Source of the DNA: Janthinobacterium rivuli
GTDB lineage: Bacteria > Pseudomonadota > Gammaproteobacteria > Burkholderiales > Burkholderiaceae_D
Length of the DNA: 64,000 bases
Direction: 5' to 3'
NCBI RefSeq assembly: GCF_029690045.1
Contig: NZ_CP121464.1
Location: 1,798,001 to 1,862,000 of the forward strand
Each line of letters starts with the position of its first letter. Position 1 is the first letter of the stretch. The position numbers were made by a program, and so were the translations under genes. Positions 1 to 64,000 of this stretch are shown piece by piece. Under the pieces are notes generated by a model. It was not told the DNA's origin. It did no database searches and worked only from the letters and a program-made list of their open reading frames with translations.

Positions 1-195
1 GCTGCTGCCCGCCTCGAACAGGGTATCGCCATCGGCAAAGCGCTGCAGCGTGCCATAGCGCTGCAAGCGCTGCAGTTCGAGCCCATTGAAGACGGGCGAG
101 ATCTGGTGGCTGCGGCCCTGCAAGTCGAGCGTGGCGAACTGGACGGGATCGTCCTGCGTCGTTTCGGGAATGAATTCGGGTGTGCTGCTGGCCAT
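1..195 (-). CDS. N-terminus of cyclic-nucleotide-binding-domain protein (partial)
   Basis: Reading the minus strand from the ATG at 195 gives 65 open codons that run off the left edge. Residues from about 35 (SPVFNGLELQRLQRYGTLQRF) followed by ADGDTLFEAG look like the start of a cNMP-binding (Crp-like) domain. In Burkholderiales such an N-terminus often precedes a thioredoxin-reductase-like FAD oxidoreductase, but only the first domain is visible, so the rest is inference. It is transcribed divergently from cysM, with about 250 bp between the two starts. Confidence 0.6.
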   Translation of the reverse strand, partial: MASSTPEFIPETTQDDPVQFATLDLQGRSHQISPVFNGLELQRLQRYGTLQRFADGDTLFEAGSS

Positions 196-447
196 GGCGA
201 GTCCGTTCGGAGGCTGAATAAGCAAATAACAAAAATAACTAACAGTGACGAGTCTAGCGCATGCGGCACGCGCCTGCCGCAATACCCCTTGTGTACGCCC
301 GGAAATGGCGGCGCGGCAGGCGCCATGCCGCATGTGGCGGCGCAGCAAGGCGCGCGTGCGGGCCCGGCTGCTGGAGCCGATCAGCGATACGCGGGCCGGC
401 ATCTCATATTAGAATGGGTCTTTGTTGAACCTACTCAAACAGACACG

Positions 448-1350
448 ATGGCTTACAAGACACTTGAAGATACGATAGGCAATACCCCGCTGGTGCAGCT
501 GACGCGCTTGCCGGGTGCCGATGCGCTTGCGCGCAATAACGTCATCCTGGGCAAGCTGGAAGGCAATAATCCGGCCGGCTCCGTGAAGGACCGCGCGGCC
601 ATGTCCATGCTCAAGCGCGCTGAAGAGCGCGGCGTCATCAAGCCGGGCGATACCCTGATCGAGGCGACCAGTGGCAATACGGGCATCGCGCTGGCCATGG
701 CCGCCGCCTTGCGCGGCTACAAGATGCTGCTCCTGATGCCGGATAACCTGAGCGTGGAGCGCCGCCAGAGCATGGCCGCCTACGGCGCCGACATTTTATT
801 GACGCCGAAGACGGGCGGCATGGAATATGCGCGCGACCTGGCCGAGCAGATGCAGAAGGATGGCCGTGGCGTGATCCTCGACCAGTTCGCCAACGAAGAC
901 AATTCGCGCGCCCACTATGAAAGCACCGGGCCGGAAATCTGGCGCGATACCAATGGCCAGGTCACGCATTTCGTCAGCGCCATGGGCACGACGGGCACCA
1001 TCATGGGCGTGTCGCGCTATTTGAAGGAACAGAATCCCGCCATCCAGATCATCGGCGCGCAGCCCGAGGAAGGTTCGCAGATTCCCGGCATCCGCAAGTG
1101 GCCGGAAGCGTACCTGCCGAAAATCTACGACAAGTCGCGCGTCGACCAGGTGGAGTATGTGAGCCAGGGCGTGGCTGAACGCATGGCGCGCAGCCTGGCG
1201 GCGGAAGAAGGCTTGTTCTGCGGCATCTCTGCAGCCGGCGCCTGCGAAATCGCGCTGCGCATCTCGCAAACGGTGGAAAACGCGACGATCGTGTTTGTCG
1301 TGTGCGACCGTGGCGACCGCTACTTATCTACCGGTGTGTTTCCTGCTTGA
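448..1350 (+). CDS. cysM: cysteine synthase B (O-acetylserine sulfhydrylase)
   Basis: 300 aa, PLP-dependent, makes cysteine from O-acetylserine (or phosphoserine-type acceptors) and sulfide or thiosulfate in the cytoplasm. The PLP lysine is K47 in NPAGSVKDR; the substrate loop SGNTG is at 75-79; the glycine-rich PLP-phosphate loop is GTTGT near residue 185. The open frame continues upstream to 106, but the family N-terminus (MAYKTLEDTIGNTPLV) fixes the start at 448. CysM rather than CysK is suggested by the short length and the sequence around IRKWPEAYLPKIYD. It stands alone; no other sulfur genes are adjacent. Confidence 0.93.
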   Translation: MAYKTLEDTIGNTPLVQLTRLPGADALARNNVILGKLEGNNPAGSVKDRAAMSMLKRAEERGVIKPGDTLIEATSGNTGIALAMAAALRGYKMLLLMPDNLSVERRQSMAAYGADILLTPKTGGMEYARDLAEQMQKDGRGVILDQFANEDNSRAHYESTGPEIWRDTNGQVTHFVSAMGTTGTIMGVSRYLKEQNPAIQIIGAQPEEGSQIPGIRKWPEAYLPKIYDKSRVDQVEYVSQGVAERMARSLAAEEGLFCGISAAGACEIALRISQTVENATIVFVVCDRGDRYLSTGVFPA

Positions 1351-1407
1351 TAGTTGATACGGGAAAATAATGTCGGCCAGAACGGCCTGAGAACTGCTGG
1401 AAATACC

Positions 1408-1428
1408 CCCTCCCCATGGCGGGGAGGG
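1408..1428. other. hairpin between convergent cysM and HTH gene
   Basis: CCCTCCCC (1408-1415) pairs with GGGGAGGG (1421-1428) around a 5-nt loop. It lies between two convergent stop codons, so it may end transcription, but neither strand has a convincing T-run after the stem. Confidence 0.35.
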
Positions 1429-1450
1429 AAAACCTGCGGAACTGGCAGGA

Positions 1451-1783
1451 TCAGCCTTGTGGCGTTTCGCCTTCTTTTGGCTTGAATTGCTTGTCGCTGA
1501 TGCGGAATTTGTTGCGGCGGTCACCCATCAGGTAACGCAGGTCACGGATGCTCAGGTCGCTGACTTCGTGCATGCGGATCAACAGCGATGCGCCGACCGG
1601 CAGGCGGTGGTGGCGGATTTTACTGATGACTGGTGGCGCTACTTCCAGCGCGCGGGACAGGGCTGCGTCGTTTTTCAGGCGCAGGTTTTCGATCAGGGTA
1701 TCGAGCAGTCTGTTTGGGTTGTACTGGAGCAGATCGTCGGAGTCCGAATCGCTGTTCATATCAATGCCGACTTGGTTTGTCAT
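1451..1783 (-). CDS. small helix-turn-helix (Cro/XRE-like) regulator
   Basis: 110 aa from the ATG at 1783, which has a good ribosome site (AGAAGGA, about 11 nt upstream); the open frame extends further up but without a comparable site. Residues 30-75 (LRLKNDAALSRALEV, APPVISKIRHHRLPVGASLL) read as a helix-turn-helix with recognition helix PPVISKIRH, followed by a conserved-looking IRDLRYLMGDRR tail. The first 20 residues are acidic and Ser/Asp-rich. No ligand-binding domain is present. It probably binds DNA alone or as a small oligomer. The structured AT-rich region upstream is a candidate autoregulatory site. Target genes are unknown. Confidence 0.7.
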   Translation of the reverse strand: MTNQVGIDMNSDSDSDDLLQYNPNRLLDTLIENLRLKNDAALSRALEVAPPVISKIRHHRLPVGASLLIRMHEVSDLSIRDLRYLMGDRRNKFRISDKQFKPKEGETPQG

Positions 1784-2221
1784 GATGTTATTGTTCCTTC
1801 TGTAGTTGCACTGCAAAGTAAAAAACACTCGGAGCTCGCTCTTGCTGCGTTCATGTTCATTCTTTACTAAAAGGAACGAATTCACACACGGTACGATCCG
1901 GGATACAGTTTTTCGTAATATATACACAATTGTACAACAGGATTCAATTTCAGGCCGGAAAGCCCAGCAATCTTGCTTTGTACAAAATAGGTGTTGTCTT
2001 GTTGCAACACCTATTTATTCTTTATTATGCTCTATGATAGAACAAAAATTGTACTTTGACAAAAGTTAAGTATAAAACCATTTCCGTATTCCGTGCCGCA
2101 CAAAGGCTGGCGAGCAAGGCTGGCACATGTTATCGGCCCTACCATAGACTTGTTTTCTGGTCGCTTCAACATCCCTTACGCTTTCTTACAAGTAATATTA
2201 TAACTTTACACTGACTTTCGG
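1784..2221. promoter_or_regulatory. AT-rich intergenic region with hairpin and TTGTACAA palindromes
   Basis: About 440 bp without a gene, much more AT-rich than its surroundings. It holds a perfect 12-bp stem, AAATAGGTGTTG (1985-1996) with CAACACCTATTT (2005-2016), two TTGTACAA palindromes (1930-1937 and 1978-1985, 48 bp apart) and a degenerate copy TTGTACTT (2049-2056). These lie upstream of the HTH gene that starts at 1783 and downstream of mltB. The role as operators is inference. Confidence 0.45.
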
Positions 2222-3379
2222 TTAGCGTGCGCGCACTTGGCTGATGGCCTTGCCCAGGTCGATCACTGACATGGCATAAAAATAACTTCTGTTGTACTGA
2301 GTTATAGCAAAGAAGTTATTGGTTGCCAAGTGATACTCAGTTGCTTCTGAACCATTTTGCAGATCGATCAGGCCAAACAGCATGTTCTGGGGTGTGGACG
2401 GGCCGGCACTGACGCCCGCCTCCTGCATTTCCGCCAGCCGGTACTTCGCTTGCAAGCCCTGGCCGATGAATTTTTCCCAGGCGCGGCTGGCCGAGACGGT
2501 GACGGGATAGGTGCTGATGGCCGGATCGTCGCGCCGCCAACCGTGCTCGACGAGGAAATGCGCGACGCTGCCGATGGCGTCGGCTGTGGAATTGCGCAGG
2601 TCGATGTGACTATCGCCATCGAAGTCCACCGCATATTTCATGATGCTGCTAGGCATGAACTGGGGCAGGCCGATGGCGCCCGCATACGAGCCGAGCAGGG
2701 TCAAGGGATCGATGCCATCCTTGCGCGCGTACAGCAGCGCGTTTTCCAGTTCTCCCTTGAAAAACTCCATGCGCGCGGCGCGCGTCGGGCTTTCCGGGTA
2801 GGAAAACGCCAGGGTCGTCAGCGCGTCGAGCACGCGGAAACGGCCCGTGTTGCGTCCGTAGACAGTTTCCACGCCGATGATGCCGACGATGATTTCGGCC
2901 GGCACGCCATATTCGCGTTCGGCGCGCGCCAGCGCTTCCGCATTCTCTTCCCAGAATTTCACGCCCGCATTGATGCGCACCGGCTCGATGAAGCGGGCGC
3001 TGTACGCTTGCCAGTTCTTCGGCTTGCCCGGCGGGGCCGGCTTCATCAGTTGCACGGTCGACTCGACATAGCGCACCTTGCCGATCAGGACATCGAGTTC
3101 GGCGCGGTTAAAGCCGTGTTTGGCGGACATCTCGTCGAGGAAGGCGCGTACTTCTTTCCAGTTGGCATAGTCGACAAATTCGCCTTCGAAGTCGAATTTC
3201 GCCGGTGCTTTTTTGGCCGCTGTCTTGGCGGGTGGCGTCTTGGCCGCGCGCACGGCACGGGCCCGGTCGGCAGCGGAAATATTGCTGTTTTCGCCAGCAT
3301 GCGCGGTGGACAGACACAGGGGAAGGGCGAGGAGCAGGGACAGGGCGGGGTATTTGATCGGTAACAAGGAGCGTCTCAT
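2222..3379 (-). CDS. mltB: lytic murein transglycosylase B
   Basis: About 385 aa. It cleaves the MurNAc-GlcNAc bond of peptidoglycan to form 1,6-anhydro ends in the periplasm. An N-terminal signal peptide (SLLPIKYPALSLLLALPLCLSTAHA) is present without a lipobox cysteine at its end. The SLT/MltB domain covers most of the protein; the catalytic glutamate is in GVETVYGRNTG, and the PQFMPSSIMKYA motif typical of MltB follows. The start at 3379 overlaps the upstream transglutaminase stop as ATGA; an in-frame ATG at 3385 is equally possible. It is the last gene of the moxR-DUF58-transglutaminase operon. Confidence 0.9.
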   Translation of the reverse strand: MRRSLLPIKYPALSLLLALPLCLSTAHAGENSNISAADRARAVRAAKTPPAKTAAKKAPAKFDFEGEFVDYANWKEVRAFLDEMSAKHGFNRAELDVLIGKVRYVESTVQLMKPAPPGKPKNWQAYSARFIEPVRINAGVKFWEENAEALARAEREYGVPAEIIVGIIGVETVYGRNTGRFRVLDALTTLAFSYPESPTRAARMEFFKGELENALLYARKDGIDPLTLLGSYAGAIGLPQFMPSSIMKYAVDFDGDSHIDLRNSTADAIGSVAHFLVEHGWRRDDPAISTYPVTVSASRAWEKFIGQGLQAKYRLAEMQEAGVSAGPSTPQNMLFGLIDLQNGSEATEYHLATNNFFAITQYNRSYFYAMSVIDLGKAISQVRAR

Positions 3380-5397
3380 CGGCATTGGGTTAACAGGCGG
3401 CGCAAGTTGCGCCGCGCGCGGAATTGTTCGTCTGGGTTGGCATTACCATACTTCATCGCGGCATAGATTGCCAGAAACTGTGCAATGGCGGCGTGCGCCT
3501 CTTGTGTGGCCTTGCCTGCGGACAGCCGCGCAGCATAACCGTGCGGGCCTTCATGCGGCGCACGGCTGTAGCCGCGCCGCGCCTGCTGCTGGCAAAACTG
3601 CGCGTACAGGGCCTCGAGCGGATCGCCTTGCCGCGCCTGCCGCCACCAGACCAGGGCACCGGCCACGGCCGCCAGCAGGGCCAGCACGGCGCAAGCGGCT
3701 GCCAGCTTTTTTGCGGGCACGTTTTTCAAGCCGTCGAGCATGGCGCGCTGGCGCTGCGGCGTGGTGTCGAGCACCCAGTTGCTCCAGACGTGCTCGGCTT
3801 GCTGCCATTGCTGGCGCCACGCGGCAAGCGCCCCGTGCGCGCCGCCATCGAGGCCGGCCAAGGCGCGCCACGCCGTCAGCGGCGACGGGGCCGGCGGCAG
3901 GGCGGCGTCGAGGTTGCGCTCGGTGCGCAGGGGCGCCACGGCGCCGGTGGGATCGACGCGTACCCAGCCCCGGCCGGCCAGCCACACTTCGCTCCAGGCA
4001 TGGGCGTCGGACTGGCGCACGCTCAGGCTGTTGTCCGTGCCGTTGCGCAGGCCGCCCTGGTAGCCCGTGACGACGCGCGCGGGTATGCCCATGGCGCGCA
4101 TCAGCACGACAAAGCTGCCCGCGTAATGCTCGCAAAAGCCCGCCTGCGTGGTAAACAGGAAGTCGTCGACGCCATGCTTGCCCAGCAGTGGCGGCTGCAG
4201 GGTGTAGCGGAACGGCGCACGGCGAAAGTGGTCGAGCACGGCGGCGATGGCGTCGGCGGGCGCCAGCGCCTGCGCGCCCTGGCCGCGCAATGCGCGGGCC
4301 CAGGCCACGCTGCGCGGATTGCTGCCAGCGGGCAAGGCCAGCCATGGCTGCTGCTGCTCTGGCGACAGGCCCGCCTGCAGCCGGTAGCGTGGCAGGGAAC
4401 TGACGCGGTAACGGACGGTCGAAGTAATAGGCTGTATGGTCAGCACTTCCACCGCGGACGACACGACATACGGATTGCCTGGCAGGCGTTCGATGCTGCG
4501 CGGTACGTCGAGCGCGAAGATGCGCCGTTGGCCGCTCGCTTGCAAGGTCACTTCGTATTGGCTGGGCTGGCCTTCCAGTGCGATGTCTATCCGGTTGTCG
4601 CTGGCCGGTGCGCGCTGGCCCGCGCCCCGGCGCGTCCAGGTGGCGCCGTCGAAGTCGCCCAGCACGACGCCGCGCCAGTACAGCTGCTCTTGCGGTGGAA
4701 GTGGTGTACTGAAACTGGCCGTGAAGACGGGTTCGCTTGACAGAGCCAGCGAGGCGATGGCACCCGGCTGCATGCTGTCGGACAAGCCCGTGCGCGCCTG
4801 CGCGCCTTCCGGCGCCGCGCCCCACAGGGGGCCGTCGATGCGTGGCACGGCCAGAAACAGTACGGCCGACAGGGGAAGGGCCAGCGCCAGCATGCGACCC
4901 AGCAAACGCAGCCTTTGCGCCAGGCGCGGCTGCACGGCGCCGTACTGGGCCGACAACAGGCCAGCGAGCAGGACGATGACGGTGGCCAGCATCCACGCGG
5001 CGCTGAGGATGCCTTGCGCATGGAAGAAGTTCGCCAGCAGGAGGAAAAAACTGAGGAAAACAAAGACGAAGATGTCGCGCCGGCCATGCATTTCCAGCGA
5101 CTTCAAGGCCAGCAGCAGGGCCAGCATGGCCACGCCGGGATCGCGTCCCAGCACGGTGCCATAGCTGGCGTAGACGCCGGCGATGCCGAGCAAGGCCAGC
5201 GGCGCGAGCACGGTCAATTGGGGCTGGCGCCGGCCCCGCACGGTAATGACGGCGCGCCACAGCAGAAGGGCGGCAGCGGCGGCCGACAGCCACAGGGGCA
5301 GGTGCAGCGCGTGCGGCGCCAGCACCATGGCGGCGGCCAGCAACAGCAGCACGATATCGGCCTTGTCGCGCGGCAAGTTGGTCAGCCAGGCTTTCAT
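3376..5397 (-). CDS. TgpA-type transmembrane transglutaminase (DUF3488 + transglutaminase-like)
   Basis: 673 aa. The N-terminal ~180 residues hold about six hydrophobic segments (DUF3488), then a periplasmic transglutaminase-like domain with the complete triad: Cys ~412 in AGFCEHYAG, His ~456 in SDAHAWSEVW and Asp ~472 in VDPTG. One more membrane helix (AACAVLALLAAVAGALVWW) and a DUF4129-like C-terminal tail follow. The start at 5397 forms an ATGA overlap with the DUF58 gene, so the two are translationally coupled. The Pseudomonas aeruginosa relative TgpA is reported essential; the substrate is not known. Context with MoxR, DUF58 and MltB suggests envelope maintenance. Confidence 0.88.
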   Translation of the reverse strand: MKAWLTNLPRDKADIVLLLLAAAMVLAPHALHLPLWLSAAAAALLLWRAVITVRGRRQPQLTVLAPLALLGIAGVYASYGTVLGRDPGVAMLALLLALKSLEMHGRRDIFVFVFLSFFLLLANFFHAQGILSAAWMLATVIVLLAGLLSAQYGAVQPRLAQRLRLLGRMLALALPLSAVLFLAVPRIDGPLWGAAPEGAQARTGLSDSMQPGAIASLALSSEPVFTASFSTPLPPQEQLYWRGVVLGDFDGATWTRRGAGQRAPASDNRIDIALEGQPSQYEVTLQASGQRRIFALDVPRSIERLPGNPYVVSSAVEVLTIQPITSTVRYRVSSLPRYRLQAGLSPEQQQPWLALPAGSNPRSVAWARALRGQGAQALAPADAIAAVLDHFRRAPFRYTLQPPLLGKHGVDDFLFTTQAGFCEHYAGSFVVLMRAMGIPARVVTGYQGGLRNGTDNSLSVRQSDAHAWSEVWLAGRGWVRVDPTGAVAPLRTERNLDAALPPAPSPLTAWRALAGLDGGAHGALAAWRQQWQQAEHVWSNWVLDTTPQRQRAMLDGLKNVPAKKLAAACAVLALLAAVAGALVWWRQARQGDPLEALYAQFCQQQARRGYSRAPHEGPHGYAARLSAGKATQEAHAAIAQFLAIYAAMKYGNANPDEQFRARRNLRRLLTQCR

Positions 5398-6395
5398 GGC
5401 GTCGCCTGCGCTGGCGGCCAATCGTGCGGCACATCATGCAGCGCCAGCGCGCGCAGGCAGGCGTCGCGCTGGCTGGGGCCCAAGGCCGGTGCCAGAGTCA
5501 GCGCGCCCAGGCGCAAGCCGTATGGCAAGCCCGTGCGTTCCGCCTGCAGCACCCAAGCGGCCAGGCGCGACAAACGCGCTTCCGGCGCCAGCGCGTGCAG
5601 AGTGGCGAGATCGAACACGATGCTGCCACGGGCTGCGCCCGCTTGCGCGTCGGCGGCTGGCTGGAATTGCTTGCTGAATAAATGCTCGCCGTCATGCCGG
5701 GCGATCTGGCGCCAGGCCAGGCGGTGCAAAGGGTCGCCGGTCTGGTAGGCGCGCACGCCGGCCAGTTCCAGGGCGCCGCCGGACGAGTGTGGCTGTTGTG
5801 GTGTCTGCTTTGCCGGCTGTTCTGTCCCGGCCGGCAAGGGCAGCGGCGGCGCGTTCTGCTCGGGCTGTGGATACACGAGCACGCGCGCTTCGGGTTGCCA
5901 GTGGCACCAGGCAACAAACAGGCCCAGCGGGAAACTGCCGGACAGGCGCAAGGGCGGGGCATCGAGCCAGCCGCGTTGCCGCGCCGCTACGACGATATGG
6001 ATGGCCGTTTCCCCGTGGGCATCGATATCGGCCAGGCTAGGCGCTGCGGTGGAATCGATCACGGCCAGCTGGATCGCATGGCGCGGGCGCGCGCTGCGGT
6101 TGATCAGGCGCAAGGTGAACGTGGCCTGGCCGCCCGCGAACACAGCTTGGCCCGGCGTGGCGGCCAGCGCCAGGCCCGCCAGGTTGCGGCTGGCAAACAG
6201 CATGTCGGCGATGGCGCAGGCGGCCGCGAAATACGTGAGCGCATAGCCCAGGCCCAGGCGGTAATTGACGGCGGCGATCCATAGCGCCAGCAGCAGCGCG
6301 GCAAACGCCAGGCCCGCGCGCGAGGGACGGATGTGCACGCGCTGCGCGCCCAGCCAGGGGCGCGCCGGCAGCCAGCGGATGGTGCGCAGGCGCAT
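5394..6395 (-). CDS. DUF58 domain protein (MoxR-associated)
   Basis: 333 aa. Two hydrophobic stretches near the N-terminus (AGLAFAALLLALWIAAVNY and LTYFAAACAIADMLFA) precede a cytoplasmic or periplasmic DUF58 region containing the hallmark YQTGDPLHRLAWRQIAR (the GDPLRRIDW-like motif). The C-terminal half is von-Willebrand-A-like in this family. A much longer open frame extends upstream, but it overlaps the moxR gene on the same strand; the ATG at 6395, 5 nt after the moxR stop, gives the family N-terminus. It probably works with the MoxR ATPase; biochemical role unknown. Confidence 0.86.
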   Translation of the reverse strand: MRLRTIRWLPARPWLGAQRVHIRPSRAGLAFAALLLALWIAAVNYRLGLGYALTYFAAACAIADMLFASRNLAGLALAATPGQAVFAGGQATFTLRLINRSARPRHAIQLAVIDSTAAPSLADIDAHGETAIHIVVAARQRGWLDAPPLRLSGSFPLGLFVAWCHWQPEARVLVYPQPEQNAPPLPLPAGTEQPAKQTPQQPHSSGGALELAGVRAYQTGDPLHRLAWRQIARHDGEHLFSKQFQPAADAQAGAARGSIVFDLATLHALAPEARLSRLAAWVLQAERTGLPYGLRLGALTLAPALGPSQRDACLRALALHDVPHDWPPAQATP

Positions 6396-6400
6396 GGCAG

Positions 6401-7309
<909 letters not shown>

Positions 7310-7520
7310 GCTATTTCTATCACAGTAAGTCGGATTATTTAATTTACAATCGCTTTGGCCAGGTCAAGCCGTGCCGCCCGCCCGTGTCGGGCTCGTGGTA
7401 GATTAGTGCAGTAGCGGCACAGACCGGCCAGTGATTTTATGCGAGAACGCGCAGGGCGAACAGGAATGCCATGCAGTGTTCCCGGAGAACGGACAGAGAC
7501 AGAGGTAACCAGTACAGCGC

Positions 7521-8447
7521 ATGAGCACAGCCATTTATACCCATCCCGATTGCCAGCGCCATGAAATGGGCGACTGGCATCCAGAATCGCCGGCCCGCTT
7601 GCAGGCCATCAATGATCAATTGATCCTCGCGCACATCAGCGACCTGGTCGAGCACCGCGATGGCGTGCATGCGCAATTGTCCGATATCGAGCGCAACCAC
7701 AGCGCGACGGCCATCGGCCTCGTGCGCGACAATGTGCCGCAGGCCGGTGACTATTACCCGCTCGATGGCGACACCCTGCTCAACGCGCACAGCTACGAGG
7801 CGGCGCTGGCCGCCGCTGGCTCGGCCGTGGCGGCCACGGATGCCGTCATCGATGGCGAGATCAGCAACGCCTTTTGCGCGATCCGCCCGCCCGGCCACCA
7901 CGCGCGGCCCAGCGAACCCATGGGTTTTTGCCTGTTCAATAATGTCGCCATCGCCGCCAAGCATGCGCTCGACGTGCGCGGCCTGGAACGGGTCGCCATC
8001 GTCGATTTCGACGTGCACCATGGCAATGGCACGGCCGAGTCCGTGGCAAATGATCCGCGCATCCTGATGGTGAGCTTTTTCCAGCACCCGTTCTATCCGT
8101 ACAGCGACGTGGAATCGTACACGGACACGCGCGTCAACGTGCCCGTGCCGGCCCGCTCGAAGGGCGACGCCGTGCGCCAGCTGGTGCTCGACCACTGGCT
8201 GCCAGCGCTGCACCGGCAGCAGCCGCAGATGATTTTCATTTCCGCCGGTTTCGACGCCCACCGTGAAGACGATGTGGGCGGCATGGGTCTGGTGGAGGCC
8301 GACTACACGTGGATGACGCAGCAGATGATGGCCGTGGCCAATCAGTATGGCAAGGGCCGCATCGTCAGCTGCCTGGAAGGGGGCTACAACCTGTCGTCCC
8401 TGGGCCGCAGCGTGGCGGCGCACGTGAAGGCGCTGGCGGAGCTTTAA
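7521..8447 (+). CDS. histone-deacetylase-family amidohydrolase
   Basis: 308 aa, class II HDAC-like / acetylpolyamine amidohydrolase fold. All zinc-site and catalytic motifs are present: RPPGHHA (His126, His127), VDFDVHHGNGT (Asp164, His166 as zinc ligands), SAGFDAHREDDVGG with the third Asp ligand, and the C-terminal GGYN. Bacterial members deacetylate lysines, polyamines or other amides; the substrate cannot be told from sequence. Its stop directly abuts the stop of the convergent small gene. Confidence 0.88.
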   Translation: MSTAIYTHPDCQRHEMGDWHPESPARLQAINDQLILAHISDLVEHRDGVHAQLSDIERNHSATAIGLVRDNVPQAGDYYPLDGDTLLNAHSYEAALAAAGSAVAATDAVIDGEISNAFCAIRPPGHHARPSEPMGFCLFNNVAIAAKHALDVRGLERVAIVDFDVHHGNGTAESVANDPRILMVSFFQHPFYPYSDVESYTDTRVNVPVPARSKGDAVRQLVLDHWLPALHRQQPQMIFISAGFDAHREDDVGGMGLVEADYTWMTQQMMAVANQYGKGRIVSCLEGGYNLSSLGRSVAAHVKALAEL

Positions 8448-8774
8448 CTAAAGCAAACTCGGGCGGCTGCGAGAATTCGTGTGGCGGTGCGTCTGGTAGT
8501 CGAGCGCATCGCCGGCCATGAAGCGGCGCCAGGCTTGCGTGTAGACGAGCGACGATTTGTCCGCGTCAAAACTGTCGAGCTGCAACATGTCGCGGTGATG
8601 CTTGATTTCATTGACCAGTTGGTCATACAGCACTTGCAAGCCATAGCTGTCCGCGCTCTGGCGCTTCAACCGTTCTTCCAGCTGCGCCACTTGGTCCTGC
8701 AACTGCCGGCATTCCTTCTTCCAGTCATTGCGCGGCACGCGCTTGGGCGCCATGCCAGTGTGTTCCATCATCAT
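8448..8774 (-). CDS. hypothetical coiled-coil protein
   Basis: 108 aa, unrecognised. Residues 17-40 (NDWKKECRQLQDQVAQLEERL) form a likely coiled coil; the middle reads YGLQVLYDQLVNEIKHHRDML and the C-terminus is basic (THRHTNSRSR). No signal peptide or membrane segment. Three consecutive ATG codons (8774, 8771, 8768) leave the exact start open. Codon use matches neighbours and the stop abuts that of the HDAC-like gene, which supports a real gene. Confidence 0.6.
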   Translation of the reverse strand: MMMEHTGMAPKRVPRNDWKKECRQLQDQVAQLEERLKRQSADSYGLQVLYDQLVNEIKHHRDMLQLDSFDADKSSLVYTQAWRRFMAGDALDYQTHRHTNSRSRPSLL

Positions 8775-8929
8775 ATCGCACTATCCCATCGCCTATCTCC
8801 CCGGCGGGAGCCAGCCTGGAAAATAATTGCTTTTCATTTAAGAGGCGATATTAGAGCATACTTTTTTGTTTCTTTCAGTAAATATAAAAATCCATGTGGA
8901 AATATTTGACCTGGCTTCCCGGGCGCGTC

Positions 8930-9727
8930 TCACTGATGCTGCATTGTCTGCAAGGGCGCTGCCGGAGCGGCTCCAGCCATCTTGCCCTCGTCGGCGTACG
9001 TCAGGGTCAGCAGGGTATCGTCGTCCCAGTTCACGTCATGCAGCGGCGGCACGTAGCGCTGGCGGTCTTGCGTGAGGCGGATGTCCAGGGTGCGCTCGCC
9101 CGAGCGCGCCTGCACGGCAAGCAGCTTGCGGGCCACGGGAAACGGCACGTGGATCAGCGACGAGTGGCACGGTCCGCCCGCCAGGCGGAACAGGTTGCGC
9201 CGTACAAAGGACAATTCGTCCTGCTCGACGGCCCAGCGGATTTCGCATTCCAGGCGCAAGTCGCCCAGGCGGCGCACGTTCTGCGGCAAGCCCGGCGTGT
9301 GGATGTCGGCGCGCCAGCGCAAGGTGTCGCGCTTCTTGTTGCTGACCAGGTCGGCATTCGCATCGTAGGCGGTCTTGTCGCGCGACAAAGTGAAACCGCC
9401 ATCCGCCGCCAGCGGCACGGGGATCGACAGGTTGTCGGCTGACAGGTGCAGGGTCACGCCATCGAGCCTGGCCTGGGGCGTGGCGGGTATCAGCATGAAG
9501 CGCAGCGGCGCGGCTGGCGCCAGGCGCTGGTGGTCGGCATACGCGTCGAGTCCCCTGAGCATGGTGCGGTAGGGGCGCAGGTCGGGATCGCGCGTGCCTT
9601 GCACGTCGACGATCTGCTGCATTTCCTGATTCACCGCCTCGCCCGGCGCCGCCGGTTTTTCCTGGGCCATGGCGGGCAGCAGGCAGGCGTAAAGGGAGGC
9701 GAGGAGGCAAAAGCGGGAAAAGTGCAT
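8930..9727 (-). CDS. hypothetical exported protein
   Basis: 265 aa. A clear signal peptide (FCLLASLYACLLPAMA, then QEKP) predicts export to the periplasm. The mature part is mostly beta-like, with Ig-like patterning (RFMLIPATPQARLDG, GGFTLSRDKTAYDANADLV) and a pair of cysteines (LRLECEIRW and GGPCHSSL) that could form a disulfide. I do not recognise the family. It is a single gene with about 200 bp to the divergent GTPase gene. Confidence 0.65.
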   Translation of the reverse strand: MHFSRFCLLASLYACLLPAMAQEKPAAPGEAVNQEMQQIVDVQGTRDPDLRPYRTMLRGLDAYADHQRLAPAAPLRFMLIPATPQARLDGVTLHLSADNLSIPVPLAADGGFTLSRDKTAYDANADLVSNKKRDTLRWRADIHTPGLPQNVRRLGDLRLECEIRWAVEQDELSFVRRNLFRLAGGPCHSSLIHVPFPVARKLLAVQARSGERTLDIRLTQDRQRYVPPLHDVNWDDDTLLTLTYADEGKMAGAAPAAPLQTMQHQ

Positions 9728-9927
9728 GGAATGCGTGTCAGGTTAAGCTTGCGATGGGGAACCGGTCAGGCTGGACGGATTGCAGATCTTATCATTCAGG
9801 TAACTGCCAAATTATCACCAATTGTCTCGTTCATGTCGCACGGCTGGCGTTGGCGGCGGAAAATGGGACGTCGTGGCGGCAACCACGTAAAATAGCGGAT
9901 TGACCGAACGATTTTGAAAGCAAGAGC

Positions 9928-10875
9928 ATGGCGATACAATGGTACCCAGGACACATGAACGCGGCCCGCAAGAAAGCGGCCGAGACCATGGAAAACACCG
10001 ATCTGGTGATTGAAGTGGTGGACGCGCGCCTGCCGGCAGCCAGCTGCAATCCCATGGTGGACGAGCTGCGCCTGTTCCGCCAGCGCCCTTGCCTGAAAAT
10101 CCTCAACAAGACCGACCTGGCCGACCCTGCCGCCACCGCCGCCTGGGTGGCGTATTTCAATGCCCAGGAAGGCGTGACCGCGTATGCGATGACGACCAAG
10201 AAGCCGGGCGACGTGGCGCGCATTCCGGATCTGGCCAAATCGCTGGCGCCGCACCGCGGCGTGCCGACGAAGCCGCTGCGCATCATGATCATGGGCATCC
10301 CCAACGTGGGCAAGTCGACCCTGATGAACGCGCTGCTGAAAAAGCGCGTGGCCAAGGTGGGCGACGAGCCGGCTGTTACAAAGATGCAGCAAAAGCTGTA
10401 CCTGGACAAGAACACCATCCTCGTCGACACCCCCGGCATGCTGTGGCCGAAGATCGCCATCCCCAGCGACGGCCTGATGCTGGCGGCCAGCCACGCCATC
10501 GGCTCGAACGCGCTGATCGAAGAGGAAGTGGCCGTGTTCCTGGCCGAGGAATTGCTCAAGCGCTACCCGGACTTGCTGGCAACCCGCTACGGCACCAAGG
10601 TCGATGAAGTCGACGCCATCGGCGTGGTCGAGGGCATCGCCGCCAAGCGCGGTTTCCGCATCAAGGGCGGCGACTACGATTTCGAGAAAGCGTCGCACAC
10701 CCTGCTGCTCGATTACCGCAGCGGCATCCTCGGACGTATCTCTCTGGAAACGCCGGACACGCGCGCGGCCCTGCTGGCCCAGCACGCGGCCGAGATGGCG
10801 GAAAAAGCGGCCAAGGCGGCGGAGATTGCCGCCGAGAAGGCGAAGAATGCGGCGCGCGGCAAGCGCGGCACGTAA
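9928..10875 (+). CDS. ylqF: ribosome biogenesis GTPase YlqF/RbgA
   Basis: 315 aa. A circularly permuted GTPase: the G4 motif NKTD (60-63) comes before G1 GIPNVGKST (123-131) and G3 DTPGM (about 167-171), the diagnostic order of the YlqF/YawG family. These proteins act in late 50S subunit assembly. The last ~40 residues are a low-complexity Ala/Lys helix (AEKAAKAAEIAAEKAKN) that may bind RNA. It is followed at once by a strong terminator. Confidence 0.92.
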   Translation: MAIQWYPGHMNAARKKAAETMENTDLVIEVVDARLPAASCNPMVDELRLFRQRPCLKILNKTDLADPAATAAWVAYFNAQEGVTAYAMTTKKPGDVARIPDLAKSLAPHRGVPTKPLRIMIMGIPNVGKSTLMNALLKKRVAKVGDEPAVTKMQQKLYLDKNTILVDTPGMLWPKIAIPSDGLMLAASHAIGSNALIEEEVAVFLAEELLKRYPDLLATRYGTKVDEVDAIGVVEGIAAKRGFRIKGGDYDFEKASHTLLLDYRSGILGRISLETPDTRAALLAQHAAEMAEKAAKAAEIAAEKAKNAARGKRGT

Positions 10876-10881
10876 TGAACT

Positions 10882-10908
10882 AAAAGCCGCTTGTTAGCGG
10901 CTTTTTTT
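10882..10908 (+). terminator. intrinsic terminator of ylqF
   Basis: AAAAGCCGC (10882-10890), a 6-nt loop, then GCGGCTTTTTTT (10897-10908): a GC stem with a T-run, starting 7 nt after the stop codon. Confidence 0.92.
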
Positions 10909-10924
10909 AACCCAACAGCGACGA

Positions 10925-10955
10925 CTGGGGTCGGACCCTGAGGGTCTGACCCCGG
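10925..10955. repeat. dispersed GGGGTC-type palindromic repeat, copy 1
   Basis: Arms GGGGTCGGACCC (10927-10938) and GGGTCTGACCCC (10942-10953) pair with one G-T wobble around a 3-nt spacer. A second, perfect copy lies at 61808-61834. It is intergenic, directly after a terminator. Confidence 0.8.
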
Positions 10956-10986
10956 CATTTTCGCTGTGCGGGTTTATGTTGCCGCC

Positions 10987-11790
10987 TTAGCCAAACCGGA
11001 AACTCGTCACCGCCAGCGCTCCAAAAAAATCCTCCTCGTGATACACCACCTGCGCCGTTTCCTGTTCGGCCGCGCCGAGCGCCACCATCAGCGGCAGCAG
11101 ATGGTCTTCCTGCGGATGGGCCTGGCGCGCGCCCGGTGCTCTGTCCCAGGCCAGCAATTGCTCCAATCTTTGTTCCGGCGGCAGGGCCATCGCCTGACGC
11201 AGCCAGGCGTCGAACTGGTGCGAGGCGACGGCGCCCGCCTGGCCGAACTGGCGCAGGTTATGGTAAGACAGGCCGCTGCCCAGTATCAGCACGCCTTGCC
11301 GGCGCAGGCTGGCCAGCGCGCGGCCCACCTCGATGTGCGTGAGCGGGTCGTAGCCGTGTTTCAGCGACAGCTGTACCAGCGGCATGTCGGCCTGCGGGTA
11401 GATGGGGAACAGGGCGCTGAAGGTGCCATGGTCGAAACCGCGCTCGTGGTCGAGGCGCGCCGGATGTCCAGCCGCGTCCAGCAACTGTTTGACCTGCGCC
11501 GCCAGTTCCGGCGCGCCGGGCGCCGGGTACTGGATTTGATAGGTGTGCGGCGGAAAGCCCGAATAATCGTAGATCATGCCTGGCCGGGGGCTGGCCGAGA
11601 CGAGGAACTGCGGCCCTTCCCAGTGCGCCGTGACCACCAGCACGGCCTTCGGCCGCGCGCCGATCTGGCGTGGGATATCCTGCAAGGATGCTTCGAGCAC
11701 GTCGTAGCGGTCGCCGAACTGGTCTTTCATGAACGGCCACGGGCCGCCGCCGTGCGACAGGAAGTAAGTAGGGAAGGTGTGCTCTTGCAT
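10987..11790 (-). CDS. class III extradiol ring-cleavage dioxygenase (LigB/DODA-like)
   Basis: 267 aa. Belongs to the YgiD/4,5-DOPA-dioxygenase group, which uses Fe(II) or Zn(II) to open catechol-type rings. Visible metal and catalytic histidines: His13 in LSHGGGP, His56 in VTAHWEG, the GFDHGTFS motif near residue 120, and the ILGSGLSYHN loop near 175. The substrate is uncertain; plant homologues act on DOPA, E. coli YgiD on DOPA in vitro. It is divergent from a LysR regulator with a ~110-bp shared promoter region, so LysR control is likely. Confidence 0.88.
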   Translation of the reverse strand: MQEHTFPTYFLSHGGGPWPFMKDQFGDRYDVLEASLQDIPRQIGARPKAVLVVTAHWEGPQFLVSASPRPGMIYDYSGFPPHTYQIQYPAPGAPELAAQVKQLLDAAGHPARLDHERGFDHGTFSALFPIYPQADMPLVQLSLKHGYDPLTHIEVGRALASLRRQGVLILGSGLSYHNLRQFGQAGAVASHQFDAWLRQAMALPPEQRLEQLLAWDRAPGARQAHPQEDHLLPLMVALGAAEQETAQVVYHEEDFFGALAVTSFRFG

Positions 11791-11902
11791 GGCGGCTCCG
11801 GAGTGGAATGGCTGATGCTACCGATGATAGTCATGCGCGGTCAGTTGATCAAGATTGAAATTATTGATGTATCATTTCCATTTTGTTGATGATCGGATCG
11901 TC

Positions 11903-12793
11903 ATGGATACCTTGCGCAGCATGCGCGTGTTTCGCGCCGTGGTGGAGCTGGACAGTTTCGTGCGCGCCAGCGAGCGCCTGGATGTATCGCCGGCCATGGT
12001 CAGCAAGCACGTGATGCACCTGGAGCGCCACCTGGGGGCGCGCCTGCTGAACCGCAGCAGCCGCCACCTGAGCCTGACGGAAATCGGCAAGGTGTATTTT
12101 GAACAGTGCCGCGACATGCTCGACAATCTCGACGAGGTGGAAGCGACCGTGGGCCGCACGACGGTGGTGCCACGCGGCATGCTGCGCCTGAGCGCGCCCG
12201 TCTGGTTCGCCAACGCCATCTTTACGCGCACCCTGGCCGCCTACCGCGAACGCTTCCCGGAAGTGACGTTCGACATCGACCTCAGCGGGCGTGTGGTGAA
12301 CCTGGTGGAAGAGGGTTTCGACCTGGCCCTGCGCGTCAGCCAGGCGCCGTCGCCAACCCTGATCGCGCGGCCCATCGGCAGCATCGCCTTTCACCTGGTG
12401 GCCGCACCCGCCTACCTGGCGCGCGCGGGCCACCCGCAGCTGCCGCAAGACCTGGCGCAACACGCCATGATCAGTTATTCCTTGCTGGCAAACGGTAATG
12501 AACTGGATTTCGATGGGGCGCAAGGGCGCGAGAGGGTGAAGTTTTCGCCCGTGTTGCAATGCAATAACGAAAGCCTGCTGCACGCGGCCGCGCTCGACGG
12601 CATGGGCATCGCGCTGCTGCCGTCGTGGCAGACGGATGCCGACCTGGCGGCGGGGCGGCTGGTGCGCCTTTTCGATGATTTCAAGCTGGCGGGCGGCAAG
12701 GTGTACGCCGTCTACACGAGCCGCCGCTACCTGTCCTCGAAAGTGCGCACCTTCATCGACTTTCTCGCCGATGAAGGGCGCCTGGGGACTTGA
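11903..12793 (+). CDS. LysR family transcriptional regulator
   Basis: 296 aa. N-terminal winged HTH (MRVFRAVVELDSFVRASERLD, then SPAMVSKHVMHLERHLGARL), then a LysR substrate-binding domain from about residue 90. The ATG at 11903 gives the usual LysR N-terminus; the upstream open extension to 11855 does not look coding. Divergent position points to the extradiol dioxygenase gene as its target. Its stop touches the stop of the convergent membrane gene. Confidence 0.9.
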   Translation: MDTLRSMRVFRAVVELDSFVRASERLDVSPAMVSKHVMHLERHLGARLLNRSSRHLSLTEIGKVYFEQCRDMLDNLDEVEATVGRTTVVPRGMLRLSAPVWFANAIFTRTLAAYRERFPEVTFDIDLSGRVVNLVEEGFDLALRVSQAPSPTLIARPIGSIAFHLVAAPAYLARAGHPQLPQDLAQHAMISYSLLANGNELDFDGAQGRERVKFSPVLQCNNESLLHAAALDGMGIALLPSWQTDADLAAGRLVRLFDDFKLAGGKVYAVYTSRRYLSSKVRTFIDFLADEGRLGT

Positions 12794-13678
12794 TTACGCG
12801 AGCGAGCGCTTGACGTCGATCAGCGCGAACAGGCGCGCGCTGCGCATCCACGCCAGCGCCAGCGCCGCCAGCTGCGTCACCAGCAAGCCGGCCACGATGG
12901 CCAGCGGACCGGGCGCGGCCAGGTTCAGGCGCGCCACGCCCAGCAGCGCATACAGCGCCAGTCCCAGCAAGGTAATGACGAGGTAGATGGCCAGGCTGGC
13001 CAGCGGACGCCGGCGCAGCATGCCGAGGCCCCGCCACCAGGCCTTGACGGCCGAGGTGCGGCGGCGGTCGACGGCCAGCGCCGCGCGGCCGGCGTCGAGC
13101 GTGGCGCAGGCCAGCAGGAACAGCACGCCCGCGAACAGCAAGGCCAGGTGGCGGGCCAGGTCGGCATCGGCTTCCAGGATGGCTTTCGCCGCGTGCTTGT
13201 CGGCCAGTTTCAGCGCGCCGGCGCCGATCGTCAGCGCCAGGCCCAGCGGCACGATGCTCCACAACAGCATGCGCAGCATGCGGCCGTATTCGCTGAAGGC
13301 GCCCGTCAGCAGGGGACCGAAACCGAGTGGCGCCGGCGCGCGTGCGGCCGTCACCACCAGGCCGCTCAGCAGCGGCGACAGCAGCAGGGCCAGCACGATG
13401 CCGGTGATGGCGGCCTGGCTGATGGCGGCGCCGTTGCGCCCCGCATTGGCGACCAGGTCGGCCAGGGTCATCAGGTCGAGCTTGTGCGCCAGGGCCGCCG
13501 CATGCACGGCGTTATCGAGGCTGGCGCTCAAGGTGCGCCACAGGGGAATGACGGCAAGGATGGCGGGGACCAGCAGCAGGCCGGCCCACAGCAGCAGCAA
13601 GCGCCATTGCAGGGCGGCGCGGCTGGCGCGCGTGGTCAGTGTCAGGCCGCTGGCCCGTGTCGTGGAAGTGGCGCTCAT
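12794..13678 (-). CDS. polytopic membrane protein, M1-peptidase partner
   Basis: 294 aa with about six hydrophobic segments, including LLLLWAGLLLVPAILAVIPLW, AAITGIVLALLLSPLLSGLVV, MLLWSIVPLGLALTIGAGAL, LALLFAGVLFLLACATLDA, LAIYLVITLLGLALYALLGVA and the last before LAWMRSARLF. I do not recognise a named family. Its ATG overlaps the stop of the upstream M1 peptidase gene as ATGA, so the two are co-translated and probably function together in the membrane. Very Ala/Leu-rich. Confidence 0.75.
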   Translation of the reverse strand: MSATSTTRASGLTLTTRASRAALQWRLLLLWAGLLLVPAILAVIPLWRTLSASLDNAVHAAALAHKLDLMTLADLVANAGRNGAAISQAAITGIVLALLLSPLLSGLVVTAARAPAPLGFGPLLTGAFSEYGRMLRMLLWSIVPLGLALTIGAGALKLADKHAAKAILEADADLARHLALLFAGVLFLLACATLDAGRAALAVDRRRTSAVKAWWRGLGMLRRRPLASLAIYLVITLLGLALYALLGVARLNLAAPGPLAIVAGLLVTQLAALALAWMRSARLFALIDVKRSLA

Positions 13679-15963
13679 ACGATGGCAATCAGGGAAAGGA
13701 GGTATTGGAAGGCGGCGGCAAGGTCGAAGCTCCAGCGCCGCGCGGCGGATTTGTCGGCTTTCAGGGTGCGGCCGTCATCGAGCTTGTTGACGTCGAGGTA
13801 GTGCACGCGGTCCGGGTCCAGTTCGGCCGAGACGGCCTTCACGGGCTTGCTCCAGGTGTAGCGCTGCCACAGCTGCTCGTTGTCCCACACCACGCGTTCG
13901 GACGTGCCGTCGGCGAACTTCACCAGCAGCACCTGCGGCACGGGCGCGCCGCGGCGGCGCAGGACCACGCTGGTGAGATACGGATACGGCCCGGTGCCGG
14001 GCTTGGCGTCAGGGTGCGCCTTGTCCCACGCCTCGCGCACTTTTTTCTCCTCTTTTTCCAGCGTGTCGGCCGTATGTTCCACGCGTTTGCCGTTCACCAG
14101 CGCCGTGCCGGCCAGCGGCGTCTGCTCTTCGCTGGTGAAGGTGCCGATGCGGTCGTCGATGTTCGCGCTGGCATACACTTGCTGCGCGAAGACCTGCTCC
14201 ACGATGCGCCGCTGGCCCGTCGCCTCGGCCAGCGTTTCACGCAGGTCGGCCACGCTCGGATGGCGGAATTTCCACTGTTCGTAATAGGCCTTGAAGCCCC
14301 GTTCCATGGCCTCGCTGCCGATGCGCGCTTCCAGGTCGCGCATGGTGATGGCCGTGCGGCTGTAGACGGGGCCTACGCCCTGCAGGCGGTCCCACGCGTT
14401 CTGGCCCAGCGGATCGGCCGCATCCTGGCGCGGTGCGGCCATGCGCTCGAATTCGAAGACCTTGAAGACGGGATCGAAGCCCAGGCGCTTGAGCAGGGGC
14501 GTGGTGGCGTGGATGTGCTGGTCGCGCGCGCGCAGCATGCGCTGGTCCCAGTACTCGTTCAAGCCTTCGTCGAGGATCGGTTCCTCGAATTCGTTCGATG
14601 CCAGGATGCCGTAGAAATAGCCATGGCCGAATTCATGGATGGTGACGAAATCGAGGCCGAATTCGGGAATGGTCTTCGGCTGCAGGTTGGCGTAGCTCGA
14701 CGCCGTGATGAAGGTCGGGTACTCCATGCCGCCCGCTTCGGCCGCGTTAAACGGCGGAATCACCACCGTCAGCGTCTTGTACGGATACGGGCCCAGGGTG
14801 CGCGAGAAATACGTGAGCGAATCCTTGGCCGCCTGCAGCGCGGGCGCCGCGTTCGACGCATATTCTGGCGGGTACAGCACCTTGATGGCCACCGGCGGGC
14901 TGCCAGGGCCGCTCCAGCTGCCCGTCAGCGGCTGGGCGCTGTGCTTGTCGGCCGTCCAGGCGAAATCGTGCACGTCGCCCTGCACATAGTGATGCGTGAG
15001 CATGCCGTTCTTTTCCTGCGGCGCGCCTTGCAGCTCGCCCGTGGCGCCCACCGTGTACTCCTTGGGCACGGTCAGCTTCACGTCGTAGTGGCCGAAATCG
15101 GCGTAGAACTCCGAATTGAGGTGGAATTCATGCGCGTTCCAGCGCGGCGCGGTGGCGCCCCGTTCGCCGGGCAGTTCCAGCACGGCGATCTTCGGGAACC
15201 ACTGGCCGACCAGGTGGAAGCTGCCGAAATAGCCGGTGCGCGCGATGACGCGCGGCAGCTGGTCGAAGAAGCGGATGTCGAGCGTCGTCTCGGCGCCCGG
15301 CGCGACGGCTTGCGGCAAGTCGACGCGCACGACGGTGCGGTCGGTGGCCGGGCCGTTGTCGGGCTGGACGAAATGCCAGGGCGCCTTGGCGCCGTTCTGC
15401 GTCATGCTGCGCAGTTCGATGTAGCCCCACTCGCCGTCGCGCGTGTCGACGCCCGAGCGGAAGCCAGTATCGAGCTTGCGCTTTTCGGTGAAGAAGGTCG
15501 AATGTTCGCCTTCGAAGGCGTTCAGGTACAGGTGCAGGTAGACGCTGCTGACGGCTTGCGCGCTGCGGTTGCGCCAGCGCAGTTTCTGCTGGCCGTCGAT
15601 GGTGTGCTTGACGGGATCGAGCGTCGCTTCGATCTGGTAGTCGACCACGCGGTCCGACAGGGTCGCTTGCGCGCCCGTGCGCGCGCCGCCCCAGGCGTTG
15701 CTGGCGCTGGGCGTGCTGACGGCCGACGCGTGCGGCGACGCCAGGGCGATGCCGTCGGCCGATGGCGCCAGCGGCAAGGGCGCGCTGGCTGGCTTGCCTT
15801 GGCCAGGCTGCGCGAACAGGTCGGCCTGCAGGGCAAGGCCGGCCAGCAGCAGGGCGGCGATGGAGAGGGCTTTGAGCTTGCCCGAGATGGGGAAAAAACC
15901 AATGCTGCGGCGCGTGCCGCGGGGACTTGGCGGCCCCTGGCGCGTTGTGCTACGACTTTCCAT
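13675..15963 (-). CDS. M1 family (gluzincin) metallopeptidase
   Basis: 762 aa. The zinc motif HEFGH is at about residue 442, with the second glutamate 18 residues on in ILDEGLNEYW, as in the M1 family; GGMEYP upstream replaces the usual GAMEN exopeptidase motif, so aminopeptidase activity is not assured. An N-terminal hydrophobic segment (ALSIAALLLAGLALQADLF) suggests export or a membrane anchor. The C-terminal ~100 residues are beta-rich and end in a hydrophobic tail (AAAFQYLLSLIAIV). Coupled by ATGA to the polytopic membrane protein downstream. Confidence 0.86.
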   Translation of the reverse strand: MESRSTTRQGPPSPRGTRRSIGFFPISGKLKALSIAALLLAGLALQADLFAQPGQGKPASAPLPLAPSADGIALASPHASAVSTPSASNAWGGARTGAQATLSDRVVDYQIEATLDPVKHTIDGQQKLRWRNRSAQAVSSVYLHLYLNAFEGEHSTFFTEKRKLDTGFRSGVDTRDGEWGYIELRSMTQNGAKAPWHFVQPDNGPATDRTVVRVDLPQAVAPGAETTLDIRFFDQLPRVIARTGYFGSFHLVGQWFPKIAVLELPGERGATAPRWNAHEFHLNSEFYADFGHYDVKLTVPKEYTVGATGELQGAPQEKNGMLTHHYVQGDVHDFAWTADKHSAQPLTGSWSGPGSPPVAIKVLYPPEYASNAAPALQAAKDSLTYFSRTLGPYPYKTLTVVIPPFNAAEAGGMEYPTFITASSYANLQPKTIPEFGLDFVTIHEFGHGYFYGILASNEFEEPILDEGLNEYWDQRMLRARDQHIHATTPLLKRLGFDPVFKVFEFERMAAPRQDAADPLGQNAWDRLQGVGPVYSRTAITMRDLEARIGSEAMERGFKAYYEQWKFRHPSVADLRETLAEATGQRRIVEQVFAQQVYASANIDDRIGTFTSEEQTPLAGTALVNGKRVEHTADTLEKEEKKVREAWDKAHPDAKPGTGPYPYLTSVVLRRRGAPVPQVLLVKFADGTSERVVWDNEQLWQRYTWSKPVKAVSAELDPDRVHYLDVNKLDDGRTLKADKSAARRWSFDLAAAFQYLLSLIAIV

Positions 15964-16208
15964 GCGTGACTCCCACAGTGACTTCTTATTGTTGATTTTT
16001 AAATGCAGTCGGCTGCGCCCAGGATCGCCGGGCGCAGCTTAATATACCTACAAAAATGCCAAATCACCAATAAAATATTGGCATAAGGAAAGTACCACCG
16101 GGCTGGCGCTTGCGGCGCCGCGCGCCGTGCGTATAATGATTCGCTTTTGCCATCCCTCCGTTCCGCCTGCGCGCACCCGCGCCGCGGTGACGCCTCAAGC
16201 CTGCCGCC

Positions 16209-17753
16209 ATGATGCCTGCCCCTCCCGTCCTGACCATCGCCACGCGCGCCTTGCTGCTGTGCGCCCTGGCCATGCCGGCGTGCGCGCAGGAAGGTGTGGC
16301 TGGCGTGGATGCTGGCGCGGCCGGCGTCACGCATGGCGACGTGTCCGCCGAACTGGGGCAGGGCGGCCAGCACAGCGTGCGCGGCGCCCTGTCGCGCGAG
16401 CAGGGCGGCATGACGCTCGATGCGGCCGTCGACGCTCTGCGCAATGGCAATTACCGCGATGGCAGCGTGTTTCACCAGCGCGGCTTCACCGGCGGCGCGG
16501 AATGGAAGGCGCGCCAGGGCCGCTTCGGCTTCAGCGCCGACCAGCTGAACCAGGACACCCGCTATCCCGCGCCCGAGGCGCCGTTCCTCGCCTTGCTGGC
16601 GGCCCGTCCCGAAGACCTGTACCGCTATGAGGTGCGGCGCGCCAGCGCTTTCGTGCAGCGTTATGTCGGCAAGTTCGAGCTGGGCGTGGAACTGTCGCAG
16701 CGGGAAAAACGCGCCACGGCCCACTATGCGGGTGAGGACGGCAGCAGCGAATCGACCTACAGCAGCCGTCGCCGGCAGCTGGCGCCGCGCCTGCGCCATT
16801 ACGGCAAGGTGGGCGGCGTGGGCACGGATACGGAAGTGGGCCTGGACCTGATGCAGTGGCAGCGGCGCTCGGGCCGCGATGGCGATGCGCGCCGGCGCCA
16901 GATTTCGCGCGCGCTGCTGCTGCGCGAGGAGCTGGCCTTCGGTGGCCCGTATGCGCCGCGCCTGCTGCTGGGACTGCGGCATGAACAGTTCCAGCTCGAT
17001 CCGGCCGACCTGCCCGCCGGCGGCAGCGACTGGGAAAACCAGAATGCCTGGGACGTGCAGGGCAGCCTGCAATTGCGTCCGCAACTGAGCGTGTACGCCA
17101 AGGCCGCGCGCAGCTACCGCATCGACGACGACGGCTATACCCGCGCCGGCTACCGCCCCCTGGCGGGCCAGCTGCGGCGCGACATGGAAGTGGGCGCCAC
17201 CGTCGGCGACGCGGCCCGCAGCGCTTCCGTGCGCGTCTTCAGCGAGCGCCTGAGCAACCAGATCGTCTTCGACCAGAACCTGGGCCAGCTGGGCTTTGCG
17301 GGCAACCTCGACCCCTCGCGCCGCGACGGCATCGCCATCGAGGCCAGCATGGCGCTGGCGCGCGACTGGCGCCTCGACGGGCAACTGCGGCAAGTGCATG
17401 CGCGCTATGACGATTACGCCTACGACGGGCCGGACATCGCCCTCGTGCCCAAGACTCTGGCCAGCCTGCGCCTGTACTGGACGGGGCAGGGCGGCGCCAG
17501 TGGCGACGTGGGCGTGCAGTGGCTGCGCGCGCTGCGCTATGGCCCCGATTTCGCCGGCAGCTGCCTGGCGCAAGTGCCCGCGTTTGCCACCGTGGACGGG
17601 CGCTATGCGCGCAAGCTGGGCGCCTGGGAGCTGGAACTGGCCGGCAGCAACCTGGCCAACCGCCGCCATTATGGCGATGCACCGGGCTGCCGTTCCAGCA
17701 TTTACCTCAACGACGCGCGCCAGCTGCGCGTGTCGGCGCGCTACCATTTTTGA
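16209..17753 (+). CDS. plug-less TonB-receptor-like outer-membrane beta-barrel
   Basis: 514 aa. A signal peptide (ATRALLLCALAMPACA, then QEG) leads directly into sequence that in full receptors follows the plug: GDVSAELGQGGQHSVRGALS, repeated amphipathic strands, FTGGAEWKARQGRFGFSADQ, and a C-terminal barrel signature (GSNLANRRHYGD, QLRVSARYHF ending in Phe). There is no TonB box and no plug domain, and the 245 bp upstream cannot hold one. It may be a fixed plug-less porin or a shortened receptor. The ATG codons at 16209 and 16212 are both possible. Confidence 0.75.
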   Translation: MMPAPPVLTIATRALLLCALAMPACAQEGVAGVDAGAAGVTHGDVSAELGQGGQHSVRGALSREQGGMTLDAAVDALRNGNYRDGSVFHQRGFTGGAEWKARQGRFGFSADQLNQDTRYPAPEAPFLALLAARPEDLYRYEVRRASAFVQRYVGKFELGVELSQREKRATAHYAGEDGSSESTYSSRRRQLAPRLRHYGKVGGVGTDTEVGLDLMQWQRRSGRDGDARRRQISRALLLREELAFGGPYAPRLLLGLRHEQFQLDPADLPAGGSDWENQNAWDVQGSLQLRPQLSVYAKAARSYRIDDDGYTRAGYRPLAGQLRRDMEVGATVGDAARSASVRVFSERLSNQIVFDQNLGQLGFAGNLDPSRRDGIAIEASMALARDWRLDGQLRQVHARYDDYAYDGPDIALVPKTLASLRLYWTGQGGASGDVGVQWLRALRYGPDFAGSCLAQVPAFATVDGRYARKLGAWELELAGSNLANRRHYGDAPGCRSSIYLNDARQLRVSARYHF

Positions 17754-17900
17754 GGCGCAGGCGCAGCGGGGCTTAAATGCGGCTTAAGCGGGCGCAAAGC
17801 GGGGCGATAAACACGGCTTTTTTCCGCCCGGGCCTCATCGCCCGGCGCAAAAAGTGGTAATCTCGCCCCGTTCACGACCACTTTATGATGAAGGATTATT

Positions 17901-18572
17901 ATGCGTTTTCTGCGTTTCTTGCGTCCCCTGCTTGCCGCCGTCACCCTGGTGGCGGCCACAGGCGGCGCCATGGCGGCCGATACCGGCTTTACCACGCTCG
18001 CGACGCCAGTGCGTACGGACACGGGCAAGAAGGTGGAAGTGGTCGAGTACTTCATGTATTCGTGCCCGCATTGCTACGCGCTCGATCCGCTGATGCACGA
18101 CTGGGTCAAGAAGCAGGGCGACAAGATCGCCTTCCGCCGCGTCCACCTGGCTGCCACCGGCCCGAAAGACTCGCAGGCGCACGCCTATGCCACCCTGGAA
18201 GCGATGGGCCAGCTGGACCAGTTCCACGACAAGATCTTCCGCGCCATCCACGTCGAGCGCAACCGCCTGAACCGCGATGACGCCATCCTCGACCTGCTGG
18301 TCAAGAACGGCATCGACAAGGCGAAATACCTGGACATGTTCAATTCCTTCGGCGTGCAGACCAAGCTGAAACGCAACGAACAGCTGATCACCGCCAGCAA
18401 GATCGACAGCGCGCCGACCATCGTCATCGATGGCCGCTTCGTCACATCGCCGGCGCAGTTGTCGCGTCCGGGCCAGTCCGAGCCGCAAACCCAGACAGCG
18501 ACCCTGCGCGTGATGGATGAACTGGTGGCGCGCGTGCTGAAAGAGCGCGCCCCGGCGCCGGCGAAGAAGTAA
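17901..18572 (+). CDS. dsbA: thiol:disulfide interchange protein DsbA
   Basis: 223 aa. Periplasmic oxidase that introduces disulfides into exported proteins. Signal peptide LLAAVTLVAATGGAMA; active site Cys55-Pro-His-Cys58 in FMYSCPHCYALDP; the cis-Pro loop is SAPTIVIDG near residue 172. A ribosome site (AAGGA) lies 6-7 nt before the ATG. The small two-cysteine membrane protein follows 12 nt downstream and is likely co-transcribed, ahead of a strong terminator. Confidence 0.93.
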   Translation: MRFLRFLRPLLAAVTLVAATGGAMAADTGFTTLATPVRTDTGKKVEVVEYFMYSCPHCYALDPLMHDWVKKQGDKIAFRRVHLAATGPKDSQAHAYATLEAMGQLDQFHDKIFRAIHVERNRLNRDDAILDLLVKNGIDKAKYLDMFNSFGVQTKLKRNEQLITASKIDSAPTIVIDGRFVTSPAQLSRPGQSEPQTQTATLRVMDELVARVLKERAPAPAKK

Positions 18573-18584
18573 GCGGAGCGCATC

Positions 18585-18809
18585 ATGAAACAGCTGCCCT
18601 GGACCCTGTGCGCGCTGGCCCTGGCCCTCGTGGCGTGGCTGGCGATCACCGTCGTCAGCGTGGAAAACCAGCGCAATGCGCTGGTCACCAAGGCTTGCGT
18701 GGACCCCGCATTCAAGAACGAGGTCGACGCGAAATGCCTGGCGTCCGTGCGGTCGCGCGAGCACTGGTGGCAGCATCTGAGCTACGCCATGACGCATTTC
18801 CGAAATTGA
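18585..18809 (+). CDS. small single-span membrane protein with two cysteines (ENQR/HWWQH family, copy 1)
   Basis: 74 aa. One N-terminal membrane helix (WTLCALALALVAWLAITVV) followed by a ~48-residue, presumably periplasmic, segment with ENQRNALVTKAC, EVDAKCLASV and RSREHWWQHL. A second copy at 27664-27981 aligns over 69 residues without gaps, 32 identical by my count. Both cysteines of the soluble part are kept in both copies. It directly follows dsbA and precedes a terminator, so it belongs to the dsbA operon. Function unknown; a redox link to DsbA is only inference from position and cysteines. Confidence 0.75.
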   Translation: MKQLPWTLCALALALVAWLAITVVSVENQRNALVTKACVDPAFKNEVDAKCLASVRSREHWWQHLSYAMTHFRN

Positions 18810-18822
18810 AGGCGTCAGCATG

Positions 18823-18849
18823 AAAACCCGCCGCGCGCGGGTTTTTTTT
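18823..18849 (+). terminator. intrinsic terminator of the dsbA operon
   Basis: AAAACCCGC (18823-18831) pairs with GCGGGTTTT (18837-18845), extending into eight T residues. Confidence 0.9.
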
Positions 18850-18889
18850 CGTCCGCGTATGATGAAGCCACAACTATTCAGGAGGGACA

Positions 18890-19636
18890 ATGAAGGAAGT
18901 GATCTTGATTACCGGTAGCAGCCGCGGCATCGGTGCGGCGACGGCGCTGCTGGCGGCGCGCCAGGGCTATGCCGTGTGCATTAACTATGTGCGCGATGCG
19001 CAGGCGGCCGAGGCGCTGTGCGCGCGCATCGTGGCCGACGGGGGCGAGGCCATCGCCGTGCAAGCCGACGTCAGCGACGAAGCGCACGTGGCGCGCTTGT
19101 TCGGCGAAATCGATGCGCGCCTGGGGACACTCACGGCGCTGGTCAACAATGTGGGCGTGCTGGAGCAGAAATGCCGGCTGACCGACATTTCCGCGCAGCG
19201 CCTGGAACGCGTGCTGCGCACCAACGTGATCAGTTATTTCCTGTGCTGCCAGCAGGCCGTGCGGCGCATGTCGACGGCCCATGGCGGGCAGGGCGGACGC
19301 ATCGTGAATGTCTCGTCGGCGGCCGCGCGCATCGGCTCCCCGAACGAATACATCGATTACGCGGCTTCGAAAGGCGCCGTCGATACCCTGACCCTCGGCC
19401 TGGCGAAGGAAGTGGCGGCCGAAGGCATCCGCGTCAACGGCGTGCGGCCCGGCATCATCCATACGGAGATCCACGCTTCCGGCGGCGAGCCGGGAAGGGT
19501 GGCGCGCCTGGCGCCCGGCGTGCCGATGCAGCGGGGCGGCCAGCCGGAAGAAATCGCCGACGCCATTTTGTACCTGCTGGGACCGGGCGCGACCTATGTG
19601 ACGGGCAGCATCCTCGACGTGGCGGGCGGGCGCTGA
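18890..19636 (+). CDS. SDR family oxidoreductase (FabG-like)
   Basis: 248 aa, classical short-chain dehydrogenase. Cofactor motif TGSSRGIG (8-15); the usual NNAG reads NNVG; the catalytic Ser is in VSSAAA and the Tyr-Lys pair in YAASK; the C-terminus YVTGSILDVAGGR is typical. The Arg and Ser after the first strand favour NADP(H). Substrate not predictable. A strong ribosome site (AGGAGGGACA) precedes the ATG. It stands alone, after the dsbA terminator. Confidence 0.88.
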   Translation: MKEVILITGSSRGIGAATALLAARQGYAVCINYVRDAQAAEALCARIVADGGEAIAVQADVSDEAHVARLFGEIDARLGTLTALVNNVGVLEQKCRLTDISAQRLERVLRTNVISYFLCCQQAVRRMSTAHGGQGGRIVNVSSAAARIGSPNEYIDYAASKGAVDTLTLGLAKEVAAEGIRVNGVRPGIIHTEIHASGGEPGRVARLAPGVPMQRGGQPEEIADAILYLLGPGATYVTGSILDVAGGR

Positions 19637-19761
19637 TTTTCAACTCATTTTCAAATCTCGCGAGCGACTGATTCAAGCGCGGGGCCAATTATCAAGCAGG
19701 GCAAGCGAGTCCAGAATGGCGGTGTGCCATGTGCACGCCGATCAACCAACCTGGATTCATC

Positions 19762-20310
19762 ATGCCCGTATCTGCTTCCGCCTCCGTTTTTGCCCCCGCC
19801 CTCCTGGCCCTGTCGCTGCTGGGCGCCGCGCCAGCCCATGCCGCCATGGATTTGCCCATGCCGGCCCACCTGTCCGGCGCCACCTCCACGGATACAACGG
19901 CGCTGGCCGCGCGCCGCTACGCCGCGTTCTGGCAGAGCGGCGATCCTGCCCTGGCGCGTCTGGCGCTGGCCGACGATTTTATTGACCGCACCTTGCCCGC
20001 CGGCCGTCCGCAGGGACTGGCCGGCCCGCTGCAGGCCTCGCAAGTGTTCCATGCGGCCGTGCCGGACTTGAAAGTCGCCATCGAGGAGATGCTGGTGGCC
20101 GGCGACCGGGTCAGCCTGCGCCTGCATTTCACGGGCCATTTCACCGGCGTCTTCCCCACGCCGCAGGGCGAGCTGCGCGGCCAGGGGCAAGCCATCGATT
20201 TCCATGCGTTCGATTTGTACCGCGTGAACGCGCTGGGGCGCATCAGCGACAACTGGCACCTGGAAGATAATCTGACCCTGCTGCGCCAGCTGGGCGTGCT
20301 GGCGCAGTAA
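19762..20310 (+). CDS. exported SnoaL-like (ester cyclase type) protein
   Basis: 182 aa. Signal peptide ASVFAPALLALSLLGAAPAHA, then an NTF2/SnoaL-like fold: ARRYAAFWQSGD, the DDFIDRT motif, VFHAAVPDLKVAIEEMLVAGDRV, and FDLYRVNALGRISDNW, the typical SnoaL pattern. Such proteins range from polyketide cyclases to dehydratases and binding proteins; a periplasmic one of unknown ligand is what can be said. An upstream in-frame ATG at 19729 would spoil the signal peptide, so 19762 is preferred. Convergent with the LysR gene at 20320. Confidence 0.78.
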   Translation: MPVSASASVFAPALLALSLLGAAPAHAAMDLPMPAHLSGATSTDTTALAARRYAAFWQSGDPALARLALADDFIDRTLPAGRPQGLAGPLQASQVFHAAVPDLKVAIEEMLVAGDRVSLRLHFTGHFTGVFPTPQGELRGQGQAIDFHAFDLYRVNALGRISDNWHLEDNLTLLRQLGVLAQ

Positions 20311-20319
20311 GGGCGGCCG

Positions 20320-21231
20320 TCAGACTTGCAGCGCGGCGAACTGCTGCAGCAGGAACTCGGCCAGCAGGGCGATGCGCGGCGCCTGGAAGCGGCTGCGCCG
20401 GTACAGCAGGTTCAGGGGGACGCTATCGGCAAAGTAATCGTCGAGCACCGTCTGCAGGCGCCCCGCGCGCAGGTCGTCGCTGATGTCGAGCAGGGATTTG
20501 TAGGCATAGCCATGGCCGGCCACGGCCCAGCGGCGGATGATTTCGCCATCGTTGCTGTGCCAGCCGCCCTGCAGGCGCAGGCCGTGGCGCTTGCCATTTT
20601 CGCGGTAGCGCCATTCCTGCGGCGCGCCGTCGCCGGCCATGAGCACCAGCGTCGGTAGCGACGCCAGGTCGCGCGGCGCGGCCGGCAAGCCGACCCTGGC
20701 GGCCAGCGCGGGCGCCACGCACACGACGCGCCTGCCCGGGTGCAGCAGGCGCGCCACCATGTCGCTGTCGGGCAGCTCGCCGTAGCGGATGGCCAGGTCG
20801 ACGTCGTCCTGCACCAGGTCGGCCGTGGCGTCCGTCAGGGTCAGCGCATGGCGCACCTGCGGGTGCAGCGCGGCAAAGCGGTCGAGCATCGGCAGCAGCA
20901 ACTGGCGGCCGATGTCGGACGGCGCCGAGATGCGCACCAGGCCGCGCACGGCGCCGTCGCCCGCATGCAAGCCGTCTTCGGCCTGCGCCAGCAAGTCCAG
21001 CGCCTGTTCGCTGTAGCGGCGGTAGTGCACACCTTCATCCGTCAGGCGCAGCTGGCGCGTGGTGCGTTCGAACAGGGTGGCGCCCAGCGCCGTTTCCAGG
21101 CGCGCGATGGCGGCGCTGGCGGCGGCCGGCGACAGGCCGTGCTTGCGGCCGGCCGCGGAAAAGCTGCCCAGCGCCGCGGCGTCGAGGAACAGGGCGATTT
21201 CCGCCAGGCGCCCGGCGCCGCCGCGGCTCAT
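20320..21231 (-). CDS. LysR family regulator at the end of the efflux operon
   Basis: 303 aa. HTH: LAEIALFLDAAALGSFSAA, then GRKHGLSPAAASAAIARLE; LysR effector domain after about residue 90. The much longer open frame upstream is a shadow of the HlyD gene. The start at 21231 overlaps the HlyD stop as ATGA, so the regulator is co-expressed with the pump. By analogy with AaeR it may sense the exported aromatic acid, but AaeR is normally divergent from its pump genes, so this order is unusual. Confidence 0.87.
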   Translation of the reverse strand: MSRGGAGRLAEIALFLDAAALGSFSAAGRKHGLSPAAASAAIARLETALGATLFERTTRQLRLTDEGVHYRRYSEQALDLLAQAEDGLHAGDGAVRGLVRISAPSDIGRQLLLPMLDRFAALHPQVRHALTLTDATADLVQDDVDLAIRYGELPDSDMVARLLHPGRRVVCVAPALAARVGLPAAPRDLASLPTLVLMAGDGAPQEWRYRENGKRHGLRLQGGWHSNDGEIIRRWAVAGHGYAYKSLLDISDDLRAGRLQTVLDDYFADSVPLNLLYRRSRFQAPRIALLAEFLLQQFAALQV

Positions 21232-22127
21232 GCGGGGTGCGCGGTCGCTGCTGGCTTCGGCGCCGCTGCCGAATGCGGCGTGATCACCACGGTGCACGTG
21301 GTGCCGGCCACCAGCAATTGCCCCTTCGGCTGCTCGTCGATGTGGATGCGCACGGGCACGCGCTGCGCCAGACGCACCCAGTTGAAGGTGGGGTTGACGT
21401 CGGCCAGCAATTCGCGGCCCGTGGCGGCGTCGCGGTCCGTGATGCCGCGCGCGATGCTTTCGATGTGGCCATGCAGGGTGCCGCCGCTCATCAGGTTCAT
21501 TTCCGCCTTGTCGTCCTGCGCCAGCATGCCCAGCTTGGTCTCTTCGAAGTAGCCGACCACGTAGTACGAGGCGCTGTCGATGACGGCCAGCTTGGCCGCG
21601 CCGACGGCGGCGAAATCGCCCTTGTGCACGTTCAGGTTCGTCACGTAGCCGCTGACGGGGGCGCGCACGGTGGTGCGCTCCAGGTTCAATTGCGCCAGCG
21701 CGCGGGCGGCCACGGCGGCCTGCACTTGCGACGAGGCCGAGCTGGCGGCAAAGGCCGCGCTTTCGCGGCTTTCCGTCGAGATGATGCTGGCGTCCAGGCC
21801 TGCGCGGCGCTGCGCTTCCTTGCCGCGGCGACCCTGCTCCGTTTTTTGCGCGGCCAGCACGGCGTCGGCCTGCGCCAGTGCGCTCGCATAGCGTTCCTTG
21901 TCGACGACGAACAGGATATCTCCCTTCTGCACCACCTGATTGTCGCGCACCAGCACTTCCGTGACGGTGCCGGCCACGTCGGCGCTGATGTTGACGATGT
22001 CGGCCTTGATGCGGCCGTCGCGCGTCCACGGCGACTCCATGTAGCGATCCCAGACGGTCTTGCCTGTCCACAGGGCTGCGGCCAATAGCAGCACGGTGAT
22101 TGCATAGCGGGTCAGTTTGCTTACCAT
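21228..22127 (-). CDS. HlyD/AaeA-type periplasmic adaptor of efflux pump
   Basis: 299 aa. One N-terminal membrane helix (YAITVLLLAAALWTGKTVW), then the membrane-fusion-protein layout: barrel-sandwich half (ESPWTRDGRIKADIVNISAD and VSGTVT-like), a short coiled-coil hairpin (about 80-140), and the second half (TTVRAPVSGYVTNLNVHKGD). This WTRDGR motif is typical of AaeA/EmrA-like partners of FUSC pumps. It links the inner-membrane FUSC protein to the outer-membrane factor. Confidence 0.87.
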   Translation of the reverse strand: MVSKLTRYAITVLLLAAALWTGKTVWDRYMESPWTRDGRIKADIVNISADVAGTVTEVLVRDNQVVQKGDILFVVDKERYASALAQADAVLAAQKTEQGRRGKEAQRRAGLDASIISTESRESAAFAASSASSQVQAAVAARALAQLNLERTTVRAPVSGYVTNLNVHKGDFAAVGAAKLAVIDSASYYVVGYFEETKLGMLAQDDKAEMNLMSGGTLHGHIESIARGITDRDAATGRELLADVNPTFNWVRLAQRVPVRIHIDEQPKGQLLVAGTTCTVVITPHSAAAPKPAATAHPA

Positions 22128-22176
22128 GGTGGCAGCCTTTCCTTGATGGGGTTGAACAGTTTTTTTATTTGTCTAG

Positions 22177-22377
22177 CTATTTGTAAAGCGATAGCGCCAG
22201 CGCGCCGAAGATGGCGATGAAGATGCACAGCCGCGCCAGCGACGGATGCCACACCATGCGGTACACGCCCAGCCAGCCCAGCACGCGGTCAAGCAGGGTT
22301 TGCAGGGCTATGCCGAGTAGGAACAGGGGCAGCAGGGTAGGAATCAGAATTCCGAACAGGGCGAATTCACGCGGCAT
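22177..22377 (-). CDS. DUF1656 small membrane protein (AaeX-like)
   Basis: 66 aa with two membrane helices (FGILIPTLLPLFLLGIALQTLL and LCIFIAIFGALALSLY) around GVYRMVWHPSLARL. This is the DUF1656/AaeX family that nearly always sits between FUSC and HlyD genes. The start at 22377 overlaps the FUSC gene end by 11 nt. Role in the pump unknown. Confidence 0.85.
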   Translation of the reverse strand: MPREFALFGILIPTLLPLFLLGIALQTLLDRVLGWLGVYRMVWHPSLARLCIFIAIFGALALSLYK

Positions 22378-24511
22378 GGTGGTCTCCGGCGCCAGGCGCC
22401 ATATGGTCGAGTAATGAGGTGTAGATCGAATGCAGGTCGGCCAGCGCCGTCTGCAGGCGCGCGCTGCGCTCGCCGGTCGCATCGGCTTCCGTCTGGGCCG
22501 CGCGCACGACGGCGCCCGCCTGCAGGGTGGCCGCCAGGGCCGCCTGCAGTGCGGGGTCGCTGCGCGTGCGCAGCCAGGCGGCGATGTGATCCACGCATTG
22601 CTGCAGCGCGTGGCGTGTGGCGCCTGGCCGGGCCGTGGCAATCAGTTCGCGCAATTCGATCACGGAATGGCCGATTTCCAGCAGGGTCAGGGCCTGGCGC
22701 ACGACGGCGCGCGTGGCTTCGCCCGGCGCCGGTCCGGCCGCCGCATTGAGCTGGCTGAGCAAGTCGCGCACGCGGTTGTCGAAGCGGTGTTTTACTCGGC
22801 GTGCGGGCGCCGTGCACGCATGCAGCGCTTCGCGCCACAGGGCACGGCCGATGTGGTCCTTGTGGCCCATCGTGTGCTCGGGCAGCAGCACGGCAAATAC
22901 GAGGGCGGCCAGCATCAGTCCGACGATCAGTGCCATGCCCGTGTTCAAAAAGGCCGCGCCATCGACGTGCATCACATTCGTCGGCGCCATCTGCGTGATG
23001 AAGGTCGACACGCCCAGGCCCACGCCCAGCTTGGCCGGATTCGTCATCAGGTACAGGCCGACGGCCAGAAACGGCGCAAAACTGAGCACCAGCATGGGGA
23101 AGCCGTCGCCGTGCACCAGCACGAAATACACGCAGACGAGCGACAGCGGCATGGCGATGAGGAAGCCTGCCAGCACTTGCCGGATCATCAGGATGGGGCG
23201 CGGCGAGGAGGAGGCCAGCGCGCAGAACACGGCCGCCATCAGCATCGCCGTGCTGGCGTAGGGCCAGGCGAGGAAATAGGCGCCCAGCGCCAGCAGGGCC
23301 AGGCTGATGCCGGCGCGCGCGCCGCTGGCGAGCACCAGCGCGGGCGGCGTCTTCGGCGCATACGCCTGCGGCGTGCTCACGTCCAGCGGCGTGTCGTGCA
23401 CGAGGCTGAAATACACTTCGTGAAAGCGGCTGATGTCGCGCGCGAAGCGTTCGAGCAGTTCGCACACGGTGTCGAAATCGATGCGCTGCGCATGCGCGAT
23501 GGCCGCGCCGTCGATGTCCGCGCGGGCCTGGCCCAGCGCCGTTTGCAGATGCCGCTGCATGGTGTCGAGCGAGTCTTGCGACGGCGTCGTTTGCAGCGCT
23601 TCGGCGACGATGGCGTACAGGGGCGCGCAGGCCTGCATGACCTGGGTTTCGCCATCGCGCTGCAGCCGGTCGAACAGGCGGTGGAAGGTGTAGAAGGTGG
23701 TCAGCGCCGTCATGAAGGTGGCGTTGAAGGCGTGCAGCTTGCGGTTTTGCGCGCGCACGTGGCTCACTTTGCTGGTGACTTCGAACAGGGCGGCCGAGCG
23801 GCCCAGTTCCAGCGCCGCCACGTCGGCGGCAAACTGCAGATGCGTCAGTTCCACCTGCGCCGGCGTGAGCTTTTGCTGCAGCACGTCCTGGCAAAAGGTG
23901 AGGAATTTGCCGTAGCGCGCCTGCACCGTGCGCATCACCTGCGTGCCCTGGTGGCGTGGCAGCAGCACGCTGGAGACGGCGGCCGAGCAGATGATGCCCA
24001 GGCTCACTTCAGCCACGCGCGTGACGGCCAGCGAGAACACCTGCATCGGCTGCTCGATGGCGGGCAAGACGATCATGCAGGCCGTGTAGCCGGCCAGCAC
24101 GTACACATACGACTGGGCGTTGCGGTGCAGGGCCGAGCCGCTCGTGCACAGGCCCACCCACAGGGCCAGGCCGGCGAACAGCAGCACGGGCTGCTGCGGG
24201 AACAGGCCGATCAGGGTCAGCGCGGCCGTGCATCCGAGCAGGGTGCCGCACAGGCGGTAAAAGCTTTTTTCCAGCACCATGCCGCTGCTGGGCAGGGCCA
24301 GGATGATGGTGGTGGTCATCGCCGTGCTGGGCGAATCGAGGCCCAGGCGGTAGGCCAGCCACAGGGCGCAGAATGCGGCGATGAGGGTCTTGCCGACGTA
24401 GATCCAGCGTTCGCCTTCCGTCGCGCGCCAGTCCTGCAGCGCCAGCGCCAGCCAGTGGGCCGCCCGGCTCAGGGGGCCGTGCGTAGATGTTGTTGCTGTG
24501 GCTGGCGTCAT
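22367..24511 (-). CDS. FUSC family efflux permease (AaeB-like)
   Basis: 714 aa inner-membrane transporter. Two repeats of about six membrane helices each (roughly residues 35-190 and 380-540), separated by cytoplasmic helical regions, as in AaeB and the fusaric-acid resistance family. The N-terminal motif STAMTTTIILALPSSGMVLEKSFYR and LCGTLLGCTAALTLIGLFPQ are typical. Family members export aromatic carboxylic acids such as p-hydroxybenzoate. It lies 10 nt after the MarR gene in a five-to-six-gene operon. Confidence 0.88.
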   Translation of the reverse strand: MTPATATTSTHGPLSRAAHWLALALQDWRATEGERWIYVGKTLIAAFCALWLAYRLGLDSPSTAMTTTIILALPSSGMVLEKSFYRLCGTLLGCTAALTLIGLFPQQPVLLFAGLALWVGLCTSGSALHRNAQSYVYVLAGYTACMIVLPAIEQPMQVFSLAVTRVAEVSLGIICSAAVSSVLLPRHQGTQVMRTVQARYGKFLTFCQDVLQQKLTPAQVELTHLQFAADVAALELGRSAALFEVTSKVSHVRAQNRKLHAFNATFMTALTTFYTFHRLFDRLQRDGETQVMQACAPLYAIVAEALQTTPSQDSLDTMQRHLQTALGQARADIDGAAIAHAQRIDFDTVCELLERFARDISRFHEVYFSLVHDTPLDVSTPQAYAPKTPPALVLASGARAGISLALLALGAYFLAWPYASTAMLMAAVFCALASSSPRPILMIRQVLAGFLIAMPLSLVCVYFVLVHGDGFPMLVLSFAPFLAVGLYLMTNPAKLGVGLGVSTFITQMAPTNVMHVDGAAFLNTGMALIVGLMLAALVFAVLLPEHTMGHKDHIGRALWREALHACTAPARRVKHRFDNRVRDLLSQLNAAAGPAPGEATRAVVRQALTLLEIGHSVIELRELIATARPGATRHALQQCVDHIAAWLRTRSDPALQAALAATLQAGAVVRAAQTEADATGERSARLQTALADLHSIYTSLLDHMAPGAGDHHAA

Positions 24512-24521
24512 CGATAGGCTA

Positions 24522-25028
24522 TCAGTTCTGGTTGTTGAGATTGTTCAAATTGCGCAGCTGGCGCATGTACAGCTTGTCGAGCACTTGCAGCTCTTCTTCC
24601 GTGAACCCTTCGTACAGGGCCGAGGTTTCCTGGTACACGTCGGGCAGCGCCGTTTCGATCAGCGCGCGGCCCTTGTCGGTCAGCGAAATCATCACCGAGC
24701 GGCGGTCGCCGGGGCGCGTGCCACGGTGGATCAGGCCGCGCGTTTCCAGGTCGTTGCACACGCGCGTCAGGTTGGCCGGCTTTTCATGGCAGGCCATGCC
24801 CAGGGTGCAGGCGTTCGAGGTTTCATCGTCCGTGCCGTACAGCACGGCCAGCACCATGTAGCTGGCATCGACCAGGTCGTGCTTTTTCAGCGCGGCGTTG
24901 GTCAGGTCCTTCATGCCTTTTTGAATGTGGTACGTCATGCGCAATAAACGCATCAGTTCCATGGGGAAGCCTGGCATGCGCGTGCGGATGTTTTGCAGCC
25001 GCTTGGAGGTGGCGTCAAAAGCGGTCAT
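24522..25028 (-). CDS. MarR family transcriptional regulator
   Basis: 168 aa winged-helix regulator. DNA-binding wing region: PANLTRVCNDLETRGLIHRG, then TRPGDRRSVMISLTDKGRAL. The start at 25028 is chosen because AAGGA lies 7 nt upstream; an in-frame ATG at 25043 has less support. Being inside the efflux operon (after the outer-membrane factor, before FUSC) suggests autoregulated repression of the pump by an aromatic ligand, as in many MarR-pump pairs; this is inference. Confidence 0.88.
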   Translation of the reverse strand: MTAFDATSKRLQNIRTRMPGFPMELMRLLRMTYHIQKGMKDLTNAALKKHDLVDASYMVLAVLYGTDDETSNACTLGMACHEKPANLTRVCNDLETRGLIHRGTRPGDRRSVMISLTDKGRALIETALPDVYQETSALYEGFTEEELQVLDKLYMRQLRNLNNLNNQN

Positions 25029-25101
25029 GTCATATTCCTTCATGTGTGAATAAAGTTCCGATTGTATCTTGTTGGGCTAGGGCAATGCCAGGATTGCAAG
25101 C

Positions 25102-26514
25102 TCAGATGCCGCCTCCTAACGCATTCATCAAGGAAACGTACAGATCGAGCTCGCGCGCCCCATTCTGCGCCTGCTGCTGTTCTTCCGCCAGCAGCGCCAC
25201 TTGCGTGTTGAGCATGGCGATGGCGTCGCTCATGCCCGCCTTGTAGGCCTTTTCCGCCAGGTCGCGCGCGCGCTGCGCCGTCGCCAGCGCCTGCACGGTC
25301 AGCTGGTGCTGTTTGGCCAGCGATTGGGCGCGGGTGACGGCATTGGCCACGTCCGACATGGCGTTGATGACGGTGGCGTTGTATTGCTCCACGGCGCCGT
25401 CGTACACGGCCGTCTGGCTGCCCAGCTGGGCGCGCAAACGGGCGCCGGCAAAGATGGGCAGGCTCAGCGCGGGCGAGACGCCGCGAATGTCCGAATTGGC
25501 GTCGAGAAAATGGCTGAAGCCAAATGCCTGGAAGCCGGCGAAGGCCACCAGGTTGACGTTCGGGTAGAACTCGGCTTTGGCCGCATCGATGCGCTGCGCC
25601 GCCGCTTCCACTCGCCAGCGCTGGGCGGCGATGTCGGGACGGCGGCCGATCAGCTCGGCCGGCAGGGCGGCGGGAATGGCCAGCGGCTGGTCCAGGCGCA
25701 GCACGGGACGCGTGAGCGCCGCACCGGCGGCCGGCCCCTTGCCTGCCAGGGCCGCCAGCTGGTTGCGCAGCAGAGCCAGCGATTCGGCCGACTGTTCCAG
25801 CTGGCGCCGGCCGGCCGGCAAGGTGGTTTCGATTTGCGCCACGTCAATGTCCGTGCCGATGCCGGCCGCCTTGCGCTGGCGCGTGATGTCGAGGATGCGG
25901 GCGCGCTGCGCCAGGCTGCGTTCGATCACATCCTGCAGCTGGAATTCATACGACAGCTGGATGTAGGTGCGCACCAGTGCCGTTTCCAGCGCCAGGCGGG
26001 CCATCTGCGATTCGGCCGACGCCATCTGCACGTCGCCCAGGGCGGCGGACAGGGCGGCGCGGTTGCGGCCCCACAGGTCCAGGTCGTACGAGGCCGTGAC
26101 GGTGGCCTGGTTGCGCCAGGCGTAATTGCCGGCCAGCGGCGCCGGCGTGCTGCCGTGCTGGGAATACAGTTCGCGGTTGATGGAGATGGCCGCGTCGGCC
26201 TGCGGGCGGGTCTTGTCCTCGGCTGCGCCGGCCAAGGCCTCGGCCTGGCGCACGCGCGCCTGGGCGCCGCGCAGGGTGGGGCTGTCGGCCAGGGCCTGGT
26301 CCATCAAATGGTTCAATTGGGGGTCATGCAAGTCTTGCCACCATTGCGTGCGCGGCCATTCGATGGCGGCGCTGGCGGCGGCATCCATGGCCTGGCTCGC
26401 TTGCAGCTTGTTGGCGTCGAGCATGGCCGATTGCGGCGCGATATGGCCCATGTCGGCGCAAGCGCTCAAGGCAAGGATCAGGCTGGCGGCAAGCAAGCGG
26501 CGGTGCAGGGACAT
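25102..26514 (-). CDS. NodT-type outer-membrane efflux lipoprotein
   Basis: 470 aa. Signal peptide with lipobox LSAC (ILALSACADMG), so lipid-anchored in the outer membrane. Two OEP (TolC-like) repeats follow; recognisable NodT segments are WWQDLHDPQLNHLMDQAL, LRGAQARVRQAEALA and ELIGRRPDIAAQRWRVEAA. It forms the outer channel of the tripartite pump. It is the first gene of the operon that continues with MarR, FUSC, DUF1656, HlyD and LysR. Confidence 0.9.
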   Translation of the reverse strand: MSLHRRLLAASLILALSACADMGHIAPQSAMLDANKLQASQAMDAAASAAIEWPRTQWWQDLHDPQLNHLMDQALADSPTLRGAQARVRQAEALAGAAEDKTRPQADAAISINRELYSQHGSTPAPLAGNYAWRNQATVTASYDLDLWGRNRAALSAALGDVQMASAESQMARLALETALVRTYIQLSYEFQLQDVIERSLAQRARILDITRQRKAAGIGTDIDVAQIETTLPAGRRQLEQSAESLALLRNQLAALAGKGPAAGAALTRPVLRLDQPLAIPAALPAELIGRRPDIAAQRWRVEAAAQRIDAAKAEFYPNVNLVAFAGFQAFGFSHFLDANSDIRGVSPALSLPIFAGARLRAQLGSQTAVYDGAVEQYNATVINAMSDVANAVTRAQSLAKQHQLTVQALATAQRARDLAEKAYKAGMSDAIAMLNTQVALLAEEQQQAQNGARELDLYVSLMNALGGGI

Positions 26515-26657
26515 GCAGGAACTCCGGAAGGTGGTATTGGGGCGATGCTGACAGCTCGCCGCGGTGAGCGCCGGGAGTGGCCCGGCCGGGGTAGGCCCGG
26601 GTGCTGCGCCGCAACTGAGGTGTACTACTGTGTGACTGAAACCGGCTGACTGGTTTC

Positions 26658-26975
26658 TTATTGCACGACCTGCTTGATCGTATGCGCGATATCAAAGTCC
26701 GCTTCCGTTTGCGGGATCAGGCCTGCCTTGCGGGCGGCGTAGAACTCGGCCATGACTTGTTCGCGCGTCACCTGGCTGGCGGCGGTGGCCGGCGTTTTCG
26801 GATAGTCGACTTCGCTGGTGGCGATTTCGCCGGCGTTGCGGGCGCGGATGTATTCGGCCGTGACTTGCTCGCGCGTCAGTTGCTTGTCCGTTGGGGCAGG
26901 TGCGGCGCTTTGGGCGAAAGCCGAAGTGGCGGTGGTGATGGCAAACAATGCTGCGATGAGTGATTTGGCTTGCAT
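26658..26975 (-). CDS. DUF4148 exported protein
   Basis: 105 aa. Signal peptide SLIAALFAITTATSAFAQ; the mature part holds two copies of a motif, LTREQVTAEYIRARNAGEI and VTREQVMAEFYAARKAGLI, as expected for DUF4148, a family abundant in Burkholderiales. Function unknown. The start at 26975 is set by the signal peptide. About 285 bp upstream is gene-free and AT-rich (27100-27150) and presumably holds its promoter. Confidence 0.85.
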   Translation of the reverse strand: MQAKSLIAALFAITTATSAFAQSAAPAPTDKQLTREQVTAEYIRARNAGEIATSEVDYPKTPATAASQVTREQVMAEFYAARKAGLIPQTEADFDIAHTIKQVVQ

Positions 26976-27261
26976 GATAAGACTCCAAAATGTGCATGAT
27001 GGCTGGGTGGATGGGCCGGATCGCCACGTACCGGTCGGTTCGTCGGCATGGCGCTGGTGGGCGCCGTGCCGGCGATGAAGCAGTTTCTGGATGAGAAGAT
27101 GCTTACTTGAATTAACTATAGCAATGAATAGTACATTTGTGAAGTAATTTATGAAAATAGTTGTGCGCCGCCGCATTTGCCCCTTGGAAAATGCGGTGCA
27201 GGCGTGCGCCGCTGGCCGGGCCAGGGGAGTAAGCTGGTTTTTTGTTCAACGGGAGTCAACC

Positions 27262-27567
27262 ATGAGCGGCAGCACACTCGATCCGGACAATTTGCCCGTC
27301 ATCCCCGACCGCGTCCTGGGCAGCGGCCATGGCAAGGGCGCGCTCGGCCCCAGCGACAGTTCCGACAGCGGCAGCGACATGCAGGGCGTGCCCGGCCAGG
27401 ATGCGGAAGCGCTCGACAACGACAGCGATGCGGCCGGCACCGGTGAGCGGGCCGGCGTGGAGCCGCGCAATACGGCGCCCGATGGCGGCGACATCGACGT
27501 CGACCATGTAGAAAGCATGGCGCCCGTCCGGCCGGCGGAGGAAGGTGGTGGCGAATCGCCCCCATGA
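27262..27567 (+). CDS. small acidic disordered protein with LGPSDSSDSGSD motif
   Basis: 101 aa, no hydrophobic segment, rich in Gly, Asp, Ser and Pro, and predicted disordered. The segment ALGPSDSSDSGSDMQG is a motif I associate with small Burkholderiales hypotheticals (recollection, not a search). The ribosome site GGGAG lies 7 nt before the ATG. It is monocistronic, about 100 bp upstream of the second ENQR/HWWQH membrane protein. Function unknown. Confidence 0.65.
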   Translation: MSGSTLDPDNLPVIPDRVLGSGHGKGALGPSDSSDSGSDMQGVPGQDAEALDNDSDAAGTGERAGVEPRNTAPDGGDIDVDHVESMAPVRPAEEGGGESPP

Positions 27568-27663
27568 ATTACCGCCTCTCCTGCGGCATCAGCGTAAAAT
27601 GCGGGCAAGGCGGCGTGCACGCCGCCATGGCCAGCCGGCCGGCACAGGATAGGATGTCAGAGG

Positions 27664-27981
27664 ATGCAAACGCAGATGTCGGAAGAGAAAGAAAAAGACT
27701 TGATGTCGATGTACCGCGAGACGCGGCCGCGCGAGTTTTTTGGCGAAAAAAGTAACACCAATCACCTGGCCTGGAGCTTGCTGGTGATCTTGCTGGCGCT
27801 GGGATTCTGGCTCGTCGTGGCCCTGGCAGCGGCGGAAAACCAGCGCTATGCCCTGGAAACGAAGGCATGCCAGGATCATGTGTTTCCTGCGGAAATCGAC
27901 ACGTCTTGCCTGAAACAGGTCAAGTCGCGCGATCACTGGTGGCAGCACGTGGGTCACGCGCTGGTGCGCATGGGCGCCTGA
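27664..27981 (+). CDS. small single-span membrane protein with two cysteines (ENQR/HWWQH family, copy 2)
   Basis: 105 aa. A charged cytoplasmic N-terminus (SEEKEKDLMSMYRETRPREF) precedes one membrane helix (LAWSLLVILLALGFWLVVAL) and a short outer segment with ENQRYALETKAC, EIDTSCLKQV and KSRDHWWQHV. It aligns without gaps over 69 residues to the protein after dsbA (32 identities by hand count). Compared with copy 1 it has about 30 extra N-terminal residues. In-frame ATGs at 27664 and 27676 are both plausible. Unknown function. Confidence 0.72.
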   Translation: MQTQMSEEKEKDLMSMYRETRPREFFGEKSNTNHLAWSLLVILLALGFWLVVALAAAENQRYALETKACQDHVFPAEIDTSCLKQVKSRDHWWQHVGHALVRMGA

Positions 27982-28080
27982 GCCTGGCGCAAGCTGGCAG
28001 AACGGTCTGGCTGACCCTGCGGCGGCAAGTGCCGCTGCGGTGATTGTGATGGGTGATAAAGCGATAGTGCGGGAGGCGCC

Positions 28081-28557
28081 ATGCCACGCGATCACTCGCG
28101 CGAGCAGCCGCAATGGCTGCTGGCGCGCCACAGTGCCTTGACGGCGCGCCAGTTGCTGCGCGCCTACGGCTTGCTATGCCTGTTTTCCCTCGTCATTGCC
28201 GCCGCTTTTGCACTGCGCGGCCTCTGGTACATCCCCGTTTTTTCGTTCGCCGAATTGATCCTGGTGGCCGCCGCCCTGCTGCATTACCTGCGCCACGCGC
28301 GCGACTATGAGCACATCGCCTTGCGCGACGGCGAGCTGGTCATCGAACAGGTCAGCGCCGGGCAGTGCCGGCGCCACCACTTTGCGCCTTGGTGCACGCG
28401 CATTGCCGTGCCGCAAGGGCCGCGCCAATTGATACACATCAACGATATGCGTGATGCTACCCGGCATGTGGCGGTGGGCGTCTTTGCCACGCCGGAACGG
28501 CGCCGGCAAGTCGCGCAGGAACTGGGCGCGTTGCTGCCGCCTTATTTAGGCCCGTAA
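28081..28557 (+). CDS. DUF2244 membrane protein
   Basis: 158 aa. Two adjacent membrane helices (LLCLFSLVIAAAFALRGLW and VFSFAELILVAAALLHYLRHA), then a cytoplasmic domain (LRDGELVIEQ, FAPWCTRIAVP and a C-terminal LGALLPPYLG) in the order known for DUF2244, a family often near cytochrome oxidase genes, though not here. The ribosome site GGGAGG lies just before the ATG. Its last 16 nt overlap the convergent gene. Confidence 0.75.
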   Translation: MPRDHSREQPQWLLARHSALTARQLLRAYGLLCLFSLVIAAAFALRGLWYIPVFSFAELILVAAALLHYLRHARDYEHIALRDGELVIEQVSAGQCRRHHFAPWCTRIAVPQGPRQLIHINDMRDATRHVAVGVFATPERRRQVAQELGALLPPYLGP

Positions 28558-29027
28558 AACTGGAAAGTCTTGACCACCAGCAAGGTGGCGGGGAAGCCCG
28601 TGAGGGTCTTGAATTCCTTGATGCCGGTAATCTTGTAGGCGCCGGCCTGAAACGCTTCGCCTTCCTCCCAGCTGTGGTCCTGCATGGCAAACTGCAGCAG
28701 GCGCTGGTCGTTGTAGCGGTAGCTGAAGATGGTGTAGGCGCCGACGCGGCTGGTGACGACGAAACGTTCATCCTGCGCGTCGGCGATCAGCAGGATGCCC
28801 GGATAGCGCCCGATGCCCGCCTCCTCGTTCTGGATTCTCAGGATCACATCGGTAAAACTGCATTCGGCGTCGCGGATCTTGTCGCGCTTCGTGGCGATCT
28901 TCATCACCTCGTCGTAGCTCTTGTTGTGCACGATCGACCAGCGCGGCGAGTCGCAATAATTGGCTGCGCGGACGTTGGCCGCGCAGGACAGCAGCAGGCA
29001 GAGGGCGATGGCGTGGATGGCTTGCAT
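28542..29027 (-). CDS. hypothetical exported protein
   Basis: 161 aa. Signal peptide (AIHAIALCLLLSCAANVRA), then a mature domain with two early cysteines (NYCDSPRW and DAECSFTD), an alpha/beta pattern, and a C-terminus TLLVVKTFQFYGPK. The cysteine in the signal peptide (LLSCAA) resembles a lipobox, so a lipoprotein is possible. Family not recognised. It is convergent with, and overlaps by 16 nt, the DUF2244 gene. Confidence 0.65.
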   Translation of the reverse strand: MQAIHAIALCLLLSCAANVRAANYCDSPRWSIVHNKSYDEVMKIATKRDKIRDAECSFTDVILRIQNEEAGIGRYPGILLIADAQDERFVVTSRVGAYTIFSYRYNDQRLLQFAMQDHSWEEGEAFQAGAYKITGIKEFKTLTGFPATLLVVKTFQFYGPK

Positions 29028-29104
29028 GGAACCTTGTGGTAAATGTTGAAAGGCGGCGGCAGTCTACCTGCCCGCTGCCGCCGCCACAAGCGCAGGACGG
29101 GTGA

Positions 29105-30145
29105 TCAGGTGGCCCGCGACGGACCTTCCCACAGATTGATATGGCCTTCGCGCGCCTGCACGTCGATGGCGGCCAGCTCGTCGGCCGTGAACGACAGCTG
29201 CTGCAGCGCGGCCACGTTTTCGCGGATTTGCGCGCTGCTGCTCGCGCCGATCAGGGTCGAGGTGACGCGGGGATCGCGCAACACCCAGGCCAGCGCCATT
29301 TGCGCCAGGGTTTGCCCCCGCTGCGCGGCGATCTGGTTCAGTGCGCGCACGCGGGCCAGGTTTTCCGCGCTCAGGTGCTGTTGCGTCAGCGAACCGCCGC
29401 CGGGGCGGTTGACGCGCGCATCCTGCGGCACGCCATCGAGGTACTTGTCGCTGAGCAGTCCCTGCGCCAGCGCCGTGAACGTGATGCAGCCCATGCCTTC
29501 TTGCTGCAGGGTATCGAGCAAGCCATCCTCCTCGATCCAGCGGTTGAGCATGTTGTAGGCCGGCTGGTGGATCAGGCAAGGCACTTTCCATTCCTTCAGC
29601 AGGGCGGCCGCTTCGGCCGTCTTTTGCGGCGAATACGAGGACAGGCCCACGTACAGCGCCTTGCCTTGCTGCACGGCGGTGGCCAGCGCGCCCATGGTTT
29701 CTTCCAGCGGCGTGTCGGCGTCGTAACGGTGCGAGTAAAAGATGTCGACGTAATCGAGGCCCAGGCGCCGCAAGCTCTGGTCCAGGCTGGCCAGCACGTA
29801 TTTGCGCGACCCGCCGCCCTGGCCGTACGGGCCCGGCCACATGTTCCAGCCCGCCTTGGTGGAAATGATCAGTTCATCGCGGTAGGGCAGGAAATCGTCG
29901 CGCAGCAGCTTGCCGAAATTGCTTTCCGCACTGCCATACGGCGGGCCGTAGTTGTTCGCCAGGTCGAAATGCGTGATGCCCAGGTCAAACGCCGTGCGCA
30001 GCATGTCGCGCTGCGAGGCCAGGCTGTTGCTGTCGCCAAAGTTATGCCACAGTCCCAGGGACAAGAGCGGCAGTTTCAACCCGCTGCGCCCGCAAGTGCG
30101 GTATGGCATGCTGTCGTAGCGGTTCTCGGCGGCGTGGTAGGTCAT
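29105..30145 (-). CDS. mgrA: aldo/keto reductase, YghZ/L-glyceraldehyde-3-phosphate reductase type
   Basis: 346 aa, NADPH-dependent. The sequence follows E. coli YghZ closely: YRTCGRSGLKLPLLSLGLWH, THFDLANNYGPPYGSAE with the catalytic Asp and Tyr, LIISTKAGWNMWPGPYG, and DYVDIFYSHR. YghZ reduces L-glyceraldehyde 3-phosphate and detoxifies methylglyoxal. The start at 30145 has AGGAG 6 nt upstream; the longer open frame to 30190 lacks one. It is divergent from the CYTH-CHAD gene with about 120 bp between. Confidence 0.9.
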   Translation of the reverse strand: MTYHAAENRYDSMPYRTCGRSGLKLPLLSLGLWHNFGDSNSLASQRDMLRTAFDLGITHFDLANNYGPPYGSAESNFGKLLRDDFLPYRDELIISTKAGWNMWPGPYGQGGGSRKYVLASLDQSLRRLGLDYVDIFYSHRYDADTPLEETMGALATAVQQGKALYVGLSSYSPQKTAEAAALLKEWKVPCLIHQPAYNMLNRWIEEDGLLDTLQQEGMGCITFTALAQGLLSDKYLDGVPQDARVNRPGGGSLTQQHLSAENLARVRALNQIAAQRGQTLAQMALAWVLRDPRVTSTLIGASSSAQIRENVAALQQLSFTADELAAIDVQAREGHINLWEGPSRAT

Positions 30146-30266
30146 GGCATCTCCTGGTTGAATGAAGCGCTTATTTTCGCGCAAAATCAAGGTCCGTGTG
30201 CGTGCTCCTTGCGAGCGGCCGGACGCGCCTTACAATGGGCGTTCAGGAGTCTCGCAAGGAGCGGTC

Positions 30267-31856
30267 ATGGAAATCGAATTGAAATTGTTGCTGGCACCGC
30301 AAGATGTGCCCCGTTTGCGCGCGCACCCGCTGCTGGCGCAGTATGCACAAGGTGAGCCGCAGCTGCTGCGGATGCACGATATCTATGTCGACACGCCCGA
30401 TTTGCAGCTGTGCCGCCAGCAGGCGGGCTTGCGCGTGCGCCAGGTGGACGGGCGCTGGGTGCAAACGCTGAAGGCGGGTGGTACCGTCAGCGGCGGCTTG
30501 CACAGCCGCCATGAATGGGAAGGCGAGGTGCCCGGGCCGCAGCCGGACCTGGCCGCGCTCGATGCGGCCATCGGCCGCAAGCAGCCCATCCGCGCGCTGC
30601 TGCGCCAGGACGGCATCCGCGACGCTTTGCGGCCCGTGTTTACCACGCGCATGGAGCGCACCGTATGGCAGTTGCGCACGCCGCAGGGCGACGAGATCGA
30701 ATGCGTGCTGGACCAGGGTGTCATTGAAAGCGGCGCGGACGGGGCGGATAGCGTCGTCCGCACTGTGCCCGTCAGCGAGATCGAGCTGGAGTTGAAGCAG
30801 GGGCAGGCGGCCAGCCTGTTCGACGTGGCGCTGGCCTTGTTGCAGGACGTGCCGCTGCAGCTGGGCCACATGAGCAAGGCGGAGCGCGGCTACCGGCTGG
30901 CCGCATCGCATCCCTTGCAAGCGGTCAAGGCGCAGCCTTTGGCGCTCGACGCGGCCATGTCCGTGGAGCAGGTATTCCTGGCCATCGCCGGCAATTGCCT
31001 GGAGCAAGTCAGCGGCAACCAGGATGGCGTGGCGGGCGGCGAGGACGTGGAAAGCGTGCACCAGATGCGCGTGGGCCTGCGCCGCTTGCGTTCGGCGCTG
31101 GGTATGTTCAAGTCCCTGCTGGCCTTGCCTGACGCCTTGAAGGGCGAACTCGAGTGGCTGGGCGGCGCGCTGGGCGAGGCGCGCGACTGGGATGTGTTGG
31201 CAGGCAATACCCTGGCGCAACTCGACGGCGAGGCGCAGGCGGATGCGGCGGCGCTGGCCGAGGCGGCGCACGCGCAGGCGCGCCTCAAGCACGAGCAAGC
31301 GGCCCAGGCCGTCACCTCGGCGCGCTACACGGCCTGCATGCTGGGCTTGCAACGCTGGCTGCAGGCGCGCGCCTGGCGCGACAATTGCTCCGTGCGCCAG
31401 TTGCGGCGCCTGGACGCGCGCGTTTCGCCGTTTGCCCGCGCTACGCTGCGCAAGGACCAGCGGCGCCTGATGAAGCGCGGCAAGGGCTTGCTGCATGCCA
31501 CGCCGCCGCAGCGCCACCGGGTGCGCATCGCGGCCAAGAAGACGCGCTACGCGACGGAATTTTTTGCCTCGCTGTTTGCGGGCCGGGCCGTGAAACCGTA
31601 TGTGGGACGCTTGTCGGCCCTGCAGGATGAACTGGGCTGGCTCAACGATGTGCAGGTGGCCGACCGCTTGCTGCAGCAATTGCCCGAAGTTCAGGCTGAC
31701 CAGGCTGGCCAGCTTGATCAGTCGACCCAGGACGGGCTGCGGCTGCACGCGGCCTTCGTGCGCGGTTATCTGGCGGCACGCGCGCAGGCGCAGGGCAGCG
31801 ATGGCCGCATGCACAAGGCGTGGCGGCGTTTCAAGGCGGCACGTTTGCCGGCCTGA
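30267..31856 (+). CDS. CYTH and CHAD domain protein (inorganic triphosphatase-like)
   Basis: 529 aa. The N-terminal ~200 residues form a CYTH domain: EIELKL at the start (the ExExK signature), DIYVDTPDLQL and VSEIELELKQG. The C-terminal ~300 residues are a CHAD domain with conserved histidine/arginine helices (VHQMRVGLRRLRSALGMF, HRVRIAAKKTRYATEFF). CYTH proteins hydrolyse triphosphates; CHAD domains bind polyphosphate. Together they suggest a role in tri- or polyphosphate metabolism. AAGGAG lies 5 nt before the ATG at 30267. Confidence 0.9.
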   Translation: MEIELKLLLAPQDVPRLRAHPLLAQYAQGEPQLLRMHDIYVDTPDLQLCRQQAGLRVRQVDGRWVQTLKAGGTVSGGLHSRHEWEGEVPGPQPDLAALDAAIGRKQPIRALLRQDGIRDALRPVFTTRMERTVWQLRTPQGDEIECVLDQGVIESGADGADSVVRTVPVSEIELELKQGQAASLFDVALALLQDVPLQLGHMSKAERGYRLAASHPLQAVKAQPLALDAAMSVEQVFLAIAGNCLEQVSGNQDGVAGGEDVESVHQMRVGLRRLRSALGMFKSLLALPDALKGELEWLGGALGEARDWDVLAGNTLAQLDGEAQADAAALAEAAHAQARLKHEQAAQAVTSARYTACMLGLQRWLQARAWRDNCSVRQLRRLDARVSPFARATLRKDQRRLMKRGKGLLHATPPQRHRVRIAAKKTRYATEFFASLFAGRAVKPYVGRLSALQDELGWLNDVQVADRLLQQLPEVQADQAGQLDQSTQDGLRLHAAFVRGYLAARAQAQGSDGRMHKAWRRFKAARLPA

Positions 31857-31862
31857 ACCTGG

Positions 31863-32738
31863 CTAAGCCAGCGGACGTTGCAACTGGCGCTCGAGGATGG
31901 CCAGCGGCGACTTCTGCGGGGCGGCCATGGCGTGCACGGGCAGCAGCCAGGTTTGCTCGAGCGCATGCTGTCCCCGCAGGGCCGCGTGCGATACGGCGTC
32001 GCTGAAGACGATCCACGTCTGGCCCGGCGCGAACGCATGGGTGTGCTGTTCCACCTGCGCCTGGTAACCGAGGTCGGCCTTCATGGCGTCGTGCAGTTGC
32101 AGCATGTAGTGATCGTAGGCCGTGCGCCGCGACTTGGTGATGCGCAGCCATTGCAGCAGGGCTGCCAGCACCGGTTGCGGACGCTTCGCGACGGGCAAGA
32201 AATGTTGCGCCACCTGCTCGAATGGCGCGCCCAGTTTCCACACGCGGGGCATGTCGCGCGGATGAATGTTGGTGAAGACGCGCAGGATGCGCCGGCCCTG
32301 CGTGGGCGAGGAGGGAAAACTGTCGACGTGCAGGCGCGTATCGTCCTTGCGCCAGGAACTCACGCGACCGGCGATTTCCACGGGACGAAAGCTGCCCTTG
32401 CCTTGCTGCAGATGGGGAACATAGCCAGGCAGCAAGCCGCCCAGCAGGCGCTGCGTGTGCCGCGCATAGCGCTGCATCAGCGCGGCCAGCAGGACCGCAT
32501 CGCAGGCGTCGCCGTGGCCGCGCACGCCGCGCGCTGCTTCCCAGCTGATGTTCTTGGCGCTGCCGGCGCTACCCGCCGCGCCGTTCAGCAGGGCATGCTC
32601 TTCCTGTCGTAGCGAGAAGCCCAGGCGGGGCAGCAGCAGCACTTGCCCGTCTTCGAGTGCCTGCAGCGCCGCCGCCTGCTGCGCGGCGCTGCCGCTGGCG
32701 TCCCACTGGTCCAGGGAGATATCGATGAGTTTGCTCAT
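31863..32738 (-). CDS. kdoO: Kdo hydroxylase (Fe(II)/2-oxoglutarate dioxygenase)
   Basis: 291 aa. Looks like the KdoO family, which hydroxylates the outer Kdo sugar of lipopolysaccharide at C3 in Burkholderia and Yersinia. Motif RLHVDSFPSSPTQGRRILR contains the His-x-Asp iron ligands; a distal His occurs in SDAVSHAALRG, and the following Arg/His region would bind 2-oxoglutarate. No signal peptide, so it acts on the cytoplasmic face. Fits with kdsB and lpxK elsewhere in the window, but it is not in an operon with them. It is convergent with the CHAD gene, 6 nt apart. Confidence 0.8.
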   Translation of the reverse strand: MSKLIDISLDQWDASGSAAQQAAALQALEDGQVLLLPRLGFSLRQEEHALLNGAAGSAGSAKNISWEAARGVRGHGDACDAVLLAALMQRYARHTQRLLGGLLPGYVPHLQQGKGSFRPVEIAGRVSSWRKDDTRLHVDSFPSSPTQGRRILRVFTNIHPRDMPRVWKLGAPFEQVAQHFLPVAKRPQPVLAALLQWLRITKSRRTAYDHYMLQLHDAMKADLGYQAQVEQHTHAFAPGQTWIVFSDAVSHAALRGQHALEQTWLLPVHAMAAPQKSPLAILERQLQRPLA

Positions 32739-32817
32739 GGCACAAACGGGAAAGACATCGGAGCGGTCAGTATGGGCGCTTGCCGCCCGCTCCCGTTTGC
32801 GCTGGCGCAGGTTCAGC

Positions 32818-33189
32818 TCACAGTTTGCTGTTCTGGCAGCCGGCGCTTACGCATTCGCGCACGCGGTCCTGCAGGAATTGCGCGCGTTCGATGGTGGTCT
32901 GGGTGGCGCAATCGAGGTTCACATAAAAGCCCGACGATTCGCGTTTGGAGCAATTCTGGTTGCGGTTGCTTATCCACGCCAGCTGGCCCGATTTCAGCTT
33001 TTGCTTGCCGCCGGCATCGAGCTGGGCGGCGAGTTTTTTGTAGTTGGCGTTAAGTTCCTTGTCCGCTTCCTGATACACCTTGTTGAGGCAATACAGACCG
33101 TCGAAGTCGTTGCGCGGCGTGTCGCAGGCCGAGTTGGCGAAGGCGGAACCGGAGGCAAACACGAGCAGGGCAAGCAGGCATTTTTTCAT
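32818..33189 (-). CDS. LprI/DUF1311-like exported protein
   Basis: 123 aa. Signal peptide KCLLALLVFASGSAFA; the mature protein has about six cysteines and the DUF1311 (lysozyme-inhibitor LprI N-terminal) pattern: an early cysteine (NSACDTP), LNANYKKLAAQL, LKSGQLAWISNRNQNCSK and a final REFV-like VRECVSAGC. Members with this domain inhibit lysozyme in mycobacteria; here that activity is only inferred. Monocistronic, upstream of kdoO on the same strand. Confidence 0.75.
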   Translation of the reverse strand: MKKCLLALLVFASGSAFANSACDTPRNDFDGLYCLNKVYQEADKELNANYKKLAAQLDAGGKQKLKSGQLAWISNRNQNCSKRESSGFYVNLDCATQTTIERAQFLQDRVRECVSAGCQNSKL

Positions 33190-33272
33190 GATGTACTTTC
33201 AGACAGAGTGGTGGCGGGATCGGCGCAAGGCAGCGCTCTTGCGCATCCTACAACACTTCCCTGCCAGCGACG

Positions 33273-36245
33273 TCAATAGGCCAGGCGGCCCGGCACGCTC
33301 ACTTCGATCTGCGTGCCGGCGCCGGGCCGGCTGTCGATGCGCAGGCTGGCCCCGATGCCGGCGGCGCGCTCGCGCATGCCGACCAGGCCCCAGTGGCCGG
33401 GCCGCTGGCCTGCCTGCGCCACGGCGTCGTCGAGGCCGCAGCCGTCGTCGCGCACGCGCAAGGTGAAGGCCTGTTCCGCATAGTCGAGTTCCAGCACGAT
33501 GTTGGCCGCCTCGGCATAGCGCGAGGCGTTGAACAGCGCTTCGCGCGCGATCGCATAGATTTCGTCATGCACGCGCGGTTGCAGGCGCCGGCAGGTGCCG
33601 CTGACATGCACGGTGAACGCGTGCGCGCGGTGCTCGGCCAGGCCCTTGCCGAATTGCTGCAGCGCCAGGCGCAGTTCATCCGGTTCGGCCGAGGCGCGCA
33701 AGTCCATGATCTGGTCGCGGCCTTCGATCAGCAACTGGTCGGCCAGGTTGAGCGTGCCGTCGAGACGCGCCCGTTCGCGCGTGCCCTTGGGCAGCATGTC
33801 CGCATGCGCATGGAACGACAGGATCAAGCCTTGCACGCTTTGCAGCAGGGTGTCGTGCAGCGAGCGGGCGATGCGCGAGCGTTCGGCCAGGCGCTCCTGC
33901 AAGCGTTCCTGCAGCCGTTCCTGCATATTGCGCGTCAGGCGGCGGATGCGCAGCACATAGCCGCCATACAGCAGCAGCGCGGCGCCCAGTGCCAGCAGCA
34001 CGATGAACCACGGCGTTTGCACGAAGGCGGGCGCGATGACGATGTCTAGCCCAGTCCCCTGCGTGTTCCACACGCCGTCTTCGTTGGCGGCCGTGACCTC
34101 GAAGCGGTAACTGCCGGGCGCAAGGTTGGTGTAGTAGGCTTCGCGGCGTCCCACGGCTTCCTGCCAGCCGGCGTCCACGCCCGCCAGCCGGTAGCGCAGG
34201 CGCACGCGTTCCGGCATCGACAGGCTCAGGGCCGTGAAGCCGATCTGCAGGGATTTGCTGCCCTGCGGCAGGTGCAGCGGCTTGGCATCGTCCAGCGCGT
34301 AACGCGCGCCATCGGCCAGCAGGCTGTGGATCTGCACGGGCGGCGCCAGGGCGTTGCGGCGGATGTGCAGCGGGTCGAGCATGCCGATGGTGGCCGAGGT
34401 GGAGAACCACAGCTTGCCATCGGGCGCATGGATCAGCGACGGCACGGGGCGCAGCTGCGAGGCATGGCCCTGCAAGCCGTCGAGCGCGTCGAAGCGTTCC
34501 GAGGTAACAGCGGTACCGTCGCGCATCCATGCGGCCAGGCTGGCGGCGCCGATATGGGCAATGCCTTCCGCGCCATGCAGCCACAGGTCGCCGTCCGGCA
34601 GCCGAACGATGCCCGACACGCCGCGAAACGCCGCGCCGCGCGCGCCGCGCAAGGTGTGGAAGCGGCCGGCGCGGTACAGCGCCACGCCGTTTTCGCCGCC
34701 GGCCCACATCGCCTCGCCATCGCGGTACAGCTGCAACACGGTGCCCACCTGCAGACCCTCGGGCGCGCCGAGCCGTTTGACGGCGCCCGCGCGCTGGCCA
34801 TCGGCCACCAGGCTGACCGTATTGTCGGCATGGCCCAGCCAGACGGTGCCGGCGCCATCGATTGCCATGGCCGTCGTCAGCACTGCGGGCAGGCCGGACA
34901 GGCCGCCGTTGGCGATCCATTTTCCTTCGTTCAGGCGAAACAGGCCGCCGCCGGAAAACGAGGCCCACAGTGCGCCCGAGCGATCCTGCTGCAGCGCCTG
35001 CGGATCGAGTCCCTGCACGGGCGTCATCACGCGCGTCATGACGCCGTTGCGCGCGCGATGGTGCAGTTCCTGCTCGTTGCCCAGCCATAGCGTGCCGTCG
35101 GGCGCCCAGTGGCTGGCCGCCAGCGCCCCCTTCAAGATCACTTTTTTCATCCCGTCGGCCGTAAAGCTGCGCACGTCGCTCACGTAATCGCCGATCCACA
35201 CGTCGCCATCGGGCCCCGGCAGCATGCCGGGATGGTCGAAGGGCACGGCAACGCTCAGGGTTGTCAGGCGGTTCGGCCGCAGCCGGTCCAGGCCCGTCGA
35301 GGTGCCGAACCACAGATTGCCTTCGCGGTCCTGGAACGAGGTTTGTGGTAGCGGGCCGCTGATGCCGTTCTGGCGCGTCAGGCGCTGGGACGGCAGGCTG
35401 GGGCCGGAAGGGTCGAACTTGCGTTCGATGCCATCGGGCTGCATCAGCCACATGGTGCCGGCGTGGTCGAAGCGGATGCTGTTGCCCCTGGCATCGGGCC
35501 GGATGGGTGCATCGCCGCGCGGCGCGCTGGTGCGCACGCGATAGTAATTGCTTTGCGCGTCGACGGCCCAGATGGCGCCATCGGGCGCTTCATCCATGCC
35601 GGTGAGGATGGTGCGCGGCCAGGCGTGGGAAAAGTGCGTCTCGCCCGGCCTGCGGAAATAAGCGCCGTGCATGGTGCCCATCCACTGCGTGCCATCGCGG
35701 GCGAACAGGATCTGGTAGACGCGCTTGTCGGGCAGGCCGACGTTGGCCGCCTGCGCAACGAAGCGGTCCGCGCCGGGCGCCAGGCGCGCCGCGCCATCGC
35801 GCGTGCCGACCCAGATGGCGCCGTCGGGCGCTGCCTCGATATGGAACACGGCGCCCGGCGGCAAGCCGTCCGCCTCGCGGTAGGTGCGCGCGCCATCCTT
35901 GCGAAAGACGCTGACGCCGCCGAGGCGGTAGCCGACCCAGACGGCGCCATCGGCCGGCGTGGCCAGGCCCAGCACATTGCTCGACGGCAGGCGGTGGCCG
36001 TACACGCTGTCGACCCTGTCGAAGCGCACGCCGTCATAGCGGTACAAACCGGTGGCCGTGGCGATCCACAGCCAGCCATCCTTGCCCTGGGCGAATTTCA
36101 GCACATCGACGGGCGCGCCTTGCAAGGCGCCCCAGGCGTTGTGGGTGTAGTCGGACAGCAGGGGCGATGGGGCGGCCGCGCACGCGTGCAGGTGGCACGC
36201 CAGCAGGGGCAAGATCAACAGGCGGCGCAGCAGGCGAGCGGACAT
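33273..36245 (-). CDS. two-component sensor kinase with beta-propeller sensor (Reg_prop, Y_Y_Y, HisKA_3)
   Basis: 990 aa. Signal peptide (LLRRLLILPLLACHLHACAAA), then about 14 propeller blades of the type DGWLWIATATGLYRYDG up to about residue 660, a Y_Y_Y domain, one membrane helix (WFIVLLALGAALLLYGGYVL) and a cytoplasmic kinase core. The phospho-acceptor is in RSLHDTLLQSVQ (HisKA_3); the ATP site includes NASRYAE, DDGCGLDD and GLVGMRERA. The start at 36245 is set by the signal peptide. No cognate response regulator gene is adjacent. Periplasmic propellers of this type sense carbohydrates in other bacteria. Confidence 0.88.
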   Translation of the reverse strand: MSARLLRRLLILPLLACHLHACAAAPSPLLSDYTHNAWGALQGAPVDVLKFAQGKDGWLWIATATGLYRYDGVRFDRVDSVYGHRLPSSNVLGLATPADGAVWVGYRLGGVSVFRKDGARTYREADGLPPGAVFHIEAAPDGAIWVGTRDGAARLAPGADRFVAQAANVGLPDKRVYQILFARDGTQWMGTMHGAYFRRPGETHFSHAWPRTILTGMDEAPDGAIWAVDAQSNYYRVRTSAPRGDAPIRPDARGNSIRFDHAGTMWLMQPDGIERKFDPSGPSLPSQRLTRQNGISGPLPQTSFQDREGNLWFGTSTGLDRLRPNRLTTLSVAVPFDHPGMLPGPDGDVWIGDYVSDVRSFTADGMKKVILKGALAASHWAPDGTLWLGNEQELHHRARNGVMTRVMTPVQGLDPQALQQDRSGALWASFSGGGLFRLNEGKWIANGGLSGLPAVLTTAMAIDGAGTVWLGHADNTVSLVADGQRAGAVKRLGAPEGLQVGTVLQLYRDGEAMWAGGENGVALYRAGRFHTLRGARGAAFRGVSGIVRLPDGDLWLHGAEGIAHIGAASLAAWMRDGTAVTSERFDALDGLQGHASQLRPVPSLIHAPDGKLWFSTSATIGMLDPLHIRRNALAPPVQIHSLLADGARYALDDAKPLHLPQGSKSLQIGFTALSLSMPERVRLRYRLAGVDAGWQEAVGRREAYYTNLAPGSYRFEVTAANEDGVWNTQGTGLDIVIAPAFVQTPWFIVLLALGAALLLYGGYVLRIRRLTRNMQERLQERLQERLAERSRIARSLHDTLLQSVQGLILSFHAHADMLPKGTRERARLDGTLNLADQLLIEGRDQIMDLRASAEPDELRLALQQFGKGLAEHRAHAFTVHVSGTCRRLQPRVHDEIYAIAREALFNASRYAEAANIVLELDYAEQAFTLRVRDDGCGLDDAVAQAGQRPGHWGLVGMRERAAGIGASLRIDSRPGAGTQIEVSVPGRLAY

Positions 36246-36311
36246 CGGGGCAGGGGAGATAGCGGTGGCGGGGCAGTGATTGTAGCGCAGCGCCGCGCCT
36301 TTCAGCAGGCG

Positions 36312-36342
36312 AAAAAAAACCTGCGCGGGGTGGCGCAGGCTT
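36312..36342 (-). terminator. intrinsic terminator of sodB
   Basis: On the minus strand GCCTGCGC, a 6-nt loop and GCGCAGGT are followed by eight T residues. It lies about 30 nt after the sodB stop. Confidence 0.9.
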
Positions 36343-36373
36343 CTTTTCGCCCTACGTTGACAGGAACTGGCGC

Positions 36374-36952
36374 TTACGCGAAGTTCTTGGCAACGAAGTC
36401 CCAGTTGACCAGGCCCCAGAACGTTTCCACGTACTTGGCGCGCAGGTTGCGGTAGTCGATGTAGTAGGCGTGTTCCCAGACGTCGCAGGTCAGCAGCGGC
36501 TTGTCGCCGGTGGTCAGCGGGCAGCCGGCGTTCGAGGTGTTGACGATGTCGACGGAGCCGTCGGCTTTTTGCACCAGCCAGGTCCAGCCCGAACCGAAGT
36601 TGCCCACGCACGACTTGGTGAATTCTTCCTTGAACTTGTCGAACGACGACCATTTCGCGTTGATCGCGTCAGCCACGGCACCGGTAGGCGCGCCGCCGCC
36701 GGCCGGCTTCATGCCGTTCCAGTAGAAGGTGTGGTTCCATACTTGCGCCGCATTGTTGAAGATGCCGCCCGACGATTTCTTGATGATTTCTTCCAGCGAC
36801 AGGTTCTCGAACTCGGTACCCTTGATCAGGTTGTTCAAGTTGGTGACATACGCCTGGTGATGCTTGGCATAGTGGTATTCCAGGGTTTCTTTCGAAATAT
36901 GCGGCGCCAGAGCGTCCATTTCATACGGCAGTGGTGGCAGAGTATGTTCCAT
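36374..36952 (-). CDS. sodB: iron superoxide dismutase
   Basis: 192 aa, the usual SodB length. Metal ligands are visible: His27 (EYHYAKHH), His74 (VWNHTFYW), Asp157 and His161 ([12 protein letters not shown]). The [15 protein letters not shown] stretch and absence of a signal peptide agree with cytoplasmic Fe-SOD. The ATG at 36952 is the family start; the longer open frame is not. In betaproteobacteria sodB is often next to xseA; here the LacI/sugar locus lies between them. Confidence 0.94.
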
Positions 36953-37137
36953 GTGATGTCCCTTTATGGTGAGTGTTCGGAGTCTTCCAGCCTGTGGCCG
37001 GAGGGTTGAGCCTTGCGTGCTTGAACCAAGCATTCTTGCTGAACGAGCCACTATTGTAAAGCGGATGCGCCATTGCTGCAGATTCCCGCACGCGTTGCGG
37101 ATGCCGTTGGCGTAGTGATTCTCGTTCAGCGCCAGGC

Positions 37138-38157
37138 CTAGCGAATACGCCGCGTGGTTTCCCGCACGATCAGCTCCAGGGGCGGTATTGCCGCCTGCAC
37201 GGCTTCGCCATTGATCAGCCCCAGCAGCGCTTGCGTGGCGATGCGGCCGATGTCGTACAGGGGCTGGTGGATGGTCGTCAGCGGCGGCGTCGTGTAGGAC
37301 GAGCCGGGCAAGTCATCGAAACCGACGAGCGAGATATCGTCGGGCACGCGGATGCCCTTGCGGTACAGGCACAGGCGCACGCCGTAGGCGGACAGGTCAT
37401 TGGCGGCGAAGACGGCGCTGAATTGCTGCTGCGTATCGAACAAATGGTTCATGGCCAGCATCCCGCTTGCCTCGTGGAAATCGCCTTCCACCATCAGCTT
37501 CGGGTCGATGGCGATGTCCGCTTCGCGCAGCGCGCGCTGGTAGCCCGTCAGGCGCTCGGCCGCATCCGTGTTGTTGGCGGGGCCGGCCACGAAGGCGATG
37601 CGGCGGTGGCCCAGTTCCACCAGGTGGCGCACGGCCAGGTAGGCGCCGTATTCGTTGTCGAGCTTGAAGCCGATGGCGCTTTTCGTGGCCAGCAGGCGGC
37701 CCGTCGAGACGATGGGCCGCTGTTGCGAGAAATCGAGCACGCTCTCGTCCGAAATGCGCCCCGACAGCAGGATGATGCCGTCGACCTTTCTCGCCAGCAG
37801 CAAACGGATGCGGTCGGCCTCTTCCTGCGCATTCCAGTGCCCGCTGACGATGACGGAGGCATAGCCCGTGTCCTTCAATCCATCGTCCACGCCGCGCAGG
37901 CTTTCGTCGAAGAAGGGGCTGGAAATATCCTGCACCACGATGCCGATGGTCATCGAGCGGCCCTTTTTCAGACCCTGCGCCATCTGGTTCGGCGCGAATT
38001 TCATGTGCGCAATGGCCGCCAGCACGGCGTCGCGCTTGTCATCGGACACTTTGGCCGTGCCATTGAGGATGCGCGAGACGGTGCTGGGCGACACGCCGGC
38101 CTGGCGGGCCACGTCGAGCAGGGTGGAAGGGGGAGCAGCGTGGGCGCTATCGTTCAA
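37138..38157 (-). CDS. LacI family transcriptional repressor of the beta-glucoside locus
   Basis: 339 aa. HTH at residues 13-35 ([19 protein letters not shown]) with hinge helix [17 protein letters not shown], then a periplasmic-binding-like effector domain ([41 protein letters not shown]). It is divergent from the sugar-uptake operon. One operator (38198-38211) lies 41 bp before its own start and two more cover the operon promoter, so it should repress both. Inducer probably the imported beta-glucoside or a product. Confidence 0.9.
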
Positions 38158-38197
38158 GGTGATTCCTGGGTATCAAAATGGCTGGTTGTCAGTGCTC

Positions 38198-38211
38198 TGA
38201 AAACCTTTTCA
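38198..38211. promoter_or_regulatory. LacI operator O1 (imperfect)
   Basis: TGAAAACCTTTTCA, one change from the perfect palindrome of O2 and O3, just upstream of the lacI-type gene; probably autoregulatory. Confidence 0.7.
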
Positions 38212-38255
38212 TCGAAAGATTACCATAAATGCCGAAAGGGCCGTGGGTCGGCGCT

Positions 38256-38269
38256 TGAAAACGTTTTCA
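38256..38269. promoter_or_regulatory. LacI operator O2
   Basis: TGAAAACGTTTTCA, a perfect 14-bp palindrome with the central CG typical of LacI-family sites. Its centre is 58 bp from O1 and 168 bp from O3. Confidence 0.82.
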
Positions 38270-38382
38270 CGAAAAACAACAGCATCTTGAAATGGCGGAT
38301 TTTTGCGTCTTTTCATAGGAGAAAACGCGCCATGGCATGCATCCCGCCACGCTGTCTTCAATAAAAATGACAACTTTTTCGA

Positions 38383-38411
38383 TTGACTTGATTTTCTTTG
38401 CGGTGTTAAAT
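38383..38411 (+). promoter_or_regulatory. sigma-70-like promoter of the sugar operon
   Basis: TTGACT (38383-38388), a 17-bp spacer and TTAAAT (38406-38411). Transcription would begin near 38418, directly before operator O3. Confidence 0.6.
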
Positions 38412-38423
38412 GGACACATGTTG

Positions 38424-38437
38424 TGAAAACGTTTTCA
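38424..38437. promoter_or_regulatory. LacI operator O3
   Basis: TGAAAACGTTTTCA, identical to O2, at about +6 to +20 relative to the predicted start, the position where a bound repressor blocks transcription; 35 bp before the binding-protein gene. Confidence 0.85.
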
Positions 38438-38471
38438 AGATAGAAGACGCTCAATAAACGGAGATGAAATA

Positions 38472-39761
38472 ATGAAGTCAAGCATCCTTGGCGCCGCCCC
38501 ACTGGCGGCGCTGACCCTGGCCGCCAGCGTGGCCGCCGCGCCCGCAGCCGTTCCGCCGGCCGCCGTCCCGCCGGCGCTGGCCCCGGCCACGATTACCGTC
38601 GCCTCGTTCCCCGACCTGGACCGCGCCGTCAAGACGGCCTTGCCCCTGTGGGAAAAGCTGTATCCGCAAGTGAAGGTCAAGCTGGTCAGCCTGCAGATCG
38701 ACGACCACCATAACTCGATGACGACGGCGCTGGCGGCCGGCGCGCGCCTGCCCGACGTGATGGCCATCGACTTCCGCTATGTCGGCAGCTTCGCCGAATC
38801 GAAGGGCATGGAAGACTTGCTGCAGCCGCCGTACGGGGCAGGGCAGTACCGCGCCCAGTTCGTGCCATTTACCTTTGTGCAGGCGACCAGTTCGCGCGGC
38901 ACCCTGGGCGCCATGCCGGCCGACCTGGGACCGGGCACCCTGTTCTACCGCAAGGACCTGATGGACAAGGCGGGCATCAAGGAAACCGATCTGACGCAAT
39001 CGTGGGAATCGTATATCGCCGCCGGCAAGAAGCTCAAGGCCGCCACCGGCACCTATCTGTTGGCCGGCGCCAGCGACCTGGCGGACATCGTCATCCGCGC
39101 CAATCTGAAAGATGGCGAAGGCATCTATTTTGGCGACAAGGGCCAGGTGCTGGTCGACTCGCCCCGCTTCGTGAAAGCGTTCGAACTGGCCAAGGCGGCC
39201 AGGGTCGCCGGCATCGATGCGCGCACCGTGGCCTGGACGGGCGAGTGGGCCGAAGGTTTTAAACGCGACAAGGTGGCCAGCCAGATGATGGGTTCGTGGC
39301 TCAGCGGCCACCTGGCCAAGTGGCTGGCGCCGGCGTCGTCCGGCCAGTGGCGCGCGGCGAACCTGCCGGCCGGCGCGCTGGCGTCCTACGGCGGCTCCTT
39401 CTATGGCATCCCGAAGAAAGCCGCGAATAAAACCCAGGCCTGGGAATTCATCAAGTTCATGACCGTCAACAAGGATATCCAGCTGCATTCGCTCAAAGAG
39501 ATTGGCGCCTTCCCGGCCCTCAAGGCCGCGTACGCGGACCCGATGATGGACGAGCCGCAGCCGTATTTCGGCGGCCAGAAGACGCGTCTGCTGGCGCGCG
39601 ACACGGCGGCGAAAATCCCCGTCATCCGCGTCGACAAGTTCGACGCCGTGGCGCGCGACATCGTCAACATGGAACTGGAAAGCGTGCTGGCGCAAAACAA
39701 GGATATCAAGACGGCGCTGGCCGACGCCAAGGCCCTGATCACCCACCGCGCGCGGCGCTAG
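38472..39761 (+). CDS. sugar ABC transporter substrate-binding protein
   Basis: 429 aa. N-terminal signal sequence (AAPLAALTLAASVAAAPA) followed by a Pro/Ala linker, then an extracellular solute-binding protein family 1 fold: TITVASFPDLDRAVKTALPLWEK-like start, LPDVMAIDFRYVGSF, GTLFYRKDLMDKAGI and GGSFYGIPKKAANKTQAWEFIKF. It would capture oligosaccharides in the periplasm. First gene of the operon controlled by the LacI repressor; 7 nt to the first permease gene. Cellobiose or another beta-glucoside is the likely ligand, judged from the GH1 gene. Confidence 0.9.
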   Translation: MKSSILGAAPLAALTLAASVAAAPAAVPPAAVPPALAPATITVASFPDLDRAVKTALPLWEKLYPQVKVKLVSLQIDDHHNSMTTALAAGARLPDVMAIDFRYVGSFAESKGMEDLLQPPYGAGQYRAQFVPFTFVQATSSRGTLGAMPADLGPGTLFYRKDLMDKAGIKETDLTQSWESYIAAGKKLKAATGTYLLAGASDLADIVIRANLKDGEGIYFGDKGQVLVDSPRFVKAFELAKAARVAGIDARTVAWTGEWAEGFKRDKVASQMMGSWLSGHLAKWLAPASSGQWRAANLPAGALASYGGSFYGIPKKAANKTQAWEFIKFMTVNKDIQLHSLKEIGAFPALKAAYADPMMDEPQPYFGGQKTRLLARDTAAKIPVIRVDKFDAVARDIVNMELESVLAQNKDIKTALADAKALITHRARR

Positions 39762-39768
39762 GAGCAGC

Positions 39769-40767
39769 ATGACTACCTCCATGCCTTGTACCGAGGGCGC
39801 GCCCGCTGCCGCTGCCGCGCGGCCCGCCAGGAAACGCTACAACATGAAGAAGTGGGCGCCGTATATTTTCATCAGCCCCTTCTTCATCCTGTTCGCCGTC
39901 TTCAGCCTGTTCCCGCTGCTGTTTTCCATCTATCTGTCGTTCAACCAGTGGGAAGCGGCCAGCGGCGTGGAAGCCATGCAGTGGGTGGGCCTGGACAACT
40001 ACAAATACGCCTTGAGCGATCCGTGGTTTCTGCGCTCGCTGGGCAATACCGTGTGGCTGGCGCTGGCCTCGGGCGTGCCGCAGCACCTGGTGGCCATTCC
40101 GCTGGCAGCGTTCATCCACAACAGCTTCAAGCGCTCGCGCAACCTGGTGATCGGCATTTACTTTTTACCGTTCATCACGTCCAGCGTGGCCATCGCCATG
40201 GTCTTCAACACCCTGTTCTCGCGCGACTATGGGCAGATCAATGTGCTGATCCAATGGTGCGCCAGCCTGCCGCTCGTCGGCGGCCTGTTCCCGGCGGAAT
40301 CGATCGACTGGCTGGGCAGCTCGCTGTTCATCAAGCCGGCCGTCGCCTTCGTCATTTTCTGGCGCTACCTGGGCTGGAACCTGGTGCTGTATCTGTCCGC
40401 GCTGCAGGTGATACCGAAGGATTTGTACGAGGCGGCCACCATCGACGGCGCGTCGAAACGCCAGCAGTTCTGGTACATCACCCTGCCGCAGCTGCGCCCG
40501 ATGATCTACCTGGCCGTGACACTGACCATCATGGGCAATCTGCAGCTGTTCGAGGAGCCGTTCGTGCTGGTGGCCGAATCGAGCGGCGTGAGCCAGTCGG
40601 TGATGACGACGGCCATCTTCGTCTACAAGACGGCGTTTTCCTCGGGCGACTTCGGCACGGCGTCGGCCATTTCCTGGCTACTGTTCCTGATCATCGCCAG
40701 CACCACCTGGGTCAACAACCGCATTTTCAGCCGCAATGAACGCAACGAGCGCAAGGAGGTCCGATGA
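39769..40767 (+). CDS. sugar ABC transporter permease (MalF-like)
   Basis: 332 aa. Six membrane helices, beginning with YIFISPFFILFAVFSLFPLLF; the permease EAA loop reads YEAATIDGASKRQQFWYITLPQLRP, the contact to the ATPase. An ~30-residue hydrophilic N-terminus precedes the first helix. Ribosome site AGGAG before the ATG at 39769; its stop overlaps the next permease start as ATGA. Confidence 0.92.
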   Translation: MTTSMPCTEGAPAAAAARPARKRYNMKKWAPYIFISPFFILFAVFSLFPLLFSIYLSFNQWEAASGVEAMQWVGLDNYKYALSDPWFLRSLGNTVWLALASGVPQHLVAIPLAAFIHNSFKRSRNLVIGIYFLPFITSSVAIAMVFNTLFSRDYGQINVLIQWCASLPLVGGLFPAESIDWLGSSLFIKPAVAFVIFWRYLGWNLVLYLSALQVIPKDLYEAATIDGASKRQQFWYITLPQLRPMIYLAVTLTIMGNLQLFEEPFVLVAESSGVSQSVMTTAIFVYKTAFSSGDFGTASAISWLLFLIIASTTWVNNRIFSRNERNERKEVR

Positions 40768-41582
40768 AAACCACCCGCTGGACGGCCTACGCCATGGTGG
40801 CCATCGGCGCCCTGATCATGGTCGCGCCGTTCTACTTCATGTTCGTCTTCGCCACGCACACGAGCGCCGAGATCTACAGCCTGCCGCCGCCGCGCTGGTT
40901 CGGCACGGCCCTGCTCAACAACATCGAACTGCTGCAGGAGCGCCTGCCGTTCTGGCGCAATATCGGCATCAGCCTGTACGTGGCCCTGATGACGACGGCG
41001 CTGACCTTGTTCTTTTGCTCGCTGGGCGGCTATGCCTTCGCCATGTACGAGTTCCGCTTCAAGCGGCCCTTGTTCACCCTGGTGATGGCGTCGATGATCA
41101 TTCCCTCATTCATGAACATGATCCCGACCTTCATGCTGATGGATTTCCTCGGATGGCTGGACCAGCCGCGCGCCCTGTACGTGCCGGGAGCGGCCGGCGC
41201 GCTGGGCATCTTCCTGATGCGCCAGTACATCGGCACGGCCATTCCGAAGGACCTGATCGAGGCGGCGCGCATTGACGGCTGCGGCGAATTCGCCATCTAC
41301 TGGAGAGTCGTGCTGCCGCTGATCGGTCCCGCCATGGGCACCCTGGGCCTGATCACCTTCATCAACTCGTGGAACAATTTCATCACGCCGCTGGTCGTCA
41401 TGCGCTCGGTCGAGAACTACACGATCCCGCTGGCTCTGCGCAGCATGCAGGCGCCAAACAACACGGAATGGGGCGCGCTGATGACGGGCGCCGCCATCGC
41501 CGTGCTGCCGCTGCTGCTGATGTTTTTTGTCGCCTCGAAGCGTTTAATTGAAGGACTGACCCAGGGCGCCGTCAAAGGCTAG
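40764..41582 (+). CDS. sugar ABC transporter permease (MalG-like)
   Basis: 272 aa. Six membrane helices, starting with TAYAMVAIGALIMVAPFYFM; the EAA loop is LIEAARIDGCGEFAIYWRVV followed by LPLIGPAMG. Forms the heterodimeric channel with the preceding gene, to which it is coupled by an ATGA overlap. Confidence 0.92.
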   Translation: MKTTRWTAYAMVAIGALIMVAPFYFMFVFATHTSAEIYSLPPPRWFGTALLNNIELLQERLPFWRNIGISLYVALMTTALTLFFCSLGGYAFAMYEFRFKRPLFTLVMASMIIPSFMNMIPTFMLMDFLGWLDQPRALYVPGAAGALGIFLMRQYIGTAIPKDLIEAARIDGCGEFAIYWRVVLPLIGPAMGTLGLITFINSWNNFITPLVVMRSVENYTIPLALRSMQAPNNTEWGALMTGAAIAVLPLLLMFFVASKRLIEGLTQGAVKG

Positions 41583-41608
41583 CACTTTTTTCATCCACTC
41601 ACACTGAC

Positions 41609-42976
41609 ATGACCACCATGCATAACGACGACACCGATATCAACTTCCCCGCCACCTTCACCTGGGGCGTGGCCACCAGCGCCTACCAGATCGAGGGCGC
41701 CGCCGCCATCGACGGCCGCGGCCCCTCCATCTGGGATACCTTCAGCCACACGGACGGCAAGATCATCGACGGCAGCAATGGCGATGTGGCCTGCGACCAC
41801 TACCACCGCTACGCGGAGGACGTGGAACTGATCGCCAGCCTGGGCGTGAACGCCTACCGCTTTTCCATGTCCTGGTCGCGCGTGCAGCCCACGGGTTCCG
41901 GCGCCTGGAACGAGGCCGGCTTCGATTTCTATGGGCGCCTGCTCGACGCCCTGGCCGCCAAGGGTCTCGATGCGCACCTGACCCTGTACCACTGGGACTT
42001 GCCGCAAGCCTTGCAGGACGAGGGCGGCTGGCTCAATCGCGCCACCTGCTACCACTTCGCCGCCTACGCTGCCGAAGTGGCGCGCCGCTTCGGCCACAAG
42101 GTCGCCAGCATCGCCACGCATAACGAACCGTGGTGCACGGCCGTGCTGGGTCACGGCACGGGCCAGTTCGCGCCCGGCATGGCCGACCCGGCCGCCGCCG
42201 TGCAAGTGTCGCACCATCTGCTGCTGTCGCACGGCCTGGCCATGCAAGCCATGCGCGTCGTCAATCCGCCCGCGAAACTGGGCATCGTGCTCAATCAATG
42301 GACGGCCACGCCGGCCACCGACAGCGCCCAGGACCGCGAACTGGCCGAACTCGAATATGCGCGCTCGGTGCAGTGGTATATGGACGCCATCTTCAAGGGC
42401 CGCTACCCGGCCCTGGCCCTGAAACACGTCGACGCTTCTGCTTTATCCATCTTTGAAAACGATTTCATAGATATCAAGCAGCCCATCGATTTCCTCGGCG
42501 TGAACTATTACACGCGCGCTTACATGAGTGCCGAGACGCCGCCGCGCAAGCCGGAATGCAAGCTCGGTGTCAACGACATGGGCTGGGAAACCTATCCGCA
42601 AGGCTTGACGGAACTGCTGGTCGGCCTGCACCGCGAATACCGATTGCCACCCGTCTACATCACGGAAAACGGCATGGCCGTGGCCGACAAGCCCGTCGAC
42701 GGCAAGATCCACGATGCGCCGCGCATCGAGTACGTGCAGCTGCACCTGGACGCCTTGCGCGCCGTGATCGCGCAGGGCATCGACGTGCGCGGTTATTTCT
42801 ACTGGAGCCTGATGGACAACTTCGAGTGGAACTCCGGCTACGCCAAGCGCTTCGGCATGCTCTACGTCGACTACGCCACGCAGCAGCGCAGCTTCAAGGA
42901 CAGCGCCCTGTGGTACCGCGATTTCATCGCCGCGCAGCGTGCATCCCACGCCGCCGTCCTGGTCGAGGCGCACTGA
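41609..42976 (+). CDS. beta-glucosidase, glycoside hydrolase family 1
   Basis: 455 aa, cytoplasmic (no signal peptide). GH1 N-terminal signature FTWGVATSAYQIEGA; acid/base glutamate in THNEPW (about residue 172); nucleophile glutamate in YITENGMAV (about residue 352); the C-terminal ...LMDNFEWNSGYAKRFGMLYVDY is typical of BglA/BglB. It releases glucose from cellobiose or aryl-beta-glucosides brought in by the transporter encoded around it. ATGs at 41609 and 41618 are both possible. Confidence 0.94.
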   Translation: MTTMHNDDTDINFPATFTWGVATSAYQIEGAAAIDGRGPSIWDTFSHTDGKIIDGSNGDVACDHYHRYAEDVELIASLGVNAYRFSMSWSRVQPTGSGAWNEAGFDFYGRLLDALAAKGLDAHLTLYHWDLPQALQDEGGWLNRATCYHFAAYAAEVARRFGHKVASIATHNEPWCTAVLGHGTGQFAPGMADPAAAVQVSHHLLLSHGLAMQAMRVVNPPAKLGIVLNQWTATPATDSAQDRELAELEYARSVQWYMDAIFKGRYPALALKHVDASALSIFENDFIDIKQPIDFLGVNYYTRAYMSAETPPRKPECKLGVNDMGWETYPQGLTELLVGLHREYRLPPVYITENGMAVADKPVDGKIHDAPRIEYVQLHLDALRAVIAQGIDVRGYFYWSLMDNFEWNSGYAKRFGMLYVDYATQQRSFKDSALWYRDFIAAQRASHAAVLVEAH

Positions 42977-42977
42977 C

Positions 42978-44018
42978 ATGGCCGCCATCTCCCTGCGGGG
43001 CATCCGCAAGACCTATGGCGATGGCCCGGAAATCGTCAAGGGCCTGGACCTCGATATCCACGACGGCGAATTCATGGTCTTCGTCGGACCGTCCGGCTGC
43101 GGCAAGTCGACCCTGCTGCGCATGATCGCGGGACTGGAAGACATCAGCGCGGGCCAGCTGCGCATCGGCGACTTGCTGGCCAACGATGTGGCGCCGGCCG
43201 AGCGGGGCATCGCCATGGTCTTCCAGAGCTACGCCCTGTATCCGCACATGACGGCGCGCGACAACATGGGCTTTGCCTTGAAACTGGCGGGCAAACCGGA
43301 AGCCGAAGTGCGCGCGGCCGTCGGCAAGGTGGCCGAGATTTTGCAGATCACGCACCTGCTCGACCGCAAGCCGAAAGCCCTGTCGGGCGGCGAGCGCCAG
43401 CGCGTGGCTATCGGCCGCTCCATCGTGCGCCAGCCCAAGGTGTTTTTGTTTGACGAACCGCTGTCCAACCTTGACGCCTCCTTGCGCGTGCAGACGCGCA
43501 TCGAACTGGCCAAGCTGCACCAGGAACTGGGCACCACGATGATCTATGTGACGCACGACCAGGTCGAAGCCATGACACTCGGCGACCGGGTCGCCGTCTT
43601 CCATGGCGGCCACCTGGAGCAGGTGGGGGCGCCGTTGGACCTGTACCGCCATCCGGCCAGCCAGTTCGTCGCCGGCTTCATCGGCGCGCTGCGCATGAAC
43701 TTCTTGCCGTGCGCCGCCGTCCCCGCGCTGGCCAGCCAGCTTGGCGGCGAGGCGGGCATGCTGGTCGGCATACGTCCCGAACACCTGCGCCTGGTGCCGC
43801 GCCACGAAGGCTATGGCGCCACGGTGACCCTGATCGAGCAGCTGGGCGATGCGCAGATCATCCACGCGACCCTCGATAACAGTCCGCATGCGGTGGCCAT
43901 CAAGCTGCATGGCGAGGCGCGCCACGCGCTGGCGCAGGGCAGCGCCATCGGCTTCGCGCCGGAAGAGGGCCATGCCTTTCTATTTGACACGGCCGGGCGC
44001 GCCGTGGCTACCCATTGA
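42978..44018 (+). CDS. sugar ABC transporter ATP-binding protein (UgpC/MsmK-like)
   Basis: 346 aa. Walker A GPSGCGKST (about 37-45), Q-loop FQSYALYPHM, signature LSGGERQRV, Walker B VFLFDEPLSNLD and the H-loop THDQ. A C-terminal TOBE/OB domain (from about 235, VGIRPEHLRLVP) marks the CUT1 sugar-ATPase group. The start at 42978 lies 1 nt after the GH1 stop; the longer open frame overlaps GH1. It powers the two permeases above. Confidence 0.93.
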   Translation: MAAISLRGIRKTYGDGPEIVKGLDLDIHDGEFMVFVGPSGCGKSTLLRMIAGLEDISAGQLRIGDLLANDVAPAERGIAMVFQSYALYPHMTARDNMGFALKLAGKPEAEVRAAVGKVAEILQITHLLDRKPKALSGGERQRVAIGRSIVRQPKVFLFDEPLSNLDASLRVQTRIELAKLHQELGTTMIYVTHDQVEAMTLGDRVAVFHGGHLEQVGAPLDLYRHPASQFVAGFIGALRMNFLPCAAVPALASQLGGEAGMLVGIRPEHLRLVPRHEGYGATVTLIEQLGDAQIIHATLDNSPHAVAIKLHGEARHALAQGSAIGFAPEEGHAFLFDTAGRAVATH

Positions 44019-44035
44019 CCCCGCACGGAGGCGAC

Positions 44036-44050
44036 ATGACTTCAGATTGA
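44036..44050 (+). other. Shine-Dalgarno followed by a 4-codon open frame
   Basis: CGGAGG (44026-44031) is correctly spaced before an ATG that is followed by only three more codons (Thr-Ser-Asp) and TGA. It could be a leader peptide for the TonB receptor or the leftover start of a deleted gene. Confidence 0.35.
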
Positions 44051-44125
44051 CACCCAAAAAATGTGCAGCAATAGCCAAAGAGCTATGTGATCATCAATCA
44101 ACCAGCGGTACAGGAGACAACAACA

Positions 44126-46576
44126 ATGCAACAGCTCAAACGCAACACCATCGCCCTCAGCCTCGCGCATGCGACCTTCGCCCAGTTCATCTTGCTGGGC
44201 AGCGGCGCCGCCATGGCCCAGGAGGCTGCAGCCACCGACGCGGCAAAACCGGCCGCCGAACAGATGGACCGCATCGTCGTCACGGCCACGCGCCGCAATA
44301 CCTTCGTGCAGGAGACGCCGCTGGCCGTCACCGCCTTCAACCAGGACACCCTGCAAAACAACCAGGTCAAGGATCTGGCGTCGCTGGCGACCATGGTGCC
44401 GAGTCTCGTCGTCGAGCAGCATGGCGACTCGGGCGGGGTGCACGTCTACATGCGCGGCGTCGGTTCGGCCAACCACACGGAGCTGGGCGACCCGGCCGTC
44501 GCCTTTTATGTCGACGGCGTGTATTCGCCGCGTCCCCAGGGCGCCACGGCGCTGATGTATGACCTGTCGCACGTCGAGGTGGCGCGCGGACCGCAGGGCA
44601 CCCTGAACGGCCGCAATTCGACGGCCGGCGCCGTCAACCTCGTCTCGGCCGCGCCAAGCACGGCCAAGTTCATGGGTTCGGCCGGCATCACCGTGGGCGA
44701 CAAGCGCCATCTGCAGACGCAGGGCATGCTCAATATCCCGTTTTCCGACGACGTGGCGCTGCGCATCGCCGCCATCAAGGATAGCCATGACGGCACGGTG
44801 GACTTCCGCCGCGGCTCGAACGTCATGCCGGGCACGGCCAAGTATGGCGCCGGCGACCAGATGGGCGTGCGCGCCTCGCTGCTGTGGAAGTTCACGCCAC
44901 AACTGCGCGGCACCTTCATCGCCGACTACTTCCTCGACCAGGGCGCCGGCAACGTCTACCTGGCGGCCGAACCGAAACGGGGCGAGAAGCTGCGCTCGGC
45001 CCTGATCGATACGCCGGGCACCCTGGACCAGTCGATTCTGACCTACAAGGGCAAGCTCAATTACAAGCCGACGGATGCGCTGGACTTCACCTACCTGGGC
45101 AGCTGGAGCCGCTACAAGCGCCAGAACAGCAACGATTCCGATGCCGGCCTGTTCCCGGGCTTCAAGTCGGAAAACCGCACCGACTGGGCGCAGTTCGACA
45201 GCTATTCGCACGAGTTGCAGGCGCGCTCGGACGACGATGCACCGTTCCAGTGGGTGGCCGGCCTGTTCCTGTTCAATGAAAAGAACAAGGTGCGCTTCGA
45301 TATCGACCGCAGCCAGATTTCGCAGGCGGCCGTGCAGCAGGATATCGCCAACGGCGCCGTGATCTTCGTGCAGCCGACCGTGGGCCAGTATGCCTCGTCG
45401 ATGTCCTTCATCCAGGGCGACCGCCAGCTCAAATCGAAGGCCGTGTTCGGCCAGGTCAGCCAGCAAGTGACGGACCAGATCAAGCTGACGGCCGGCGCGC
45501 GCTACACGAAAGACCATAAATTCGACGTCGGCGGCAAGAACTGGGCCTGCCCGAACTGGCCCGCGAACGCGCCGCTGGGCACCACGGTGCTCAATCCCGA
45601 TCAGCTGGCGCAGCTGGTCAAGCCGGGCACGGGCCTGGCCAACACGCACAATATCGGCCCTGGCGGCGCCATCACGGCCGCCACCTGCGGCAATACGCCG
45701 GGCGACAACACAGCCGACCTGAAATACGGCCAGGCTACCTGGCTGGGCCGCATCGAGTACAAGCTGCGCCCGGACATTTTGCTGTTCGGTTCCGTGACGA
45801 CGGGCTTCCATTCGCCGGCCATCGGCGATGGCGGCGCCACCACCAAGCCGGAAAAGCTGACCAGCTATGAAATCGGCTTCAAGTCGGACTTGCTGAACCG
45901 CGAACTGACCCTGAACCTCGACGCCTTCCTGATGAAGTACAAGGACAAGCTCGAGTCGCAGGTGGTCAACAGCGTGCTGGCCAACTTCAACGCGGCTGGC
46001 GCCACCGTCAAGGGGCTGGAAGCGGAATGGGTGTGGCGGCCAACGAAGGTCGACCGCCTGACGGGCAACGCCACCTGGCTCAAAGCCGTGTACGACGACT
46101 TCATGTCGTGCGACGTCGATGCGGCGCGTGCGAATGGCCAGTCCTGCGGTTCGACGGCGCCACTGGTGAACGTGGGCGGCAGCACCATGAAGCATGCGCC
46201 GAAGTTTTCCACGACCGTCCAGTACGAGCATGATTTCAGTGTCGCCGGCGGCCAGCTCACGCCGCGCGCCTCGGTGCACTATGAAACCATGTCGTATGTG
46301 GGTGCGGGCGCCTTCAACGGCGACGTGCCGGGCCACGCCGGCGTCAAGCGCCAGGAAGCCTACACGACCCTGGACCTGAGCCTGCGCTTCCAGCCGGCCA
46401 ACAAGGCGTACACGGTTGAAGCGTTCGTGCAGAACGCCACCGACAAGGCGGTCAAGCTGGACGTCAATGAAATCTGCACGGACGTCGGCATGCCATGCCA
46501 GCCCACGCAGCAGATCTACGGCGCCTTCTACAACGCGCCGCGCACCTTTGGCGCGCGCGTGTCGATGAAGTTTTAA
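44126..46576 (+). CDS. TonB-dependent receptor, carbohydrate type
   Basis: 816 aa. Signal peptide (TFAQFILLGSGAAMA), a TonB-box-like DRIVVTATRR, a plug domain (TPLAVTAFNQDTLQNNQVKD ... VEVARGPQGTLNGRNSTAG) and a large beta-barrel ending in ...YNAPRTFGARVSMKF with the terminal Phe. The start at 44126 is supported by CAGGAG upstream. As the last gene of the LacI-controlled operon it probably admits the beta-glucoside through the outer membrane, powered by TonB-ExbB-ExbD. Confidence 0.92.
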   Translation: MQQLKRNTIALSLAHATFAQFILLGSGAAMAQEAAATDAAKPAAEQMDRIVVTATRRNTFVQETPLAVTAFNQDTLQNNQVKDLASLATMVPSLVVEQHGDSGGVHVYMRGVGSANHTELGDPAVAFYVDGVYSPRPQGATALMYDLSHVEVARGPQGTLNGRNSTAGAVNLVSAAPSTAKFMGSAGITVGDKRHLQTQGMLNIPFSDDVALRIAAIKDSHDGTVDFRRGSNVMPGTAKYGAGDQMGVRASLLWKFTPQLRGTFIADYFLDQGAGNVYLAAEPKRGEKLRSALIDTPGTLDQSILTYKGKLNYKPTDALDFTYLGSWSRYKRQNSNDSDAGLFPGFKSENRTDWAQFDSYSHELQARSDDDAPFQWVAGLFLFNEKNKVRFDIDRSQISQAAVQQDIANGAVIFVQPTVGQYASSMSFIQGDRQLKSKAVFGQVSQQVTDQIKLTAGARYTKDHKFDVGGKNWACPNWPANAPLGTTVLNPDQLAQLVKPGTGLANTHNIGPGGAITAATCGNTPGDNTADLKYGQATWLGRIEYKLRPDILLFGSVTTGFHSPAIGDGGATTKPEKLTSYEIGFKSDLLNRELTLNLDAFLMKYKDKLESQVVNSVLANFNAAGATVKGLEAEWVWRPTKVDRLTGNATWLKAVYDDFMSCDVDAARANGQSCGSTAPLVNVGGSTMKHAPKFSTTVQYEHDFSVAGGQLTPRASVHYETMSYVGAGAFNGDVPGHAGVKRQEAYTTLDLSLRFQPANKAYTVEAFVQNATDKAVKLDVNEICTDVGMPCQPTQQIYGAFYNAPRTFGARVSMKF

Positions 46577-46632
46577 TCAGGCCGTGTGAAAGAGCAGTTG
46601 CAGTAGCAGTCCACTCAGTAGGGAAGGTGTTG

Positions 46633-46659
46633 GGCCGGGGTTCTTCCCCGGCCTTTTTT
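46633..46659 (+). terminator. intrinsic terminator of the sugar operon
   Basis: GGCCGGGG (46633-46640), loop TTCTT, CCCCGGCC (46646-46653) and six T residues. Confidence 0.93.
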
Positions 46660-46669
46660 ATTCCAGCGC

Positions 46670-48031
46670 TTATTCCAGACTCGCCTGCACGCTGGCGATG
46701 CCGATCTGCGCGCTGCCTTCGGCCAGGCGCACATTGACATTCTGGCGCGCCTGCAGCTGCGCCGGCGAGCGCACGATATTTCCCTTTTCATCACGCAGGA
46801 TGGCATAGCCGCGTTCCAGCGTGCGCTGCGGATTGAGCAGCTCCAGCTGCGCCGCCAGGCCGTCGAGGTGGTGGCGCCGCTGGCCCAGTTGCTGTGCCAT
46901 GGCCGCGCCGCTGCGCCGCTGCATGTCCGCCAGGCGCGCGCGCAGCACCGTGACGTCGGGCCGCAGGTTGGCCCAGCGCGAGCGCAGGCGTTCCAGCGCG
47001 TACTGCGACTGGTTGATGGGCGCGCGCGCCGCATGCGTCATGGCCGTCGACAGGGCCAGCAGCTGCAAGCGCTGTTGCTGCAGCTGCGCTTTCGGGTTGA
47101 GCAGGCGGCGGCTGTGGCGGTCCAGCGTCTGCGCCGCATCGTCGAGGCTGCGGCGCATGGCGCGGCGCAGGTCGGCCGCATCGGCGCGCAGGGAAGCCAT
47201 CCAGTCGGCGCGCGGCGTGGCCGCCAGTTCGGCCGCCGCCGTCGGCGTGGCCGCGCGCAGGTCGGCCGCGAAGTCGGCGATGGTGAAATCCGTCTCGTGG
47301 CCCACGCCGCTGATCACGGGCATGGAGCAATCGGCGATCGCATGGGCCACGGCTTCATCGTTGAACGACCATAAGTCTTCGATACTGCCGCCGCCACGGC
47401 ACACCAGCAGCACGTCGCACTCGGCCCTTGTGGATGCCGTGCGGATGGCGTGCGCGATTTTTTCCGGCGCCTGCTGGCCCTGCACGGGCGTGGGATACAG
47501 GATGATGTTGACGTGCGGCGCGCGGCGCTTGAGCGCGATCAGCACGTCGCGCAGGGCTGCCGCCTGCGGGCTGGTGACGATGCCGATGCTGCGCGCGAAC
47601 ATGGGGATGGCGCGCTTGCGTTCCTGGTCGAACAGACCTTGCGCGGCCAGCTTTTCCTTCAGGCGCTGGAACGCTTCATACAGGGCGCCCACGCCGGCGC
47701 GGCGGATGGCTTCCACGTTGATCTGGTAATCGCCGCGCGCGCCGTACAGGGTGACGAGGGCGCGCACTTCCACCTTGTCGCCTTCGCGCGGCGTGAAGCC
47801 GGCAAACTGGGCGCGGCCGCGGAACATCACGGCGCGCACCTGGGCGCCATCGTCCTTCAAGGTGAAATACCAGTGGCCGGAAGCGGCGCGCGTGAAGTTG
47901 GAAATCTCGCCGGCGATCCAGGTCAGGGGAAACGAGCGCTCGAGCAGGCGCGCGACGGCCTGGTTCAGGGCGCTGACGGTCAGCACGGGCGGGGCGGCAA
48001 AGCCGCTGTCAGTTGGGGTATCGGTCATCAT
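46670..48031 (-). CDS. xseA: exodeoxyribonuclease VII large subunit
   Basis: 453 aa. N-terminal OB-fold ([41 protein letters not shown]), then the catalytic domain with [32 protein letters not shown] and [22 protein letters not shown], and a long C-terminal coiled coil. With XseB it degrades single-stranded DNA to short acid-soluble oligonucleotides in repair. xseB is not in the window. Its start faces the DnaA-box repeat array, so its promoter lies at the edge of it. Confidence 0.94.
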
Positions 48032-48156
48032 CTGGTGCTATGGGGGAGGGAACTGTCCACATATTATCGGCGAGGTCATGCTTATGTCATATATCGTGCA
48101 AAACAACAAGTTCTATTTCTAAGTATTTGATTTCATGATGAATTCCCGTATGCCTG

Positions 48157-48253
48157 ATTTGCGTGCACGGGGAAAAAAACCTTTAATATCAAGCACATCA
48201 GTTCAGCCCCTGCCACTTACGCACAAAGTTATCCACAGAAAGTGTGCGGAACT
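48157..48253 (+). repeat. DnaA/IHF unit 1
   Basis: Most diverged unit. IHF-like site 48187-48199 (two mismatches in TTR); DnaA box TTATCCACA 48229-48237; flanks GCACA and TGTGC. Confidence 0.75.
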
Positions 48254-48314
48254 TTTTGCCTGGAACAAACATGGCCCGGCAAGCCCACATCGACCGATAA
48301 AAGTGCCTTGCTAC

Positions 48315-48411
48315 ATTTTTGCGCACGGAAATAAAGTGTATAGGAATCAAGCGCTTAGTATGCCATGCATGGCCTTGCGCACAATCTTATCCACAAAAAA
48401 TGTGCAGAACT
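48315..48411 (+). repeat. DnaA/IHF unit 2
   Basis: IHF site 48345-48357 (AATCAA-GCGC-TTA, full consensus match); DnaA box TTATCCACA 48387-48395; flanks GCACA and TGTGC. Confidence 0.82.
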
Positions 48412-48464
48412 CTGGCGCGGCGCCGGATTTATCCACGGGAAGGCCCATGGCATCGCTTGCCTGA

Positions 48465-48560
48465 ATTTTGCGCAGCATAAAAATAGCCATATAAATCAAG
48501 GATGTAGCGTAAGGCCGTGCGCCTTGCTCACAATCTTATCCACAGAATGTGTGCAAAACT
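48465..48560 (+). repeat. DnaA/IHF unit 3
   Basis: IHF-like site 48494-48506 (one mismatch); DnaA box TTATCCACA 48536-48544; flanks CACA and TGTGC. Confidence 0.8.
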
Positions 48561-48623
48561 GCATAAACCGTTTCGTGGCTTGTCCGGGTTTTCCACCGCG
48601 TGAACACGCCGAATTGCTGCCTC

Positions 48624-48720
48624 ATTTTTCAGCATGGAAAAAAACCCCTTTAAAATCAAGGCACTTGCATGGAGTCAATCGGCTTGCTCACAATCTTATC
48701 CACACTTTATGTGTGGAACT
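48624..48720 (+). repeat. DnaA/IHF unit 4
   Basis: AATCAA at 48654-48659 with TTG one base further away than consensus; DnaA box TTATCCACA 48696-48704; right flank altered to TGTGT. Confidence 0.8.
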
Positions 48721-48793
48721 GCGCTGGCGGTGGAAAACTGCCGTTTGGAAGTGCAATCGGACGTGGAAAACCCCGCTTTCCGACCTCTGCCAC

Positions 48794-48890
48794 ATTTTTA
48801 TGCATGGCAATAAAAACGATATAAATCAATGTACTTGGCGCGTATCCTTGCGCTTGCACACAATCTTGTCCACAGATTGTGTGCAGAACT
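48794..48890 (+). repeat. DnaA/IHF unit 5
   Basis: AATCAA at 48824-48829 with a 5-nt gap to TTG; box variant TTGTCCACA 48866-48874, flanked by a perfect 10-bp inverted repeat GCACACAATC (48856-48865) and GATTGTGTGC (48875-48884). Confidence 0.8.
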
Positions 48891-48930
48891 TTGACCGCCT
48901 GTTTACCGCCGATTGCGCGCCGGCTGCCAC

Positions 48931-49026
48931 TTTTTTACGCATTGATTTAATCTCCTTTAAAATCAATGACTTGATTGAATTCCTCGGCTTTGCGCACAAT
49001 CTTGTCCACAGTAAATGTGCAGAACT
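48931..49026 (+). repeat. DnaA/IHF unit 6
   Basis: IHF site 48961-48973 (full match); box variant TTGTCCACA 49002-49010, the only unit with 41 instead of 42 bp between them; flanks GCACA and TGTGC. Confidence 0.8.
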
Positions 49027-49080
49027 CTTGAATGCTTGATTTTGTGACATTGACTAATGGCGATGAGCTGCTATGCCTGT

Positions 49081-49176
49081 ATTTTTCGCAGTGCAGTAAT
49101 TCTCATGTAAATCAAGGACTTGCATGCTGGACTTCATGCTTGCTCACAATCTTATCCACACAAAGTGTGCAAAACT
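49081..49176 (+). repeat. DnaA/IHF unit 7
   Basis: IHF site 49110-49122 (AATCAA-GGAC-TTG, full match); DnaA box TTATCCACA 49152-49160; flanks CACA and TGTGC. The inverted box at 49207-49215 follows 31 bp after the unit ends. Confidence 0.82.
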
Positions 49177-49359
49177 GTGCGGCGGCAGCGTGCGCCCGAC
49201 GCGCCGTGTGGACAAGTGCCATGCGGGCGCCACTTGCCGCCGGCGCGGCAACGCGCTACATTGCGCCATTCCCGCGCGCGCGCACCATCGCACTTCGGCG
49301 CTCGGTACAATACAGGCTGTTCGGGCGATTCACCGCCTTCCCTTTACCAGGAGTTCCTT

Positions 49360-49962
49360 TTGCTCGCTATATTTCAAGCCGCTGGCTGGCCCATCTGGCT
49401 GTTGTTGATTGCTTCCATCGTCGCCCTGGCCTTGATCATCGAGCGCCTGCTGTATTTGCGCCGCGCCAAGATCCTGCCCCGCAAGCTGTTTGATGAAGTG
49501 GTGCAGGTGTATCGCAGCGGCAAGATCACGCCGGACACGGTGGCCAAGCTGGAAGACAATTCGCCGCTGGGCGTGGTGCTGGCCGCCGCCCTGCGCAACG
49601 TCGACGCGCCGCGCGAGGTGATGAAGGAATCGATCGAAGAGGCGGGCAGCGGCGTGGCCCACACACTGGAACGTTTCCTGACCACCCTGGGCACGATCGC
49701 CACCCTGGCGCCGCTGATGGGCCTGTTTGGCACGGTGATCGGCATGATCGAGATTTTTGCTTCGCCCGGCGCCACCGCGTCGAACTCGGCGCTGTCGCAC
49801 GGTATTTCCGTCGCCTTGTATAACACAGCGTTTGGCCTGGCCATTGCCATGCCGGCCCTGATCTTCTACCGCCACTTCCGCGCCCTCGTCGATAGCTTCG
49901 TCATTGACATGGAGCAGCAAGCGGTCAAATTCGTCGACATCGTCCACAGTGGCCGCAAATGA
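49360..49962 (+). CDS. exbB: ExbB/TolQ family proton channel protein
   Basis: 200 aa. Three membrane helices: WPIWLLLIASIVALALIIERL, a second near 115-140 (LGTIATLAPLMGLFGTVIGM) and a third (LYNTAFGLAIAMPALIFY). With ExbD it uses the proton gradient to energise TonB. No ATG fits: TTG at 49360 with AGGAG (49349-49353) 6 nt upstream gives the right N-terminus (LAIFQAAGWPIW). A -10-like TACAAT (49306-49311) lies just downstream of the DnaA-box array. It is translationally coupled to exbD. Confidence 0.9.
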   Translation: MLAIFQAAGWPIWLLLIASIVALALIIERLLYLRRAKILPRKLFDEVVQVYRSGKITPDTVAKLEDNSPLGVVLAAALRNVDAPREVMKESIEEAGSGVAHTLERFLTTLGTIATLAPLMGLFGTVIGMIEIFASPGATASNSALSHGISVALYNTAFGLAIAMPALIFYRHFRALVDSFVIDMEQQAVKFVDIVHSGRK

Positions 49963-50399
49963 ACTTCCGCAAAGGCAAGGGGCGTGAAGACCCCGAAATC
50001 AACCTGATCCCGTTTATCGACGTGCTGCTGGTGATCCTGATCTTCCTCATGGTCAGCACCACCTACAGCAAGTTTACGGAGTTGCAGATCACCTTGCCGA
50101 CGGCCGACGCCGAGCAGGCCAAGGACAAGCCGCGGCAGATCGACGTCACCATCGATGCCAAGGGCAACTACACGGTCAACCGCGAACCGGTGTCGTTCCG
50201 CGACGTGGCCGGCCTGGCCGATGCCTTGCAGGACGCGGCGAAAGCGGCCAACGGCGGCAAGGCGCCGGCGCAGACGCCCGTCGTGGTGGTCAACGCCGAT
50301 CAGTTCGCCATGCACCAGATGGTCATCCACGTGATGGAAGCGGCCCGCCTGGCCGGCTATGAAAAGCTGACCTTTGCGGCGCAAGCGGGTGGCAAGTAG
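49959..50399 (+). CDS. exbD: ExbD/TolR family biopolymer transport protein
   Basis: 146 aa. One membrane helix with the essential Asp21 (LIPFIDVLLVILIFLMVST), then a periplasmic domain (VTIDAKGNYTVNREPV, VVVVNADQFAMHQMVIHVME). Forms the proton-driven motor with ExbB; ATGA overlap with exbB. Supplies the two TonB receptors and similar proteins in this window. Its stop codon lies inside a REP-like palindromic element. Confidence 0.93.
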   Translation: MNFRKGKGREDPEINLIPFIDVLLVILIFLMVSTTYSKFTELQITLPTADAEQAKDKPRQIDVTIDAKGNYTVNREPVSFRDVAGLADALQDAAKAANGGKAPAQTPVVVVNADQFAMHQMVIHVMEAARLAGYEKLTFAAQAGGK

Positions 50400-50491
50400 G
50401 TCGGCTTAGCCGGCACGGCGTAAGCCGACACAAGCTGCAGCCAAGCATGTCGGATTACGCTGCGCCTGGCGGCGCAGCTAATCCGACCTAC
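50396..50491. repeat. paired REP-like (BIME-type) palindromic element
   Basis: Outer arms GTAGGTCGG (50396-50404) and CCGACCTAC (50483-50491) enclose two hairpins: TCGGCTTA (50401-50408) with TAAGCCGA (50421-50428), and a longer imperfect one, CGGATTACGCTGCGCC with GGCGCAGCTAATCCG (about 50451-50485). It separates exbD from lpxK and may stabilise the upstream mRNA. Confidence 0.8.
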
Positions 50492-50512
50492 ACCATTTTT
50501 ACGTCTTCCTTC

Positions 50513-51568
50513 ATGCCCACATCCTCCCCCGCCAAGCTTGAATCCACATTGACCCGCGCCTGGCTGACGCGCGGCCCGCTGGCGTGCGCGCTGTGGCCCG
50601 TGTCGCTGCTGTTCGGCGCCCTGAGCGCCGTGCGGCGCGGCCTGTACCGGGCAAACATTATCAAATCCGCGCGTCTGCCCGTGCCCGTCGTCGTCGTCGG
50701 CAATATTTTTATCGGCGGCACGGGCAAGACGCCGCTGACGATCTGGCTGGTGCAAGCCTTGCGCGATGCGGGCATGCGCCCGGGCGTCATTTCGCGCGGC
50801 CATGGCAGCGCCGACCGTTCGCCGCGCGCCGTCAGCGCCAGTTCCACGCCGCAGCAGGTGGGCGACGAGCCGCTGCTGATCTTCCAGCGCGGCGGCTGTC
50901 CCGTGATGGTGGGACGCGACCGCGCGCAAGCGGGCAGGGCGCTGCTGGCCGCGCACCCCGACGTCGACGTGCTGGTGACGGACGACGGCTTGCAGCATTA
51001 CGCCTTGCAGCGCGACGTGGAAATCGTGCTGTTCGACGGCCGCGGCGCGGGCAATGGCTGGTTGCTGCCGGCGGGACCTTTGCGCGAATCGCCGCGCCGC
51101 CGGCGCGACGTGACGGTGATCAATGCGCCCGAGCTGGCGCCGGCACTGGTAGCCAGGGTCGCGCCGCAGGGCGGGCTGGTGGTGCAGATGCTGCTGGCCG
51201 GTGGCGTGGCCGAACGCATGGTGAACCGCAATGAGCGCATGCCGCTTGAATCCTTGGCGGCCAGCGGCCAGCGCATCGTGGCGGCGGCCGGCATCGGCAA
51301 TCCCCAGCGCTTCTTTGCCATGCTGCGCGGGGCCGGACTGGACTTCATGGAACTGCCCTTGCCCGACCATCACGACTTCCTCGACCAGCCATTTGCGGCG
51401 CTCGACACGGATGTGATCTTGATCACCGAGAAGGATGCAGTAAAATGTGCGCAAATTGAACATCTCAAAGATGACCCGAGACTGTGGGTCGTCCCCGTCA
51501 GTGCGCGCATCGATAGCGCGCTGGCCCAACAAATTGTGGAGAAATGTCGTGGACGCTCGACTGCTTGA
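50513..51568 (+). CDS. lpxK: tetraacyldisaccharide 4'-kinase
   Basis: 351 aa. Phosphorylates the lipid A precursor disaccharide at the inner membrane. A hydrophobic N-terminal segment ([24 protein letters not shown]) gives membrane association; the P-loop IGGTGKTPL is at about 67-75, followed by the family motifs [15 protein letters not shown] and [18 protein letters not shown]. The start at 50513 gives the normal length; the in-frame start at 50447 lies inside the REP element. Overlaps the Trm112 gene by 20 nt. Confidence 0.92.
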
Positions 51569-51725
51569 TATCCTGGTCTGCCCTGTTTGCAAGGGTCCGC
51601 TTGAACACGATAAGAAGGCGCAGGAACTGATTTGCCGCGCCGACCGCCTGGCCTATCCTATCCGCGATGGCATCCCCATCATGTGGGCGGACGAAGCGCG
51701 CACCCTGCAAGACGCAGTGGAATAA
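51549..51725 (+). CDS. Trm112 family protein (YcaR-like)
   Basis: 58 aa, GTG start at 51549 with GGAG 7 nt upstream. The sequence [14 protein letters not shown], then [19 protein letters not shown] is the zinc-ribbon-like Trm112/DUF343 family; CPVC gives two of the possible ligands. Always found between lpxK and kdsB in this group, so it is linked to lipopolysaccharide genes, though its partner is unknown. Confidence 0.9.
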
Positions 51726-51727
51726 CG

Positions 51728-52483
51728 ATGGCGTTCATCGTCATCATCCCGGCCCGGCTGGCCTCGACGCGGCTGCCGGGCAAGCCGCTGGCTGACCTGG
51801 GCGGCAAACCCATGGTGGTGCGCGTGGCCGAGCAGGCAGCCCTGTCGGGCGCCGCGCGCGTCATCGTCGCCACCGACCATGACAGCATCCGCGTAGCCTG
51901 CGCCGCGCATGGCGTGGAAGTGTGCATGACGCGCAGCGACCATCCGTCGGGCACGGACCGCATCGCCGAAGTGGCGCGCACGCTCGGCTTGCCGCCGGAC
52001 GCCGTCGTCGTCAACCTGCAGGGCGACGAACCGCTGATCGATCCGTCCCTGCTGGCTGCCTGCGCGGCGCAGATCAGCGCCGCCGTTCCCATGGCCACGT
52101 GCGCGCATCCGCTGCACGACGTGGTTGACGCGTTCAATCCGAACGTGGTGAAGGTCGTGCTGGACAAGAACGGCCGCGCCTTGTATTTCTCGCGCGCGAC
52201 GATTCCCTGGCACCGCGACGGCTTCGCGCAGTCGAAAGACAGCTTGCCCGCAGGCTATGTGCCGCTGCGCCATATCGGCCTGTATGCGTACAGCAATGCG
52301 TTCTTGCAAGAGTATCCGCAATTGTCCGCCTCGCCGCTGGAAGCCATCGAGGCGCTGGAGCAGCTGCGCGTTCTGTGGCACGGTGTTGCCATCGCCGTGC
52401 ATGTCACGGACTCGGCGCCGGCCGCCGGCGTCGACACGCCGGAAGATCTTGCCCGGGTGCAAGCACACTACGGCGCCCTGTAA
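51728..52483 (+). CDS. kdsB: 3-deoxy-manno-octulosonate cytidylyltransferase
   Basis: 251 aa. Activates Kdo as CMP-Kdo for lipopolysaccharide core synthesis. Nucleotide-binding start [29 protein letters not shown] holds the conserved Asp that binds magnesium; [14 protein letters not shown] and FNPNVVKVV are typical. Start at 51728, 2 nt after the Trm112 stop. Last gene of the exbB-kdsB run. Confidence 0.94.
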
Positions 52484-52500
52484 GCGCTACCCGTAAAACG

Positions 52501-52532
52501 GCAGGCGTGCAAATAAAGTTTTGTGCGCCTGC
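52501..52532. other. hairpin after kdsB
   Basis: GCAGGCG (52501-52507) pairs with CGCCTGC (52526-52532), extended inward by G-T and A-T pairs to about 13 bp. No T-run follows, so it may be an mRNA 3' end or processing structure rather than a simple terminator. Confidence 0.45.
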
Positions 52533-52658
52533 AGTAAAAACCACATTTTGAAACGTCTGCCGCGCGAATTGCTGGCTTTGATCAATCAGGGCATAGCAAT
52601 TCGATAGCAAACTGGCGTTCCAGGGATTTTTTGTGGTAAGTTTCGTACGGAAAGATAG

Positions 52659-53384
<726 letters not shown>

Positions 53385-53393
53385 GCAGTATTG

Positions 53394-53422
53394 AAAAGCG
53401 GACCTGAGTGTCCGCTTTTTTT
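53394..53422 (+). terminator. intrinsic terminator of adk
   Basis: AAAAGCGGAC (53394-53403), loop CTGAGT, GTCCGCTTTTTTT (53410-53422). Confidence 0.94.
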
Positions 53423-53562
53423 GTGCCCGCGCTTGAGGCGGGCGCCGTATCGTTTTCGTGGTTCAGGTTTTTTGCAGGTCGTGTTTTCCTGGCTGCGCGT
53501 GCCTACCCGGTGCGGTCTGCAGCTGTTGGCAATGACGTCGGATAAAAACAGAAGGGGACGAT

Positions 53563-55686
53563 ATGGCAGCCAGTTTGTGGTTTGCGGTAGCCTGCGGCGT
53601 GGTCGCAGTCATTTATGGTTTGGTGTCGCGCAGCTGGATCCTGCGGCAGGATCCCGGCAACGCGCGCATGCAGGAAATCGCGCTGGCCATCCAGCAGGGC
53701 GCGGCCGCCTACCTGGCGCGCCAGTACCGCACCATCGCCATCGTCGGCGTGGTGCTCCTGATCGCCATCTATGCGCTGCTTGGCCTGCATACGGCGCTGG
53801 GCTTTCTGATCGGCGCCGTGCTGTCGGGCGCCTGCGGCTTCATCGGCATGAATGTCTCGGTGCGGGCCAATGTGCGCACGGCGCAGGCGGCCACGCTGGG
53901 CATCAACCAGGCCTTGAACGTGGCCTTCAAGGGCGGGGCGATCACCGGCATGCTGGTCGTCGGACTGGGCCTGCTGGGCGTGACCCTGTTCTACTGGCTG
54001 CTGGTGACGACGGGCGCGCCCGGCCTCACGCAGCATGACCTGATCAAGCCTTTGATCGGCCTGGCCTTCGGCGCCTCGCTCATTTCCATCTTCGCGCGGC
54101 TTGGCGGCGGCATCTTCACCAAGGGCGCCGACGTGGGCGCGGACCTGGTCGGCAAGGTGGAGGCGGGCATACCCGAGGACGATCCGCGCAACCCGGCCGT
54201 CATCGCCGACAACGTGGGCGACAACGTGGGCGACTGCGCCGGCATGGCGGCCGACCTGTTCGAAACCTATGTCGTGACCCTGATCGCCACCATGCTGCTG
54301 GGCGCCCTGTTGATGGCCGAGGCCAGCGGCACGGCCATCATCTACCCGCTGCTGCTGGGCGCCGTTTCCATCCTCGCGTCCATCGTCGGCTGCTCGATGG
54401 TCAAGACCAAGCCGGGCGCGAAAATCATGTCGGCCCTGTACACGGGCCTGTGGTGGGCGGCCGGTCTGTCACTGGTCGGCTTCGCGGTGGTGACGTGGCT
54501 GCTGTGGCCCGACGACGCCATGCGCTACAAGATGCTGGGCGCGACCGTCGTCGGCATCGTCCTCACGGGGCTGATGGTGTACATCACCGAGTACTACACG
54601 GGCACGGACTTCAAGCCCGTGCGCCACATCGCTGAAGCGTCGACGACAGGCCACGGCACCAACATCATCGCCGGCCTGGGTGTGTCGATGAAGTCCACCG
54701 CGTATCCTGTGCTGGCCGTCTGCGTCGCCATCCTCGTCTCGTACCAGCTGGCGGGCCTGTACGGCATCGCCATCGCGGCCACGGCCATGCTGTCGATGGC
54801 GGGCATCATCGTCGCGCTCGACGCGTATGGCCCCATCACGGACAACGCGGGCGGCATCGCGGAAATGTCGGGCTTGCCCGACTCCGTGCGCGCCATCACC
54901 GACCCTCTGGACGCCGTCGGCAATACCACCAAGGCCGTCACCAAGGGCTATGCCATCGGCTCGGCCGGGCTGGCCGCGCTGGTGCTGTTTGCCGACTACA
55001 CGCATGCGCTCGAATCCGTGGGCCAGCACATCACGTTTGACCTGTCGAACCCCATGGTCATCGTCGGCCTCTTCATCGGCGGCCTGATACCGTATCTGTT
55101 CGGCGCCATGGCGATGGAAGCCGTGGGCCGCGCGGCCGGCGCCGTGGTGGTCGAGGTACGGCGCCAGTTCCGCGACATCAAGGGCATCATGGAAGGCACG
55201 GCGCGGCCCGAATACGACAAGGCCGTCGATATGCTGACGGCGTCGGCCATCCGTGAAATGATCGTGCCGTCCCTGCTGCCCGTGGTCGTGCCCATCGTCG
55301 TCGGCATGCTGCTGGGGCCAGCGGCGCTGGGCGGCTTGCTGATGGGGACCATCGTCACGGGCCTGTTCGTGGCCATTTCCATGACCACGGGCGGCGGCGC
55401 CTGGGACAATGCCAAGAAATACATCGAGGATGGCCATTTCGGCGGCAAGGGTTCGGACGCGCACAAGGCGGCCGTCACGGGCGACACGGTGGGCGACCCG
55501 TACAAGGACACGGCCGGCCCGGCAGTCAACCCCTTGATCAAGATCATCAACATCGTGGCCCTGCTGCTGGTGCCGCTGCTGCCGGCCACGGGCTGGCTGG
55601 CGGTCAAGGCGCCGGCGCCCATCCACGCGCCCGTGCCGCCCATCCTGGCGCCAGCCACACCGGTGCAAAGCTTGCCGGCGCAATAA
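53563..55686 (+). CDS. hppA: membrane-bound proton-pumping pyrophosphatase, K+-independent type
   Basis: 707 aa with about 16 membrane helices. Hydrolyses pyrophosphate and pumps protons. Substrate motifs: [37 protein letters not shown] (near residue 210) and [15 protein letters not shown] near the C-terminus. The [10 protein letters not shown] stretch (about 450) carries Lys where K+-dependent enzymes have Ala, which marks the K+-independent, H+-pumping class. The last 40 residues are a Pro/Ala-rich extension. It has its own promoter region and terminator. Confidence 0.95.
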
Positions 55687-55701
55687 ACTGGTCACTCCCT
55701 G

Positions 55702-55735
55702 CAGCCCCGTGGCCCGCGCCGCGGGGCTGTTTGCG
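55702..55735 (+). terminator. probable terminator of hppA
   Basis: CAGCCCCG (55702-55709) pairs with CGGGGCTG (55722-55729), followed by a short interrupted T-run. Confidence 0.55.
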
Positions 55736-55878
55736 TTTGTATGGGGCGCAGCTCCCGGTTGCCCTTGTTCCCGGCGTCTAAAAGGTGAGCAATTGTTACG
55801 GCAGCTTGGCTTGCGTCGCCCGTTTGCCAACAATAATGGAGAGAGGATGATGAAAGTCTTGCACGGCAGGAGGATGTC

Positions 55879-56241
55879 ATGGACAGCAAGCACAAAAGAC
55901 GTGGCCTATGGCTGGCGCTGCTGGTAGCGGGCCTGGTGCTGGCAGGCGATGCCTGGGCCACGCCCGGTGGCCATGGCGGCCACGGTCATTTTCACGGCCG
56001 CGTGCATGGCGGCGCATGGGCCGGCCATGGATGGCACCATGGCCACGGACCGCGCTGGTATGGCAATCCCTGGCATGGCTATCCCCGTGTTGGCTACTAC
56101 GGCGGCACGGTCATCGTGCCGCCGCCCGTGTATCCGGAACCGGACGTGTGGTATTACTGCGCGCGGCCACGCGGGTACTACCCGTACGTGGCGCGCTGCA
56201 TGACACCCTGGCGCGCCGTGGTGCCGGCCAGCGTGCCCTGA
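55879..56241 (+). CDS. His/Gly-rich exported protein
   Basis: 120 aa. Signal peptide (GLWLALLVAGLVLAGDAWA) then a His/Gly-rich segment (GGHGGHGHFHGRVHGG, HHGHGPRWYG), a Tyr/Pro-rich middle (VIVPPPVYPEPDVWYYC) and the C-terminal pattern CARPRGYYPYVARCMTPW. The YYC...YPYV.C..PW ending is common in small betaproteobacterial exported proteins. The His-rich part could bind metal. AGGAGG precedes the ATG. Convergent with the Fur-controlled TonB receptor, 3 nt apart. Confidence 0.75.
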   Translation: MDSKHKRRGLWLALLVAGLVLAGDAWATPGGHGGHGHFHGRVHGGAWAGHGWHHGHGPRWYGNPWHGYPRVGYYGGTVIVPPPVYPEPDVWYYCARPRGYYPYVARCMTPWRAVVPASVP

Positions 56242-56244
56242 ACG

Positions 56245-58314
56245 TCAGAAGCGCGACGTCAGGCCGACGAACATGCGCCGTCCCGGCACATAATAGTCGA
56301 CCAGTCCATCGGCCATCGGGCCCTTCTTGAACAGGTTCTGCACGCCGCCACGCACGGTCCACTGCGGCGTGACCTTGTACGACACGACGGTGTCGACGAT
56401 GGTGTAGGCCTTGTCGGCCAGCTTGCCCGCATCGAGTTCCTTGCCCGTGTACTGGGCCGACACTTCGCCGAACAGCTGGTCGTTGACTTGCCAGCCCAGC
56501 GCCGAGTACCACGACAGTTTTGGCGTGGAGAGCAGGTTGGCGCCCGTCGTCAGGTTTTTCGCTTCCGCCATGTAGGTGACGTTGTTACGCCAGTTCAGGT
56601 TTTTCGTCAGCGGGATGGTGGCCGTCGCTTCCAGGCCGCTGGTGCGCGCCTTCTGGATATTCGTCATCTTGGTCCACCAGCGCTGCTGGTAAAAGCCCAG
56701 CGGCGCATAGTCGATCTTGTTCTTGAAATCCGTGTGGAAGTAAGTCAGGCCCACGTCCCAGCCATTCTGTTCCCACGCCACGCCGATCTCGCCGGCCGTG
56801 CTCGTTTCCGGCTTCAAGTCCGCATTGCCGGCCATGTAGCAGGAACCGGTGACGTAGCCCAGCGGTTTCAGGCTGCCGCAACCGCGTCCGCCCGAATTGG
56901 TCGCCGCCGCCGGCGAGTTTTCCTTCAGGCTCGGGGCGCGGAAGCCTTGCGAGACGCCGCCCTTGATGGTCCAGGCGGGAGCAGGGTGGTACACCAGATA
57001 CAGGCGCGGGCTGTAGTGGTTGCCGAACTTGCTGTGGTGATCGAGGCGCAGACCGGCCGTGGCCGTCAGGTTGTCGCGCAGGAACAGCTGATCTTCCGCA
57101 AACAGGGCCGACGTAGTGCCGGACAAGGTCGCGCCACTCACGGTGTTGCCCAGGTAATCGGTGGGCACGGTGCCGATGGTATTCGTGTTCGTCAGTTCCT
57201 GGTGCTTCCACTGGCCGCCCATCACCAGCATCTGCTCGATACCGCCCCAGCCGACCCGTTTTTCCAGGCTGGCATCGAGCGTGCTGTCCTTGGACTTCGC
57301 CACCGTGCCGACGTCCTGGTTATCGAAGTCGTTGTGATACAGGTTGACCGTCGTCTTGCCGAAGTCCCAGCGGCCTTCGTAGCCGAGGCTGACGCTCTTG
57401 CGTATCAGCTTGTTGGCGCCCCAGCTGTCGACCAGCGGTTCACCGTCCGCATCACGCGCGCTCGAAGTGCTGGCTTCCTGCCTGCCATAGCTGGCGTCCA
57501 GCGACAGGTTCTGTTTCTTGCCCAGCGCCCAGGTCAGCTGGCCCGAGACAGTCTGGTTGCGTTCGCCGCCCATGCTGCCCGCTTTATCGAAGAATTTTTC
57601 ATCGGGATTCTGGCGCGTCTGGCTCACGCCCAGGCGCATGCCGACCGTGTCCGACAAGGGGCCAGCCAGGTTCACGCCCAGCTGGTGCGCCGTGCCGCGG
57701 CCGCTGTCCTGCGGCTGCGTGTAGTTGGCCGTGGCCGAACCGTTCCACTTGCCAGGCACCTTGCGCGTGATGATGTTGATCACGCCGCCCATGGCGTCCG
57801 AGCCGTACAGCGAGGACATGGGGCCGCGCACCACTTCGATACGTTCGATCATGTCGGGCGAAATCCAGTTCAAGTCCTGGCGGCCCAGGTCGGGACGGTA
57901 CGCCGTGTCGGCCGAGCTGCCCACGCGCTTGCCATCGACCAGGATCAAGGTGTATTTGTCGGGCAAGCCGCGCAGCTTGATCTTCGACGCTTCGTCTTCG
58001 GTGCCGGTGCCGCCCGTCACGCCGGGGATGCGGCGCAGCAGGGTGTTGAGGTCATACACGGGCTGGCGCTCGATTTCCTCGCGCGTGATGACGCTGATGC
58101 TGGCCGGCGCATCCTTGATGTCGATGGCCGTGCCGGAGGCGGTGACGACCACCGTGTTCATGGTGGGATCGGCGGCCACATTGCCTTCGGCCCAGGCGCT
58201 GCTGACGGCCAGCGACAGCAGGCAGGGCAGGAGCAGGGCGGCGGAATGCATGGAGCGGACGGGAGTGGAAACGGGGGCTGCGAAGGTTGCAAAAGCGGGA
58301 CTACGCTTGGTCAT
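56245..58314 (-). CDS. TonB-dependent siderophore-type receptor (FepA/CirA-like)
   Basis: 689 aa. Signal region ending SLAVSSAWA, TonB box-like MNTVVVTASG, a plug (IKDAPASISVITREEIERQP, LLRRIPGVTGG, IERIEVVRGPMSSLYGSDAMGG) and a 22-strand-type barrel ending VGLTSRF with terminal Phe. Plug spacing resembles the IrgA/CirA/FepA group of catecholate iron receptors. The Fur box about 90 bp upstream supports iron-controlled expression. The first ATG gives an unusually long N-terminus (about 40 residues); a later ATG (58251) is possible. Confidence 0.9.
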   Translation of the reverse strand: MTKRSPAFATFAAPVSTPVRSMHSAALLLPCLLSLAVSSAWAEGNVAADPTMNTVVVTASGTAIDIKDAPASISVITREEIERQPVYDLNTLLRRIPGVTGGTGTEDEASKIKLRGLPDKYTLILVDGKRVGSSADTAYRPDLGRQDLNWISPDMIERIEVVRGPMSSLYGSDAMGGVINIITRKVPGKWNGSATANYTQPQDSGRGTAHQLGVNLAGPLSDTVGMRLGVSQTRQNPDEKFFDKAGSMGGERNQTVSGQLTWALGKKQNLSLDASYGRQEASTSSARDADGEPLVDSWGANKLIRKSVSLGYEGRWDFGKTTVNLYHNDFDNQDVGTVAKSKDSTLDASLEKRVGWGGIEQMLVMGGQWKHQELTNTNTIGTVPTDYLGNTVSGATLSGTTSALFAEDQLFLRDNLTATAGLRLDHHSKFGNHYSPRLYLVYHPAPAWTIKGGVSQGFRAPSLKENSPAAATNSGGRGCGSLKPLGYVTGSCYMAGNADLKPETSTAGEIGVAWEQNGWDVGLTYFHTDFKNKIDYAPLGFYQQRWWTKMTNIQKARTSGLEATATIPLTKNLNWRNNVTYMAEAKNLTTGANLLSTPKLSWYSALGWQVNDQLFGEVSAQYTGKELDAGKLADKAYTIVDTVVSYKVTPQWTVRGGVQNLFKKGPMADGLVDYYVPGRRMFVGLTSRF

Positions 58315-58402
58315 GGTGAACTTTCCGGATGTTGTTATTTCCTGGCTGCCTTCCGGGTGGCTCGGGTATGAATGAAAAGAGAATAAACTGCGCTCGAATT
58401 CT

Positions 58403-58431
58403 GATAATGAGAATAAGAATCGTTCTTATTG
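58403..58431. promoter_or_regulatory. Fur box
   Basis: Begins GATAATGAGAAT and contains the near-palindrome AATAAGAA-TCG-TTCTTATT (58412-58430), a good match to the GATAAT-repeat Fur consensus. It lies between the TonB receptor and the divergent Pro-rich exported protein, so it could control both. Confidence 0.82.
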
Positions 58432-58556
58432 TAATGCCATGCTGGCAAGAAGGAAAGTGATGAGAGGAAATAAAACACCGTTGCAACATGTGCATGGTAT
58501 CTGGCGCCGTGTGTGCCAATAATGAAAGCGGTAAGATCGATGCTTGGGGAGGTGGC

Positions 58557-58994
58557 ATGAAGACGATGATAAAAACCATACCGGCGCTGGCCTGCGCCAT
58601 CGTGCTCGCTGGCGGCCATGCATGGGCGCAGGAGCCGGCGGCGCCTGCTGAGTCCTTGCCTGAGCCTTTGCCCGTGTGCCAGCTCGACCCGCGCGACAGC
58701 GGCAAGCTGGCCGTGGAGCCATGCCGCCCGGCACCGCCCGTGCAGCCGCGCCGTTCCGTGGCACAGGTGATCGGCCGCATGCCGGCCCAGCCTGCGCCTC
58801 CCGTCGTGCCCATGGCGCCTCTGCCGCCCAGCCCGGCCGTGCCGATGCCGCGCGCGCCGCAGCCCATCGGCGCATGCGACACGGGCGGTTGCCGCGATGC
58901 GGCCGGCGCGCGCTACAACGGCGCGGGCAACGCCACGCTCGATGCCAACGGGCGCATCTGCCACCGCAATGGCGCATTCATCCAGTGTTTTTAA
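58557..58994 (+). CDS. Pro-rich exported hypothetical protein
   Basis: 145 aa. Signal peptide (TIPALACAIVLAGGHAWA, then QEP), a Pro/Ala-rich linker (VPMAPLPPSPAVPMPRAPQP) and a cysteine-rich C-terminus (IGACDTGGCRDAAGARYNG, ANGRICHRNGAFIQCF) with four cysteines. Ribosome site GGGGAGG before the ATG at 58557; the longer open frame to 58488 lacks support. Family not recognised by name. Divergent from the TonB receptor across the Fur box. Confidence 0.7.
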   Translation: MKTMIKTIPALACAIVLAGGHAWAQEPAAPAESLPEPLPVCQLDPRDSGKLAVEPCRPAPPVQPRRSVAQVIGRMPAQPAPPVVPMAPLPPSPAVPMPRAPQPIGACDTGGCRDAAGARYNGAGNATLDANGRICHRNGAFIQCF

Positions 58995-59061
58995 CCCTGC
59001 CACTGGCTGGTGTTGCAAGTTTTCGCTCGGTGAGCGTAAAAATGGCTACAATTGTCGCTGA

Positions 59062-59085
59062 CATTACGTTTACGTAAACGTAATG
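59062..59085. promoter_or_regulatory. 24-bp perfect palindromic operator
   Basis: The half-site CATTACGTTTAC is followed by its exact reverse complement, with core TTTACGTAAA, 66 bp before the SDR start codon. A TACAAT (-10-like, 59047-59052) sits just upstream, so a bound protein would cover the first transcribed bases. It resembles MerR-family LiuR-type operators of branched-chain amino acid catabolism genes (recollection). Confidence 0.8.
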
Positions 59086-59150
59086 ATGGCATCATGTGCC
59101 ATGCAACTATCAGGCGCCGGGAACACGGCACTTATTACTCAGGAGATTTC

Positions 59151-59909
59151 ATGCAGATTCAGGACAATGTATTCATCATCACGGGCGGCGCATCGGGCCT
59201 GGGTGCGGCCACGGCGCGCATGCTGACGGCGGCCGGCGGCAAGGTCGTGCTGGCAGACGTGCAGACGGAGGCGGGCCAGGCGCTGGCAGCGGAACTGAAC
59301 GGCGTGTTCGTGCAGTGCGACGTGACGTCGGAAGATGACGGCCTGGCCGTGGTGGCGGCCGCGACCAAATTAGGTACCTTGCGCGGCCTGGTCAACTGCG
59401 CCGGCGTGGCGCCGGCCGTGAAAACCGTGGGCAAGGATGGCCCGCATCCGCTGGCCCTGTTCCAGAAAGTCGTCAACATCAACCTGGTCGGCACCTTCAA
59501 TATGTGCCGCCTGGCGGCCGACGCCATGGCCAAGCAGGATGCCACCGCTGAAGGCGAGCGCGGCGTCATCATCAACACGGCGTCCGTGGCGGCCTACGAT
59601 GGCCAGATCGGCCAGGCCGCGTATGCGTCGTCGAAGGCGGCCGTGGTGGGGCTGACCCTGCCGATGGCGCGCGACCTGTCGCGCAACGGCATCCGCGTGA
59701 TGACGGTGGCGCCCGGCATTTTCGAAACGCCGATGTTGCTGGGCATGCCGGCCGAAGTGCAGGATGCGCTGGGCAAGATGGTGCCGTTCCCATCGCGCCT
59801 GGGCAAGCCAGGCGAATACGCGCAACTGGTGAAAGCCATCGTGGAAAACGTCATGCTCAATGGCGAGACTATCCGCCTGGACGGCGCGATCCGCATGCAG
59901 CCAAAGTAA
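59151..59909 (+). CDS. SDR, 3-hydroxyacyl-CoA dehydrogenase type 2-like
   Basis: 252 aa. NAD-binding TGGASGLG (10-17), VLADVQTEAG with the NAD-selecting Asp, NCAGVAPA, the catalytic Ser in NTASVAAYDG and Tyr-Lys in YASSK. The layout (ALFQKVVNINLVGTFNMCRL, GERGVIINTASVAA, GIFETPML, FPSRLGKPGEYAQLV) matches the HSD17B10/FadB2x group, which oxidises 2-methyl-3-hydroxybutyryl-CoA and other short 3-hydroxyacyl-CoAs. The start at 59151 has AGGAG upstream. The palindrome upstream fits control by acyl-CoA metabolism. Confidence 0.87.
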   Translation: MQIQDNVFIITGGASGLGAATARMLTAAGGKVVLADVQTEAGQALAAELNGVFVQCDVTSEDDGLAVVAAATKLGTLRGLVNCAGVAPAVKTVGKDGPHPLALFQKVVNINLVGTFNMCRLAADAMAKQDATAEGERGVIINTASVAAYDGQIGQAAYASSKAAVVGLTLPMARDLSRNGIRVMTVAPGIFETPMLLGMPAEVQDALGKMVPFPSRLGKPGEYAQLVKAIVENVMLNGETIRLDGAIRMQPK

Positions 59910-59943
59910 GTTGGGCATGATTTGATGTAGGATACCCCCGTAT

Positions 59944-59981
59944 GGGGCGTACAGCCTTGCTCGGCTGTGCGCCCTTTTTTT
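59944..59981 (+). terminator. intrinsic terminator of the SDR gene
   Basis: GGGCG-T-ACAGCC (59945-59956), loop TTGCTC, GGCTGT-G-CGCCC (59963-59974), then seven T residues. It ends only 12 nt before the ggt start codon, so ggt must start transcription inside or just before it, or rely on read-through. Confidence 0.88.
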
Positions 59982-59993
59982 ATCGGAGAATCC

Positions 59994-61769
59994 ATGATCA
60001 CATTGAAGCCGCTGGCGCTGAGCCTGACCTTGCTGGGAGCCCTGGCTGCCAGTCCCGCATTTGCCGAGGTGCCGCAAAAGGCGCCGGAAATCGCCACCGC
60101 GTATGCGGAAAAATCGGGCTGGGCGGCGCAGAAATTCATGGTCGCCGCCGCCAATCCGCTGGCCGCCGATGCTGGCTACCAGATGCTGAAAAAGGGCGGC
60201 AGCGCCATCGACGCGGCCATCGCCACGCAGCTGGTACTCACCTTGGTCGAGCCGCAATCATCGGGCATCGGCGGCGGCGCATTCCTGCTGTACTCCACGG
60301 CCAAGGGCGTGCAGGCGTTCGACGGGCGCGAAACGGCGCCGGCCGCCGCCGATGAACACCTGTTTCAGAATGCGGACGGCAGCCCCGTCTCGCGCGCCAC
60401 GGGCGTGGTGGGCGGACGTTCCGTGGGCGCGCCCGGCGTGCTGCGCATGCTGGAACTGGCGCACAAGGAACACGGCAAGCTGCCGTGGGCCACCCTGTTC
60501 GGCCCCGCCATCAAGTTGGCGTACGGCGGCTTTCCCGTCAGCCAGCGTCTCAACGGCTTGCTGAACTGGGACCAGGCCCTGAAGCGCGACCCCGTCGCCG
60601 CCGCCTATTTCTATGACAAAGAGGGCAAGGCCTGGCCCGTCGGCCACGTGCTGAAAAACCCGCAGCTGGCGCGCACCCTGCGCGAGATCGCCCGTGGCGG
60701 CGCCGACGCCTTTTACAACGGCCGCATCGCGCGCGACATCGCCGCCAAGGTGGCGTCGCACCCGACCAATCCCGGCAAGCTGACGGCGCAGGACATCGCC
60801 GGCTACCGGGCCAAGGTGCGCGAACCCGTCTGCAGCGATTACAAGGCCTGGACCGTGTGCGGCATGCCGCCGCCATCGTCGGGCGGCATCGCCATCGCGC
60901 AGATGCTGGGCATCCTGGAAGTGAAGGATATCCGCCCGTATGCACCCGTCGACGGCGTGCTCGATGCGCAAGCGATCCACCTGTTCTCGGAAGCGGGGCG
61001 CCTGGCCTACGCGGACCGCAACCGCTACGTGGCCGACACGGACTTCGTGCCGCTGCCCGGCAACGGTATCGCCTCGATGCTCGATAAAACCTATCTGGCG
61101 CAGCGCGCCTCGCTGATCGGCGACAAATCCATGGGCAAAGCCAAACCCGGCACGCCGCCCGGCATGCAGGTGGCGTGGGGCATGGATAACGCGCTGCAGC
61201 GCCCGTCGACGTCGCACCTGGTGGCCGTCGACGCGTTTGGGGGCGGCTTGTCGATGACCACCAGCGTGGAAGACGCCTTCGGTTCGCGCCAGATGGTCGA
61301 CGGCTTTTTGCTCAATAACCAGCTGACGGATTTCTCGTTCGATTCGCGCGATGCGGACGGTCCCATCGCCAACCGCGTCGAAGCGGGCAAGCGTCCGCGC
61401 AGCGCCATGTCGCCCACCCTCGTGTTCGAGAAGGGCACGCACAAGCTGGTGCTGGCGACGGGTTCGCCCGGCGGCTCGTCCATCATCAATTATGTCGCCA
61501 AGGTCCTCGTCGGCACCATGGACTGGGGCTTGAACGTGCAGCAGGCGATCAGCCTGCCGAACTTCGGCAGCCGCAACGGTCCGACGGAACTGGAAAAAGG
61601 CCGCGCGCCGGCCGCGCAAGTCGAGGCGCTGCAGGCCATGGGCCACGAGGTGCGCGTCATCGAACAGAACTCGGGCTTGCAGGGCATCATGCGCCTGAAT
61701 GCGCATGGCAAGGATTTCTGGTTTGGGGGGGCGGATCCACGGCGTGAAGGCATGGTCAGGGGTGATTGA
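59994..61769 (+). CDS. ggt: gamma-glutamyltransferase
   Basis: 591 aa proenzyme that self-cleaves into two subunits in the periplasm. Signal peptide (LALSLTLLGALAASPAFA). The N-nucleophile is the Thr at about 406 in RPSTSHLVAVDA; other family motifs: SGIGGGAFLL, DGRETAPAAA, VGAPG, GNIASML-like GNGIASMLD, and SPGGSSIINYV near the end. Hydrolyses or transfers the gamma-glutamyl group of glutathione. The start at 59994 has CGGAGA upstream. It begins right after a strong terminator. Confidence 0.93.
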   Translation: MITLKPLALSLTLLGALAASPAFAEVPQKAPEIATAYAEKSGWAAQKFMVAAANPLAADAGYQMLKKGGSAIDAAIATQLVLTLVEPQSSGIGGGAFLLYSTAKGVQAFDGRETAPAAADEHLFQNADGSPVSRATGVVGGRSVGAPGVLRMLELAHKEHGKLPWATLFGPAIKLAYGGFPVSQRLNGLLNWDQALKRDPVAAAYFYDKEGKAWPVGHVLKNPQLARTLREIARGGADAFYNGRIARDIAAKVASHPTNPGKLTAQDIAGYRAKVREPVCSDYKAWTVCGMPPPSSGGIAIAQMLGILEVKDIRPYAPVDGVLDAQAIHLFSEAGRLAYADRNRYVADTDFVPLPGNGIASMLDKTYLAQRASLIGDKSMGKAKPGTPPGMQVAWGMDNALQRPSTSHLVAVDAFGGGLSMTTSVEDAFGSRQMVDGFLLNNQLTDFSFDSRDADGPIANRVEAGKRPRSAMSPTLVFEKGTHKLVLATGSPGGSSIINYVAKVLVGTMDWGLNVQQAISLPNFGSRNGPTELEKGRAPAAQVEALQAMGHEVRVIEQNSGLQGIMRLNAHGKDFWFGGADPRREGMVRGD

Positions 61770-61807
61770 CTTTTTGATTGCTACTGTTTAGCCCAAAGGC
61801 AAAAGCT

Positions 61808-61834
61808 GGGGTCAGACCCGACGGGTCTGACCCC
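61808..61834. repeat. dispersed GGGGTC-type palindromic repeat, copy 2
   Basis: GGGGTCAGACCCG (61808-61820) and CGGGTCTGACCCC (61822-61834), perfect 13-bp arms with a single A between them. Same family as 10925-10955; lies between ggt and the patatin gene. Confidence 0.85.
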
Positions 61835-61877
61835 GAATCTTTTCCACAAAGCATCCAGACCCTGCTAATCTGCCGGC

Positions 61878-63047
61878 ATGGGAATGCAAAATAAAACAGG
61901 CTTGATATTGACGGGAGGAGGCGCCCGTGCCGCCTACCAGGTGGGCGTGCTGCAGGCGATTTCGGCGATACTGTGGGAAGCGGGCTGGGCGCCGGCGCGC
62001 AACCCGTTCGACATCATCTGCGGCACCTCGGCTGGCGCCATCAACGCCACGGCGCTGGCCTGCCGCGCCGACAATTTCGGCGAAGGTGTGCAAAAGCTGC
62101 TCGACGTGTGGCAGCACATCGAAGTCGAGCAAGTCTACCGCGCCGACTCGCTGGGCGTGATCCGCTCGGGCGCGCGCTGGCTGTCGTTGCTGTCGTTCGG
62201 CTGGCTGCTGCGCCAGTGGCATGCGTCGCCGCCCAGTTCCCTGCTCGACAATACTCCGCTGGTCAGCCTGCTGCACCGCATGCTCGACCTGCCGCGCCTG
62301 GACGCGGCCCTGGCCGACGGCTTGCTGCATGCGCTGGCCGTGACGGCGTCGTCGTATTCGGGCAGCCGCCACATGACGTTTTACCAGACTGCTGAGGATA
62401 TCGCGCCATGGGTGCGCACGCAGCGCCTGGCCCTGCCGGACCAGATCGGCGTGGAGCACTTGCTCGCCTCGGCCGCCATCCCCTTCATCTTCCCCGCCGT
62501 GCCCCTGTACGTGGGCGGCCAGCGCGAATACTGCGGCGACGGTTCCATGCGCCAGCTGGCGCCGATCTCGCCGGCGATCCACCTGGGCGCGAACAAGGTG
62601 CTGGTGGTGGGCGCGGGGCGCATGACGGAACCGGCGCCGGCCGCGTCCGAAGCGGCGCGCTACCCGAGCCTGGCGCAGATCGCCGGACATGCGCTGTCGT
62701 CGATTTTCCTCGATGGCCTGGCCGTCGACATCGAACGCCTGAACCGCATCAACCTGACTCTGTCGATGCTGCCACCCGAGTTGCTGGGCAAGACGGCCTT
62801 GCGTCCCGTGGAGTTGCTCGTCATCGCGCCGTCCGAGCGCCTCGACGCCATCGCCAGCCGGCATATCGGCAGTTTGCCGCGTCCCATCCGCACCATGTTG
62901 TCCGGTATCGGCGCGGCCGAAGCGCGCGGCGCGGCGCTGGCATCGTATTTATTGTTCGAATCGACGTATACTAACGAGCTGATCCGTCTTGGACAGCGCG
63001 ATACGCAAGCCCGCAAGGATGATGTCCTGGCGTTCTTTGGTTCCTGA
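61878..63047 (+). CDS. patatin-like phospholipase
   Basis: 389 aa, cytoplasmic or membrane-associated lipid hydrolase. Oxyanion hole GGGARAAY (13-20), nucleophile Ser51 in GTSAG, and the dyad Asp in DGSMRQ (about 222), where the usual DGG is replaced by DGS. A hydrophobic helix (WLSLLSFGWLLRQW) follows. The C-terminal ~100 residues (VELLVIAPSERLDAIA) form the domain common in bacterial patatins of this size. Separated from ggt by a palindromic repeat. Confidence 0.88.
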   Translation: MGMQNKTGLILTGGGARAAYQVGVLQAISAILWEAGWAPARNPFDIICGTSAGAINATALACRADNFGEGVQKLLDVWQHIEVEQVYRADSLGVIRSGARWLSLLSFGWLLRQWHASPPSSLLDNTPLVSLLHRMLDLPRLDAALADGLLHALAVTASSYSGSRHMTFYQTAEDIAPWVRTQRLALPDQIGVEHLLASAAIPFIFPAVPLYVGGQREYCGDGSMRQLAPISPAIHLGANKVLVVGAGRMTEPAPAASEAARYPSLAQIAGHALSSIFLDGLAVDIERLNRINLTLSMLPPELLGKTALRPVELLVIAPSERLDAIASRHIGSLPRPIRTMLSGIGAAEARGAALASYLLFESTYTNELIRLGQRDTQARKDDVLAFFGS

Positions 63048-63101
63048 GACGGCCCTTGGAGCGGCGTGCGGGTTTTTCGCGTTTTTTTTGACAGGACGAC
63101 T

Positions 63102-64000
63102 GTGCTGGTATTTCGACGTGTTTGCGATGTGGTGTTGTTATTCAGTCTACTGTTGAGTGGCTGGGCCGCGGCGGCGCCCGCGCCCACCCTGCGTTTCGAC
63201 CAGCTCAGCGTCGACCAGGGCCTGGCGCAGGAATCGGTGCTGGCCATCGCCCAGGACCGGCAGGGCTATATGTGGTTCGGCAGCCAGTCTGGCCTGAGCC
63301 GCTACGATGGCTACCGCATGGTCGTCTACAAAAATATCGAAGGCGACAAGACCAGCCTGGCCGACAACTGGGTGGGCGAGCTGCACGTCGATAGCCAGGG
63401 CCAGCTGTGGGTCGGCACCGACAATGGCCTGGACCGCTTCGACGCCGCCAGCCAGACCTTCATCCACTACGCCCCGGCCGAAAAGAGCAAGCGCGGCAAT
63501 GGCAACCGGCATATCCACGCCATCCTCGACGATGGCGCGCGCGGCTTCTGGATCGCCACCTCGGACGGCTTGCAGCATTTCGACCCGGCCACAGGTACCT
63601 TCCGCACCTGGCACCATGAAGAAGGCAAGCCGCACAGCCTGGGCGACAATGAAATCAAGGCGCTGGCGCTGGACGCGCAGCAGCGCCTGTGGATCGGCAC
63701 GGTCACGGGCCTGGACATGCTGGCGCCGGGCAGCGACCGCTTCGAGCACTTTGCCGTCGACACGGATCCTGGCTCGAAGTACAACGTCATCCAGTCGCTG
63801 CTGATCGACCGCCAGCAGAACCTGTGGATCGGCACCATGGCCGGCGCCGAGCGCTGGCGCCTGGGCGCCGCCGGCCAGGCACCGCAGTCGCGCCTGCGCC
63901 TGAATGAAAAACAGGGCTTTTCCGCCATCCGCGTGGCCAGCCTGTATCAGGATATCGACGCCACGGTCTGGCTGGGCAGCAATGCCGATGGCCTGTTCCG
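63102..64000 (+). CDS. propeller sensor protein (Reg_prop), N-terminal part
   Basis: Runs off the right edge, with 299 complete codons visible. GTG start at 63102 with AGGA a few nt upstream and a signal peptide (LVFRRVCDVVLLFSLLLSGWAAA). The mature part shows successive propeller blades: QDRQGYMWFGSQSGLSRYDG, DSQGQLWVGTDNGLDRFD, DDGARGFWIATSDGLQHFD, DAQQRLWIGTVTGLDML, DRQQNLWIGTMAGAERW. As in hybrid two-component systems, a membrane helix and a kinase or GGDEF domain would be expected beyond the edge. Blade sequences differ from those of the kinase at 33273-36245. Confidence 0.85.
   Translation, partial: MLVFRRVCDVVLLFSLLLSGWAAAAPAPTLRFDQLSVDQGLAQESVLAIAQDRQGYMWFGSQSGLSRYDGYRMVVYKNIEGDKTSLADNWVGELHVDSQGQLWVGTDNGLDRFDAASQTFIHYAPAEKSKRGNGNRHIHAILDDGARGFWIATSDGLQHFDPATGTFRTWHHEEGKPHSLGDNEIKALALDAQQRLWIGTVTGLDMLAPGSDRFEHFAVDTDPGSKYNVIQSLLIDRQQNLWIGTMAGAERWRLGAAGQAPQSRLRLNEKQGFSAIRVASLYQDIDATVWLGSNADGLF

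Follow-up and report, generated by a model that had tools for sequence, protein, structure and literature searches.

Seven tandem DARS2-like units between xseA and exbB in Janthinobacterium as a probable DnaA-reactivation array

Escherichia coli has two known DARS sites, which lie far apart on the chromosome. The DARS work that we found in the literature concerns this species, with two loci and one core each. The available parts of two reviews describe the DARS core as three DnaA boxes with identical spacing in DARS1 and DARS2, box I being opposed to boxes II and III and the contact between I and II being head-to-head (PMC5742627, PMC8682772). In the portions of the papers accessible to us, one review describes conservation of DARS-like sequences in many proteobacteria (PMC10380432), beta- and gamma-proteobacteria are mentioned in connection with DARS in another (PMC5742627), and the DARS2 core is considered by one study to be specific to those gamma-proteobacteria that are close to E. 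coli (PMC4245941). Because reviews already report DARS-like sequences in proteobacteria, the occurrence of DARS outside enterics is not new in itself. Our literature search found neither a tandem array of DARS nor a DARS at the xseA-exbB position; most subscription papers were outside its reach. Two other systems combine some of the same components. The E. coli datA locus resembles the locus described here in having DnaA boxes and IHF outside oriC, but it is without the 5/3 triple of boxes described below, has boxes on both sides of IHF and has the opposite biochemical effect. Bacillus subtilis also has DnaA-box clusters outside oriC, a likeness by description, but is a species without IHF and DARS according to the part of PMC13220808 available to us.

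The DNA analyzed here, which we call the window, is a 64,000-nucleotide stretch (1.798-1.862 Mb) of the 6.33-Mb, single-contig genome of Janthinobacterium rivuli. In it, a divergent gene pair is separated by 1328 bp. On the left is xseA, encoding the exonuclease VII large subunit (46670-48031, minus strand; Pfam PF02601), the product of which is 97% identical to XseA of Janthinobacterium lividum; on the right is an exbB/tolQ-like gene of the MotA/TolQ/ExbB family (49360-49962, plus strand; Pfam PF01618). Both are transcribed away from the region between them, where seven repeated units are arranged on one strand (48152-49174, minus strand, from Fis-like motif to box I). A previous sequence-only reading of this DNA had noted seven same-strand DnaA boxes, and these are present: five copies of TTATCCACA at 48229, 48387, 48536, 48696 and 49152, and two of the variant TTGTCCACA at 48866 and 49002. 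With at most one mismatch allowed, TTATCCACA has 15 matches in the window compared to 4.06 expected, and 15 was reached in none of 100 shuffles. The repeat length of ~97 bp given in the same reading was not borne out, as start-to-start spacings are 158, 149, 160, 170, 136 and 150 bp; the period is thus 136-170 bp, and the conserved portion, from the Fis-like motif through box I, is ~100 bp. Over 100 bp, the units are 48-72% identical to one another. Two additional near-consensus DnaA boxes are found outside the unit geometry, one at 48429-48437 (TTATCCACG) and one on the minus strand at 49207-49215 (TTGTCCACA). We rejected a protein-coding reading of the repeats because just one of the six spacings between units is divisible by three. 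A small-RNA reading was also rejected: no Rfam family was found (two matches were far below cut-offs), and the DNA folding of the box regions varies among units.

Each strong box is flanked by two weaker, precisely spaced DnaA boxes that, like the Fis-like element described below, were absent from the earlier reading. On the minus strand, the order in each unit is box I, 5 bp, an inverted box II, 3 bp and an inverted box III, for a total of 35 bp. In unit 1 (48217-48251), box III is at 48217-48225, box II at 48229-48237 and box I at 48243-48251. The same 5/3 spacers are found in all seven units, the remaining cores being at 48375-48409, 48524-48558, 48684-48718, 48854-48888, 48990-49024 and 49140-49174 for units 2 through 7 (all minus strand), and in E. 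coli DARS1 and DARS2. The strong box of each triple is box II, which is the variant TTGTCCACA in units 5 and 6. Boxes I and III retain the CACA half and agree with TTATCCACA at 6-7 of 9 positions, and the scores of the triples are 21-22 of 27. Boxes I and III of the E. coli DARS also deviate from consensus (7-8 of 9). When both spacers were varied from 0 to 12 (169 combinations) in the DARS1 and DARS2 stretches of NC_000913, 5/3 was the sole best combination for DARS1, and in the 4.5-kb DARS2 stretch it shared the best score, 22/27, with a 5/1 combination at another place. The 35-bp DARS2 core is exactly the sequence between the primer arms that replaced DnaA boxes I-III in a mutant, as given in the accessible part of PMC4585315, and the DARS1 core is enclosed by the published DARS1 deletion arms. 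No 5/3 triple was found in E. coli datA, where the best 5/3 match has a box I of 4/9, or in the E. coli oriC region, where the best match is 16/27.

The position of the IHF-like motifs is also fixed. A TTGATW motif is on the box-III side in 7/7 units, beginning 24 nt past the box in six of them and 23 nt past it in the remaining one. The sequence-only reading had claimed exact matches to the IHF consensus WATCAANNNNTTR in units 2, 6 and 7, which we found (48345-48357, 48961-48973 and 49110-49122, plus strand, as are all seven motifs), and near-matches in units 3-5, which requires qualification: unit 3 matches at 8/9 (48494-48506), and in units 4 and 5 (48654-48667 and 48824-48837) AATCAA is followed by a spacer of 5 nt instead of 4. 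The unit 1 motif (TATCAA, 48187-48199) matches WATCAANNNNTTR at 7/9, and WATCAA also occurs 84 nt beyond the unit 1 core. The intergenic segment contains five perfect IHF matches, those of units 2, 6 and 7 plus opposite-strand matches at 48120 and 48964, compared to a mean of 0.055 and a maximum of 1 in shuffles. In E. coli DARS2, IHF-like motifs are found at 58 and 74 nt on the box-III side, 3 bp apart, the same separation as that of the published IBS1 and IBS2 in the part of PMC4245941 available.

A third conserved element became apparent at d50-d64 in the consensus of 239 cores of named xseA loci, which had been selected for an IHF motif at 23-24 nt. Scored against the Fis consensus GnnYAnnnnnTRnnC, taken from the accessible portion of PMC8682772, these cores have a mean match of 4.46/6 at d50, compared to 1.3-2.5 at the neighboring offsets d47-d53 and a random mean of 2.0. 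The d50 peak recurs in 151 distinct congener cores, with the G and C ends present in all, and in 38 other-genus cores (95%); some species may be common to these sets and the 239, so that the sets are not fully independent. In the window, the Fis-like motif lies 26 nt beyond the IHF motif in every unit (48152-48166, 48310-48324, 48459-48473, 48619-48633, 48789-48803, 48926-48940 and 49075-49089, minus strand), and these putative sites score 4, 4, 5, 4, 4, 4 and 4 of 6. E. coli DARS2 has a full Fis consensus match at 110 nt. Thus, the order within the units, core, then IHF, then Fis-like motif, is that of DARS2. Genes for Hda, IHF-alpha and a Fis homolog (41% identical) are present in the genome.

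Three features, namely the triple with 5/3 spacing, an IHF motif on the side of box III and a Fis-like motif farther out, are indicative of DARS, that is, of DnaA reactivation. On the basis of these sequence features, we consider it probable that the xseA-exbB array consists of seven tandem DARS2-type, IHF- and Fis-regulated DnaA-reactivation modules. The locus shares with E. coli DARS2 the 5/3 three-box core with an opposed box I, an IHF motif and then a putative Fis site on the box-III side and an intergenic position. It differs in that DARS2 is one copy of 455 bp whereas the array has seven units of ~100 bp, in its flanking genes and in its shorter distances, the IHF motif being at 24 nt in the array compared to 58/74 in DARS2 and the Fis-like motif at 50 nt compared to 110. 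The core geometry of DARS1 is identical to that of the array units, but DARS1 is single copy, lies at 66% of the replichore and has no IHF-consensus match of at least 8/9 in the stretch scanned around it. The claim of the sequence-only reading that this is a DnaA/IHF control locus is well supported by sequence. That reading left open whether DnaA is titrated, inactivated or reactivated and named datA first; the core geometry and the placement of the IHF and Fis-like motifs favor reactivation, and the datA part did not stand. The reading knew of no described equivalent; E. coli DARS2 is a described relative.

Conservation among congeners follows the same elements. In an alignment of 21 congeners drawn from genus loci L001-L024 (L008 is the window; L015 and L017 were omitted because both flanking genes were not found), identity to the window base, with the window row excluded, is 0.94, 0.96 and 0.94 for boxes III, II and I, 0.96 for WATCAA, 0.97 for the 3-bp spacer and 0.86 for the 5-bp spacer. 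The corresponding value for the Fis-like 15-mer is 0.875 (0.97 for its G and C ends), and for the remaining array 0.71. With the window row included, none of 1025 circular shifts of the box and IHF mask reached the observed conservation. Recent duplication does not account for this pattern, since the units within the window genome are so divergent from one another.

The core extends well beyond the genus. The strong-box pattern is present in 23 of 24 congeners and in 0 of 16 genomes of other families. The core pattern was found in 277 of 294 family genomes, counting the window genome, and in 92 of 274 genomes of the class (91 of 273 without the window genome), with a reversed-pattern control of 0 in every genome. 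To these counts can be added loci picked by XseA, independently of the core pattern. XseA was found in 38 of 38 genomes, and the best 30 of the 38 loci were used. With G022, a genome assigned to Janthinobacterium, left out, a core is present upstream of xseA in 18 of 29 other genera, for a total of 40 cores, 38 of which have TTGAT at 23-24 nt. In three of the 11 genera without a core match (g32, g33 and g46), the triple has decayed and the IHF motif is still in position; four (g39, g43, g47 and g49) retain boxes II and III, and in the other four (g22, g29, g38 and g42) nothing is seen upstream of xseA. A test that does not use the core pattern gave the same spacing. Upstream of xseA in the 29 other genera there are 55 exact TTRTCCACA boxes; of these, 49 have a CACA box at gap 3 (1, 4 and 1 have one at gaps 1, 5 and 6), and 40 have an inverted one at gap 5 (6, 1 and 1 at gaps 3, 6 and 7). 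Gaps 3 and 5 occur together in 38 of the 55, and in 36 of the 38 ATCAA is also present at 23-24 nt.

Copy number varies among named xseA loci, for which we considered the best 80 of at least 583 relatives. In these 80, at least one core is present in 61, at least three in 49, exactly one in 12 and none in 19; TTGAT is found at 22-25 nt in 239 of the 263 cores and is missing from 24, and no core is on the opposite strand. Still among these 80 loci, those of Janthinobacterium have 6-9 cores, except L200 with 0, and those of Rugamonas have 7-8. Massilia, Duganella, Pseudoduganella and Telluria mostly have 3-6, and Herminiimonas, Noviherbaspirillum, Collimonas and Keguizhuia have one core where present. 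Seven loci are labeled Herbaspirillum, five with none (one of them incomplete), one with one core and one with four. In 11 of the 80, exbB was not found beside xseA within the stretch examined, and nine of these 11 are without a core. Absence from close relatives, which the earlier reading named as a refuting observation, occurs in one case, G022. This genome is assigned to the Janthinobacterium genus and is the source of L200 (100% over 4341 bp); its xseA and exbB are adjacent, with a 614-bp spacer (L123) and no core. The array was either lost from G022 or never gained, which shows that it can be dispensed with. A regular tandem array is also found at xseA-exbB in G054 (L112:6894-8252); of its six cores, five are spaced 245-246 bp apart.

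The array is distant from the inferred origin. The cumulative G minus C minimum of the window genome is at 360 kb (150-550 kb examined), and coarse sampling of the skew shows a sign change at ~360 kb and another between 3.54 and 3.86 Mb. This minimum is 0.36 Mb from dnaA and coincides with a DnaA-box cluster that has DnaA-trio-like repeats. The array is 1.49 Mb from it, i.e., outside the inferred oriC, and contains no DnaA-trio; we therefore ruled out an oriC reading of the array. In the probable origin (L037:3860-5328, G000:C1 359.9-361.3 kb), DnaA boxes and a DnaA-trio-like stretch occur in each of three repeats; these stretches were seen by eye, and a simple pattern matches two of the three. 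In a BLAST search, this cluster was found in 13 of 13 congeners, partial in two. A second cluster 14 kb from the probable origin (L036:5039-5691, G000:C1 346.0-346.6 kb) consists of about five direct DnaA-box pairs with a 12-bp phase and adjoins a glmU-like gene, named by eye. Neither of these two clusters contains any of the ten core-pattern matches in the genome, and their best 5/3 triples score 19-20/27 compared to 21-22 in the array, differing mainly in box I (5/9 at most). The possibility that the triple is a generic trait of DnaA-box clusters was rejected, as the core pattern is missing from these origin-region clusters and from E. coli oriC.

Replichore positions were computed for the eight genomes, the window genome and seven congeners, in which the array could be placed on a chromosome-scale contig. 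Skew was taken from the window genome alone, and in G010, G011 and G019, each with two contigs, the larger was treated as the chromosome. As a percentage of the distance from inferred origin to terminus, the array is at 47.0, 46.8, 47.4, 44.1, 44.0, 45.9 and 45.0 in the window genome and six congeners, and at 26.3% in G011. The computed positions in E. coli are 41.2% for DARS2, 65.9% for DARS1 and 20.1% for datA; a mid-replichore position, 41% for DARS2 and 44-47% for the array, is thus a further likeness between the two.

Cores at other places have a different IHF placement. Three further cores of the window genome, a single one located between priA and hemE and a pair at 4.424-4.425 Mb, have no TTGATW at 24 nt and have WATCAA at 84 nt. 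The priA-hemE core is a strong single core, scoring 25/27 (L035:3309-3343, G000:C1 117.8 kb); priA-hemE cores were also observed in genera g49, g43 and g24, where both genes were identified, and beside hemE in g44. The other two are strong cores 1.05 kb apart (L040:1936 and 2990; G000:C1 4.4239 and 4.4250 Mb), at 71.5% of the other replichore. Among priA-hemE-type and similar non-array cores of the window genome and relatives, WATCAA is at 83-86 nt in 13 of 16, and among cores from outside the family, an IHF motif is at 22-25 nt in 1 of 12 and at 83-88 nt in 5 of 12. Another family of the class includes a genome, G386, with nine core matches on seven contigs, and G168, of another genus, has three cores at 106 bp in a place other than xseA-exbB (L116:6531-6777). 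Both IHF placements are found in the unit nearest xseA, and also in single-core loci of several genera. The presence of both placements there suggests that the unit nearest xseA may be ancestral and that the other units may be tandem duplicates of the ancestral module.

Other explanations of the array can be weighed against these observations. One is that the array merely binds DnaA, with up to ~21 boxes buffering free DnaA without nucleotide exchange, in the manner of the B. subtilis clusters. The large number of boxes in one place is consistent with this, as are the support for chromosomal titration in E. coli (PMC12371093) and the six DnaA-box clusters outside oriC in B. subtilis (PMC13220808), each from the accessible part of its source. 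However, titration explains neither the constant 5/3 spacing and the opposed orientation of box I nor the fixed offsets of the IHF and Fis-like motifs, and the single-core versions kept in 12 of the best 80 named loci have few boxes and would titrate little; we regard a titration site as unlikely. A datA-like site, at which IHF stimulates DnaA-ATP hydrolysis, would likewise combine DnaA boxes with IHF, and the head-to-tail arrangement of boxes III and II at 3 bp fits ATP-DnaA oligomers, for which the available part of PMC8682772 gives 2-3 bp intervals. Yet E. coli datA is missing the triple and is located at 20% of the replichore compared to 44-47% for the array, and a DnaA box (at least 8/9, within 160 nt) on the far side of the IHF motif was found in 0 of the 11 single-core loci that have this motif. 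A datA-like function is thus very improbable.

Because the array fills a divergent intergenic region and its xseA-side location is conserved in many genera, it could instead represent DnaA-controlled promoters of xseA and exbB-exbD-lpxK. We give this little credence: the same core is found at unrelated genes, including priA-hemE, lon-ppnN, nadC-rimO and others, the region has few promoter-like matches (4, compared to a shuffle mean of 1.5), and repression needs no seven copies. DnaA boxes, tandem repetition and absence from G022 might also be expected of a replication origin, a mobile repeat or a functionless tandem-repeat accident. The distance of the array from the skew minimum and its lack of a DnaA-trio argue against an origin; moreover, the boxes and IHF motifs are conserved even though the units are just 48-72% identical, and the array occupies a single place and orientation across genera. 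We therefore consider this last group of explanations extremely unlikely.

If the array reactivates DnaA, as we favor, its action can be envisioned by analogy. ADP-DnaA arising in replication, for which the gene for Hda is present, would bind the cores, and IHF and Fis, as suggested by work in E. coli, would promote an active ADP-DnaA complex on the core from which ADP leaves. The released apo-DnaA would take up ATP, such that the array would recharge DnaA ahead of the next initiation. Tandem duplication of one ancestral module beside xseA may have multiplied the capacity of the site, and the seven modules might add capacity or cooperativity, for which there is no precedent.

The fixed offsets define a compact candidate module of ~100 bp, comprising the core and the IHF and Fis-like motifs, that is open to assay, and the variation in spacing across species shows which distances may matter. 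Copy numbers of 1 to 9 among related genera constitute a natural experiment on DARS dosage and replication timing. The core pattern in 91 of 273 other class genomes, with a control of 0, suggests an old and broad DnaA recharging cycle. We speculate, tentatively, that Oxalobacteraceae of the Massilia group time replication by a multi-copy, IHF- and Fis-gated reactivation array that could act as a capacity dial or a cooperative switch, with copy number (1 to 9) tuning initiation to genome size or growth strategy. By the same tentative proposal, DARS may be much more widespread than would be expected from the two E. coli loci and may exist in two forms, one with IHF near the core (24 nt, as at xseA-exbB) and one with IHF far from it (~84 nt, as at priA-hemE and some sites in other orders).
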